Assembly: GCA_017634555.1 (NCBI GenBank)
Contig: JAGBNF010000025.1
Coordinates: 1 to 42,882, forward strand
Direction of reading: 5' to 3'
DNA: 42,882 nt
DNA from: Eubacterium sp.
GTDB lineage: Bacteria > Bacillota > Clostridia > Lachnospirales > Lachnospiraceae
In this document: positions 1 to 42,882 of the stretch, one piece after another
Numbering within the stretch: the first letter of the stretch is position 1
Layout: every line of letters starts with the position of its first letter
Translations under genes and position numbers: made by a program
The notes under the pieces: model-generated
The model's database searches: none
What the model was told of the DNA's origin: nothing
Seen by the model: the letters and a program-made list of their open reading frames with translations, nothing else

Positions 1-55
1 CAAGATAATCTCGATCCTGTGCTGTAAGGTTAATTGTAGTTGCTTTTCTCCCCAT
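1..55 (-). CDS. N-terminus of an IS630-like transposase (partial, cut by window edge)
   Basis: An ATG at 53-55 opens a frame running off the left edge and encoding MGRKATTINLTAQDRDYL. A good ribosome binding site (AGGGAGG, 65-71) lies 9 bases upstream and a promoter at 88-116. A short basic start followed by a 'LT..(D/E)R..L' stretch is how many IS630/Tc1-type transposases begin. That family assignment is inference from only 18 residues. The position, directly after a minor pilin gene that ends abruptly, fits the end of an inserted element. It could instead be a small unrelated DNA-binding protein. Confidence 0.45.
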   Translation of the reverse strand, partial: MGRKATTINLTAQDRDYL

Positions 56-87
56 AGTAATTTGCCTCCCTTCAAGGGTATATTGGT

Positions 88-116
88 ATTATACTATAGG
101 AAGAAAATAAAGTCCA
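88..116 (-). promoter_or_regulatory. Sigma-A promoter of the transposase-like gene
   Basis: On the minus strand TGGACT (111-116) and TATAAT (88-93) are separated by exactly 17 bases, followed by the ribosome binding site at 65-71 and the ATG at 55. A promoter this close to the end of the preceding gene fits the subterminal region of an insertion sequence. Confidence 0.55.
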
Positions 117-117
117 T

Positions 118-681
118 TTATTTAAAAGATGTTATACTAGTAGGCGGAACTGTAGTTGCCTCTGTTGTAGTATTAGCTGCAATATTTTTAAACTCAACAG
201 TATCAGGCTTCTGATCTGTATTTGAAATATTCACAGCAACTGTATACTCAAGTTTTCCATTTTCATCTGACATGACAAATACATGCACGTCGTACTTTGT
301 GTCATCATATAAAACTTCTTTATCCGAGCCTTTAATCTGGTATACCTGATAATCATATGTACCCGGCTCTGTGATATGGAGAATAAACTCTCCCTTTCCG
401 TCTTCATTGACGGTAATTACCTCCTGGCTTGGTAAAGGTTCAAGCCCTGTTTCCGATTTGATGCTGATACGGTATTGACCTCCTTCAATACCTTCAATCC
501 CCTGACATATAAATGTTATATGAGCATCCACAGGCTTATAAAGATAGTCCGCATGAACCGCACATTTCTCTCCAATAACGCATAAAAAGCTCATCACCAT
601 GATGAAGGCTGTTACCAGCCTTCTCACGGTTGAGCTTGTAAAAACATTGCTATTAGATTTTCGAACTGTATATTTAATCAT
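118..681 (-). CDS. FctB-like minor (basal) pilin, probably truncated at the sorting signal
   Basis: This 187-residue secreted protein has a signal-anchor-like hydrophobic stretch (about residues 24-44). It also has one Spy0128/FctA-like isopeptide pilin domain, seen in 'EPGTYDYQVYQIKG' and 'YDDTKYDVHVFV'. The tail is threonine-rich (TTTEATTVPPT). Size, single domain and last place in the operon match the basal pilin FctB of streptococcal FCT loci, which normally ends in a proline-rich tail and an LPXTG-type signal plus membrane helix. Here the frame stops 6 residues after VPPT (SITSFK), with no helix or charged tail, so it should not be sortase-anchored. An IS630-like gene begins just beyond, so disruption by insertion is the likely cause. 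The start is the first ATG; its ribosome binding site is weak. The gap to the sortase gene is 41 bases. Confidence 0.7.
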   Translation of the reverse strand: MIKYTVRKSNSNVFTSSTVRRLVTAFIMVMSFLCVIGEKCAVHADYLYKPVDAHITFICQGIEGIEGGQYRISIKSETGLEPLPSQEVITVNEDGKGEFILHITEPGTYDYQVYQIKGSDKEVLYDDTKYDVHVFVMSDENGKLEYTVAVNISNTDQKPDTVEFKNIAANTTTEATTVPPTSITSFK

Positions 682-701
682 ATAGCGGTTTCCGTTTCAT
701 T

Positions 702-722
702 CAACTGTATATGATACAGTTG
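702..722 (-). other. Perfect intercistronic hairpin between sortase and minor pilin genes
   Basis: CAACTGTAT-atg-ATACAGTTG is a perfect 9-bp inverted repeat that starts immediately after the sortase stop codon (723-725). It has no following T-run on the minus strand, so it is more likely an RNA-stabilising or processing hairpin than a terminator. It could set the ratio of the minor pilin to upstream products. Confidence 0.5.
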
Positions 723-1427
723 TTATTCATAAATATAGCAGAACACCAGCAGCCTGTTGGTTGATACCGGTTCAACACATGTAGATAAAACAAGTATATG
801 ACTGCTTTTAGTTATGGAGGTATTAACAGCAGAAGCCTCTTTCGGAATCAGTTCCTTTACCATTCCCCAAGACTCCGGATCAAGAGCCTTCTTGTCAAAT
901 ACATTGATCTTCATACATGCAAATATACCAAGATCATATACCTTGCTGCTGTTCCGTCCTACTATCAGTGTTCCCGTACTATGGTTCTCTAAATAACCCT
1001 TATCAAGGAATTCATCCAGAGCTCCAAACATCGCACCATGTTCCATGTGATGTCCATACAGGATGGAATATTCATCATTAAAATCCGCGTTATTCCTACT
1101 ATCAAGGAAAATGCTTCCTGACAGAGAATACTCACCATACGGATTTATATTTAAATACTCCATGTTGTTTTCACCCTGCATAACAGGGTAATCAATATTT
1201 GTATCATCAATAGTTATCCATGCAACCATATCATCGGTGATCGGCATATCTTCAGGTATGCTCTCTCCCGGGATCGGCTTATATCTCAGATAACTATCAT
1301 CATTTGCTTTGTTATATACATACCAGGCATCATATAGACCATAAATAACTATCAGAAGCGCTATAAGAAATATGAAAAACATAAGTTTCTCATAGATTAT
1401 ATTCATTCTTATCCAAAAACGCCTCAT
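723..1427 (-). CDS. Class B sortase (pilus-associated)
   Basis: This membrane-bound cysteine transpeptidase should link pilins through a threonine sorting motif. The 234-residue protein has an N-terminal anchor (about 15-38) and the class B core 'WITIDDTNIDYPVMQGENN' (about 70-88). It also has the catalytic histidine in YGHHM (about 126), the catalytic cysteine in VLSTC (Cys217) and the following arginine (Arg225). In Streptococcus pyogenes a class B sortase, rather than the usual class C enzyme, polymerises the Spy0128/FctA pilin. The placement directly after an FctA-like pilin therefore gives a specific substrate prediction: the IPTG motif of the neighbour. The start ATG has GGAAGG about 9 bases upstream. 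No lid typical of class C sortases is seen. Confidence 0.9.
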   Translation of the reverse strand: MRRFWIRMNIIYEKLMFFIFLIALLIVIYGLYDAWYVYNKANDDSYLRYKPIPGESIPEDMPITDDMVAWITIDDTNIDYPVMQGENNMEYLNINPYGEYSLSGSIFLDSRNNADFNDEYSILYGHHMEHGAMFGALDEFLDKGYLENHSTGTLIVGRNSSKVYDLGIFACMKINVFDKKALDPESWGMVKELIPKEASAVNTSITKSSHILVLSTCVEPVSTNRLLVFCYIYE

Positions 1428-1513
1428 ATCATATTTCCTTCCGACTTTGAAATGTGCTCATAATCGCACACTCCAAGAATAGGAGTTCATATAGCCATTA
1501 GTAACGTCTATAA

Positions 1514-2824
1514 TTAGTCCTCATCATATCTCTTCTTTGAACGAATACCAAAGAATACAAATCCGATAACTGCGATAATACCAACTACAAGAAGTCCTGC
1601 AACTGAGAGGATAACACCTGTTGGGATAACACCTGCACGAGTATTTGTAAATCCGGCTTCAGCTTGTTTAGTATTTGCAGTATTAGCGTTAGCAACATCT
1701 TTTATTGTCTTACCTGTAGCCGTTTCATTTACTTTTCCATCCATAACAGCAGAACTATAGTCTTCTGCATCCTCCTCTACTTTATATGTAGCATTTGGAG
1801 CAATACCCTGAATAATGATTGACTGGCCATGCTGAAGATAAAACTCCTGTCCATCGAGAAGGTCCTGTCCACTTACAGTACTAGGATTAGTCATAGTAGA
1901 ATAAACAGTAGCTGCATTTTTCGTAGGTGATGCTTCTGCATTAGTAAGTATTACATTATAACTATCATCCTTATTGATATTATTCAGTGTAACTGTAAAC
2001 TTAAAATACTTATCACGCGATGCCTGATTTCCATCAACTGCTTTTTCAAACTGAAGATCTTTAGAATTATACTCATTAGTAAATCCATCTGTCTTGTCAG
2101 TAAGCGCATCCAACTGGTTTGTAACGTCTGCTGAACCCATTGTCGAATTGATTGTGACATTACCTTCTGTTGTATGCATAACAATCGATGCTATTGAAAG
2201 TTTTTTTCCTGAATCATCAGTTGCATCTACTACATATACGTCAAGAACTCGATCTGTATCATTATCATGCATAATACCAGCTGCTTCATCTGTAGTACTT
2301 GCTGTTTCTCTAATTACATATCGATAAATACCCGGTTCATCAAACGTTACACCACTAAAGTCAATAGTTGCAGTTTTTGTTGCATACTTTTCGCCACTTT
2401 CTAACTGAACACCTGTTGCTGCTGTAAGCCCATCAGCTCTTTCAGATGCCACACGTGCTACATCTATGTTAGTTCCAACAGCTGTAGCAGTTGGATCATT
2501 CGGAGCAAAAGTCACATCGCTAATAGACGGCTTTTGATTAGCTCCTGTACCAACCATCACTCCCGGAAGAACCTGCATAACAGCATTATCAGAAGTATCT
2601 GTTGAAATTGCTGTTCCTGCTTCAATAGTAAAGCTAAATGTTGCATTCGGAACACTATCTCCCTCATCCATGATCAAATACTTATTAAAAGTATAAGTAT
2701 CATCACCTTCGACTGGAGTGTAATCACTTCCAGCAGCACTTACCACACTAGTCATCATCATGACTGACATTGCCGCCGTTACTGCTAACGACGTCAGTTT
2801 CCTAAATTTCTTTCCTTTCACCAT
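1514..2824 (-). CDS. FctA/Spy0128-like major backbone pilin
   Basis: This is the probable shaft subunit of the pilus. The 436-residue protein has a clear signal peptide (about 1-31), two immunoglobulin-like isopeptide domains and a sorting signal. The first domain is marked by 'TYTFNKYL' (candidate Lys48) and 'GIYRYVIRETAS'. The second is marked by 'LQFEKAVDGNQ' and 'YKVEEDAEDYSS'. The Lys and Glu positions are those that form intramolecular isopeptide bonds in this family; the assignment is inferred from motif position. The C-terminus carries IPTG (400-403), a hydrophobic helix and a basic tail (RSKKRYDED), a sortase signal of the (I/V)PTG kind used by class B pilus sortases. GGAGG lies 7 bases before the ATG. 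It is co-transcribed with the sipA-like gene (74-base gap) and the sortase gene (86-base gap). Confidence 0.88.
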   Translation of the reverse strand: MVKGKKFRKLTSLAVTAAMSVMMMTSVVSAAGSDYTPVEGDDTYTFNKYLIMDEGDSVPNATFSFTIEAGTAISTDTSDNAVMQVLPGVMVGTGANQKPSISDVTFAPNDPTATAVGTNIDVARVASERADGLTAATGVQLESGEKYATKTATIDFSGVTFDEPGIYRYVIRETASTTDEAAGIMHDNDTDRVLDVYVVDATDDSGKKLSIASIVMHTTEGNVTINSTMGSADVTNQLDALTDKTDGFTNEYNSKDLQFEKAVDGNQASRDKYFKFTVTLNNINKDDSYNVILTNAEASPTKNAATVYSTMTNPSTVSGQDLLDGQEFYLQHGQSIIIQGIAPNATYKVEEDAEDYSSAVMDGKVNETATGKTIKDVANANTANTKQAEAGFTNTRAGVIPTGVILSVAGLLVVGIIAVIGFVFFGIRSKKRYDED

Positions 2825-2898
2825 TTAATACCTCCATAAAATATTTTTTATATTCTCACCTGCACTATTGCAGTTTAGAACCTAATTTATCCGGTGCT

Positions 2899-3468
2899 TT
2901 ATATTCCCCTTCTTCTCAGCACCAGTACTACCTTCCCCTTTGTATCAGAAAGAGGTATGCTGCCATAAGTTCTGCTGTCAGTTATATCATCCCTGTAATC
3001 ATTCAGGACAAATACAGTATCAGCTGAGACTATATACGGATACGATATAGATGATCCTTCGGATGTTGTAGGATATACAGTATCTTCAAATACACCCATA
3101 CCGTTAACAGTAATAGTATCCTCGCTTATATCTATAGTATCTCCTGCAACTGCAACTATTCTGCCGAACTTAATTTTTCCATCTCTTACATAAGCAATCT
3201 CATCACCTTTAACAAGGTTCGCAAGCTTATATGTTATGCAGAGGTCTCCGTCTTTGATCATCGGATATGCGGAATTGCTATGATTTACGTAGACACCCGA
3301 AATGAACGTCAAAAGAACAGCAACTATAATTGCTGTTACACCGACTTTTATAAAGAACTCGATCATGAAAGACGTTGCGGTTCGCTTAGGCTTACCTTTC
3401 TTCTCTGTCTTATCATTCTGTTTCTTATCCGTCTTCTGCTTTTCGTCCGATTCTTTTATTTCTTCCAC
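2899..3468 (-). CDS. SipA-like signal peptidase I homologue of the pilus locus (catalytic Lys replaced)
   Basis: This 189-residue S26-family protein has a highly charged cytoplasmic leader (1-30), one membrane helix (about 35-60) and the signal peptidase fold. The nucleophile region reads NSAYPMIKDGD, with serine at the expected place (Ser66). The usual '(K)RviG.pGD' box reads FGRIVAVAGD, so the general-base lysine is Gly102. The box around 'DSRTYG' is intact. In streptococcal FCT loci the SipA/LepA protein occupies the same position, has lost its catalytic dyad (including Lys to Gly) and acts as a pilus assembly factor rather than a protease. I infer the same here. Translation starts at GTG with AGAGGT 6-7 bases upstream. 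It is the first gene of the pilus operon, downstream of a perfect promoter. Confidence 0.82.
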   Translation of the reverse strand: MEEIKESDEKQKTDKKQNDKTEKKGKPKRTATSFMIEFFIKVGVTAIIVAVLLTFISGVYVNHSNSAYPMIKDGDLCITYKLANLVKGDEIAYVRDGKIKFGRIVAVAGDTIDISEDTITVNGMGVFEDTVYPTTSEGSSISYPYIVSADTVFVLNDYRDDITDSRTYGSIPLSDTKGKVVLVLRRRGI

Positions 3469-3522
3469 AGATTACCTCTAAATACAGACATTTAATATTT
3501 ATGACTGTATTTCTATATTTCA

Positions 3523-3539
3523 TTGTACAAATTGTACAA
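3523..3539. promoter_or_regulatory. Tandem TTGTACAA palindromes, probable operator of the pilus operon
   Basis: Two identical, self-complementary octamers TTGTACAA lie at 3523-3530 and 3532-3539, one base apart. They sit about 12-28 bases downstream of the predicted transcription start, in the 5' leader of the sipA-like gene. This is a suitable place for a repressor. A single copy of the same octamer occurs at 28736-28743 upstream of the tubulin-like gene. The binding protein is unknown. Confidence 0.45.
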
Positions 3540-3557
3540 AGCAAAAAACCATTTTTT

Positions 3558-3586
3558 ATTATAATACCACAAAAGACTTATGTCAA
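3558..3586 (-). promoter_or_regulatory. Consensus sigma-A promoter of the pilus operon
   Basis: TTGACA (3581-3586) and TATAAT (3558-3563) on the minus strand are separated by exactly 17 bases, a perfect match to the consensus. Transcription would start near 3551 and give a leader of about 80 bases. A promoter this strong without control would be constitutive, which supports a repressor role for the tandem palindromes just downstream. Confidence 0.8.
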
Positions 3587-3677
3587 CGATTCTGCCGTGA
3601 TTTTTGATATGTCTCAATAATGATTTTTTTGTGACTACTGTATTTATAGATCTTAAAAATATCAATTTTCTAAATCA

Positions 3678-3716
3678 AAAATCCCCGTTACACCTCATCA
3701 GCGTTCCGGGGATTTT
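3678..3716 (-). terminator. Rho-independent terminator overlapping the end of the DUF5131 gene
   Basis: AAAATCCCCG (minus strand of 3707-3716) pairs with CGGGGATTTT (minus strand of 3678-3687), followed by a T-rich run. The upstream arm lies inside the last codons of the gene (Ala-Lys-Ser-Pro), so stop codon and terminator overlap. It also insulates the pilus promoter from upstream transcription. Confidence 0.7.
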
Positions 3717-4819
3717 GCTATTTCTCTGTTTATCCATTCCATAAGCACATCAACTATATATGCGCATTCTTTATCATTAAGCACCTTTCCCGAAGGAATA
3801 TTGTGCCATTTTTCAAGACAGCCTCTGCAGCAGCAGGCTGTTGCGTGCTGCGCCGTGAATACAGGATGACCTTTCATCGGAGTCTGCTTTCCGTCATTTT
3901 CGGGATTCTCGGATGCCAGCCTCTTCAAAACAAAGTCTTCCGCATGCTTCCTGATCGTATCCCGGCCTTTCTCTACCACATATTTCCTATCATTCTCAGA
4001 CAGGTGAAATCTGCTGCGAAAATTCGATTTTGATAACCTTGCCCAAAGGTCATTCCTATCAGGCAGTGTATACACTATCTTATCAGCCATCCCCATTCCC
4101 GGAGTGTAACTGTATCCCGATTTCTTCGCCTGCGCTATCTGAAGCTTCCGGTCTATATGATAAGTCTTGCCATCCATAACAAAGACCGCTCCCGTCTGCT
4201 TAAATGTGAACGAAACGCCTGTCCTTACACATTGTCTTCTTACTTCTTTTATCCACCTGAAGTCACAAGGTCTGGCATTCGGTCCGGACTCACCACCGCA
4301 AGTCACATGTTCTATAAGTCCGGCAACCAGATATTTCTCAATATCCATCTCACCGAGCATCGGTTCCGCGATCACTTCACGATGTTTAATCGGAAGACTG
4401 AGCAGTATCGGCAGTCTGTAATCCGCCCTGTCCTGATTCTCACATGTACTGCATATGGTTACATTTTCCCATCCACCACCCCAGTCAGGCGGTATACACT
4501 CCTCGAAGCGATGAATCCTCTTCGTAATAATATGAAACTCAAGGTCTCGTCTCTCACGTATGATATCCCAGCAGCCTTCGCGCCACTCATCAGCTTCTTC
4601 AAGGAAGAAGTCCGAAGTCATACATGCAAATACTATTCCGTCTGCAGGTGTAACCTTATATTCTTTCTGCCTGTTCTTCTTTATCGGCAGATCATAATCA
4701 TTTGTCTTTGTAACCTGAGATGCATCCTTACCGATACTCTCATCCCTCCTGTACACATAGCAGTTCGCACATCCGGGACTGATCTTTCTGCACCCATGCC
4801 ACGGATTCCATATAGTCAT
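3698..4819 (-). CDS. DUF5131 (phage Gp37/Gp68) - DUF4186 fusion protein
   Basis: This 373-residue protein (from the ATG at 4817-4819, preceded by GAGG) has two parts. Residues 1 to about 235 match DUF5131, the phage Gp37/Gp68 family. They start 'MTIWNPWHGC' and carry the cysteines Cys10, Cys17 and Cys20 in C-X6-C-X2-C, a pattern resembling a radical-SAM-type Fe-S site. Residues about 250-373 match DUF4186, with 'LARLSKSNFRSRFHLSE', 'KQTPMKGHPVF', 'QHATACCCRGCLEKWH' and 'YIVDVLMEWI'. That second domain has its own Cys/His cluster. Neither function is established; DUF5131 is often carried by phages. A start five codons earlier is possible but has a weaker ribosome binding site. The gene is downstream of the MFS gene in the same direction (68-base gap). 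Confidence 0.82.
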   Translation of the reverse strand: MTIWNPWHGCRKISPGCANCYVYRRDESIGKDASQVTKTNDYDLPIKKNRQKEYKVTPADGIVFACMTSDFFLEEADEWREGCWDIIRERRDLEFHIITKRIHRFEECIPPDWGGGWENVTICSTCENQDRADYRLPILLSLPIKHREVIAEPMLGEMDIEKYLVAGLIEHVTCGGESGPNARPCDFRWIKEVRRQCVRTGVSFTFKQTGAVFVMDGKTYHIDRKLQIAQAKKSGYSYTPGMGMADKIVYTLPDRNDLWARLSKSNFRSRFHLSENDRKYVVEKGRDTIRKHAEDFVLKRLASENPENDGKQTPMKGHPVFTAQHATACCCRGCLEKWHNIPSGKVLNDKECAYIVDVLMEWINREIAKSPER

Positions 4820-4887
4820 TGCATACCTCGTCATGAAACTCTTTTTATATCATACCAATATGGTGTTTTCTTCCTCAATCCGTTCAT

Positions 4888-6105
4888 TTATTCCGTAGCT
4901 TTCTTCTGCTTCATTACCATCATGGCATATACGGCGATAACCACTCCGACAGCAGCAACAACGGTTCCCGTTATCAGCATAGGTTTGATTCCCAGATGAT
5001 CGAGTATCACTCCGCTTATCAGATTCGAGAAGACTCCACCGATTGTAATCGCACTTGTGACATACGCCTGTCCTTTTACCTGATCATGCTCACTCATTGT
5101 TTCATTTACATAGTAAGCTGCTGCAGGTATAAATACCGCATATGCAAAAAGCTGGAACGACTGGCTCGTATACATACCGACCATGCTTGTTGCAAAGATA
5201 AGTATAAGTATCTTTACGAAGAACGCCGCTCCCGAAAAGACAAGCATTTTACCTGAAGATATTTTCTTTAATACGAATCCTATCAGTGCCATTACCGGAA
5301 GTTCCAGGATTGCCTGAAGGAAATTCGAATATCCAAGTTCCTTCTCTCCGCCGCCGAGATTTCTGATGATCTGGATCATAAAATCATTGATCATATTGTG
5401 GGCGAAGTAGAAACAGATCGTTGCTATAAGAAATACAGCAAAAGCCGGATATGTTCTGACGAAATCAATGAAATTATTATGTGCTTCCACACCATTAGTA
5501 TTATCTAAATTCTTATCCGAACCGTTTGCAACAGGCTCACCTTCCGGCTTCTTAAATGTGAATACAACTATCGCCGATAAAACCATAGTGATCACATTTA
5601 TTATGAGAAGTATACCAACTCCTCTTTTCTCGACCAGTCCGCCCATGAATGCTGATGTAACCGCAAAGCTCGCAGATCCGAGTCCTCTCGCAAGTCCGTA
5701 ATATATCTTGCATCCTGCTTTCTCATATTCAAAGTAAAGCGCTGTCATAACCGGCTGATACGCGAACTGGATCATGTAGATTATCGCATACACAATAAAG
5801 ATCAGTATCTTATTGTCATGCGACACCATCAGAATCAGTGATCCGCACATAATGATCATTACCGCAATGATTATAAATCTTCTGTTTGTCAGCCATCCCG
5901 GTTTATCAATTATTCCCGCGATGATCGGCTGGCATAAAGCCGATGTGATATTTGCTACAGCAAGCAGTATTCCAACCTCTGTATTTGAAAATCCATTTGC
6001 AAGAAGATATACTGCAGCGAGTGCATGTATAGTACAAAACGCCGCGAAATACAGAGCATTTATCAGAGTATACCGCAGCGTCCAAAAACCATTCTTATTA
6101 TTCAT
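4888..6105 (-). CDS. MFS permease (MFS_1-like, oligosaccharide/nucleoside symporter type)
   Basis: This integral membrane transporter of 405 residues has about 12 hydrophobic segments. It has a LacY/NupG-like N-terminal half ('YTLINALYFAAFCTIHAL', 'GFSNTEVGILLAVANI') and a conserved 'RGLGSASFAV' around residue 140. The pattern fits the MFS_1-like group (proton-coupled sugar or nucleoside uptake); the substrate cannot be read from sequence. A central loop (about 193-207) is polar. The first in-frame codon of the open frame is TTG at 6111. I chose the ATG at 6103-6105, which has AGG upstream. A 9-bp inverted repeat lies 29-53 bases upstream and is a candidate operator. Confidence 0.85.
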   Translation of the reverse strand: MNNKNGFWTLRYTLINALYFAAFCTIHALAAVYLLANGFSNTEVGILLAVANITSALCQPIIAGIIDKPGWLTNRRFIIIAVMIIMCGSLILMVSHDNKILIFIVYAIIYMIQFAYQPVMTALYFEYEKAGCKIYYGLARGLGSASFAVTSAFMGGLVEKRGVGILLIINVITMVLSAIVVFTFKKPEGEPVANGSDKNLDNTNGVEAHNNFIDFVRTYPAFAVFLIATICFYFAHNMINDFMIQIIRNLGGGEKELGYSNFLQAILELPVMALIGFVLKKISSGKMLVFSGAAFFVKILILIFATSMVGMYTSQSFQLFAYAVFIPAAAYYVNETMSEHDQVKGQAYVTSAITIGGVFSNLISGVILDHLGIKPMLITGTVVAAVGVVIAVYAMMVMKQKKATE

Positions 6106-6133
6106 TTGCAACCTATTCTTTCTATAAAACCCT

Positions 6134-6158
6134 TAAATGCTCGATTTATGAGCATTTA
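6134..6158. promoter_or_regulatory. Perfect 9-bp inverted repeat between divergent genes
   Basis: TAAATGCTC (6134-6142) and GAGCATTTA (6150-6158) are perfectly complementary around GATTTAT. The repeat lies in the 138-base gap between the MFS gene (minus) and the small membrane peptide (plus). The arms and spacing suit a dimeric transcription factor. No T-run follows on either strand, so it is not a simple terminator. Confidence 0.4.
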
Positions 6159-6243
6159 CAAGATATTTCGTGACAATCAATTGCAATCGTGTTACGCTGA
6201 ATTTGCTGTCGACTCTTTCCAGCAGGAAGGAGGTGAATACGTC

Positions 6244-6330
6244 ATGAATATCATATCATCCTTAATCATTTCTGTCGGAGCATCTATAGTAGCATACTAT
6301 ATTTGCAAATGGCTGGACAGAGATAAGTAG
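6244..6330 (+). CDS. 28-residue single-helix membrane peptide, type I toxin-like
   Basis: The start ATG is preceded by a very strong ribosome binding site (AGGAAGGAGGTG, about 8 bases from the start). The peptide is one hydrophobic helix (ISSLIISVGASIVAYYI) followed by a charged end (CKWLDRDK). Length, single helix, C-terminal charged tail and a downstream hairpin are the usual look of small membrane toxins of type I toxin-antitoxin loci (Fst/TxpA-like). Small clostridial peptides ending 'YYICKWLD' recur in such settings, to my recollection. The toxin role is inference. A candidate minus-strand promoter at 6446-6473 could make an antisense RNA across its 3' end. It is one of very few plus-strand genes here. 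Confidence 0.6.
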   Translation: MNIISSLIISVGASIVAYYICKWLDRDK

Positions 6331-6371
6331 ACAGCGTCAGCCTAAACGGAAGCACAACCATAAATAGTGAA

Positions 6372-6406
6372 GAAATCCCCGTTAGCCTGCAACTATCGGG
6401 GATTTC
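6372..6406. terminator. Perfect 10-bp hairpin after the small peptide gene
   Basis: GAAATCCCCG (6372-6381) and CGGGGATTTC (6397-6406) pair perfectly around a 15-base loop (TTAGCCTGCAACTAT). It begins 41 bases after the peptide stop codon. T-runs on both sides are weak, so it may be a bidirectional terminator or the recognition loop of a sense/antisense RNA pair. Confidence 0.55.
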
Positions 6407-6445
6407 GACTTTAATACGTCATGTATTAATATCATCCTATTAATC

Positions 6446-6473
6446 TTATAACATGATTAGTAATAAAAGTAAA
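6446..6473 (-). promoter_or_regulatory. Candidate antisense promoter opposite the small peptide transcript
   Basis: On the minus strand TTTACT (6468-6473) and TTATAA (6446-6451) are 16 bases apart. No minus-strand gene follows until 6105, so a transcript from here would run through the 6372-6406 hairpin and be complementary to the 3' part of the small peptide mRNA. The methyltransferase gene ends just upstream at 6497. Confidence 0.3.
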
Positions 6474-6496
6474 CCTCATTTTATCATTTTTGTGAA

Positions 6497-7402
6497 CTAT
6501 ACTATCCACCTTCCTGCGGCTCCGCATGGAAGCGGTGCACCTGCCGCACGTACCGGAAGTCCGAGTTCGGATGCTTCTGCTTTGCCTCCTCGCTCTGCAA
6601 CGATTGCTCTGTCGAGCATATATGTAAGTACACCCGGCTGAAGTCCTGTTGTATATGAACTGATAAGGAAGAACAACGGTTCGTCAGATATAAGCTGTGC
6701 TGCAAGTTCAACCAGCTCATAAACTGATTCTTCTATCTTCCATACCTCACCCTTAGGTCCTCTTCCGTATGACGGAGGATCCATGATGATTCCTTCGTAC
6801 TTGTTTCCTCTTCTTATTTCACGCTCTACGAATTTCTTGCAGTCATCTACAAGCCATCTTATCGGAGCCTCACCAAGTCCTGATGAAACCGCATTTTCTT
6901 TTGCCCATCCGACCATTCCCTTTGATGCATCTACATGAGTAACCCTTGCACCCGCAGCTGCAGCTGCAAGTGTTGCTCCACCTGTATAAGCAAAGAGATT
7001 CAGAACTCTTATAGGTCTCTCACTGTTTACTGTACGTCCATCCTCTGTAACTGCTTTATTGATAAGAGAAGAAAACCAATCCCAGTTTGCTGCCTGCTCA
7101 GGAAAGATTCCCGTATGCTTAAATGCGAAAGGCTTCAGATTGAAAGTCAGCTGCTTTCCTATCTTAAGATCATACTTAATGCTCCACTCTTCCGGAAGAT
7201 CATATGTTTTCCATTCACCGCCGCCCTTACTGCTTCTGAAGTAATGACCGTTCAGCTTCTTCCATTCAGGTGCTGCATTTTCCGTATTCCAGATAACCTG
7301 CGGATCCGGTCTGAGAAGAATGTATCCTCCCCAGTTCTCCAGCTTCTCCCCGCGTGTTGTATCTATCACTTCATAATCTTTCCATCTGTCTGCTAACCAC
7401 AT
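6497..7402 (-). CDS. Class I SAM-dependent methyltransferase, RlmI/RlmK-like
   Basis: This 301-residue putative RNA cytosine methyltransferase belongs to the family that includes RlmI and the C-terminal part of RlmL/RlmK. An N-terminal part (about 1-90) with 'GGYILLRPDPQVIW' precedes a Rossmann methyltransferase domain. Motif I is 'VLNLFAYTGGATLAAAAAGA' (about 130-149), followed by 'VTHVDASKGMVGWAKEN'. The catalytic-site motif is 'IIMDPPSYGRGPKGEVW' (about 207-223). An N-terminal PUA domain is not apparent. The ATG at 7400-7402 lies one base past the citrate synthase stop, with GAGGAGAG inside the end of that gene as ribosome binding site. A start 17 codons earlier would sit inside citrate synthase. 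It is the last gene of the five-gene operon. The exact RNA target is unknown. Confidence 0.82.
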   Translation of the reverse strand: MWLADRWKDYEVIDTTRGEKLENWGGYILLRPDPQVIWNTENAAPEWKKLNGHYFRSSKGGGEWKTYDLPEEWSIKYDLKIGKQLTFNLKPFAFKHTGIFPEQAANWDWFSSLINKAVTEDGRTVNSERPIRVLNLFAYTGGATLAAAAAGARVTHVDASKGMVGWAKENAVSSGLGEAPIRWLVDDCKKFVEREIRRGNKYEGIIMDPPSYGRGPKGEVWKIEESVYELVELAAQLISDEPLFFLISSYTTGLQPGVLTYMLDRAIVAERGGKAEASELGLPVRAAGAPLPCGAAGRWIV

Positions 7403-7403
7403 A

Positions 7404-8765
7404 TCACCAGTCTCTCTCCTCAATCGGTAAATATTCCTTATGATCTCCCACATACTTATATGCAGGTCTGATAATCTTTCCGTTATTAACCAGCTCTTCG
7501 ATTCTATGTGCCGACCATCCTGCGATTCTCGCGATTGCGAAGATCGGTGTGAAGAGCTCCATAGGTATTCTCAGCATTGTATATACAAGTCCGCTGTAGA
7601 AGTCGACGTTTGCACATACAGGCTTCTTCATATCACGATTCTTCATGATAAGCTTCTTTGCGATTCTTTCAACTCTATCGTAGAGTGCAAATTCCTTCTC
7701 AAAGCCCTCTTCCTCAGAAAGCTGTCTTGCATACTCCTTGAGGATCACGGCACGCGGATCGGATAATGTATAAATAGCATGTCCCATTCCGTAGATAAGT
7801 CCCGACTTATCAAAGCCCTTCCTATCAAGAAGACTCTGGAGGTAATTTGATATCTCCTTCTCGTTCTCCCAATCGGAAATTGTGCTCTTCATATCAGCAA
7901 ACATCTGCTGAACCTTCAGGTTAGCTCCACCGTGACGAGGTCCCTTCAGTGAACCGAGTGAACCTGCGATCGTCGAATATGTATCCGTACCAGAGGTTGT
8001 TATTACATGAGATGTAAATGTGGAGTTGTTACCACCACCGTGCTCGGCATGAAGTACAAGACAGATGTCGAGTACTGCTGCTTCAAGCTTTGTATACTTT
8101 GGATCCGATCTCAGAAGTCGGAGTATATTTTCAGCTGTTGAAAGTTCCGGCTTCGGTCTGTGAATGACAAGACTCGAATCGTGGAATTTATGCTTGTAGC
8201 TCTGATATCCGTATGCAGCGATTACCGGGAAACGTGCGATAAGTCCCAGCGACTGCTCAAGCACGTGTCTTATGGAAATGTTATCCGGATCATCATCATA
8301 TGTATAAAGTGTAAGAACACATCTCTCAAGTGCATTCATAATGTTCCGGCTCGGAGCCTTCATGATAACATCTCTGTTGAAGTTTTCCGGTAACGGGCGC
8401 ATTTCACCTATAACCTTCATGAACTCTGTGAGCTGTGTCTCGGTAGGGAGTTCTCCAAAGAGCAGAAGAAATATTGTTTCCTCAAATCCGTGGCAGCTTC
8501 CCTTGAAGCCCTCAACCAGATCCTTTACGTTATAGCCTTGGAAGTAAAGCTCACCGTCGATAGGTGTTCTCTCTCCGTTAATCATCTTGAAACCGTTAAC
8601 ATCCGATATCTCGGTAAGTCCGGTAAGTACTCCCTTTCCGTCTGAATCACGGAGGCCGCGCTTAACATCGTATTTCTGATACAGGGTCTGATCTATACGG
8701 CCGCTGTCTCCGCAAAATTCAACATATTTGTCTATAAGAATATTTATCTCGCTATTGTCTATCAT
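7404..8765 (-). CDS. gltA: Citrate synthase
   Basis: This enzyme condenses acetyl-CoA and oxaloacetate to citrate. The 453-residue protein is the long clostridial citrate/2-methylcitrate synthase type. The three catalytic positions are present: His278 in 'GPRHGGAN', His329 in 'YGMGHAIYTLSDPRA' and Asp388 in 'CANVDFYSGLVYTML'. The start ATG overlaps the stop of the metallophosphoesterase gene (ATGA), and the methyltransferase starts 1 base after its end, so the three are translationally coupled. No aconitase or isocitrate dehydrogenase gene lies in the window, so whether it feeds a partial citric acid cycle for glutamate cannot be told here. A 2-methylcitrate activity is possible in this family. 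Confidence 0.95.
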   Translation of the reverse strand: MIDNSEINILIDKYVEFCGDSGRIDQTLYQKYDVKRGLRDSDGKGVLTGLTEISDVNGFKMINGERTPIDGELYFQGYNVKDLVEGFKGSCHGFEETIFLLLFGELPTETQLTEFMKVIGEMRPLPENFNRDVIMKAPSRNIMNALERCVLTLYTYDDDPDNISIRHVLEQSLGLIARFPVIAAYGYQSYKHKFHDSSLVIHRPKPELSTAENILRLLRSDPKYTKLEAAVLDICLVLHAEHGGGNNSTFTSHVITTSGTDTYSTIAGSLGSLKGPRHGGANLKVQQMFADMKSTISDWENEKEISNYLQSLLDRKGFDKSGLIYGMGHAIYTLSDPRAVILKEYARQLSEEEGFEKEFALYDRVERIAKKLIMKNRDMKKPVCANVDFYSGLVYTMLRIPMELFTPIFAIARIAGWSAHRIEELVNNGKIIRPAYKYVGDHKEYLPIEERDW

Positions 8766-9352
8766 ATTTCCAACGTATACCTTTCAAACGCATTTATAAT
8801 CGTTGTATTCTTGTAGGTATCAACTCTCTTGATTCCTTTTCCGTAATTCAAATGCACGTGTCCGTGTATAAAATATTTCGGTTCGTACTTATCAAGTATT
8901 GTATTAAATACCTTGAAGCCCCTGTGCGGCATGTCCTCCTGATCGTTTATACCATATGCGGGACTGTGTGTAAGCAGAATATCTATACCTTTTGAGAAAA
9001 AAAGCTTCGGCTTCAGCTTCAGATATCTGTTTCGCATCTGCTTATCACTATATTGATACTTACCCATGTTGTAAAGCATGCTTCCGCCAAGTCCCATAAT
9101 CCTGAGACCCTGATATTCATAGATCATATCATCTATACAGATACAACCCTCCGGCGGAGTATCATCATAACATGCATCGTGATTTCCATGAATATACAAA
9201 ACCGGAGCTGTCGTAAATGTAGCAATAAACGACAGGTATTGCGGCGCCAGATCCCCCGCAGCAAGGACGAGGTCTATTCCCTCCAGCTTTGACTTCTCAA
9301 AGAAGTCCCATAAATACTTTGATTCAAGATCAGCTAACAGAAGTATCTTCAT
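8762..9352 (-). CDS. Calcineurin-like metallophosphoesterase
   Basis: This 196-residue phosphoesterase has the metal-binding series: 'LLLADLES' (a D-x-E variant of the usual D-x-H), 'AAGDLAPQYL', 'YIHGNHDACY', 'LLTHSPAYG' and 'FIHGHVHLNYG'. The D-x-E first motif seems characteristic of this clostridial subgroup rather than a defect. The substrate is unknown; relatives act on nucleotides or phosphodiesters. I chose the ATG at 9350-9352 because MKILLLAD is the usual beginning. A GTG six codons earlier has no room for a ribosome binding site. The start lies within the 3' end of the ParB/BMP gene (23-base overlap) and the stop overlaps the citrate synthase start. Confidence 0.85.
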   Translation of the reverse strand: MKILLLADLESKYLWDFFEKSKLEGIDLVLAAGDLAPQYLSFIATFTTAPVLYIHGNHDACYDDTPPEGCICIDDMIYEYQGLRIMGLGGSMLYNMGKYQYSDKQMRNRYLKLKPKLFFSKGIDILLTHSPAYGINDQEDMPHRGFKVFNTILDKYEPKYFIHGHVHLNYGKGIKRVDTYKNTTIINAFERYTLEI

Positions 9353-11375
9353 TATCTTCTTTAATAACACCCTTCATTTCAACTATCGGTCGTGCTCTTT
9401 CTCTGAGCTCGTCCTTGGACGGAATCTTACCGATGACATTTTCGCATAACCAGTCCATCATGATAATGTCATCTACATTCATTTCTTCATCAGGTTTACA
9501 GCGCTCGGTTCCGTCCTGAGACACGATACCTCCCGAGAATGCAACAAATCTGTTGCGTGTCATAAGTCCCTTCAGGGTACTTACAACTCTTTCAACCTGC
9601 ATCGGAAGCTTCTCTGATAAGATGAGATCGACAACTCCCGAAGAAAGTCCCCACCAGTAATTGATCGGTGTGCTTTCCTTCTCGGAATCGGCACTTGCCC
9701 ACGAATCATTAATGATGAGATCTATCAGTCTCTCATAGAGAACTCCCCAGTTATAGACCGGCATTGCCATGTTACGCGGCTCGCCGTCCTTAACCTTATA
9801 TAATCCGAATCTTCTTGAAGCTCTGTTCGGTGTGATCATATCCTGATCGGAAATGATATCTACGCCCTCATCTTCTTCAAGAGATCTGTATATCTCACTA
9901 ATTCCACCCGAATTCTTTATGGTAGTCCATTTGAGATAAACCTTGCTGCTCGGATTTACCATGCTGGCTCCGAGAGCAAACGCATTGATATTGGCTACAT
10001 TTCCAAAGATAGGATAGTCGGCGATATATCCGATTTTTCCAGTCTCTGTCATGATTCCCGCCAGCATTCCCGAAAGGAACTTAACCTCATAAAGTCTCGC
10101 GTAGTAATTTCTTATATACCTGTGTGATGTATTCAGCGAACAGTTCAGTATCTTAACATTCTTATATTTAATCGCGGTCTTCAGACTCGCATCAAGCAGT
10201 CTTGTTGTCGTGGTAAAGATAACCTCAACACCCTGCTTCTCTATAAGTTCGGACATTGCCTCGATGGCTTCCGTCTCGGTTGATGCAGTCGTAATCTTGA
10301 GCGCAACGATCCTGTCTCCGAAAACCTCCTTTATATGATTACGTCCGAGCTCGTGTGCATAGAGCCAGTCAGACTGCGCAGGTTCTCTGTCATAGAGAAA
10401 TGCGATCTTAAGCGGTCTTGATGCCGAATAGCTTGCAGGAAGTATATGCGATATCAGTGAACGCTTTGCCTCCGGCGGATTGAGTGAAACCTCAACCTTA
10501 TAATGCTCCTCCATTACGAGGAACTCCTGCCATACCGACTTAATAGCCTTTACAGTATCATCATATGAAAAATCACAGAGCTTATCGAAGCTTGTAAGTT
10601 CGAGCAGTCCGAGGTATGCATCCCCCGGTGTTATATGAGTAAGCTTGCCGCCGTTTGTCTCATTAAACGCTTTCTCAAATCTATAATATGAAGCCTTGAA
10701 TTCTCTGGTCTTATCTTCGCTCCAGACCTTTCCGAACTCAGTCCTGGTAACAACCTTTACCTCACCCGCTGTTTCGGCCACGCTTCCGAATGAGCTTACA
10801 CTCATATCCTCAGGTGCGTTATCCTCACCCACAAGACTTATCAGCTTAGCAAAGCTTCCTTCATTTGAAAACCAGATATAGTTAACTCCGGTCTTCTTAT
10901 AAAAATCCATGAATTCATAGTAAATCTTTATATCCTTACGGTCGCTCAGCTTCGGTACCTTACGGGTTACGAACGCGGATATCGAATCAGCCTTAAAATA
11001 CTTAAGTACACTTACACGCTTATTGCCCTCGACAACGTAGTAATAATTCATGAACTCGTAAACCTTGATAGGATCATGAATTCCTTCCTTAAGATGTGCG
11101 TCACAGAGCGATGACCACTTCAGACCGAATTCGGTATTTATATCCATAACAGGCATGAAGTTGCGGGCAAATGTGTTCGTTCTCGATGCTGTACTGGTTC
11201 CGACAACTCTGTCCAGCGGAATGTTTACAAGACCGAGATTCACCTCTCCCACTATATCTTCCTTAGTCAGGATATCATCCAATACCGGAAGGTATGGATG
11301 TACACCCTTAGAGATATCTGCTCTAAAGGCCTTATCACCGAGTTTCTTCGCTTTTTCATATTCTGATATTGACAT
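9330..11375 (-). CDS. Cytoplasmic fusion of a ParB/Srx-like domain and a BMP (PnrA/Med-like) ligand-binding domain
   Basis: In the first 180 residues of this 681-residue protein there is a ParB/sulfiredoxin-like motif ('YYVVEGNKRVSVLKYF', about 113-128). From about residue 325 there is a BMP/PnrA-type periplasmic-binding fold: 'KIAFLYDREPAQSDWLYAHE', 'VEVIFTTTTRLLDASLKTAI', 'YEVKFLSGMLAGIMTETGKI' and 'INAFALGASMVNPSSKVYLK'. BMP proteins normally are secreted lipoproteins that bind purine nucleosides for an ABC transporter. This one has no signal peptide or lipobox and no permease neighbours, so it is more likely an intracellular nucleoside or ligand sensor. AAGGAG lies 7 bases before the ATG. 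It follows the MoxR gene by 10 bases. Confidence 0.75.
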   Translation of the reverse strand: MSISEYEKAKKLGDKAFRADISKGVHPYLPVLDDILTKEDIVGEVNLGLVNIPLDRVVGTSTASRTNTFARNFMPVMDINTEFGLKWSSLCDAHLKEGIHDPIKVYEFMNYYYVVEGNKRVSVLKYFKADSISAFVTRKVPKLSDRKDIKIYYEFMDFYKKTGVNYIWFSNEGSFAKLISLVGEDNAPEDMSVSSFGSVAETAGEVKVVTRTEFGKVWSEDKTREFKASYYRFEKAFNETNGGKLTHITPGDAYLGLLELTSFDKLCDFSYDDTVKAIKSVWQEFLVMEEHYKVEVSLNPPEAKRSLISHILPASYSASRPLKIAFLYDREPAQSDWLYAHELGRNHIKEVFGDRIVALKITTASTETEAIEAMSELIEKQGVEVIFTTTTRLLDASLKTAIKYKNVKILNCSLNTSHRYIRNYYARLYEVKFLSGMLAGIMTETGKIGYIADYPIFGNVANINAFALGASMVNPSSKVYLKWTTIKNSGGISEIYRSLEEDEGVDIISDQDMITPNRASRRFGLYKVKDGEPRNMAMPVYNWGVLYERLIDLIINDSWASADSEKESTPINYWWGLSSGVVDLILSEKLPMQVERVVSTLKGLMTRNRFVAFSGGIVSQDGTERCKPDEEMNVDDIIMMDWLCENVIGKIPSKDELRERARPIVEMKGVIKEDNEDTSVS

Positions 11376-11385
11376 ATAATTCTCC

Positions 11386-12318
11386 TTAACTTCTCGGAGC
11401 CCTTACTGTCTCGAGGAGAAGCTTTATCGCCTTATCCATATCGATACCCTCGGCGCGCGCACGCTGACCGAGCTTAACTCTGTGTCCGAGTGTACTTCTG
11501 ACAACCTTCTGTACATCCTCGGCTGTTACAAAATCTCTGTTATCTATTATCGCCATTGCCTTTGCCATCTTGAGGATTGCTATAGTTCCTCGTGGGCTGG
11601 CACCCATTGAGAAGAGGCTGTTTCGTCTTGTCTCCTCAACGATATTTACTATATACTCATATATTTCATCTCTAATGAAAAGATTGTTGCATTCCTCTCT
11701 CAAAGCCTTCAGCTCTTCAAGTCCCAGAGCCGGTCTTACATGACTTACCGGATTGGATGCATTTCCCTTAAGGATTGCAACCGCATCCTCGTGCTCCGGA
11801 TAACCCATTGAAACGCAGATCATGAAACGGTCAAGCTGCGATTCCGGAAGCATCTGTGTACCCGATGAACCGTACGGATTCTCCGTTGCGATTACGGTGA
11901 ACGGATCCGGAAGTGCTCTTGTCACTCCGTCAACCGTTGCGGTTCCTTCCTCCATAACCTCAAGGAGCGCCGACTGTGTCTTCGGACTGGTTCTGTTTAT
12001 CTCATCAGCAAGGAAGAGATTACAGAATACCGCTCCCGCTCTATATTCGAATTCCTTGGTAGCACTGTTATACATCGAGAAACCAAGGATATCACTCGGA
12101 AGAACATCCGGGGTAAACTGAGTTCTCTTATAATCCAGCGACAATGCTCTTGCGAAAGTCATCGCAAGTGTTGTTTTTCCGACTCCCGGGATATCTTCCA
12201 TAAGGATATGGCCACCGGCGATTATTGCAGCAAGCACGCTTTCAACCACGTGCTCTTTTCCCTTTATAACACTGTTGACCGCATCCTGAACGGCAGTCAG
12301 CTTCTGTATGTCTCCCAT
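11386..12318 (-). CDS. MoxR-family AAA+ ATPase (first copy)
   Basis: This 310-residue AAA+ chaperone-like ATPase has Walker A 'EDIPGVGKTTLA' (about 42-53), Walker B 'LFLADEINR' (about 101-109), sensor 1 around 'FTVIATENPYGSSG' and the C-terminal lid domain with 'SMGASPRGTIAILKMAKAMA'. MoxR proteins usually mature or regulate VWA-domain partners. Unlike the second copy at 41.4 kb, this one has no VWA or DUF58 neighbour; it leads an operon with the ParB/BMP fusion, a phosphoesterase and citrate synthase. The start at 12316-12318 is supported by GGAGGA 6-7 bases upstream; an upstream in-frame start at 12348 lacks such a site. The leader contains a palindrome at 12334-12349. Confidence 0.9.
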   Translation of the reverse strand: MGDIQKLTAVQDAVNSVIKGKEHVVESVLAAIIAGGHILMEDIPGVGKTTLAMTFARALSLDYKRTQFTPDVLPSDILGFSMYNSATKEFEYRAGAVFCNLFLADEINRTSPKTQSALLEVMEEGTATVDGVTRALPDPFTVIATENPYGSSGTQMLPESQLDRFMICVSMGYPEHEDAVAILKGNASNPVSHVRPALGLEELKALREECNNLFIRDEIYEYIVNIVEETRRNSLFSMGASPRGTIAILKMAKAMAIIDNRDFVTAEDVQKVVRSTLGHRVKLGQRARAEGIDMDKAIKLLLETVRAPRS

Positions 12319-12333
12319 CTGAGTTCCTCCATA

Positions 12334-12349
12334 ATTGTATTTATACAAT
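12334..12349. promoter_or_regulatory. Palindrome in the leader of the MoxR-led operon
   Basis: ATTGTAT-tt-ATACAAT is a perfect 7-bp inverted repeat ending 3 bases before the GGAGGA ribosome binding site of the MoxR gene. It may be an operator or a hairpin that influences initiation. It lies outside the larger palindromic element at 12354-12489. Confidence 0.35.
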
Positions 12350-12353
12350 ACCT

Positions 12354-12489
12354 ATCATACACATGCCTTTGTGACCATAGAGTAACGTCGGCACTAAGCT
12401 CACAGCATGTATTAACATGCTGTGAGCTTAGTGTCCGCTACGTTACGGCATGAGGCGCGAGCCGAGTCACAATAGGCATGTAGTATGAT
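12354..12489. repeat. 136-bp interrupted palindrome (MITE-like intergenic element)
   Basis: The core is a perfect 19-bp inverted repeat, CACTAAGCTCACAGCATGT (12392-12410) against 12415-12433, with a 4-base loop ATTA. Further arms match outside it: TTGTGAC/GTCACAA (12369-12375 and 12466-12472), ACATGCCT/AGGCATGT (12361-12368 and 12474-12481) and ATCATAC/GTATGAT (12354-12360 and 12483-12489). The whole gap between malic enzyme and MoxR folds into one long cruciform. There is no coding frame or T-run, so it looks like a mobile miniature element or a repeated intergenic palindrome rather than a terminator. Confidence 0.7.
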
Positions 12490-12509
12490 TACTATTTGTT
12501 AATATATAA

Positions 12510-13682
12510 TTATACGCGAGCAATTCCTGATCTTTTTGCTTCTTCAGCAACTTCCTTTGCTACTGCAGGAGCTACACGATCATCAAACGGATTAGGGATA
12601 ATGTAATCTTCATTTAATTCTTCATCTGTTACGATTGAAGCGATAGCCTTAGCTGCTGCAACCTTCATAGGCTCTGTAATACCTGTTGCTCTTGCATCAA
12701 GTGCTCCTCTGAAGATTCCAGGGAATACAAGTACGTTGTTGATCTGGTTAGGGAAATCTGAACGTCCTGTTGCAACGATTCTTGCTCCGCCTGCCTTAGC
12801 TTCATCCGGCATGATTTCCGGTGTAGGATTTGCCATAGCGAAGATGATAGGATCCTTAGCCATTGACTCAACCATTTCCTTTGTCATGATTCCGGGAGCC
12901 GATACACCGATGAATACATCCTTACCCTTTATAACGTCAGCAAGTGTTCCTGCTTCCTTATTCTTGTTTGTTACTGCTGCTATTGCCTGCTTTGCAGGAT
13001 TGAGTCTTGGGTCACCGTCAACAAGTGCACCCTTGCTGTCTACAAGGATTACATCCTTAGCACCGAATCTCTGGAAAAGCTTGCAGATTGAAATGCCCGC
13101 AGAACCTGCACCACTTATTACGATGCTGATATCTTCCCACTTCTTTCCTACGATCTTAAGAGCATTTGTAAGTCCTGCTGTACAAACGATGGCAGTACCG
13201 TGCTGATCATCATGGAATACAGGGATATCAAGCTCCTTCTTAAGTCTCTCCTCTACTTCGAAGCATCTTGGTGCTGAGATATCCTCAAGGTTGATTCCAC
13301 CAAATGACGGAGCGATTCTCTTAACTGTTTCAACGATTTCATCTACGTCCTTTGTGTCAAGGCAAATAGGGAATGCATCCACATTTCCGAATCTCTTGAA
13401 AAGTACTGACTTACCTTCCATTACAGGGATTGCAGCGAGAGGTCCGATATCACCAAGACCGAGAACTGCAGTTCCGTCAGATACTACAGCAACTGTATTC
13501 TGCTTAAGTGTATACTTATAAGCATCATCAGGATTGTTGTGAATTTCGATACAAGGCTGTGCAACACCAGGTGTGTATGCTGTTGAAAGATCATCCTTAT
13601 TCTCAAGCGGACACTTGAGAGCAATCTCCATCTTACCCTTGTTTTCCTCATGAAGCTTCAAACTCATCTCATTGTAATTCAT
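12510..13682 (-). CDS. Malic enzyme (NAD(P)-dependent, decarboxylating)
   Basis: This 390-residue enzyme oxidatively decarboxylates malate to pyruvate and CO2, making NAD(P)H. It is the short bacterial form without a phosphotransacetylase tail. Visible motifs are 'LSTAYTPGVAQPC' (catalytic tyrosine region), 'SVLFKRFGNVDAFPICLDTK' (catalytic lysine region), 'NLEDISAPRCFEVEERL' and 'VFHDDQHGTAIV' (metal ligands), and the dinucleotide fold 'VISGAGSAGISICKLF'. Cofactor preference is not assigned. The start ATG at 13680-13682 is preceded by GAAGGAA; an earlier in-frame start at 13727 lacks one. A promoter at 13762-13790 with a palindrome at its start point precedes it. It is probably monocistronic. 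Confidence 0.93.
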   Translation of the reverse strand: MNYNEMSLKLHEENKGKMEIALKCPLENKDDLSTAYTPGVAQPCIEIHNNPDDAYKYTLKQNTVAVVSDGTAVLGLGDIGPLAAIPVMEGKSVLFKRFGNVDAFPICLDTKDVDEIVETVKRIAPSFGGINLEDISAPRCFEVEERLKKELDIPVFHDDQHGTAIVCTAGLTNALKIVGKKWEDISIVISGAGSAGISICKLFQRFGAKDVILVDSKGALVDGDPRLNPAKQAIAAVTNKNKEAGTLADVIKGKDVFIGVSAPGIMTKEMVESMAKDPIIFAMANPTPEIMPDEAKAGGARIVATGRSDFPNQINNVLVFPGIFRGALDARATGITEPMKVAAAKAIASIVTDEELNEDYIIPNPFDDRVAPAVAKEVAEEAKRSGIARV

Positions 13683-13742
13683 AATTTTTTCCTTCTTTCC
13701 TTGAAAACTTGTATTTACACCGGCCAATGCATCAGCAAACCG

Positions 13743-13756
13743 GATAGTTAACTATC
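13743..13756. promoter_or_regulatory. Perfect 14-bp palindrome at the malic enzyme transcription start
   Basis: GATAGTTAACTATC is fully self-complementary. It lies 6 bases downstream of the predicted -10 element, at about +1 to +13 of the malic enzyme transcript, the classic position for a repressor operator. The regulator is unknown. Confidence 0.45.
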
Positions 13757-13761
13757 GGATT

Positions 13762-13790
13762 ATTATTTCACTCATCGGTTTCAAAGTCAA
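13762..13790 (-). promoter_or_regulatory. Predicted promoter of the malic enzyme gene
   Basis: TTGACT (13785-13790) and AATAAT (13762-13767) on the minus strand are 17 bases apart. The -35 element lies inside the last codons of the radical-SAM-like gene, so the malic enzyme would be transcribed separately from the gene upstream. Confidence 0.45.
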
Positions 13791-14622
13791 ATGTCATCTG
13801 ATCGCCCATCTGTTTATTTTCGTATTTTCTCTTCCAATCAAGTATCTCAGGCGGGCTCCAGAGAGCACCAATCTTTGTTGCCGTTTTCCTTACTTCATCG
13901 CGAAGTTCAATCTCGGATTCTATGATTATCTCCTTGGAGCGACCGTAAAGATCCATATATTTGTTATACTGCTCAGGAAATCTCTTCTCATATTCCAGAT
14001 AGAAGAAATCCATCTGTTTTTTAACAAGCGGTATCTTCGCTCCTCCGAGATCGATGGCCGTCGGCTTATATGACTGCAGCACGCCAAGCATACTCTTCAG
14101 CACTACCGGATCATCATTTACAAAAGGCACCAGCGGATAGATATTTATGATGAAAGGAATCTTCTCCTTCGAAAGAGTCTCCATAAGAGTTATTCTTTCA
14201 CCCAGACTTCCGCCGTCTATCAGACGCAGCTTCTCAATCTCTATCGATGGTATCGGGATTTCAACGACAGCCTTTGTCTTTCTGTGTATCTCCTTCAGAA
14301 GATCCATATCTCTGAGAAGCAGCTCTCGTCTTGTAGTTATCACTATTCCGAAGTCATAAAAGCTGATCCATTTAAGGCTCTTACGCATCAGACCGTATTT
14401 CTTCTCGAGATTGTTATAGGGATCTCCCATATTTCCCGCAAGGATCATGCCCTTACTTTTGCGCTTCTTAAGTGTACCGGCAAGAAGAAGGTCTGCTTCC
14501 GGTTTCACTCCTATATCCGTAATCTCCGGTTCCATACTGATAATGCCAGATTCGGTACGTCCGCGATAGATATTCAGTCCGTTCTGAGGTGTGACTATTG
14601 TTTTAGAATCGATGATGTACAT
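13768..14622 (-). CDS. Radical-SAM (spore photolyase-like) family protein lacking every cluster cysteine
   Basis: The 284 residues follow the pattern of the SPL-type radical SAM family closely. They include 'LNIYRG' (about 16-21), 'ILAGNMGDPYNNLEKK' (about 61-76), 'FGIVITTRRELLLRDMDLLK' (about 91-110) and 'LVPFVNDDP' (about 165-173). In the family 'NIYRG' is followed by C-X3-C-X2-C, which binds the [4Fe-4S] cluster. Here those positions are Arg21, Gly25 and Ser28, and the whole protein contains no cysteine. It cannot hold a radical SAM cluster in the normal way and is probably a non-radical scaffold or a decayed enzyme; the frame is intact and the other motifs are kept. The codons (CGT, GGC, AGT) are each one change from a cysteine codon. 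GGGGG precedes the ATG by 7 bases. It lies downstream of jetC across a repeat element. Confidence 0.7.
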   Translation of the reverse strand: MYIIDSKTIVTPQNGLNIYRGRTESGIISMEPEITDIGVKPEADLLLAGTLKKRKSKGMILAGNMGDPYNNLEKKYGLMRKSLKWISFYDFGIVITTRRELLLRDMDLLKEIHRKTKAVVEIPIPSIEIEKLRLIDGGSLGERITLMETLSKEKIPFIINIYPLVPFVNDDPVVLKSMLGVLQSYKPTAIDLGGAKIPLVKKQMDFFYLEYEKRFPEQYNKYMDLYGRSKEIIIESEIELRDEVRKTATKIGALWSPPEILDWKRKYENKQMGDQMTFDFETDE

Positions 14623-14662
14623 GCTAATCCCCCAAATACATGTTACATATATATCTAAGATA

Positions 14663-14839
14663 TGTCTAAGATAGACGGATTGCTCCGTTGCTGCGCAACT
14701 CTCGCAATCCTGAACGCATTCGGATTCCGCTGATTTGCTTACACAAATCGCTCCATCCTCATGCTTTCTTGCATCGTTAACTCATGCGATTTTTCCTGCA
14801 AGCAGGAAATCGCCCGAGTTTCGATGCTTATCTTAGACA
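14663..14839. repeat. 177-bp structured element with 11-bp terminal inverted repeats, overlapping the jetC stop
   Basis: TGTCTAAGATA (14663-14673) and TATCTTAGACA (14829-14839) are perfect inverted repeats bounding a segment full of smaller hairpins: GATTGC/GCAATC around GTTGC-TGC-GCAAC (14678 onward), GATTTG/CAAATC, and TTTCCTGC-aa-GCAGGAAA near 14800. The right end overlaps the stop codon of jetC (14833-14835), so the last codons of that gene are supplied by the element's end. Another TATCTAAGATA-like copy of the arm lies just outside at 14651-14661. It looks like a miniature transposable element or recurrent intergenic repeat. Confidence 0.65.
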
Positions 14840-17800
14840 AAGTCAAACGTCTGCTGCTCATAATCAAGCTGTATATACTCGAGTTCTTCGGTGTCGGTCT
14901 TGCTGCTGTAATTTACAACAACTGTTGTCGAACGCTTACCTGTCTTCTGCTGTCCGAGTATATAGTTTATATCAAATCTTCCCGTGATCTCCGGTGTAGC
15001 ACCTCTGGTAGGAACTACAAGCTGTACGAAGTTTTCCTGAAGCAGCCTGAAGATAGGCTCCCATATGTAGATGTCCTTCGCAGCACCGAACGGATTATCG
15101 ATGAAGAGGGTCTTCGTTCTCTTCTGTCCGTCACCTGCCGAATACATTCCGGAAATGTAATTGATAACCGATATCAGGAACTGTATATAAATACCCTGTG
15201 ACTGTCCCGTACTACCTACAGCCTCTTCATACTTCAGATAGCGGCTCTGCTCCTTGATACGCTCTCTCTTATAAAGTGAAAGCTTTATCCTGTTCATATC
15301 AGTTACGATAACACTGAACAGCTTCTTCATGGAAAGGCTCTGATTCAGGAACTTCTGCCTCTCGCTTTCCGAACTCTTCTTATCAAGCTCTGCAACAACC
15401 CTATCTATATATTCAGACATTCTGTCCTTCATGAATTCATCCTTCACATAAGGAATTGATAGTCTGATCATTTCTATCGCTTCATCACCGAGACTTATCT
15501 CTGACAGATGCTGGAGCTTTCCGAGCTCTGTCTTAACATCGAGACATCTCTCTATACACTGATCTATAAAGCTCTCACGGAGCTTCTCCATACTTGTAAG
15601 TCCGGTCTCGATTCTTTCCTTCTCAAGTGTGATAAGCTCAGCTTCGGAGTTAAGCTTCTTAAGAAGCTCGTCTGCCTCTCTTCTCGTAGACGGAAGCTCA
15701 ACCTCATCTCTTATAGAGTTTGCAAGCTGAAATGCACCGACTGCCTGAAGCGAATCGACAACCATCATCTTAACCTTCAGTGTATCATTTTTAATTCTGT
15801 CTATATTCTTATTTGTTCTGTCATAATCAAGCAGAAGATCATCGAAAAGACTTCTCAGATCAACCTCCTGTCCGAGCACCTCTGCACCCGACGTATCTAT
15901 AGCTTCCTTCTCTGTGATACGTCCCGCATATCTCATCAGCTCTTCACTGTCGTTGATTCTGCGTCTGAAGCTCTTCAGCTTCTTATCAGCATCGGCGATT
16001 CGAGACTCCATTTCCTTCAGATCATTTTCTCTGTGAAGGAGTTCCTTCTCATAATCCAGATTCTCAGGAAGCTCTATATCCTCACCGTACTTATCATGAA
16101 GTGCCTTCTCTGCATATTCAAGCTTACCGATGATTCTCTCGAATTCCGTCCTTGATGCAGCGTGAAGCTCAGCCTTTCCCTTTCTCTCCTCCGACAGTCT
16201 CATGATCTCGGAATTGATGCTGATAAGCTCCGATTCCGGTGTCTTGAAAAGCCGGCCCGCATTTGCCTTTTCTTCAAGTACTGACCATTCGATATTTTTA
16301 TCTCCAATAGACTTTTCAAGTCTTCTCACACTATCGGAAAGTGTATCTCTCAGAAGCTTTTCCTTTTCTCTTGAGAAAATGTCTTCGTCACCCTTAGACG
16401 ATTGTCTATCGAACAGTGACATCAGCTCTGTGAGTGTCATATTAAGATCAGGTCTTACCATATCGGTATAGTAAACCGAATACTTCTTATCCCAGTTGAA
16501 GTCCATCTCTTTTACTTCATCCCGTATGGCATTGTTCATTGCTTCAAGGTCTGCTGTTTCGGATAAGATTTTCTTCAGCTTCATCTCATTAGAGGAAAGT
16601 GCCTGCTCGGTACTATCCTTTGAAGACTTAAGCTCTGAGGTCTCTCTTGTAAGATTTCTTTCCTCTTCTGCTATCTCTGCCATTTTACGAAGTATGGCTA
16701 TATCTGCATCGATGATCTCCAGCTGCTTTTCGGCTTCATGAAGCTTTCCTTCGGTCTCTTCCTTTCCGGAGAGAATACGTCTTTCCTTCTCCTCCGCCTC
16801 AAGAAGACTGTCACCTACAGTGCGCAGCTGCTTTTCATTTTCTTTTATTCTTTCTTCAAGGGTATCATATCCCTTTCCGATATATATTTCAGCAAATGCA
16901 AGATCGGCCTGCTTTGTTGAAAGCATATCCTGAACCGCTCTTTTTTCTTCATTCAGAGTTCTGAGGTTCTCTCTCTCAAGATTTGCAAGACGGCTCACAT
17001 TTTCCTCATCGGTAAAGTAATCGCTGTTACGTCTCACCGCGAATACATTTTCCCCGATAATGTTATGTGCGGAATCTATGCTCTCCTTATCGTAGAGCAT
17101 TACCTCTGTTGAAGTTTCAATCTCTCCCAGTCCCGGATCTGCAGTTATTCCTGCCAGATCATCGACTATGATTCCATACGGAAGTGAAGGATTGACCTTC
17201 AGCAGCTCTGCACTCTTTTCGCTTCCCAGTGCTGAAAGATAATCCATTCCGGATATGGCACTGTGACTGTGTCTCGTGATTATATATTCCCTGACCTTCT
17301 CGATATCATCAGACCTCTTCAGGATAACGCCCATCTCTATATCCTTAAGACGTTTCTCTGAAAGCTCTGCAGCCTTGCCAGTCTCATGAACTCTGATATA
17401 GTCCTTTCTGATTGCAGACTGGATCATATCAGCCAGCTTCTCTATAGACTGACTGTCTCCCTCATAATCATCTGCCATACCATATATACCTGCCAGACTC
17501 TTCAGTCTTCCGGCTTCCTCGCGCTGCTTATCGATATTAAGCTTAAAGCCCGCTTCATTCTCCTTAAGTATCGCTTCCTTCTGCTCAAGCAGCTGCTTCT
17601 CTCCTGTCAGCTGTTCAAGGAGTGCAGATACTCTTTCCATCTCAGCTCTGCCGGACTCTATACCCGAAAGAATCGAAGCTCTCTTTTTTGCTGCCTCATC
17701 CAGCAGCTCTCGCGGCGGAAGAAGCTTTCTTTCAGATAGTCCGCTTCCCAGCTCCTCAGTCTTCTTGAGACATTCTGCATACTTCTCATCTCTATCCCGG

Positions 17801-19284
17801 AGCTTACTTTCGATAACCGCAAGATTCTGAACAGCAGCATCACGAAGTCTTTCTACAGACTCCTTCTCCTCTGACATCCTTGCTATCCTGTTGGCAATCT
17901 TATGCTCCTTCTCGGATAACTCGGCATTCTTCTCTTCCATGCGGAGCTTGATGTTATAAGCTATGCATTCTCTGTCGATCTTTCCCTCTGAATCGGACTG
18001 AGTTGCACGTCTTTCCTCTTCAAGTGAGGCAAGCTTTTCTCTGGCATCAAGAAGATCGATATACTCGCCTGCTGCGATTCTCTCATTGAGCTCCTTTTTC
18101 TTTTCTTCGATGAGCTCATTTATAGCATTGAGCGCTTCCTCAAGCAGCTTGGCCTTCTTCTCAGCCTCATCTCTTTCCTTCTTTGTGATTCCGATCTTCA
18201 GCTGCTGGATTTCTTGATTGATCCTGTCAGAACCTGTCGAAAGCTCACTGAGCTCCTTCTCAAGCTTTTCCAGCTCCTCGTCCGCATTTTTCTTCTCAAG
18301 CTCTATAGTTCTATATATTCCCGCAAATCCACGGGCAGTCTTTTCCTTTTCTCTGAAGAGCTCTTCAAATGTACCGATCCTGTCACTGAGCAGCTGAACC
18401 AGCTCCTTCTCATGATCATAATCGGCAATTCTCTTCTTCTTTTCAGCAAGAGTCTTGAGCTCCTCCTGAATGGTCATAAGAAGGCTTGCCGTATTTCCGG
18501 AATTGCCCGAAGCTGCAGCTGTCTTTACTGCATATGCCTTCTCGATTATCTCCTCGATAAGAAGATCCTCGATGACCTTTCTCGTAGTCCTGAAGTTCGT
18601 TTCGAAATAAGTTCTAACATGACCCTCAGTACGGTTGATTCCTCTTATCAGCTCCCACTGGCTCTCATAGAGTCCGTAGTCTGCGATAAATCTCTGATAC
18701 TCACCCTTCCTGTCAAACACCTTAACGATAATGTTCTTATCCGTTCTGGCAAGATCCAGAAGGTAATTCTTGAGTCCCTTATATGTAATTCTCTCCTCAC
18801 CCTTTACAAGCGGGAGATTGATAATATCGTTCTTGTTGTAATCTCTATAGAAAATGCAGTAATTGAAATACTCTATCTCCGCAGTGGTCTTCTCTTCACC
18901 GCTGCCTGCATCCTCCTCAGCGACGCCCTCGATCATAACCTGATCCGCGTCCTTTCCGCTGCCTGCCTTCTTTGCCGCAAAGCCCGTTGTCATGTAACGC
19001 AGACCCTCGGTGATATCACAATCATCCAGTTTCCACTCAATAAGCGAATGGATACAGGTATTATCATTTCCTCTGAAAAGCTTCTCTATAGGCTGCTTAT
19101 CATCAAGGGTGGAATTCGGGATAACGCACTGCATCAGAAGCAGCATGAGTACAGATTTACCACCACCGTTCGCAAGGTCATACAGGGTGTTTCTGCCGTA
19201 CATTTTCATGATGAAATCATCATAGCTCTGTGTACCGAAATTATATTTAACGTTGTTTACTCTGATTCTGTTTATATTAGGCAT
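14833..19284 (-). CDS. jetC: JetC-like SMC/MukB-type ATPase of a Wadjet/Mks system
   Basis: At 1483 residues it has nearly the length of MukB. An N-terminal ABC half has Walker A 'LANGGGKSVLML' (37-48). Long coiled coils follow (about 300-620 and 790-1340) around a hinge-like middle (about 640-780). The C-terminal half has a divergent signature 'GSTGQSQGIYIQF' (from 1357) and Walker B 'TLFIDNPFG' (1392-1400). The Walker B aspartate is Asp1396, but the next residue is Asn where most ABC/SMC proteins have the catalytic Glu; this may be normal for the subgroup. JetC with the kleisin JetA and JetB forms a DNA loop extruder that recognises small circular DNA. The start overlaps jetB by 8 bases with AAAAGGA upstream. 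The stop codon is formed inside a repeat element. Confidence 0.88.
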   Translation of the reverse strand: MPNINRIRVNNVKYNFGTQSYDDFIMKMYGRNTLYDLANGGGKSVLMLLLMQCVIPNSTLDDKQPIEKLFRGNDNTCIHSLIEWKLDDCDITEGLRYMTTGFAAKKAGSGKDADQVMIEGVAEEDAGSGEEKTTAEIEYFNYCIFYRDYNKNDIINLPLVKGEERITYKGLKNYLLDLARTDKNIIVKVFDRKGEYQRFIADYGLYESQWELIRGINRTEGHVRTYFETNFRTTRKVIEDLLIEEIIEKAYAVKTAAASGNSGNTASLLMTIQEELKTLAEKKKRIADYDHEKELVQLLSDRIGTFEELFREKEKTARGFAGIYRTIELEKKNADEELEKLEKELSELSTGSDRINQEIQQLKIGITKKERDEAEKKAKLLEEALNAINELIEEKKKELNERIAAGEYIDLLDAREKLASLEEERRATQSDSEGKIDRECIAYNIKLRMEEKNAELSEKEHKIANRIARMSEEKESVERLRDAAVQNLAVIESKLRDRDEKYAECLKKTEELGSGLSERKLLPPRELLDEAAKKRASILSGIESGRAEMERVSALLEQLTGEKQLLEQKEAILKENEAGFKLNIDKQREEAGRLKSLAGIYGMADDYEGDSQSIEKLADMIQSAIRKDYIRVHETGKAAELSEKRLKDIEMGVILKRSDDIEKVREYIITRHSHSAISGMDYLSALGSEKSAELLKVNPSLPYGIIVDDLAGITADPGLGEIETSTEVMLYDKESIDSAHNIIGENVFAVRRNSDYFTDEENVSRLANLERENLRTLNEEKRAVQDMLSTKQADLAFAEIYIGKGYDTLEERIKENEKQLRTVGDSLLEAEEKERRILSGKEETEGKLHEAEKQLEIIDADIAILRKMAEIAEEERNLTRETSELKSSKDSTEQALSSNEMKLKKILSETADLEAMNNAIRDEVKEMDFNWDKKYSVYYTDMVRPDLNMTLTELMSLFDRQSSKGDEDIFSREKEKLLRDTLSDSVRRLEKSIGDKNIEWSVLEEKANAGRLFKTPESELISINSEIMRLSEERKGKAELHAASRTEFERIIGKLEYAEKALHDKYGEDIELPENLDYEKELLHRENDLKEMESRIADADKKLKSFRRRINDSEELMRYAGRITEKEAIDTSGAEVLGQEVDLRSLFDDLLLDYDRTNKNIDRIKNDTLKVKMMVVDSLQAVGAFQLANSIRDEVELPSTRREADELLKKLNSEAELITLEKERIETGLTSMEKLRESFIDQCIERCLDVKTELGKLQHLSEISLGDEAIEMIRLSIPYVKDEFMKDRMSEYIDRVVAELDKKSSESERQKFLNQSLSMKKLFSVIVTDMNRIKLSLYKRERIKEQSRYLKYEEAVGSTGQSQGIYIQFLISVINYISGMYSAGDGQKRTKTLFIDNPFGAAKDIYIWEPIFRLLQENFVQLVVPTRGATPEITGRFDINYILGQQKTGKRSTTVVVNYSSKTDTEELEYIQLDYEQQTFDFV

Positions 19285-19987
19285 TGTCCTTTTCCTGCTC
19301 CAGATATTCCTGTATCAGGCTCCTGTTTTCCTCAAAATAATTCTCTGCCAGTGCATGCATCCTATCCGTCGGATAGAAGCGGTCGTCCACATTTACAAAA
19401 AGCTTTTCCGAAATAAGGAAGTTGAAGGTCAGCTTCGTCATTCCGTATCTCGAACCACGCGACGCCTTATTTCTGTCCCTGTCCTCATTCAGGAAAGGTG
19501 GAAGTCCCTCCCAAAGTGAAGCTATGGACTTAAAGCTGTTCTCTGTATGATCCTCAGCTATGGCAGCATCTCCAAGAACCTTTCTCAGATCCTGCGTTAC
19601 ACTGTTGATCACCTCGTCAACTCTAACATACTCTCTTACCTGATATGTATCCGAAGATTTATAGAAATAAAGGAGCGCATGGTAGGTAATGAAGAACGCG
19701 AGGTAAAGCTCCACATTTAACCTGAGGCCGAGTATACGCTTCAGTTCATCATTCGTATAACCGAAAACCTTGTTGCCGCTTCCCGCAGTTACAAAGAGGG
19801 ATTCGTTATACTCATAGATTGAAAGTCCCTGCCTCGCCAGGATCTTCGTTGTAATATCATATACCTCGGAATCCGAATAGAACTCGTTATACAGCTCTGC
19901 GGTTGCCTTATCCTTTAGAGATATGCTCTGTCCGGTTATTAATGCGCTGTAAATATCCAGCGCCTTGTTCAGACTTCTGTCCTCCAT
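19277..19987 (-). CDS. jetB: JetB-like (DUF6063, MukE/KITE-type) subunit
   Basis: This 236-residue cytosolic protein without membrane segments matches the DUF6063 family found between JetA and JetC in clostridial Wadjet-type loci. Winged-helix-like stretches occur at about 25-60 ('ELYNEFYSDSEVYDITTKIL') and at the C-terminus ('GMTKLTFNFLISEKLF', about 183-198). Its role by analogy with MukE/MksE is to bridge the kleisin and the SMC ATPase. It begins 2 bases after the jetA stop with GAGAGGA as ribosome binding site, and its end overlaps jetC by 8 bases, so the three proteins are made together. The subtype assignment rests on family memory and gene order. Confidence 0.8.
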   Translation of the reverse strand: MEDRSLNKALDIYSALITGQSISLKDKATAELYNEFYSDSEVYDITTKILARQGLSIYEYNESLFVTAGSGNKVFGYTNDELKRILGLRLNVELYLAFFITYHALLYFYKSSDTYQVREYVRVDEVINSVTQDLRKVLGDAAIAEDHTENSFKSIASLWEGLPPFLNEDRDRNKASRGSRYGMTKLTFNFLISEKLFVNVDDRFYPTDRMHALAENYFEENRSLIQEYLEQEKDNA

Positions 19988-19989
19988 CT

Positions 19990-21495
19990 CTACATCCTCT
20001 CAAATGTTATATCCGTAACGGACGATTCCTCTATCGCCACCTCTTCGTCACCGAAGACCAGTCGGAATCTGATATCCGCAAATCTTTCCTTGTCCGTATC
20101 CGACATGTACTTAACAGCCAGCTCCTCCAGGAAGGTCTCCTGCTGTTCGAGCATTCCTCTTATGCTGTAGTTATCTTTTTCAGATAAATGTACCAGATAC
20201 GCAAAGTAGTCTCTGTTCTTATATATATCACCGGTAAACTTCATCTCAAGAATAGCATTGTATTCTCTGAGAGTAAGCTTGTCCCACTTCTCAAGTCTTT
20301 CAAGCAGTTCTCTGAAGAGCATTGCAAAGTTTCTTCCCGTCTGCTCCGAAAGTATCTCATCCTCATATCTGAAACTGAGATCTGCCACCTGATGCTCAAC
20401 CTTCTCAGTCACATCATCCTGATTTATCTTCTTCAGAACTATCGAATCGATCATCGATATCTGGAAGCTCTTCTCACATTTCGGTGTAAGAAGGGGACTG
20501 ATAAGTGCAGCCAGTCTGTCCGGTGCATCAACTTTCTCAAGTGAACTGAGTGCTTCCTCGAAGTCAAATGTATTCCTCAGAATCTGCATCTTCTTCCTGC
20601 TTACCATCTCATCGGCAAAACGTGACAGTTCAGCGGAGGCCTTGATCAATCGGCTGTGATTATCTATAGCCTGCTTAAGCAGTGTCTCAAGTCTGGTTAT
20701 ATCCCTTACCGCTTTTCCGTTCGAGCTTCTGTCGAGCCTTGATGCAGCCTTATCAACCAGTTCACGGCTCTTCGTAAAGGATTTACGTTCCTCCTCGAAC
20801 CATCTTGATGTACTTGCCATAAAGTCGTCTACCGCTGCTGTACCGGCATGTACATCCGAAAGAAGAAGTGCCACTGCCTCATCTCTCTTCTTATGAAGTG
20901 ATGAAACCTCGAGATTGATACGGCTTATTACATCTATACCGCCGGAATAGTTCTCAGCCTTGATCAGCTTTTCAAGAAGCAGCTGATCGGTACTGATGCG
21001 GCTCTCATCCTTCATCTCCTTGGTTGAAAGATAGAACTCGATTCCTTCCTCGGTTATCGAGTAGGTAACCTCGGATTCATGCACATTTGCCTCGATAAGT
21101 CTTACTCTTATAATCTTCGTCTTCCTGTCAGCCGGATCGAAGAAGCTTATCTCAAATGCTTTCCCGCCGTTCGTCAGCTTATCGAAGATACTATCTGTCA
21201 GGTTCTCCATCTCGCTCTTCGACATCGTAAGCTCATAGTCACGGGTCAGTATCTCCGCAAGAAATCTGCGTACCTCCGGACGGGTAACCTCACGCTCGTT
21301 GAAGTTATTCTCGTTTATGAGATACCTGAGAACAGCAAGTGTTATATAGCCCATATCTATGGCCACATCCCCACTCTCCGAGGGCGCACTTATCCCCGAC
21401 TGCAGTATACTGAAGAAAGGATAAAACTTTCTCAGATTAAGCATTCGCTCAGTGTGATTTTTAATTATGTCGTTAGTCAGAATATACTTTTCCAT
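19990..21495 (-). CDS. jetA: JetA-like (DUF5716) kleisin subunit of a Wadjet/Mks system
   Basis: This 501-residue protein matches the JetA/DUF5716 family, the MukF/MksF-like kleisin. It has an N-terminal winged-helix part ('RKFYPFFSILQSG', 'YITLAVLRYLI', about 22-65), 'TYSITEEGIEFYLSTKEM' (about 144-161), a helical middle (about 170-300) and a C-terminal winged-helix part ('LTLREYNAILEMKFTGDIY', about 411-429). It is the first gene of the three-gene operon. Only 70 bases separate the start from the adhesin terminator, and no strong promoter is seen there (a weak TTGTGG/TATAGT pair). The ribosome binding site is poor (CGGATT), which suggests low expression. Function is inferred from family and operon. 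Confidence 0.83.
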   Translation of the reverse strand: MEKYILTNDIIKNHTERMLNLRKFYPFFSILQSGISAPSESGDVAIDMGYITLAVLRYLINENNFNEREVTRPEVRRFLAEILTRDYELTMSKSEMENLTDSIFDKLTNGGKAFEISFFDPADRKTKIIRVRLIEANVHESEVTYSITEEGIEFYLSTKEMKDESRISTDQLLLEKLIKAENYSGGIDVISRINLEVSSLHKKRDEAVALLLSDVHAGTAAVDDFMASTSRWFEEERKSFTKSRELVDKAASRLDRSSNGKAVRDITRLETLLKQAIDNHSRLIKASAELSRFADEMVSRKKMQILRNTFDFEEALSSLEKVDAPDRLAALISPLLTPKCEKSFQISMIDSIVLKKINQDDVTEKVEHQVADLSFRYEDEILSEQTGRNFAMLFRELLERLEKWDKLTLREYNAILEMKFTGDIYKNRDYFAYLVHLSEKDNYSIRGMLEQQETFLEELAVKYMSDTDKERFADIRFRLVFGDEEVAIEESSVTDITFERM

Positions 21496-21565
21496 AATCC
21501 GTTATATTTTACTATAAAATGGCCTGTAATACCACAAAAACATGTATCAGAAACACCGTATCATA

Positions 21566-21599
21566 TATAAAAACACCCCGGAGATAAAACTCTCCGGGG
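21566..21599 (-). terminator. Rho-independent terminator of the adhesin gene
   Basis: CCCCGGAGA (21576-21584) and TCTCCGGGG (21591-21599) form a perfect 9-bp stem with a 6-base loop. On the minus strand it is followed by TGTTTTTAT. It lies 43 bases after the adhesin stop codon and separates it from the jet operon. Confidence 0.85.
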
Positions 21600-21641
21600 C
21601 ATTTCCCACACTTTTTCAAATATATGTATTAATCATTAATC

Positions 21642-24600
21642 CTATCTTCTTCTTTTAACGAAGAACCAGAATCCGATATACATCAATGATATTACTGCAA
21701 GTACAGCCATTATAGCCATCATTCCGCCAAATGTATCACCTGTCTTTGCGTTTGAATCAACCTTCTTTGTCTCAACAGTTGCATTACTTGTAGTCTTCTT
21801 GTTGTCATCAACAACAACCTTTGAAGGTGTCTCAGTTGTTACTTCTGTTGTGTCACTCTCCTCAGTTGTAGGAGCTGTAGGTGTTGTAACTGTCGGTGTT
21901 GTTGGATCTGTCGGCTCTGTAGGCTCCGTTGGCTCCGTCGGCTCTGTTGGTTCCGTTGGATCTGTCGGCTCTGTAGGCTCCGTTGGCTCCGTAGGTTCCG
22001 TTGGCTCTGTCGGCTCTGTAGGCTCCGTCGGCTCTGTTGGTTCCGTTGGCTCCGTCGGCTCTGTAGGCTCTGTCGGATCTGTCGGATTTGTCGGCTCCGT
22101 TGGATCTGTTGGATTTGTCGGATCTGTAGGTGACGCCGGATCTGTCGGTGATGCCGGATCTGTCGGTGTTGCCGGGTCTGTCGGCTGTGTAGGCTGTATC
22201 TTAACCGTCTCATAATTATTTGTTACAGTCACCTTGGTTCCGTTCTTATCAAGCGTTACCGCTCCTGCATCGTTGCTTACATATGTATATCCATCTATTG
22301 TAACATCATCTGTCTTTTCAATTACCGTGTAGCTCTTCTCTGCTTCAATATCCGCAAAGATTGCTGACTGACTTGTTGTTACACTCTTATATACTGCTGT
22401 CTGATCATCTGCTGTGAAGCCTGTTCCGTCGAAGTAATTTCCGTTCTCATCCTTCAGAGTAAACTCAAAACTCTTATCTGTTGAGATATCAGCTCCGTTC
22501 TCATCCTTAACTGCCTTAGAAACTTCTAGAGCAGCCTTCTCGATTACCGGCTTCTTCTCGTTTGCTATATATACAGCGAGGCTTGCCTTATCACTTGTTA
22601 CAGTCTCAACGTTGTAAGTCTTTCCTTCATATGTAACGCTCTCTCGAGCAGTTGTTCCTGCATTCAGGAACTCATAGAAATGTACTTCATTACTCTGCTT
22701 ATAATCATCAGGTGCCTTTGTTTCCTGAATCATATATACAGTATCTCTTTCAAGTCCGCCAAATGATACCTCACCATCAGCAAGTGTTGTGGCTGACTTA
22801 ACCTTTTCAAACTTTTCTGTATTATTCTCAACAGTCAGCTTTGAAAGTGTAAACTCAGCACCCTCAAGAAGCTGTGTTGTTGAATCCTTGTCATGCTTGA
22901 TAACCTTGATAGTACCAAGGTCAGGAGTTGTCTGTGATGACGAGCTTGCAGCACTGTCGTGTATCTCTCCTCTGAATCTCATATCATCAGATGCAAGGCT
23001 CTTATTCTTTGAGAATAATTCAACAGCATTCCAGTTATTTGTATCATCAAAGTATGAATGAGCAGTAAGATTTACAGTTACTTCATACGTAATGATATAT
23101 GACTTAGCATCCTCAAGCTTGAATGTCAACTTACGTGTTGTCGGGTCATATGTAAATGTACCCTCAGCAGGTGTCTGCTTATTTATCTTTACAGATGATA
23201 TAACAAGATCAAATGAAGGACACATAGTATCTTCCAATGTGAGTTCATCTGCATTCGGATCAAGATCAAGAGAATCAGGATTAACCTTGATCGTATATCC
23301 CGCATTCGGTGCAGTATCTACATCATAATCACCGATCTTCGCCAGAGTCTCCGGCTTCTTATATCTTCTTGCTGTCTGTGTTTTCATCGGATTAGTTCCG
23401 TCAAACCAGATTTCAGCTGCATTCTTATAATCAAAAGAATCTGTATCCTGTCTGATGATCTTTGTACGATACATGATCCTTATCAGAGAACCATCCTTAT
23501 CGTTATGATCCTCAAGGTACTTTATCAGTTCAGGACTGAAGTTAAAGTATGCAATGTTCTTTCCGTCTTCTACTTTTGTTTCAACACTGACTGCATTAGG
23601 AAGTACATTATAATGATTATATACTTCCTCTGCCTGTACAGACTCGATAACAACCTCTGTATTATCAGGAAGAATATCCTTTACATAACCTTTATCATAA
23701 TGCTTATCAAGTCCGTAAAGAACTATCATCCAGCCAAGCTCACCCGGCTGATCGTATTCAGGAGCACTCCACTTATTGAAGGCTGCTCTGAGTGTATGAA
23801 TATCGTCCCAGCTGTCTACATACTTAGGTACTTCATTACTCTTTACACCCGCAACATTCGGAATACGTCCTTCATAGCTGCTTGGATAGTAATTTTCAAA
23901 ATGGTTGTTACTTATATACTTATTGGCTGAATCCCAACCATACATATCAGGCTCAACCTTAACATTATACTTTACATATATCTTTTCGCCGTCAGCAAGC
24001 TCGTTAATTATAATTCCGATCTCTCTGTCTTCGGCAAGTGTCACTCTGTAATCGTCGCTACCGAGTGGTACTGTACAAGCCGAATCCGAATACACCTTTA
24101 CATCTGAGCAAAGTGACATTCCCGGATACATTGAATCATAAAAATCAAGATCAGTATTGTCATTAACAGCTTCAATGGCAATTATACATTCATAAATGTC
24201 ATCTGATGGTCTCTGACGACTATTTGTAAATCTCTTATCAATCTTAAGCTCTGTTTCAACAGGTCTCGGAACTGTATGAATTGTAAATTCCACAGCATCC
24301 GGGAAGCTTATCTTTACATCATCTTCAGGCTTATCAGGGTTCGGCGCACTCCATATATTTCCCGAAAATGTAAGCTGTCCCGATCTTGTATTGTCTCTTG
24401 CACAGAAGTTTTCATCTGTGTAACGGATAGAGATAACATTATTCACTATAGAATACTTTCCTATCTCCGTATTCTTGTTCATGACAGGTCTGTTTTCCAC
24501 ATTTGTAAATGTGATCTCTTTTGGCAGCTGGTAAGTAAAAGTATCAGCTGTTGTGAACTTCAGATCATCATCAAAAGCCCACTTCATTTCAAAAAGAAGG

Positions 24601-24818
24601 CTGTCACCGTGAGTAACGGTTTTGTTTCCTTCCAGAAGGTTCTCACCGGTCTTCTTGTCAATTGCACTGACAATTTCCATTGTGGCATTCTCGTTGAGAA
24701 CCATTGTGTTTCCGGCAGCTCTGACTACTGTGTAATTTCCGCTTCCGAGACACGAAAATACAATAGAAAAAGCCAGCAGAAACGTCAGAATCCTTTTCGT
24801 GATTCTTCTCTGCTTCAT
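21642..24818 (-). CDS. Cell-wall-anchored adhesin with Cna-like domains and a Thr-Pro-Glu stalk
   Basis: This 1058-residue surface protein has a signal peptide (about 1-35) and an N-terminal adhesin region of the Cna/clumping-factor type (about 36-620, with 'QLTFSGNIWSAPNPD'). A SpaA/CnaB-like domain follows ('GTIKVIKHDKDSTTQLLEGA', with 'MIQETKAPDDY'), then a second isopeptide-type domain from 'ALEVSKAVKDENGADI' to 'YTVIEKTDDV'. A low-complexity PT(E/D) stalk spans about 868-980. The C-terminus has NAKTGD (about 1023-1028), a hydrophobic helix and KRRR, a variant of the LPXTG signal. The pilus class B sortase recognises IPTG-like motifs, so a separate housekeeping sortase, not in this window, probably anchors it. 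GGGAG precedes the ATG; it has its own promoter and terminator. The ligand is unknown. Confidence 0.85.
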   Translation of the reverse strand: MKQRRITKRILTFLLAFSIVFSCLGSGNYTVVRAAGNTMVLNENATMEIVSAIDKKTGENLLEGNKTVTHGDSLLFEMKWAFDDDLKFTTADTFTYQLPKEITFTNVENRPVMNKNTEIGKYSIVNNVISIRYTDENFCARDNTRSGQLTFSGNIWSAPNPDKPEDDVKISFPDAVEFTIHTVPRPVETELKIDKRFTNSRQRPSDDIYECIIAIEAVNDNTDLDFYDSMYPGMSLCSDVKVYSDSACTVPLGSDDYRVTLAEDREIGIIINELADGEKIYVKYNVKVEPDMYGWDSANKYISNNHFENYYPSSYEGRIPNVAGVKSNEVPKYVDSWDDIHTLRAAFNKWSAPEYDQPGELGWMIVLYGLDKHYDKGYVKDILPDNTEVVIESVQAEEVYNHYNVLPNAVSVETKVEDGKNIAYFNFSPELIKYLEDHNDKDGSLIRIMYRTKIIRQDTDSFDYKNAAEIWFDGTNPMKTQTARRYKKPETLAKIGDYDVDTAPNAGYTIKVNPDSLDLDPNADELTLEDTMCPSFDLVISSVKINKQTPAEGTFTYDPTTRKLTFKLEDAKSYIITYEVTVNLTAHSYFDDTNNWNAVELFSKNKSLASDDMRFRGEIHDSAASSSSQTTPDLGTIKVIKHDKDSTTQLLEGAEFTLSKLTVENNTEKFEKVKSATTLADGEVSFGGLERDTVYMIQETKAPDDYKQSNEVHFYEFLNAGTTARESVTYEGKTYNVETVTSDKASLAVYIANEKKPVIEKAALEVSKAVKDENGADISTDKSFEFTLKDENGNYFDGTGFTADDQTAVYKSVTTSQSAIFADIEAEKSYTVIEKTDDVTIDGYTYVSNDAGAVTLDKNGTKVTVTNNYETVKIQPTQPTDPATPTDPASPTDPASPTDPTNPTDPTEPTNPTDPTEPTEPTEPTEPTEPTEPTEPTEPTEPTEPTEPTEPTDPTEPTEPTEPTEPTEPTDPTTPTVTTPTAPTTEESDTTEVTTETPSKVVVDDNKKTTSNATVETKKVDSNAKTGDTFGGMMAIMAVLAVISLMYIGFWFFVKRRR
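21896..22192. repeat. Low-complexity 9/18-bp tandem repeats encoding the Pro-Thr-Glu stalk
   Basis: Units of the type GGCTCTGTAGGCTCCGTT repeat more than 15 times and encode (T-E-P)n and (T-D-P)n. Third positions vary, so the array has drifted while keeping the protein pattern. Arrays like this change length by slippage and would vary the distance of the adhesin head from the wall. The opposite strand is open by chance. Confidence 0.85.
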
Positions 24819-24893
24819 CTCTCTCTCCCTTTCATTGGTTTTAATAGATTAATAGTGTAAGTTTTTTCCCTTTTCTTTATCCCTCAAGTTTGG

Positions 24894-24922
24894 AGTTTAC
24901 ATACATAAATATATGTAGTCAA
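24894..24922 (-). promoter_or_regulatory. Predicted promoter of the adhesin gene
   Basis: TTGACT (24917-24922) and TAAACT (24894-24899) on the minus strand are 17 bases apart, within an AT-rich stretch, giving a leader of about 70 bases before the ATG at 24818. Confidence 0.5.
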
Positions 24923-24969
24923 TAGTTACATATATTTTTAACAATTATCGTGAAAGGTGCACAAAAATA

Positions 24970-25004
24970 GCCGCGTTTGAAAGAATCAAACGCGGCATTT
25001 TTTT
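24970..25004. terminator. Strong bidirectional terminator after the aldolase gene
   Basis: GCCGCGTTTGA (24970-24980) and TCAAACGCGGC (24986-24996) form a perfect 11-bp stem with a 5-base loop, flanked by A-runs on one side and T-runs on the other. It ends the aldolase transcript on the minus strand and would also work on the plus strand. Confidence 0.88.
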
Positions 25005-25071
25005 CTTGTACATAATTACTAAATGTTTTCGTTATTATTACTAACGCTGTGATTTATATCAATTTTCTGTC

Positions 25072-25935
25072 TCACGCCTTGTTAGCTGAACCGAATACAG
25101 CAACTCTGTCCTTAACTTCGTCTCTGATTGCCTGAGCACCAGGAGCAAGAAGCTTACGTGGATCATATCCCTTACCCTGCTGATCCTTGCCTTCTTCGAT
25201 ATACTTACGTGTAGCAGCTGCGAATACAAGCTGGCACTCTGTATTAACGTTAACCTTAGCTACGCCCATGTCGATAGCCTTCTTGATCTGCTCATCAGGA
25301 ATTCCTGAACCACCGTGAAGAACGAGTGGTGTGTTGCCTGTAACAGCCTTGATCTGCTCAAGAACCTGGAACTGAAGACCTGCCCAGTTATCAGGATACT
25401 TTCCATGGATGTTACCGATACCGCAAGCAAGCATATCTACACCGAGATCGTTGATCTGCTTACACTCTGCAGGATCAGCACACTCACCTGTTGATACTAC
25501 TCCGTCTTCCTCGCCGCCAATACCACCAACTTCTGCCTCAAGAGAAATGCCCTTCTCTCTGCAGATAGCGATAAGTTCCTTTGTCTTCGCAATATTCTCT
25601 TCAAGTGGAAGTGAAGATCCGTCGAACATGATTGATGTAAATCCAGCTTCGATACAAGCCTTAGCACCTTCGTATGAACCGTGATCAAGGTGAAGAGCTA
25701 CAGGAACTGTAATTCCGAGTGACTCATCCATAGCCTTAACCATAGCAGCTACAGTCTTGAAGCCTGTCATATACTTACCTGCACCCTCTGATACTCCGAG
25801 GATAACCGGTGTCTTAAGCTCCTCACACTCAAGCAGAACTGACTTTGTCCACTCAAGATTGTTGATGTTGAACTGAGCTACAGCATAGTGACCTTCAACT
25901 GCCTTCTTAAGCATTTCTGTTGCAGAAACTAACAT
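25072..25935 (-). CDS. fba: Class II fructose-bisphosphate aldolase
   Basis: This glycolytic and gluconeogenic enzyme cleaves fructose 1,6-bisphosphate to dihydroxyacetone phosphate and glyceraldehyde 3-phosphate with zinc. The 287-residue protein is the usual length. The catalytic aspartate and zinc ligand are in 'LHLDHG' (Asp84, His85), with further zinc histidines in 'GNIHGKY' (His177) and 'LVLHGGSG' (His207), and the phosphate-binding 'VAKVNVNTE'. GGAGG lies 9 bases before the ATG, the promoter at 26037-26065 has a consensus TATAAT, and a strong terminator follows, so it is an independent, highly expressed gene. The clean codon use fits that. Confidence 0.96.
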   Translation of the reverse strand: MLVSATEMLKKAVEGHYAVAQFNINNLEWTKSVLLECEELKTPVILGVSEGAGKYMTGFKTVAAMVKAMDESLGITVPVALHLDHGSYEGAKACIEAGFTSIMFDGSSLPLEENIAKTKELIAICREKGISLEAEVGGIGGEEDGVVSTGECADPAECKQINDLGVDMLACGIGNIHGKYPDNWAGLQFQVLEQIKAVTGNTPLVLHGGSGIPDEQIKKAIDMGVAKVNVNTECQLVFAAATRKYIEEGKDQQGKGYDPRKLLAPGAQAIRDEVKDRVAVFGSANKA

Positions 25936-26036
25936 GATATATTACCTCCGTGTAATAAATAATTAATTCATTCTTTGTCTGATAAACAGACTTTATGGTA
26001 ATTCACCGGACCCTACCAACCAGCCCAGCGAACAAT

Positions 26037-26065
26037 ATTATACCTTATATATAGACAATTAACAA
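26037..26065 (-). promoter_or_regulatory. Promoter of the aldolase gene
   Basis: TTGTTA (26060-26065) and TATAAT (26037-26042) on the minus strand are 17 bases apart. The leader of about 95 bases includes a GC-rich stretch (25998-26030) with no clear riboswitch pattern. Confidence 0.65.
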
Positions 26066-26105
26066 CTATTTTAGGTTAAAGATGTCAAACTTAGTATTCC
26101 CTATA

Positions 26106-26147
26106 AAAGAGAAAACCTGCATCAGATAAATACTTATCTGACGCAGG
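26106..26147 (-). terminator. Rho-independent terminator of the tubulin-like gene
   Basis: CCTGCATCAGATAA (26116-26129) and TTATCTGACGCAGG (26134-26147) form a 14-bp stem with a single mismatch-type (G-T) pair and a 4-base loop. On the minus strand it is followed by TTTTCTCTTTT. It starts 16 bases after the stop codon. Confidence 0.85.
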
Positions 26148-26162
26148 AAAGATTGATTTATG

Positions 26163-28673
26163 TTATGAAGCTTGTTTCGGTGATTCATCTGCGTGAAGTC
26201 CGTAGTAGTTACCACCGCTTATTACCTTATCGTATGCTGCCTTCATTTCCTCTGCACAAGCAAGCATTGAAGGACGTATACCCATGTAGAAATTATCTAC
26301 TGAAATCTGCATTTCTCCCGGGTTCATGGTTATTGCATCCGGATCCTCGTTGTAAGGAGCACCTATCAGGATTTCCTTAACAGCCTGGCTGAAGAATGGC
26401 ATCGATTCCGGAAGTGATATGAACTTCTTATTGAGAACCTGATTCTCAAATCCCGGTACCAGCTCACAAAGCTTTTTCTTCTTTGTCTTCTCAAAGGCTC
26501 CGTCTACGAAGGCCTTTGCTGCTTTCTTCATGATTGCACGGCGCTGATCATTATCCTTGCCGACAAACACGAAGTTGCATTCTGACATTGTAGGCTGCTC
26601 ATCCGCAAATGCATTATATATAAGCTTCTCCGGTGCATAAACTCCTACTCCGTTGAAGAAGTTCTTATATATTCTCTCCATCTCCTGACTTACAGGAACC
26701 AGTCTGTCATTATCCAGATCACTCTCATGACTTACCATGAAGTTGATCAGGCCTGTCTTCATCTGCTCTACCTTCTCATCAGTGATGTAATCCTTCGGAA
26801 GGAATTCCGTACGCTTTGCCTGTTTAAGCATGAAGCCTATTATCCTTCGTCCGTCATTTGAAAGACCGCTGATTGCAGAATTGAGATCTACTCCAAACTG
26901 TGAATAGATATCATCGAGCTGTTCAGCTCTGTGTCTCAGCTGACGTATTATATCACCCAGAACATCCTGACGGTTCATTTCTTCCATCAGCATATTTCTT
27001 TCCTTAGCGAGAGCATCCTTGATGCTGGCTTCATAGTAACCGTTCTCGGTTTCCTTCTTCGCATTAGGGAAAGTGAAGAATCTCTTCTTAACAATCGCAA
27101 GTATGGATTCTCTGATTCTCTCAAACTCACTGAACGGACTGTAATTGCTGAGTGCTGTCTCAAGAGATTTGATCTCTTGGATCATTCCGCCGTCCTCTTC
27201 GCATCCACCGATGTTTCTCGCACCGATCATCTTCATTGTTACGAACGGACCGAACTGTCTCAGATATTTATCTATGTGACCGTCAAGTGTAGATGTAAGC
27301 TTTATTCGTATTGACTTTACTATAACCGGAATATCGGTCTTGATAGTCTCGAGCTGTCTCGGAAGGATCGTACTGAAATCATCCGTTCCTTTCTTGATAG
27401 CCTTATAAGGCTGCTTCGAATACTGACCTACCTTTATCAGACCGTTAACACTGAGATTGATCTCATCTCCCGGTTCTCCTGCGAAGAAGGTTTTGAGTTC
27501 TCCGAAGGTGTCATCCACATCCTTCTTTATGCTCTCATCCTTCTCAGGCATTTCGTAAAGCAGCTTCTCAGCGCGGCTGAAAATGTCCTGCTCACATATA
27601 TTCTCTATCTCTCTGATAGGAATCTTATAATCCGACTCATTAACAACCTTGAAAAGACCTACACTGCTTGATTCAAAGAATGAATCTCTGATAAGCATAC
27701 GATTTCCGTTTATATCGGAATCATCTATATACTTGTTGATTGCCAGCTTCTGAAGGAAGTAAGCCACATCATTAAATACAACGTGCTCAGGTATATATCC
27801 CTGATCATCCTTCTTTCCGGATACGAGTACACAGGAATCAAAAATGTTTTCTTTCATCGTGAGCCTATGAGTCGTACTCTCGAAGTTGTAACTCTCTCCT
27901 GTATAAGCTATCTGCATATACTGGCTCAACTCCTCAAGAGTTGCATGAGAGTTTGCGAGAAGCAGCGTTCTCTTATCTTCGTTATCATAGATTGCTTTGT
28001 TTGCAAAAAGCGCATCCGGAGTAATGAGACATCCACCTACGCGGAAATTCTTCCATCTGCGGGACTTTCCATATGCCTTGATGTTATATGTAACATCGGC
28101 CAGAATTCCGCTTCCTGTTCCTCCGGCTGTACTGGATACTATGATTACATCCAGCTTGCCACCCTTTGACTTACTGTAAAGATCTTCCAGTTTTTCAAAA
28201 AGGAGTATTCTCATGTCTTCATAAGCATTTGAAAACATAAGTCTTCCTATCTGTCTGTTGCCTTCAGCTCCTGTAGTTCCGATAGAAATTCGCGGAAAAT
28301 CAGGACTCATCCATTTCGCCAGAGATTCCTGAACAGGCATGCTGTTAAAACCTCTGGTAAGGATATCTCCCAGGTTCGGTCTGTAAATACTGAGTACTTC
28401 CAATGCATTAAGACCATAACCCTCTTTACTATCCTTGATAGTTGCTTCCATTGCCGGTATATCTGAATCCATCAGGAGAAAACTGATATTATCCTCGCGG
28501 CTGATATTTCCCATCATCATCCGCTTCAGAGCTGTTACGACTTTTCCGCCGACTCCACCGAGTCCGATAACGAGAAGATCACCGTTAAAACGATTCTCAT
28601 TCTCAACCTTGCTGAAAATGCGCACATGCTTCAGTTTGTTAAACTCTTCCTTTTGTGTGTCTATAAGTATCAT
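26163..28673 (-). CDS. Tubulin_2-family (FtsZ/tubulin superfamily) GTPase-like protein
   Basis: This 836-residue protein has the tubulin/FtsZ nucleotide-binding landmarks: 'LLVIGLGGVGGKVVTALKR' (33-51) for the base of the fold, and the G-box 'SSTAGGTGSGILADV' (180-194, the GGGTG(T/S)G motif). Also present are 'RISIGTTGAEGNRQIGRLMF' (128-147) and 'GGCLITPDALF'. A helical C-terminal half of about 450 residues has no match I recognise. It fits the 'tubulin-like domain' family Tubulin_2, whose members are poorly studied; polymerisation or membrane remodelling are proposals, not facts. There is no signal peptide or membrane helix. The ATG at 28671-28673 has AGGAG 8 bases upstream; an earlier in-frame codon at 28721 lacks one. 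It is monocistronic, with its own terminator. TATAAT at 28743-28748 and a TTGTACAA octamer lie upstream. Confidence 0.8.
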   Translation of the reverse strand: MILIDTQKEEFNKLKHVRIFSKVENENRFNGDLLVIGLGGVGGKVVTALKRMMMGNISREDNISFLLMDSDIPAMEATIKDSKEGYGLNALEVLSIYRPNLGDILTRGFNSMPVQESLAKWMSPDFPRISIGTTGAEGNRQIGRLMFSNAYEDMRILLFEKLEDLYSKSKGGKLDVIIVSSTAGGTGSGILADVTYNIKAYGKSRRWKNFRVGGCLITPDALFANKAIYDNEDKRTLLLANSHATLEELSQYMQIAYTGESYNFESTTHRLTMKENIFDSCVLVSGKKDDQGYIPEHVVFNDVAYFLQKLAINKYIDDSDINGNRMLIRDSFFESSSVGLFKVVNESDYKIPIREIENICEQDIFSRAEKLLYEMPEKDESIKKDVDDTFGELKTFFAGEPGDEINLSVNGLIKVGQYSKQPYKAIKKGTDDFSTILPRQLETIKTDIPVIVKSIRIKLTSTLDGHIDKYLRQFGPFVTMKMIGARNIGGCEEDGGMIQEIKSLETALSNYSPFSEFERIRESILAIVKKRFFTFPNAKKETENGYYEASIKDALAKERNMLMEEMNRQDVLGDIIRQLRHRAEQLDDIYSQFGVDLNSAISGLSNDGRRIIGFMLKQAKRTEFLPKDYITDEKVEQMKTGLINFMVSHESDLDNDRLVPVSQEMERIYKNFFNGVGVYAPEKLIYNAFADEQPTMSECNFVFVGKDNDQRRAIMKKAAKAFVDGAFEKTKKKKLCELVPGFENQVLNKKFISLPESMPFFSQAVKEILIGAPYNEDPDAITMNPGEMQISVDNFYMGIRPSMLACAEEMKAAYDKVISGGNYYGLHADESPKQAS

Positions 28674-28790
28674 TTGACTTCTCCTCGTGCATGTAAATAA
28701 CACTAAATCATATTGTAACACACTTATTTGTAAATTTGTACAATTATATACAAAAATTTTGTCCCAATTTACACAATATTTAAGCCTATT

Positions 28791-29384
28791 TTACAAATTT
28801 TCGAGCTGAGCTCTTAAATCATCTATTCCTTTGAATAAAATTCCCTTCATTCCGAGACTGTTCGCAGCGTCCACATTTATCTGTCTGTCGTCTACAAATA
28901 CGGTCTCAGAAAGCTTTATGCCAAATCTTGATTCAAGAAGCTTATAGATTTCCGGATTTGGTTTTATCAACTTTTCCTTTGATGAAATTATATAACCGTC
29001 TGTATGAGGCAGGAATTTAAACTTAGGCCAATGAAGCTGCGACAGCTTATCAGGATAATTTGAAACAACAAATACCTTATAGCCCTTTTCCTTCAGATCC
29101 AGTACCAGCTTCTCCGAATAATCGTATTCCTCTGTGATAAATTCAAGATTTTTCCAGAATTCAGCAAGTTCCTTCTCATATCCAGGAACCACTCCTCTGA
29201 AATATTCTTCGGCCTCATCCTCATCGGCAACTCCCTCATCAAGTCTGCTCCAATGAGGAGAGTTTACTACCTTGTCAGAAAAGATCTCTATCAATTCATC
29301 ACTGAATCCAAGATCCTTCATATACGCTCTGTACCTGAAATCCGCAAGTACCATTCCTACATCAAACGCCACATTCTTATACAT
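28791..29384 (-). CDS. HAD-superfamily phosphatase (YihX/epoxide-hydrolase-like subgroup)
   Basis: This 197-residue HAD-IA hydrolase has motif I 'VAFDVGMVLADF' with nucleophile Asp8. The second Asp is Gly, as is usual in the YihX-like subgroup whose motif reads FDIGNV. Motif II is 'VFVVSNYPD' (about 104-112), the motif III lysine is in 'KLIKPNPEIY' (about 138-147), and motif IV is 'VFVDDRQINVDAA' (about 162-174). Relatives dephosphorylate sugar phosphates such as glucose 1-phosphate; the substrate here is unknown. GGAGAAG precedes the ATG. It lies 55 bases after dtd and may be the last gene of the topB-vanZ-dtd unit. No terminator is visible after it. Confidence 0.88.
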   Translation of the reverse strand: MYKNVAFDVGMVLADFRYRAYMKDLGFSDELIEIFSDKVVNSPHWSRLDEGVADEDEAEEYFRGVVPGYEKELAEFWKNLEFITEEYDYSEKLVLDLKEKGYKVFVVSNYPDKLSQLHWPKFKFLPHTDGYIISSKEKLIKPNPEIYKLLESRFGIKLSETVFVDDRQINVDAANSLGMKGILFKGIDDLRAQLENL

Positions 29385-29439
29385 TACTTCTCCATTCTGT
29401 CATTTAACAAATGACATTATAACCCAATAAACATTACTC

Positions 29440-29901
29440 TTACTTCGACATGATCTCGTCACTGTCGAGAATTATGGTGAACGGTCCCTGATTAACGAGA
29501 CTGCAGGTCATATGCTCTCCGAACATTCCCGTTCCGATCCTGTTCTCTCCGAGCTCGGCTCTGCATTTATCAACTATATAATCATACAGCTCCTCGGCAT
29601 GCTGAGGGCTTCCCGCTTTTACAAAGCTCGGTCTGTTACCCTTCTTACAGTCCGCATACAGCGTGAACTGCGATACCAGAAGCATGTCACCGTTTACATC
29701 CTTTATGGAAAGATTTGTTTTATCATTCTCATCACTGAATATCCTGAGTCCGATGAGCTTGCTGATAAGCTTATCGGCAACCGCCTTATCATCAGCCTCC
29801 TCTACTCCGATCAGCACGAAAAACCCGAGTCCGATCTCTCCTGTTGTTTTTCCTTCAACCTCAACCTTAGCTGAGGTAACTCTCTGAACTACAAATCTCA
29901 T
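29440..29901 (-). CDS. dtd: D-aminoacyl-tRNA deacylase
   Basis: This proofreading enzyme hydrolyses D-amino acids (and glycine from tRNA-Ala) off tRNA. The 153-residue length is typical. The two active-site signatures are present: 'LLVSQFTLYAD' (about 74-84) and the cross-dimer 'VNQGPFTIIL' (about 137-146), where the family has N-x-G-P-(V/F)-T. It begins 'MRFVVQRVTSAKVEV', a standard start. The ATG overlaps the stop of the vanZ gene (ATGA), so it is translationally coupled. Confidence 0.95.
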   Translation of the reverse strand: MRFVVQRVTSAKVEVEGKTTGEIGLGFFVLIGVEEADDKAVADKLISKLIGLRIFSDENDKTNLSIKDVNGDMLLVSQFTLYADCKKGNRPSFVKAGSPQHAEELYDYIVDKCRAELGENRIGTGMFGEHMTCSLVNQGPFTIILDSDEIMSK

Positions 29902-30395
29902 TTACTTTTGTTCTCCGCTTTTTTTCGTCTCACCAGCCTTATGATCAGCAGGCAAAGTGTCATTATCAAAACTCCCGTCAGCACTCCCGAGCTGTCGATC
30001 ATCACATCGATCGGACTGCATGCTCTTCCCGGAACAAACCTCTGATGGAACTCATCCGTACATGCATAGAGCGTTCCCGTAAGCCATGCCAGAAGCAGCT
30101 GAAATCTCATCTTATATTTTTTTATTCCTGTATAAAATCCTGTAAGCATTAAACCGAGCAGCATATACTCCGTAAAATGTGCGGATTTCCTGACAACAAG
30201 ATTTATCTTCTTGGCAAAGGATATCTGCTCCTGCTCAGGGAGCTTATCAAAATTCTTTACAGTAAGCTTTCCTACCGCCATTCCTACTTTAAGGCTCTGA
30301 TCTGTTGACTCTTCTCCGTTCTTTGCAGAGAACATAAAGATTCCGATCATTATGATCACCGACAGGACAGCAAACACAGTGCATCTCTTACTCAT
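29898..30395 (-). CDS. VanZ-family membrane protein
   Basis: This 165-residue protein has about four hydrophobic segments (about 8-23, 75-93, 100-113 and 133-154). It shows the VanZ pattern 'RKSAHFTEYMLLGLM' (around residue 70) and 'DEFHQRFVPGR(A)CSPIDVMIDS' (around residues 114-134). VanZ relatives are linked to teicoplanin resistance and other envelope traits, but most genomic copies are of unknown role. The ATG at 30393-30395 with AGGAAA upstream begins 10 bases after topB stops; an earlier in-frame start would lie inside topB. The coupling with topB and dtd seems to be positional rather than functional. Confidence 0.85.
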   Translation of the reverse strand: MSKRCTVFAVLSVIIMIGIFMFSAKNGEESTDQSLKVGMAVGKLTVKNFDKLPEQEQISFAKKINLVVRKSAHFTEYMLLGLMLTGFYTGIKKYKMRFQLLLAWLTGTLYACTDEFHQRFVPGRACSPIDVMIDSSGVLTGVLIMTLCLLIIRLVRRKKAENKSK

Positions 30396-30405
30396 TGTAT
30401 ATTTC

Positions 30406-32496
30406 CTATTTCTTTGTATAGAATGGCTTTGTCTGATCAAAGACCGCATTCATCTGATACTGATTATTAAGTCCTTTTACGAAGTTGGTATTTCGTGTAA
30501 CATAATCAGTCATCTTATCCATATATTCCTTCTCGGAAATGTTGCCTTCAGCAACTCCTGTAAGTCCCTTCTCCCAGCTTGCCGTAAGGTCAGCTCGCAG
30601 AAGTCCGCTTATGGATCTGAGCACAACATCGTAGATTATCTCTCCCAGGAAGGTCGGTGTAAGTATCTGTGTCTTCTTATTGAGAGCGATATACTTGTTG
30701 TTCACAAGCTTTGTGATTATCGCATCTCTTGTGGCAGACGTTCCGATACCGCTTCCCTTTATCTGTTCACGAAGCTCTTCATCCTCTATCAGCTGACCCG
30801 CATTTTCCATGGCAAGGATCAGTGAACCAGATGAATATCGCTTCGGTGCCGTAGTCTTTCCTTCCTTAATCTCAAAGCCTCCGCAGGAAAGCATGGTTCC
30901 CTTCTTAAGACCTGAAATGTAATCTATAACGTCCTGGCTCATAACTGCATTTTCATTGTCACCGGAAGCGTCATCCTGACCTGCTGCATCATCCTTCTTT
31001 TCTGCATTACTTCCACCTTCGGTGGCAGCCTTCTTCTTTCCGAAATTCTTATCTGCGATTATCAGATAACCCGGTTTTACAAGCTGCTTGGTTGAAGCGG
31101 TAAACTCTTCTCCGTTTCTATCAAGGACCAGTGCAACCTTCTGATACTCTGCTGCCGGATAGAATATTGAAAGAAATCTTCTTACTATCAGCTCATAAAC
31201 ACTGTTTTTCAGTGAGTCAAGACTTCCCAGTGCATTTAGACCCTGTCCCGTAGGAATTATCGCATAGTGGTCTGTGATGAGCTTATCGTTGACATACTTG
31301 GACTTTGCCAGTCCCTTATAAGCTCCCTGCTGAACCACATTTGCAGCATATGCATTCAGATTTTCTTTATTATAATTCATCAGTCCCTTAAGGTTTTTAT
31401 CTATCTCCTTAGCGACTGCGGTTGAAAGAACTCTCGCGTCGGTTCTTGGATATGTGACCAGCTTCTTCTCATATAATTCCTGAACTACGGCAAGAGTCTC
31501 CGAAGGACTTATCTTGAAGAGCCTTGAGCAGTCATTCTGAAGCTCGGCCAGATTGTATAGTGTCGGAGGATTCTTCTTCTCGGCTTTCTTCGTTACCGAC
31601 TTAACCTTCATTTCCACAGGCTCCGGATCCGAAAGAAAACGTATCAGCTCCTCTGCATCCTCTCTCTTATTAAATCCGTTCTCCTTATAGAGCAGCGGGC
31701 TGTTCTCATATTTACTTCCCTTTGATACATGCCACTCTGCTTCGAAGATCTTCTGAAGAGCCGCATCCTCTGCACCTTCCTCAGGCTTCTTACATATATC
31801 AGCCAGCACTCTGTAGAAAGGGGTAGGAACAAATTCTCTTATCTCCCTCTCCCTCTTGACTATCATTCCGAGAACACAGGTCATAACTCTACCGACGGCT
31901 ATAACACATTTATCCACACCCAGATACTGTTTGATGCCGTAAGAATACTTGAGTGTAAGTGCTCTTGAGAAGTTGATACCCATCAGGTAATCTTCCTTCG
32001 CACGAAGATATGCCGCATCACTCAGATTATCATACTCTGCAAGCGGCTTCGCTTCCTTGATTCCTCGAAGTATTTCCTCCTCTGTCTGGGAATCGATCCA
32101 TACTCTTCTTTTATCCTTGGTCTTCGGGACTTTAGCCATCTCGTCAACCAGTCTGTAAATGTATTCTCCCTCACGTCCCGAGTCGGTGCAGACATAAATC
32201 GTGCCCACATCTTCTCTTGTGAGAAGCTTCTTTACCACATCGAACTGCTTCTTGACAGCTCCGATAACTTCATATTTATATTTTTCCGGTATGAATGGGA
32301 TCGTTGCAAGCGCCCATTTCTTCATATTCGGATCGTATGCTTCGGGATAGCTCATTGTAATAAGATGTCCCACGCACCACGTTATTATATTGTCACCCTG
32401 CTCGATATACCCTTGTGACTTATTTCCCTTAACATGAAGGACATCCGCAAACTGCTGTGCCACAGAAGGCTTCTCTGCTATAAACAAACTTTTCAT
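30406..32496 (-). CDS. topB: DNA topoisomerase III (TopB type)
   Basis: This type IA topoisomerase cuts one DNA strand and decatenates. The 696-residue protein starts with the Toprim domain ('MKSLFIAEKPSVAQQFADVL', acidic 'YVCTDSGREGEYIYRL' at about 101-116). It carries the active-site tyrosine in 'KKLVTYPRTDARVLS' (about 344-358) and the family motifs 'VAVGRVMT' and 'GIGTSATRDAII'. A lysine- and acid-rich insertion (about 490-525) is unusual but in a loop position. There is no C-terminal zinc-finger extension. The ATG at 32494-32496 has GGAG about 11 bases upstream; a GTG four codons earlier is the alternative. Toprim-bearing TopB genes of this kind occur both on chromosomes and in integrative elements; no other conjugative genes are nearby. 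Confidence 0.93.
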   Translation of the reverse strand: MKSLFIAEKPSVAQQFADVLHVKGNKSQGYIEQGDNIITWCVGHLITMSYPEAYDPNMKKWALATIPFIPEKYKYEVIGAVKKQFDVVKKLLTREDVGTIYVCTDSGREGEYIYRLVDEMAKVPKTKDKRRVWIDSQTEEEILRGIKEAKPLAEYDNLSDAAYLRAKEDYLMGINFSRALTLKYSYGIKQYLGVDKCVIAVGRVMTCVLGMIVKREREIREFVPTPFYRVLADICKKPEEGAEDAALQKIFEAEWHVSKGSKYENSPLLYKENGFNKREDAEELIRFLSDPEPVEMKVKSVTKKAEKKNPPTLYNLAELQNDCSRLFKISPSETLAVVQELYEKKLVTYPRTDARVLSTAVAKEIDKNLKGLMNYNKENLNAYAANVVQQGAYKGLAKSKYVNDKLITDHYAIIPTGQGLNALGSLDSLKNSVYELIVRRFLSIFYPAAEYQKVALVLDRNGEEFTASTKQLVKPGYLIIADKNFGKKKAATEGGSNAEKKDDAAGQDDASGDNENAVMSQDVIDYISGLKKGTMLSCGGFEIKEGKTTAPKRYSSGSLILAMENAGQLIEDEELREQIKGSGIGTSATRDAIITKLVNNKYIALNKKTQILTPTFLGEIIYDVVLRSISGLLRADLTASWEKGLTGVAEGNISEKEYMDKMTDYVTRNTNFVKGLNNQYQMNAVFDQTKPFYTKK

Positions 32497-32572
32497 ATAG
32501 AAAAACACTCCATTTAAATAGTGGAATTATTATTATAACATCATCCGGGTTAAAACTCTATGCTTAAAAGAA

Positions 32573-32599
32573 TGTCACCCGTCTTTTTAATTGTCACCC
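32573..32599. promoter_or_regulatory. Direct repeat TGTCACCC, candidate activator site upstream of the symporter-bioB operon
   Basis: TGTCACCC occurs at 32573-32580 and 32592-32599, with 11 bases between copies (19 bases start to start, near two helical turns). The second copy ends 16 bases before the -35 element of the plus-strand promoter. Direct repeats in this position usually bind an activator. It does not match the known BirA operator, which is an inverted repeat. Confidence 0.4.
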
Positions 32600-32615
32600 T
32601 ATATGTATTCTAAAG

Positions 32616-32644
32616 TTGACATTTTGTTATTCGTGTGTTATCTT
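32616..32644 (+). promoter_or_regulatory. Promoter of the symporter-bioB operon
   Basis: TTGACA (32616-32621) and TATCTT (32639-32644) are 17 bases apart. The leader is about 60 bases, with AAAGGA before the symporter ATG at 32712. The 215-base gap also serves the divergent topB gene, for which TATAAT (minus strand, near 32532-32537) is a possible -10 element. Confidence 0.6.
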
Positions 32645-32711
32645 ACTTGAGGCTCTGACATAGCCGTTTATACATCTATAACTTTCATGTAATTCGAAAG
32701 GACTTGCAATT

Positions 32712-34169
32712 ATGGACACAATTTTCTTAGCAGCTCTGATCATCTATCTTTCTCTTTTTATCATCCTTGGTATCATGGATGTAAAAAAGGTAAAAAACTT
32801 TTCAGATTTTGTAGTAGCCGGAAGATCACACGGTACCGTAAGTGTTACCATGACTCTCTTCGCAACCATAATCGGTGCATCCACCACTATAGGTATCTGT
32901 GATACTGTATATTCCATCGGATTTCCGGGAATATGGTGGCTGATGTTCGGCGCCGTAGGTCTGATCCTTCAGTCCTTTCTTCTTTCTGAAAAGGTTCGCG
33001 GTATCGGTGCAGTTACACTTCCGGATCTTGCGAGAAAAACCGTCGGCCCTGCAGCCGAAATGCTCCTCGCACTTATAATCGTAATATCCTGGGTCGGAGT
33101 CATCGCCGGTCAGCTGGTAGCAATGAAAAATCTCATTTCACTTGCTGTAGGAAATGACAGTACCCTTATCAGTATTATCGTTTCAGTGATCATCCTGCTC
33201 TATACACTGACAGGAGGTCAGCGTTCCGTAGTCCGTACGGATAAGATTCAGTTCCTAGTAATCATCGCGGGCATCGTGATCTCAATGATCTTCCTCTACA
33301 CAGTAAAGGGCGATGCAAACGCTGAAATATTCTCAAATATCGAATTACTCAACAAGGACTATACTCCGGTAAACCTCTTCACACAGCTTTTCGTTATCGG
33401 TGGAGTATACTTCATAGGTCCCGATATAATGTCCCGAAACTTCATATCCAAGGACAAAAGAACAGCCCGTATATCTGCACTTGCAGGTGGAATCTTCCTT
33501 ATCATCTTCTCGATCATCATCACTATGATCGGTATGTGGATCAAGGTAAATGTACCGGCCGATCAGCTTTCAGGCAGTGCTCTTTTCTATATAAGAAATG
33601 TAGTCCCGAGGCCCCTCAGCATTCTTTTGATCCTCGGACTTTTGTCGGCCATTCTTTCTTCCACCGACACATGTCTTATAAATGCATCAAGTATCTTCAC
33701 AAAGGATATCCTGAAAAAAGAGAATGTCGGACTTGTCAGAGTAACGACTCTCGTGATCGGAATCCTTGCCGCACTGCTTGCCTTCGGCGGAAGAAGCGAT
33801 ATCATGAGTCTTCTCACAGGTGCTTATTCCATATATACACCGGGTGTTATCTTCCCGCTTACTGTTGCCATCTTCTGCCATAACAGAAGACATCTGCATA
33901 AAGAGATCTGGCTTATAGGAGTTATCCTCGGAGGTATGTTCGGAATCACATCCACATATCTGATCAAGATTCCTGCAGTTGCTGAATTCTTCGGAAAGTC
34001 GGCATCTTACCTTTCCCTTATGGGTATGGGAGTATCTCTTGTAATTTCCTTACTCTCCATCCGTGGGAAAATATCTGACGCAGAAGATGAAACATCCAAC
34101 GATACAGAAGATGAAATATCCGACGATACAGAAGCCGACACATCAACTGACTCATCGGAGGCGAAATAA
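32712..34169 (+). CDS. Sodium:solute symporter (SSS family), probable biotin-precursor or vitamin transporter
   Basis: This 485-residue membrane protein has about 12-13 helices. Family features include 'FSDFVVAGRSHGTVSVTMTL' (about 30-49, the helix 1 region where the sodium site forms), 'FATIIGASTTIGICDTVYS' and 'LSAILSSTDTCLINASSIF' (about 310-328). The C-terminus has a long acidic tail (about 455-485) with a repeated 'DTED/EIS.DTE' pattern. SSS members carry sugars, amino acids, pantothenate and similar compounds. Its stop codon is 2 bases before bioB, so a role in taking up dethiobiotin or another biotin-pathway precursor is a reasonable inference, but the substrate is not readable from sequence. 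Confidence 0.85.
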   Translation: MDTIFLAALIIYLSLFIILGIMDVKKVKNFSDFVVAGRSHGTVSVTMTLFATIIGASTTIGICDTVYSIGFPGIWWLMFGAVGLILQSFLLSEKVRGIGAVTLPDLARKTVGPAAEMLLALIIVISWVGVIAGQLVAMKNLISLAVGNDSTLISIIVSVIILLYTLTGGQRSVVRTDKIQFLVIIAGIVISMIFLYTVKGDANAEIFSNIELLNKDYTPVNLFTQLFVIGGVYFIGPDIMSRNFISKDKRTARISALAGGIFLIIFSIIITMIGMWIKVNVPADQLSGSALFYIRNVVPRPLSILLILGLLSAILSSTDTCLINASSIFTKDILKKENVGLVRVTTLVIGILAALLAFGGRSDIMSLLTGAYSIYTPGVIFPLTVAIFCHNRRHLHKEIWLIGVILGGMFGITSTYLIKIPAVAEFFGKSASYLSLMGMGVSLVISLLSIRGKISDAEDETSNDTEDEISDDTEADTSTDSSEAK

Positions 34170-34171
34170 AG

Positions 34172-35128
34172 ATGAACATCAAAAATCTCACCACAGAAAT
34201 AATAAACGGCAGACGTCTCACCACAGAGGACGATACAGATTTTCTGAAGGCCGTTCCTCTTGATGAACTGTCGGTTGAAGCCGACAGATTAAGAGCACAT
34301 TTCTCAGGAAATGCCGTAGATCTTTGCTCTATAATTTCCGGTAAGAGCGGAAAATGTACCGAAGACTGTAAATACTGCGCACAGTCGGCCTTCAATCATA
34401 CCGGCTGCGATGTATATGATCTTCTTGATTACGATACCATTTACGAAAAAGCCTTATCAGATATGAACGAAGGCGTAAAACGATTTGCCATAGTCAATTC
34501 CGGATGGGGTCCGACGGATGAGGAATTCGATAAGCTTATAGATATCTATACACGACTTAACAAGGAGCTTTCCATATCCCTCTGTGCATCTCTCGGATTT
34601 CTCAGTACCGAACAGTTTAAACGACTTTATGATGCAGGCGTACGTCGCTATCATAATAACATCGAAACCTCACGGAGGTTCTTTCCGGAAATATGTACTA
34701 CCCATCTTTTTGAGGATAAGCTCGAGAATATCAGACGTGCTCAGAGTGTCGGACTTACAGTCTGTTCAGGCGGAATCATAGGCATGGGTGAAACAATGGA
34801 TGACCGTATAGATATGGCATTCACCCTTTCATCACTGGGAATAAAATCCATACCGATAAATACTCTTATTCCGATTCCGAATACACCTCTCGAAAAGCTT
34901 CCTCTCCTCACAGAAGAGGAAATCCTGAGAACCGTTGCAATATTCAGATTTATAAATCCTGAAGCTGACATACGCCTTGCCGCAGGCAGACGCCTGATAT
35001 CCGGTAACGGCGAAGCAGCATATAAAAGTGGAGCCAGCGCAGCAATCACCGGAAATATGCTTACAACAACAGGCTCCACAATAAAGAACGATATTGAATT
35101 ATTAACGAAGCTCAAAAGACTGGCATGA
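34172..35128 (+). CDS. bioB: Biotin synthase
   Basis: This radical SAM enzyme inserts sulfur into dethiobiotin to make biotin. The 318-residue protein carries the cluster motif 'CTEDCKYC' (Cys62, Cys66, Cys69). Cys138 ('SISLCASLG') and Cys198 ('LTVCSGGIIGMGE') match the auxiliary-cluster cysteines Cys128 and Cys188 of the E. coli enzyme, and the arginine is in 'RLAAGRRL'. The position of E. coli Cys97 appears to be Ala106 ('KRFAIVNSGWG'), while extra cysteines stand at 52, 79 and 175. Anaerobes have an alternative BioB class with a different auxiliary cluster, and this protein probably belongs there. GGAGG overlaps the symporter's end. No bioA, bioD or bioF is present in this window, so the cell may salvage dethiobiotin. 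Confidence 0.92.
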   Translation: MNIKNLTTEIINGRRLTTEDDTDFLKAVPLDELSVEADRLRAHFSGNAVDLCSIISGKSGKCTEDCKYCAQSAFNHTGCDVYDLLDYDTIYEKALSDMNEGVKRFAIVNSGWGPTDEEFDKLIDIYTRLNKELSISLCASLGFLSTEQFKRLYDAGVRRYHNNIETSRRFFPEICTTHLFEDKLENIRRAQSVGLTVCSGGIIGMGETMDDRIDMAFTLSSLGIKSIPINTLIPIPNTPLEKLPLLTEEEILRTVAIFRFINPEADIRLAAGRRLISGNGEAAYKSGASAAITGNMLTTTGSTIKNDIELLTKLKRLA

Positions 35129-35131
35129 CCG

Positions 35132-35833
35132 CTATAACTGAAGAATTCCTTCGATCACCTTTGCGATCATCCTGTTCTTCTGCATGTTCTTCATTTTAAT
35201 TCCGATTCCGACTATATAACAGGATACATCTCCTGTCTCAAGGTCTGCTATGTATTCCGTAAGGATTCCGCAGACCTTCTTTTTGTTTATGTATATGCGA
35301 TTCGTGGATTTATCCAGCTCAGCCTTATGGCCGGACTGCTTTTCGATAACTTCGGCAACCTTCTTTCCGATAGCCGACGCCTTAAGCTTCTTATTACTGT
35401 GCTTCTCCGGCGTGATGATGATACTTATATATATACCGCCCTCAGGAGATTCATAATGTTCACTGCTGTGACCCACACCCTCGGTCTGGCGTCTCGCAAT
35501 GATTATATTCCTGTCATCCTCCCCCGTAATCAGGCTCAGCTTCGCAGCCTTATTTGTTGAAGCCAGCTCATCATATATAACTATCCTGTCAGCAAGTGAC
35601 TTGTTCTTAAGAAATGTACCGATTGCCTGTACGGATATAACATCCGACTCGGAGCTGAGACAGTAGCCCTTATTCGTCACCGACTCAATATCATAGCCTG
35701 ACTTCTTAAGTTCATTGACCGCCTTCCAAACGGCGTTCCTTGAAACCCCTGCCTCCGAAATGATATCGCGGCTGGAAACATAGCTTCCTCTGTTCTTTTC
35801 AAGTATGGAAAGGACTACATCTTTTGTCGACAA
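35132..35833 (-). CDS. BirA-like repressor with destroyed biotin-ligase motifs and no C-terminal domain
   Basis: The 233-residue protein begins with a winged helix-turn-helix typical of BirA ('GSYVSSRDIISEAGVSRNAV', about 16-35, and 'GYDIESVTNKGYCLS'), followed by a shortened ligase-like domain with 'YDELASTNKAA' (about 87-97). The biotinyl-AMP loop G-R-G-R-x-G-R reads 'QTEGVGHSSEHYESPEGG' (116-133). The K-W-P-N-D motif reads KSTNR (175-179). The C-terminal SH3-like domain of about 50 residues is missing; the protein ends soon after 'IVGIGIKMKN'. It is thus unlikely to biotinylate proteins and probably acts as a biotin- or corepressor-sensing regulator. It ends 3 bases from bioB, tail to tail. 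I favour a TTG start at 35831-35833 (AGAGGTGA just upstream); a GTG at 35842 would overlap the VWA gene stop. Confidence 0.75.
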   Translation of the reverse strand: MSTKDVVLSILEKNRGSYVSSRDIISEAGVSRNAVWKAVNELKKSGYDIESVTNKGYCLSSESDVISVQAIGTFLKNKSLADRIVIYDELASTNKAAKLSLITGEDDRNIIIARRQTEGVGHSSEHYESPEGGIYISIIITPEKHSNKKLKASAIGKKVAEVIEKQSGHKAELDKSTNRIYINKKKVCGILTEYIADLETGDVSCYIVGIGIKMKNMQKNRMIAKVIEGILQL

Positions 35834-35838
35834 CCCTA

Positions 35839-38800
35839 TCACCTCTTAAAATCGTTTCTGTCCTGCTTTTTCTGAAGAAGCAGTGATGTATCCAGCATAT
35901 TTGCCTCAGGCTGCTTTTTCGCCTGCTTCTTTTGCTGTTTTGCTGCCTTCTTTGCAGCCTTCTTCACCTGCTTCGGATCCATAGCCGCCGATCTGCCCTG
36001 CATAGCATTCATGCCGTTCGGTGCGAAGCCTCCCTGCGGTACATTCATACCGTTTGGTGCTAAGCCTCCCTGTGGTACATTCATACCGTTCGGTACGAAG
36101 CCTCCCTGTGGTGCGTTCATACCGTTCGGTGCGAAGCCTCCCTGTGGTGCGTTCATACCACCGGTTGAAACGCCCTGCGATGTTCCTGCCGAAGGAGTAT
36201 TAACCGCTCCCGCTGCCATGCCTCTTCCTACCGCAGCAGCTGAAGGTGCTCCCACATTTCCTGCCTTCCTTCTGCCAAGCTTCGGCATAGTGAAGTTAAA
36301 TCTTCTGATAACTATATCGACAAGCAGGATGAAGAGCGACAGCATTATAAGCAGCGATGTAATATCGCGCTTTCCGTTCTTCTTGATCCTTACCTTCTCA
36401 AACAGCTTATCGTTTACGGTAAGTATCTTACCGTTTTCAGTGATATATCTGATATATCTTTCATTCGAAAGGTGTCTGTATTCATCAGAGAAATGTACCG
36501 TTGCGATGGCATTCTGCGAAGCAACTATATCTTCTCCGTTCTTACGCCTTACATTTATGTTGTAGATTCCCATCTCCGACGGAATGGCCTCGGCCGAGTA
36601 ATGGCCCGGACTGTCTGCCGTGAAGCTTATCTTCTCCGTTTCTCCCGAAGGTGATGTGATGACACCCTCTATCTCTGTATCCTCGCCGAACTCACCGGCT
36701 GAATAGTTGATAACGAGTCTCTCACCTGACTTTTCAACACGTACATCATCTCCCGAGCTGCTGACCTGATTGCATGCATAGTCGAGAATCCTTCTCCACA
36801 TCTGGGCATAATCGGTCATACCCGCAAAGCCTTCATTCCAGGTTCCGGATGCAGTAGTCGTCCACGCAACTGCCTTACCGAGACCATACTGCCAGCATAC
36901 AAGTATAGGATCTTCCTCGTTGCTGCTCATTACTTCTATAGCATTCGGCTTTGCCGTACATGCAACATACTGAGTGATGATCGGTGCACCGTTTGCATAA
37001 AGTCCCTTTACCAGCTCGTTGCTCTGTCTCATTGCCAGAGTAAACTCACCCTTCTTGAAATATGCGGTTCCCGACATGTAAACCTCTTCCGCAAAGATTC
37101 TCGGAACCTCAGATGCCGATGCCGAGAAGTAATATCTTCCACCGCACTGTCTTGCAAGGGATTCAAGCAGCATAACATCCGAATCCGAACCTACCGCAAC
37201 TGTGGAAAGAGTAATATTATTATCATTACATTTCTGAATTATCTCCTGGAAATTCTGAGTCTCACCTTCACCATCGGTAAGCAGCAGTATATGCTTAATA
37301 CCGGCATCTACCGGAATCAGCTTATCTACGGCATCATTGAGAGGTGGAGATATTACGGTACCTCCTCCCGAAGGTGTACTAAGTACTGCCTTCTTTGCGG
37401 ATTCCTTTACATCCTCAACCTTTCCAATTTCCTGACGCCATACAAAATCATCATCAAAGGTTACCACTCCGACATAATCATTCGGAGTCAGGTTATCTAT
37501 AGCTTCAATCGTAGCAGCAAGTGCAATGGCAAGCTTGGTTCTTCCGTCATCCTGACCGGTAAGCGTATTATACTCAACAGGTGATGACATGGAACCCGAA
37601 TTATCTATTACCATTACCATGGCCATAGACGGTGCTTCATTTAAGCCCCTCGGTATCATGCTTACAGGAAGCACTTCCTCAAGCGGTGTATCACGGTATC
37701 CGCCCGGACCAAAGCTGGAGTCTCCTCCCGCAACGATAAGTCCGCCGCCGTATTCCTTAACATAGTCCTCTACATTATTCAGGAAGCCTTCAGGTATATC
37801 AGGCTTATAGCAGTTATCAAGTATGATGGTCTTATAAACCAGCATCTCCTCAAGAGACTGCGGTGCATTTAAGACCGAAACCGTCGTAACATCCTGATTG
37901 ATGGTACGCATTATATCCTCAAGGCCTTCACTGTCATGTGTAAGTCCCGACAGGATAAGGATCTTCGGAGCCATAACTACAGAAGATGCCTGACTGTATA
38001 CATCATTCTCTCCGATCTGGTCTCCCTCAGCCTGAACTATGATATCATTTTCCTCTATAGGCTTATCGCCTGCAACCATAGTAAAAAGATATGTGTTGTT
38101 GCCCGGCTTGAGATGGACACTGTTTGCTGCCTTTTCCTCTCCGTCCTGTCTTACTCTTACAACAGCATCGGTCTCATAATTTGAATAAACATTTACTACC
38201 AGACTGTACTTATCTCCCGGATAAAGCTTGTCCGGCATTTCTGCAGAGGAAACATAGCAGTCATTCTTTTCTTCTGATTCGAAGATTACACTGTCAAGCT
38301 CAATACCTGTAGCATTCAAAAGCTCACCGGTTTTTCCAATATTGCCCAGTGTTTCCTGTCCGTCGGTAAGGATAACAATTCTTCCCGAATATGAATCAGG
38401 TATCATAGCCGCTGCATTTCTTACAGCAGATTCTATATCCGTGGCCGTTCCGTCAGGCTCAGTTCCAAAGCCCATGAAGGATACGTTGTCCGTAAGGAAC
38501 TGATCTGACAGGCTGTTTCTACCGAAGGTTAGGATAGCATACTCATTATTCGGCGGAATGGTCTTCAGCTTATCGTTGATATACTTCTCCATCTCAGCCA
38601 CATTTTCAGATGAGCTGTCGGACATATCCACAACGAAGATCGTTGCTGTCATCTTCCTTCTTCCCGGAAGTCTGATACCGATAAGTGCCAGCAGTATCAG
38701 AAGTGCCAACAGTCCGCGGACTACCGCTGCCGGTCTTGTAAAACGTCTGTTCTGTCTGATATATAAGAACCAGTCGAGGATGAGCAGCAGAAGCGCGATA

Positions 38801-40527
38801 AAAAGAAGCACCCTTCTGAGACTGCTCATGCTTACGCTGCTCTTCTCAACTACACCTTCAACATTATTTGCTACGGCTCTTCCGTCACTCTCACCCTGTG
38901 GGAATCTGACAGAGATATAATCTGTTCTTCCCTCTGAACTGCACTCGATAATTCCTGTGTACGGTACCTCAGACTTTCTCGAAAGCAGTGTGTCCTTACC
39001 CTCTGGAAGATAGGTTATCTTTGCATCATCACCGATTGTCGGACTTACCGAAATTTCCTCACCTGCGATTACATAAGGACTTCCTACAAGACTCTGATCT
39101 GACAGGAAATCAACTGCATTCGCCATAAAGATAGGGAACTCAGCCATAAGCGGGAATTCCGTGTTTCTGATATCAAAACCGACGACTATTACTCTTCTGT
39201 TGTTATTGATGCCGTAATAGCCCACCGTCTTTCCATCGATAGACATAAATTCTGTTGCCCATGACGGAAGTGTATAGAAGCTCACATTTCCGGCACCAAA
39301 GGTAAAGTCTGCCAGACCACCGATCAGTGCACCGCCGGACACTTTAACGTATCCGCCCTCAATAGTACCTGCCGCATCCACGGTATCATTTACCAGCATA
39401 TAATTCATGCCCTGCAGATCTTCCGCAGTATAATTTCCGCCGTCACAGATAACTATGCCCTTCTCGGCATTCTCAAGCTCATTTACATCGGTGACCTTGA
39501 TGATATCCTGACCCGATGCAGCCTTATAGGCCTTCTCGATATATGTGTTGCCTCTGCCGACAAGATATGCCGGAAGGCTTGTCTTCATGTTAAGAACCGC
39601 ATAGGAAATGTTATCCTCCGCGATACTGTCTGCCGCTATTCCGCTCAGCTCGGCTCTGATATATCCGCCCTCTGCCTTTACGCCTCTAACGATAACTGTC
39701 CTTCCGGAATCCGGCTCCAGTGTAACCGAACGTACCGTAAGAAGATTATCCTTAGCGTCGTAGAATGATACGTCGGCAGTCACCTGCTCATCTCCGTAGA
39801 AATGTACGTCTGCCGCAACATCATAGAGTCCGCCATCCGCCTCCGCTGCCGTTACCGAAACAAGCGCTGCATTCTCTACAGGATTTCCTATGATCCTGAC
39901 CTCTGCCCCAAGTTCTCTTGTCAGCTCTGCGATATCAGCCGCTCCGGCCGCATCGGTATAGATGATTATCTTCTCAGCCTCAAGAGCTTCGATAGCTGCT
40001 CTCGCTGACTTTATCGAACCCTCGGTATCGGTACATTTTATATTTGAAATAGCCTTCTTATTCTGAAGCTTATCTGTTGAATTCGTTACTACGAGTGTGG
40101 TCGTATCACTGCAGGTCATGACAGAAAGAACTCCATCAGAAGAAGCCGCATAGTCTGTCATTTCAGCCACAGCGGTATCAAATCTCGTCCTCTTATCGCT
40201 CTTGTCCGATGTCATCTCGTGCTTCATACTTCCCGAAGTATCAAGTACGATCAGAGTCTTAACCTTATTCTTTCCGAATCCTGTCCTGATATACGGTGAC
40301 ATCAGACTGAGAATAAGAAGTATCGCGATGATTATCTCGATTATCATCAGGATATTCTTAAGAAGCTTCTTTACGAGACTCATGCTGCTGGAATTGACTT
40401 CAGCATTTCTCCACAGCATAAGTGAGGGAACGATCATCTTCTTTCCCTTCGGACGAAGCATGTATATTATGATTATGATAGGTATGACCGCAAGTCCCAA
40501 AAGCGGCCACATAGAACTAAATGTCAT
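35839..40527 (-). CDS. Giant BatA-type membrane protein with three VWA domains
   Basis: This 1562-residue membrane protein is a head-to-tail fusion of two BatA-like units. Unit one has helices at about 5-23 and 56-78 and a VWA domain with a full MIDAS ('LDTSGSM', 95-101). Unit two has helices at about 571-590 and 602-618 and a VWA-like domain with a weakened MIDAS (DMSDSS, 634-639). A class I glutamine-amidotransferase-like fold follows ('YGGGLIVAGGDSSFGPGGY', about 926-944), then a third VWA ('VIDNSGSM', 973-980). A last helix near 1388-1405 leads to a cytosolic tail with PQGG repeats and a Lys/Ala/Gln-rich end. BatA-type proteins work with MoxR and DUF58 partners at the envelope, and both lie directly upstream. 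Its start overlaps DUF58 by 11 bases; its stop overlaps the alternative birA-like start. Confidence 0.85.
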   Translation of the reverse strand: MTFSSMWPLLGLAVIPIIIIIYMLRPKGKKMIVPSLMLWRNAEVNSSSMSLVKKLLKNILMIIEIIIAILLILSLMSPYIRTGFGKNKVKTLIVLDTSGSMKHEMTSDKSDKRTRFDTAVAEMTDYAASSDGVLSVMTCSDTTTLVVTNSTDKLQNKKAISNIKCTDTEGSIKSARAAIEALEAEKIIIYTDAAGAADIAELTRELGAEVRIIGNPVENAALVSVTAAEADGGLYDVAADVHFYGDEQVTADVSFYDAKDNLLTVRSVTLEPDSGRTVIVRGVKAEGGYIRAELSGIAADSIAEDNISYAVLNMKTSLPAYLVGRGNTYIEKAYKAASGQDIIKVTDVNELENAEKGIVICDGGNYTAEDLQGMNYMLVNDTVDAAGTIEGGYVKVSGGALIGGLADFTFGAGNVSFYTLPSWATEFMSIDGKTVGYYGINNNRRVIVVGFDIRNTEFPLMAEFPIFMANAVDFLSDQSLVGSPYVIAGEEISVSPTIGDDAKITYLPEGKDTLLSRKSEVPYTGIIECSSEGRTDYISVRFPQGESDGRAVANNVEGVVEKSSVSMSSLRRVLLFIALLLLILDWFLYIRQNRRFTRPAAVVRGLLALLILLALIGIRLPGRRKMTATIFVVDMSDSSSENVAEMEKYINDKLKTIPPNNEYAILTFGRNSLSDQFLTDNVSFMGFGTEPDGTATDIESAVRNAAAMIPDSYSGRIVILTDGQETLGNIGKTGELLNATGIELDSVIFESEEKNDCYVSSAEMPDKLYPGDKYSLVVNVYSNYETDAVVRVRQDGEEKAANSVHLKPGNNTYLFTMVAGDKPIEENDIIVQAEGDQIGENDVYSQASSVVMAPKILILSGLTHDSEGLEDIMRTINQDVTTVSVLNAPQSLEEMLVYKTIILDNCYKPDIPEGFLNNVEDYVKEYGGGLIVAGGDSSFGPGGYRDTPLEEVLPVSMIPRGLNEAPSMAMVMVIDNSGSMSSPVEYNTLTGQDDGRTKLAIALAATIEAIDNLTPNDYVGVVTFDDDFVWRQEIGKVEDVKESAKKAVLSTPSGGGTVISPPLNDAVDKLIPVDAGIKHILLLTDGEGETQNFQEIIQKCNDNNITLSTVAVGSDSDVMLLESLARQCGGRYYFSASASEVPRIFAEEVYMSGTAYFKKGEFTLAMRQSNELVKGLYANGAPIITQYVACTAKPNAIEVMSSNEEDPILVCWQYGLGKAVAWTTTASGTWNEGFAGMTDYAQMWRRILDYACNQVSSSGDDVRVEKSGERLVINYSAGEFGEDTEIEGVITSPSGETEKISFTADSPGHYSAEAIPSEMGIYNINVRRKNGEDIVASQNAIATVHFSDEYRHLSNERYIRYITENGKILTVNDKLFEKVRIKKNGKRDITSLLIMLSLFILLVDIVIRRFNFTMPKLGRRKAGNVGAPSAAAVGRGMAAGAVNTPSAGTSQGVSTGGMNAPQGGFAPNGMNAPQGGFVPNGMNVPQGGLAPNGMNVPQGGFAPNGMNAMQGRSAAMDPKQVKKAAKKAAKQQKKQAKKQPEANMLDTSLLLQKKQDRNDFKR
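36004..36162. repeat. 36-bp tandem repeats encoding NGMNAPQGGFAP in the VWA protein tail
   Basis: About four and a half copies of a 36-bp unit encode a 12-residue repeat of the form N-G-M-N-(A/V)-P-Q-G-G-(F/L)-(A/V)-P. The copies differ by a few bases, mostly silent or conservative. The repeat lies after the last helix and so on the cytosolic side, where it could be a flexible or phase-separating linker. Confidence 0.85.
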
Positions 40528-41392
40528 AGAGTCCTCTCATATCCTCAAGCAGTATTCTTCCAAGACCTCTGTCGGTCCTGCATAAATAGTATCCAGCTCC
40601 GGCCTTTTCAGCCTTTCCGGAAAGTTCTTTCTTAAAATCCTTCAGCGCCTGCATATAGCTCTCGACAGTCTCTCTGTCGAAGGTTGCGGTAACCATATCA
40701 TCAACCTTCTCACTGTCATGCATTCTTGCAGCACCTGTCTCATCTATCTCAAGCTCCTCACGTGAAAGAACCTGAAGCAGCACAACGTCATGCCTCAGAT
40801 ATCTCATATACCTGCAGAGCTCAACCTCCTCATCCAGGAATCCCTCATCATAATAATCCGATATGATAAATGTGAGGCCGTGCTTTCCTATAGCAGCTTT
40901 CTTTATGGCATCACCGAGATCGATTTTTCCCTTTATCTCGGAATTTGCAAGGAAAGCCTTAAGTCTCATCATTCCCAGTCTTCCCTTTGGAAGCTTCATG
41001 GTCTTCAGAGGTTCGGCAAGATCCGTCACCGTTACGCTGTCCTTCTGCTTATCGGCAACGAAGCATATAGCCTGTGCAAGTCCCGCCATTATCTCATCCT
41101 TCGGCTGCGAACCGTAATCCATGGATTTGCTGGTATCAAGGAATATGTTGATCACACCTTCACGTTCCTCCATATACTCCTTGATATAAAGCTTGTCCAG
41201 ACGGCCGTAAGCATTCCAGTCAACATATCGCATGTCATCTCCCGGAATGTACTCCCTGTAGCCCGAAAACTCGGTGGATCTGCCCTTGATATTTGACCTT
41301 CTGCCTCCTTCATATTGAGATACGGCTTTGTTTTTAATTGTAAATCTCAGTCTGGTAAGTCCCGCCAGACCTTCCACATTTACAGTTCTCAT
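40517..41392 (-). CDS. DUF58-domain protein
   Basis: This 291-residue cytosolic protein is of the DUF58 family, itself a divergent VWA-like fold. Signature stretches are 'GRSTEFSGYREYIPGDDMRY' (about 38-57), 'DWNAYGRLDKLYIKEYMEE' (about 59-77) and the MIDAS-like 'IFLDTSKSMDYG' (about 83-94). DUF58 genes almost always accompany MoxR ATPases and VWA membrane proteins, as here. It follows MoxR by 18 bases and overlaps the giant VWA gene by 11 bases. Relatives are linked to envelope stress or cofactor and complex assembly; the precise role is unknown. The ribosome binding site (GGGATA) is weak, in line with translational coupling. Confidence 0.9.
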   Translation of the reverse strand: MRTVNVEGLAGLTRLRFTIKNKAVSQYEGGRRSNIKGRSTEFSGYREYIPGDDMRYVDWNAYGRLDKLYIKEYMEEREGVINIFLDTSKSMDYGSQPKDEIMAGLAQAICFVADKQKDSVTVTDLAEPLKTMKLPKGRLGMMRLKAFLANSEIKGKIDLGDAIKKAAIGKHGLTFIISDYYDEGFLDEEVELCRYMRYLRHDVVLLQVLSREELEIDETGAARMHDSEKVDDMVTATFDRETVESYMQALKDFKKELSGKAEKAGAGYYLCRTDRGLGRILLEDMRGLYDI

Positions 41393-41410
41393 CTTTTATC
41401 CCACAAAAAA

Positions 41411-42343
41411 CTATCCCAGCAGCTGCTTGATTATCATATCCTCAGATACGCCATCTGCAACCGCATCAAAGCTTGTTATAAGTCTGTGTCTGAGAACGCT
41501 GTACATTACAGCATCCACATCCTCAAATGCTACATTCATACGTGCGTTCATGAAAGCTCTCGCTCTTGAACATCTGATCAGATTCTGAGCCGCACGAGGG
41601 CTGACGCCTTCTCTGATATACTTATTCTCCTGATGTGTAGCCATTACTATATCAAGTATCCTGTCCATAACCGCATCGGCTATAGGAATACTCTGTACTA
41701 TCTGCTGGAGTTCAAGCAGCATGCTGCTGTCAAGCACAGGCTCCACAGGTGCTGTATTAAAATTCTCTGTCAGACCGACTATTCCCTTAAGCTCATCTCT
41801 GGTAGGAAATTCAACAAGCACCTTCATGCTGAAACGGTCGAGCTGTGCCTCAGGCAGCGGATATGTACCCTCCTGCTCGATCGGGTTCTGTGTTGCAAGT
41901 ACGAAGAAAGGCTGTGGAAGCATATAGGATGTATCACCTACAGTTACCGTATGCTCCTGCATCGCCTCAAGCAGTGCCGACTGTGTCTTCGGTGTTGCTC
42001 TGTTTATCTCGTCCGCAAGGATAATGTTTGCAAAGATCGGACCTGCTTCAAACCTGAAGCCGCTTCCGTTCTCATCCTTGACCATGATGTTTGTACCTGT
42101 AATATCGGCAGGCATAAGGTCCGGAGTAAACTGTATTCTCTTAAATGACATGCTCATTACCTTACTGATAGTCTGTACGAGTCTTGTCTTTCCGAGACCC
42201 GGCATACCTTCAAGCAGTACATTTCCTCCAGTCAGAAGGGCAATGATAACGCTGTCGACCACATTTCCCTGACCTATTATCTCTTTAGATATTTCCTGTC
42301 TTACCCTTCCTATAAGGGATACTCCCTGTTCATAACTGATCAT
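41411..42343 (-). CDS. MoxR-family AAA+ ATPase (second copy, VWA-linked)
   Basis: This 310-residue AAA+ ATPase has Walker A 'LEGMPGLGKTRLVQT' (about 40-54), Walker B 'NIILADEINRATPKTQSALL' (about 99-118), sensor 1 'FFVLATQNPIEQEGTYPLPE' (about 139-158) and the lid motif 'GVSPRAAQNLI'. With the DUF58 and giant VWA genes that follow it makes the standard MoxR-DUF58-BatA set, in which the ATPase is thought to remodel or load the VWA partners. It is distinct from the 11.4-kb copy, which has a different partner set. Its ATG overlaps the stop of the gene upstream (ATGA), and GGAGG lies 9 bases before. Confidence 0.94.
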   Translation of the reverse strand: MISYEQGVSLIGRVRQEISKEIIGQGNVVDSVIIALLTGGNVLLEGMPGLGKTRLVQTISKVMSMSFKRIQFTPDLMPADITGTNIMVKDENGSGFRFEAGPIFANIILADEINRATPKTQSALLEAMQEHTVTVGDTSYMLPQPFFVLATQNPIEQEGTYPLPEAQLDRFSMKVLVEFPTRDELKGIVGLTENFNTAPVEPVLDSSMLLELQQIVQSIPIADAVMDRILDIVMATHQENKYIREGVSPRAAQNLIRCSRARAFMNARMNVAFEDVDAVMYSVLRHRLITSFDAVADGVSEDMIIKQLLG

Positions 42344-42882
42344 TCCGAAAGACCTCCAAAATAATTTTTTATAACCTCAGACATAGTATCAGGATACTTG
42401 CCCTGTTCTATTCCTTCATAAGCGCTTTCCTGGTAATCACCTATTACCGAGCTGTACGGAACCTTCTCACCCTCCCAGGTAAGTCCGTTCTGTTCCTTCG
42501 AAAACTCGGAGCTGTTGTTGTCTCCGTACTTTCCCTGAAGATTCTTATTAACCGCTATATAGTCTTCACTGTAGCCGTTCGGACTGTTGCCGCTTCCAGA
42601 ATTGCTCTGGCCGGCTCCGCCCTGACCGCCTTCACCGCCCTGGCCTTCCTGACCACCTTCGCCGCTCTGACCCTCCTGGCTGCCTTCTGATCCCTGGCCG
42701 CCCTGCTGTCCACCTTGCTGTCCGCCCTGACCGTTTTCACCATTCTGGCCGCTCTGACCGTTCTGGCCATTTTCGCCGTTCTGACCGTTCTGGCCGTTTT
42801 CACCGTTCTGACCGTTTTCGCCGTTCTGGCCGTTTTCGCCGTTCTGGCCGTTTTCGCCGTTCTGACCGTTTTCGCCGTTCTG
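42340..42882 (-). CDS. Gly/Asn/Gln-rich protein of the BatA operon (C-terminal part, cut by window edge)
   Basis: An open frame enters from the right edge and ends with TGA at 42340-42342, overlapping the MoxR start. The 180 visible residues begin with many (Q/E)-N-G repeats, continue through a Gly/Gln/Ser/Glu-rich stretch ('QGGQQGGQQGGQGSEGSQEG'), then a charged C-terminus with 'YQESAYEGIEQGKYPDTM' and the end 'VIKNYFGGLSE'. That C-terminal form (short helix, 'P..M.(E/D)(I/V)(I/V)KNYF') resembles the ends of large membrane proteins that precede MoxR in clostridial BatA-type operons. The rest of the protein is outside the window, so a name is not possible. Confidence 0.7.
   Translation of the reverse strand, partial: QNGENGQNGENGQNGENGQNGENGQNGENGQNGQNGENGQNGQSGQNGENGQGGQQGGQQGGQGSEGSQEGQSGEGGQEGQGGEGGQGGAGQSNSGSGNSPNGYSEDYIAVNKNLQGKYGDNNSSEFSKEQNGLTWEGEKVPYSSVIGDYQESAYEGIEQGKYPDTMSEVIKNYFGGLSE
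42729..42882. repeat. 18-bp (Q-N-G-E-N-G) tandem repeats running off the window edge
   Basis: Units of CCGTTCTGGCCGTTTTCG and close variants repeat to the last base of the window. On the minus strand they encode QNGENG. The array length is unknown because it is cut by the edge. Confidence 0.8.

Follow-up and report, generated by a model that had tools for sequence, protein, structure and literature searches.

A type III Wadjet SMC core without its nuclease gene, probably a chromosomal condensin, in the Lachnospiraceae

Several described bacterial systems are built on a three-subunit SMC core. Type III Wadjet joins the core proteins JetA, JetB and JetC to the nuclease JetD (JetABCD). The MksBEFG complex of Corynebacterium glutamicum, a type I Wadjet, is described as retaining the MksG nuclease and acting on plasmids from the cell poles (PMC10123090), whereas MksBEF of Pseudomonas aeruginosa is an SMC-kleisin-KITE complex with no nuclease. 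MukBEF, also a KITE-type SMC complex, is presented in PMC10586767 as having apparently replaced Smc-ScpAB.

We analysed a 42,882-nucleotide stretch of DNA (the window) from Eubacterium sp., a member of the Lachnospiraceae, which carries a jetABC operon (Table 1). Its three proteins are homologous to type III JetA, JetB and JetC over their full length and are encoded in the same A-B-C order, but no jetD lies upstream of jetA; moreover, cores of this jetD-less kind form a separate branch, occur in our samples only in the Lachnospiraceae, and descend with RpoB. The window core resembles MksBEF in composition and, we infer, in a chromosomal role, but its sequences fall within the type III families and it comes from another phylum (our trees comprise jetD-less and jetD-bearing loci). 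It shares the three-subunit core of C. glutamicum MksBEFG without the nuclease that the latter keeps. As for MukBEF, the window JetB model matches MukE (E 3.6e-4), whereas the JetC profile matched no solved chain at E<=0.001 and nearly all genomes with the jetD-less core keep ScpB, the marker of the very complex that MukBEF seems to have displaced. Judged from its sequence, the locus probably encodes a type III Wadjet SMC complex whose nuclease was lost in a single event and which now acts as an MksBEF-like chromosomal condensin beside Smc-ScpAB.

Table 1. Genes and intergenic region at and around the jetABC locus of the window.
Feature	Coordinates	Strand	Details
jetA (kleisin-type subunit, type III)	19990..21495	-	501 aa, first gene of the operon; PADLOC JetA3 PDLC00560 1e-170, residues 2-501
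jetB (KITE-type subunit, DUF6063)	19277..19987	-	236 aa; PADLOC JetB3 9.3e-87; Pfam DUF6063 4.3e-41
jetC (SMC ATPase)	14833..19284	-	1483 aa; PADLOC JetC3 PDLC00581 full length, E=0, 1465 bits
Cysteine-free radical-SAM relative (PA0069/Rv2578c-like)	13768..14622	-	284 aa; NCBIfam NF033668 1.2e-17, under its cut-off
Malic enzyme, conserved neighbour outside the complex	12510..13727	-	Pfam malic 1.1e-33, Malic_M 9.5e-30; syntenic
Intergenic region from SpaA-domain gene to jetA	21496..21641	-	Position where type III jetD would adjoin

The original prediction described three overlapping kleisin, KITE and SMC genes. The identities are borne out by the PADLOC models, which cover nearly the whole length of each protein, while the overlap is real for jetB and jetC (8 nt shared) but not for jetA and jetB, which lie 2 nt apart. 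Likewise, Pfam agrees with the proposed DUF6063 assignment of JetB but not with DUF5716 for JetA, as neither JetA nor JetC matched any Pfam family at E<=0.01. The genes said to follow the operon are indeed a radical-SAM relative with 0 cysteines, starting 210 bp past jetC, and then malic enzyme. Upstream of jetA sits a gene for a SpaA-domain surface protein, and the region between them contains, by eye, a strong GC stem with a run of T after it, resembling a terminator (fold z -4.74), although the terminator scan did not list this stem.

Alignment of JetC identified a Walker A motif (NGGGKS), a signature motif (GSTGQSQG) and a Walker B motif (FIDNPFG). In the last of these Asn replaces the usual Glu of SMC ATPases, as it does in all type III JetC examined, jetD-bearing ones included, so that ATP hydrolysis by this family is presumed and not assured by the motif. 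The signature motif was invariant in the 35 jetD-less JetC sequences covering that region. A change from SGGE to STGQ within it was considered as a mark of nuclease loss and rejected, since the jetD-bearing locus L108 has STGQ and three others (L106, L107, L110) have SEGQ. Residues that jetD-bearing rows conserve but jetD-less rows seldom have occupy two columns of JetA, one of JetB and none of JetC, but the far greater diversity of the jetD-bearing rows precludes any conclusion on loss of JetD-docking residues. The predicted structure of JetB (pLDDT 84.8) has the KITE fold, with Foldseek placing E. coli JetB (8as8) best, followed by P. aeruginosa JetB (8dk1) and then MukE (E 8e-5 to 8e-4). 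The JetA model (pTM 0.42) showed no significant similarity to a kleisin, with MukF at rank 33 (E 0.022) and E. coli JetA at rank 48 (E 0.049), below unrelated CorA helices, and the JetA profile gave nothing useful against solved chains.

The missing nuclease gene was central to the original prediction, which had looked for it downstream of the operon. Type III jetD directly precedes jetA in 41 of the 42 jetD-bearing or weak-JetA loci that we collected, the other being cut by a contig end, so upstream rather than downstream was the place to look. No match was found in either direction: a six-frame search of the window with a JetD3 profile returned nothing at E<=10 and no remnant upstream of jetA (the profile was built from loci including its positive controls, which are thus not independent). 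The whole-genome profile search, set beforehand as a test, agreed, with no match in the window's genome to JetD_C (PF09983) at E<=10 or to JetD3 (PDLC00592) at E<=1. This genome is 71.85% complete and its own lack of jetD is therefore weak evidence, but a 99% complete genome of the same genus (G160) has jetA, jetB and jetC and no match to JetD_C or JetD3.

Across the family, 31 of 200 Lachnospiraceae genomes matched JetA strongly (E below 1e-100), and none of these had a JetD_C match on the contig carrying jetA, whereas jetD lay directly upstream in all four family genomes with a weaker JetA match. Among 398 genomes of the same phylum the strong form appeared in three, all Lachnospiraceae, one of which raises the number of core genomes to 32; jetD was upstream in 35 of the remaining 36 loci (35 genomes), and a contig boundary truncates the last one. 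Because the JetA profile overlooked G151 and G174, whose jetD-bearing type III operons came to light through JetD, the family count of such loci is too low. Six-frame searches found no JetD match in 42 jetD-less loci; two core loci (L048 and L052) end <200 bp upstream of jetA, and for these the absence rests on the whole-genome searches. Profiles recovered jetA and jetB in the window and in all 31 other core loci, and jetC in all except two that stop at a contig end. The absence of jetD is old and clade-wide rather than a single recent deletion in one strain. Presence in 31 of 200 genomes is nonetheless patchy, implying that the core is dispensable in most lineages, and an accessory or defence role would also fit. 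Many losses of the core must be assumed to explain this distribution.

In the JetA tree all jetD-less rows fall on one side of a single branch (37 versus 41 rows, SH-aLRT 100), as they do in the JetC tree (36 versus 37 rows, SH-aLRT 100). Both trees exclude near-duplicates (L003, L005, L007, L009) and fragments (L011, L071, L139), and the JetC tree also JetC pieces under 1250 aa. They are quick searches without bootstrap or a proven root, and carry warnings of long branches (JetA) and of uneven amino-acid composition (48 of 73 JetC rows); a loss of jetD, as opposed to its never having been there, is therefore something we infer. Descent of the core follows that of the genome: RpoB agrees with JetC in 19 of 23 splits (Mantel r 0.815, 0/2000 permutations) and with JetA in 19 of 23 (Mantel 0.800, 0/2000 permutations), both in 26 genomes (30 searched, 27 with usable stretches, 26 with JetC), six of the 32 core genomes being missing. 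Core presence is clustered on the RpoB tree, where it takes 10 changes compared with 19.3 on average after shuffling, with the caveat that 30 of the 169 negative genomes were hand-picked for it, mostly the more complete ones, and that the G043 branch is extreme. The jetABC genes are under purifying selection (dN/dS 0.03-0.08 to L001, with jetA at 0.054, and 0.04-0.13 to L003 and L008). Plasmid and phage records contained nothing similar to the window JetA at E<=1e-5, and the chromosomal neighbourhoods recur, with recR upstream in 11 of 42 loci and the radical-SAM gene plus malic enzyme downstream in 13 of 42. ScpB, the one subunit by which we gauged the presence of Smc-ScpAB, was found in 30 of the 31 core family genomes, the exception being the incomplete window genome, which makes JetABC probably a second condensin.

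According to the original prediction, the locus is either a housekeeping condensin or a defence system that uses a different effector. The former is supported by the lack of jetD throughout the clade and by vertical inheritance, purifying selection and ScpB co-occurrence; the cysteine-free radical-SAM protein, named as the nearest effector candidate for the latter, fared poorly. Of the 28 family genomes in which the gene downstream of jetC can be seen, 5 have this one there, as do eight loci of the wider genome-contig set, but genomes lacking JetABC carry a strong orthologue about as often (50/169) as those that have it (12/31; Fisher p = 0.40). Among those 12 genomes the orthologue lies beside jetC in five and on another contig in the rest, where either a different gene is visible past jetC (G014, G127, G166, G182) or the jetC contig stops before the neighbour could be seen (G002, G115, G197). 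The window copy has a dN/dS of 0.042, and the Cys motif is kept in some jetC-linked copies and lost in others. The radical-SAM protein is probably outside the complex. A TPR protein, which follows jetC in 19 of 42 jetD-less loci (sometimes one ORF later) in other genera, was likewise rejected as a dedicated partner because nearly all genomes (196 of 200, E<=1e-5) match its profile, in some cases through generic TPR matches only; recR was absent from the fetched stretch in the 18 JetABC-negative loci examined, so the TPR protein may still be linked to jetC. No neighbour gene is common to all jetD-less loci, and it is quite improbable that either protein, or an unlinked nuclease, stands in for JetD. 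We consider it very unlikely that the core is served in trans by the JetD of a second Wadjet operon, or that the incomplete assembly of the window's genome has missed a jetD gene. JetD_C matches do occur elsewhere in 9 of the 31 core genomes, two of them type III, and weak partial JetD3 matches (E 3e-4 to 0.08) lie on other contigs in four genomes without a JetD_C match (G015, G025, G067, G106). Of the 31 core genomes, 22, including G160, have no JetD_C match at E<=0.01, however, and JetD is no more frequent with the core (9/31) than without it (56/169; p = 0.84). Nor does shared control with the core emerge, as seven of the nine JetD genes sit beside what appear to be their own jetABC genes (two profile-confirmed; L097, L098, L100, L103 and L104 judged by size and reading), while the last two are a 110-aa fragment and a gene truncated where its contig stops.

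Smc5/6 silences extrachromosomal viral DNA, and JetABC might similarly provide immunity without a nuclease, sensing small circular DNA by total extrusion and then silencing, sequestering or missegregating it without cutting. JetABC is described as the sensor of Wadjet, and Smc5/6 is named in anti-viral immunity (PMC10586767); the Wadjet homology of the subunits, their maintenance under purifying selection and the patchy presence of the core are consistent with such a role. Yet the RpoB-like descent, recurrent neighbourhoods and lack of plasmid or phage matches are unlike most defence systems, and we regard this explanation as unlikely. That the core is a decaying remnant of a defence system, as nuclease loss itself, patchiness and a jetA split into two frames in G197 could suggest, is hardly credible: it is largely contradicted by the dN/dS values and also by the single open frame of jetA in 30 of 31 family genomes and the invariant signature motif, while the Walker B Asn is shared with jetD-bearing JetC.

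Under the condensin reading, the JetD nuclease of a type III Wadjet ancestor would have been lost once, before the core-carrying lineages of the family diverged, and the core would since have been inherited with the chromosome. JetC dimers, together with JetA and JetB, would load on DNA, and JetABC would spend ATP on extruding loops or compacting them, so as to organise or segregate the chromosome; lacking JetD, it could not cut extruded plasmids by the known Wadjet mechanism. Tools that match JetA, JetB and JetC models may call a Wadjet system at loci that lack the cutting subunit, and the relaxed classes of PADLOC are described as needing only two defence genes (PMC8565338). Because the nearest relatives still keep jetD, the origin of this condensin would be traceable in the tree and the same complex could be compared directly, with and without its nuclease, in related bacteria. 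JetABC probably helps these bacteria to manage the chromosome instead of destroying plasmids, and we lean towards the view that the Lachnospiraceae carry a distinct chromosomal condensin, derived from a type III anti-plasmid system through one ancient nuclease loss, which would add a further case of an immune SMC complex being domesticated.

The JetABC locus of the original prediction was confirmed at the coordinates given, its three consecutive minus-strand ORFs matching the PADLOC models JetA3, JetB3 and JetC3; no Pfam family matched JetA or JetC of the window at E ≤ 0.01. The genes had been described as overlapping, which holds for jetB and jetC (8 nt) but not for jetA and jetB, which lie 2 nt apart. 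Downstream, the radical-SAM relative and malic enzyme follow as originally described, and the ORF beyond them, placed by the synteny comparison, is presumably a MoxR-type ATPase. Between jetC and the radical-SAM gene lie 210 bp (14623–14832; −1 to 248 bp in relatives) that contain, by eye, inverted-repeat-like sequence. The gene just upstream of jetA, 146 bp away (21642–24818), encodes a large surface protein with a SpaA domain and an extended run of repeats rich in Pro, Thr and Glu. One relative (locus L050, genome G188) has a 303-aa ORF between jetA and jetB that breaks the otherwise compact operon.

Features of the jet operon and its downstream flank in the window
Feature	Position	Strand	Evidence or description
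jetA	19990–21495	−	PADLOC JetA3, nearly full-length match
jetB	19277–19987	−	PADLOC JetB3, nearly full-length match; also Pfam DUF6063
jetC	14833–19284	−	PADLOC JetC3, nearly full-length match
radical-SAM relative	13768–14622		284 aa, 0 cysteines; directly after jetC
malic enzyme			Pfam; next after the radical-SAM relative

The predicted absence of jetD was borne out, but the prediction had looked downstream, and type III jetD sits upstream. In a comparison set of 42 type III loci with JetD or a weaker JetA match, comprising six Lachnospiraceae loci (L074–L077 via JetA; L101 and L102 via JetD) and 36 loci out of 35 phylum genomes (L106–L141), jetD lies directly upstream of jetA in 41, the exception (L139) being cut by a contig end. 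A six-frame search with the JetD3 profile found no JetD remnant in the window, and across the window and 42 jetD-less loci (15 342 stretches) gave chance-level matches only (best E 0.32); nine jetD loci serving as positive controls, all in the profile's training set, scored 1.7e-94 or better. The flank upstream of jetA is shorter than 1 kb in four of the 42 jetD-less loci. Whole-genome searches with JetD3 gave no match in one of the genomes concerned (G180, locus L048) and a single match, in a separate complete operon, in another (G151, locus L052), while for L004 and L005 absence is judged from the short flanks alone. JetD was likewise not found in G160, a 99% complete genome of the same genus in which jetABC and ScpB are present.

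JetA profile matches occurred in 35 of 200 family genomes, 31 strong (E < 1e-100) and four weak, and in all four of the latter jetD is directly upstream of jetA. JetD_C (PF09983) hits occurred in 65 of the 200; among the 31 strong-JetA genomes, none had one on the jetA contig and nine had one elsewhere. Seven of these nine JetD adjoin what seems, by size and reading, to be their own jetABC (L101 and L102 also by profile); the others are a 110-aa fragment (L099) and a copy cut by a contig end (L096). Occurrence of JetD showed no association with the core (9/31 with, 56/169 without, p = 0.84). By the JetD3 model, genuine type III JetD is present in two of the 31 core genomes, each time in a separate complete operon. 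In these two genomes, G151 (L101) and G174 (L102), a jetD-less core coexists with a separate, complete jetDABC operon of type III, which suits them to cross-talk testing. Weak partial JetD3 matches (E 1e-5 to 0.13) in ten more core genomes, none on the jetA contig, fell at or near JetD_C positions in six and in genomes without JetD_C in four (G015, G025, G067, G106). Among 398 phylum genomes the strong JetA form was confined to the family (G000, G180, G595), which brings the core genomes to 32. All 32 have jetA and jetB and 30 have jetC, the loci of the other two (G002, G197) stopping at a contig end.

In the trees of JetA (78 rows, 41 with jetD and 37 without) and JetC (73 rows, 37 and 36), which are quick searches without bootstrap, with the root unproven and flags for long branches in JetA and for uneven amino-acid composition in JetC, the jetD-less rows form one side of a single branch (SH-aLRT 100). 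In the JetA tree, L106–L110 and L127 are the rows with jetD that lie closest to the jetD-less side. Because jetD is present in the rest of the type III branches, and JetD models also exist for types I and II, we infer that jetD was lost from the core lineage. The jetD-less core is one clade, vertically inherited: across 26 genomes RpoB shares 19 of 23 splits with JetC (Mantel r 0.815, 0/2000 permutations as high) and with JetA (r 0.800), and JetA and JetC share 19 of 23, so that agreement with RpoB is no lower than between the two. When 27 positive genomes and 30 selected negatives were placed on an RpoB tree, core presence required 10 changes, where shuffling gave a mean of 19.3 (0/500 shuffles as low), and the simplest account is ancestral presence followed by repeated loss.

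The original prediction left two readings, a housekeeping condensin or a defence system with a different effector, the radical-SAM neighbour being the nearest candidate. Nothing links that neighbour to JetABC function, and its candidacy as effector is not supported: strong orthologues (E ≤ 1e-95), in 62 of 200 family genomes, are about as common without JetABC (12/31 with, 50/169 without, p = 0.40), and the gene adjoins jetC in 5 of 28 core genomes with a visible downstream gene. Of 13 jetC-linked copies, 5 retain the CxxxCxxC motif with its iron–sulphur cysteines and eight (window, L001–L005, L008, L051) have lost it, although the protein without it remains under strong purifying selection; one loss suffices, since the motif-lost rows cluster in the JetA tree. 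The protein of the window lineage is conserved and apparently non-catalytic.

The housekeeping reading is supported by the single clade, RpoB-concordant descent, low dN/dS and presence of ScpB in 30 of 31 core genomes (189 of 200 in the family), the window's own assembly being the one core genome in which it was not found. Against the close relative L001, dN/dS, a rough value because dS nears saturation in several pairs, was 0.054 for JetA, 0.031 for JetB and 0.075 for JetC, with 0.042 for the radical-SAM gene and 0.029 each for the malic enzyme and MoxR-type genes; against L003 and L008 the jet genes gave 0.039–0.134. The patchy distribution genuinely weighs against the core being essential. 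The jetD-less loci sit in chromosomal neighbourhoods: 11 of 42 carry recR upstream of jetA, mostly with dnaX and ybaB (names by reading), and 13 of 42 have the radical-SAM and malic enzyme genes downstream. At E ≤ 1e-5, neither the 72 556 plasmid records nor the 50 697 phage records contained a match to window JetA. In 19 loci outside the window lineage (L052, L054–L060, L062–L070, L072, L073) jetC is followed by a long protein that begins with TPR repeats and has, by reading, an acidic low-complexity middle and AAA-like C-terminus; despite this placement, its profile matches in nearly every family genome.

SMC ATPases usually carry Asp-Glu in Walker B. In every type III JetC spanning the site, 37 from loci with jetD and 35 from loci lacking it, the pair is Asp-Asn (window JetC residues 1396–1397). 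Walker A reads NGGGKS, its Lys aligned in 36/36 jetD-less rows, and the signature motif GSTGQSQG is present in all 35 spanning it. The predicted JetB fold (pLDDT 84.8) best matches solved JetB and MukE; the JetA model (pLDDT 83.4, pTM 0.42) gave no significant kleisin match. Loop extrusion by JetABC is assumed from the protein family to which it belongs.

We found no description of jetD-less type III JetABC in Lachnospiraceae in titles and the opening lines of abstracts, subscription papers and preprints being mostly outside that scope, and the available portions of PMC8565338 and PMC10512200 make no mention of such a clade. A Bacillota survey (PMC12287153), as far as its accessible text goes, centred on jetD and so would miss it. 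In the part available of one cited paper, B. longum and T. muris are the only organisms for which distant homologues of MksBEF are mentioned. According to the accessible sections of PMC10123090, MksG is the nuclease of the C. glutamicum system. We file the locus as a putative nuclease-less derivative of Wadjet type III and not as a Wadjet system. The core quite likely works like MksBEF, and in these bacteria jetABC is probably a second condensin beside Smc-ScpAB, the latter tracked through ScpB alone.
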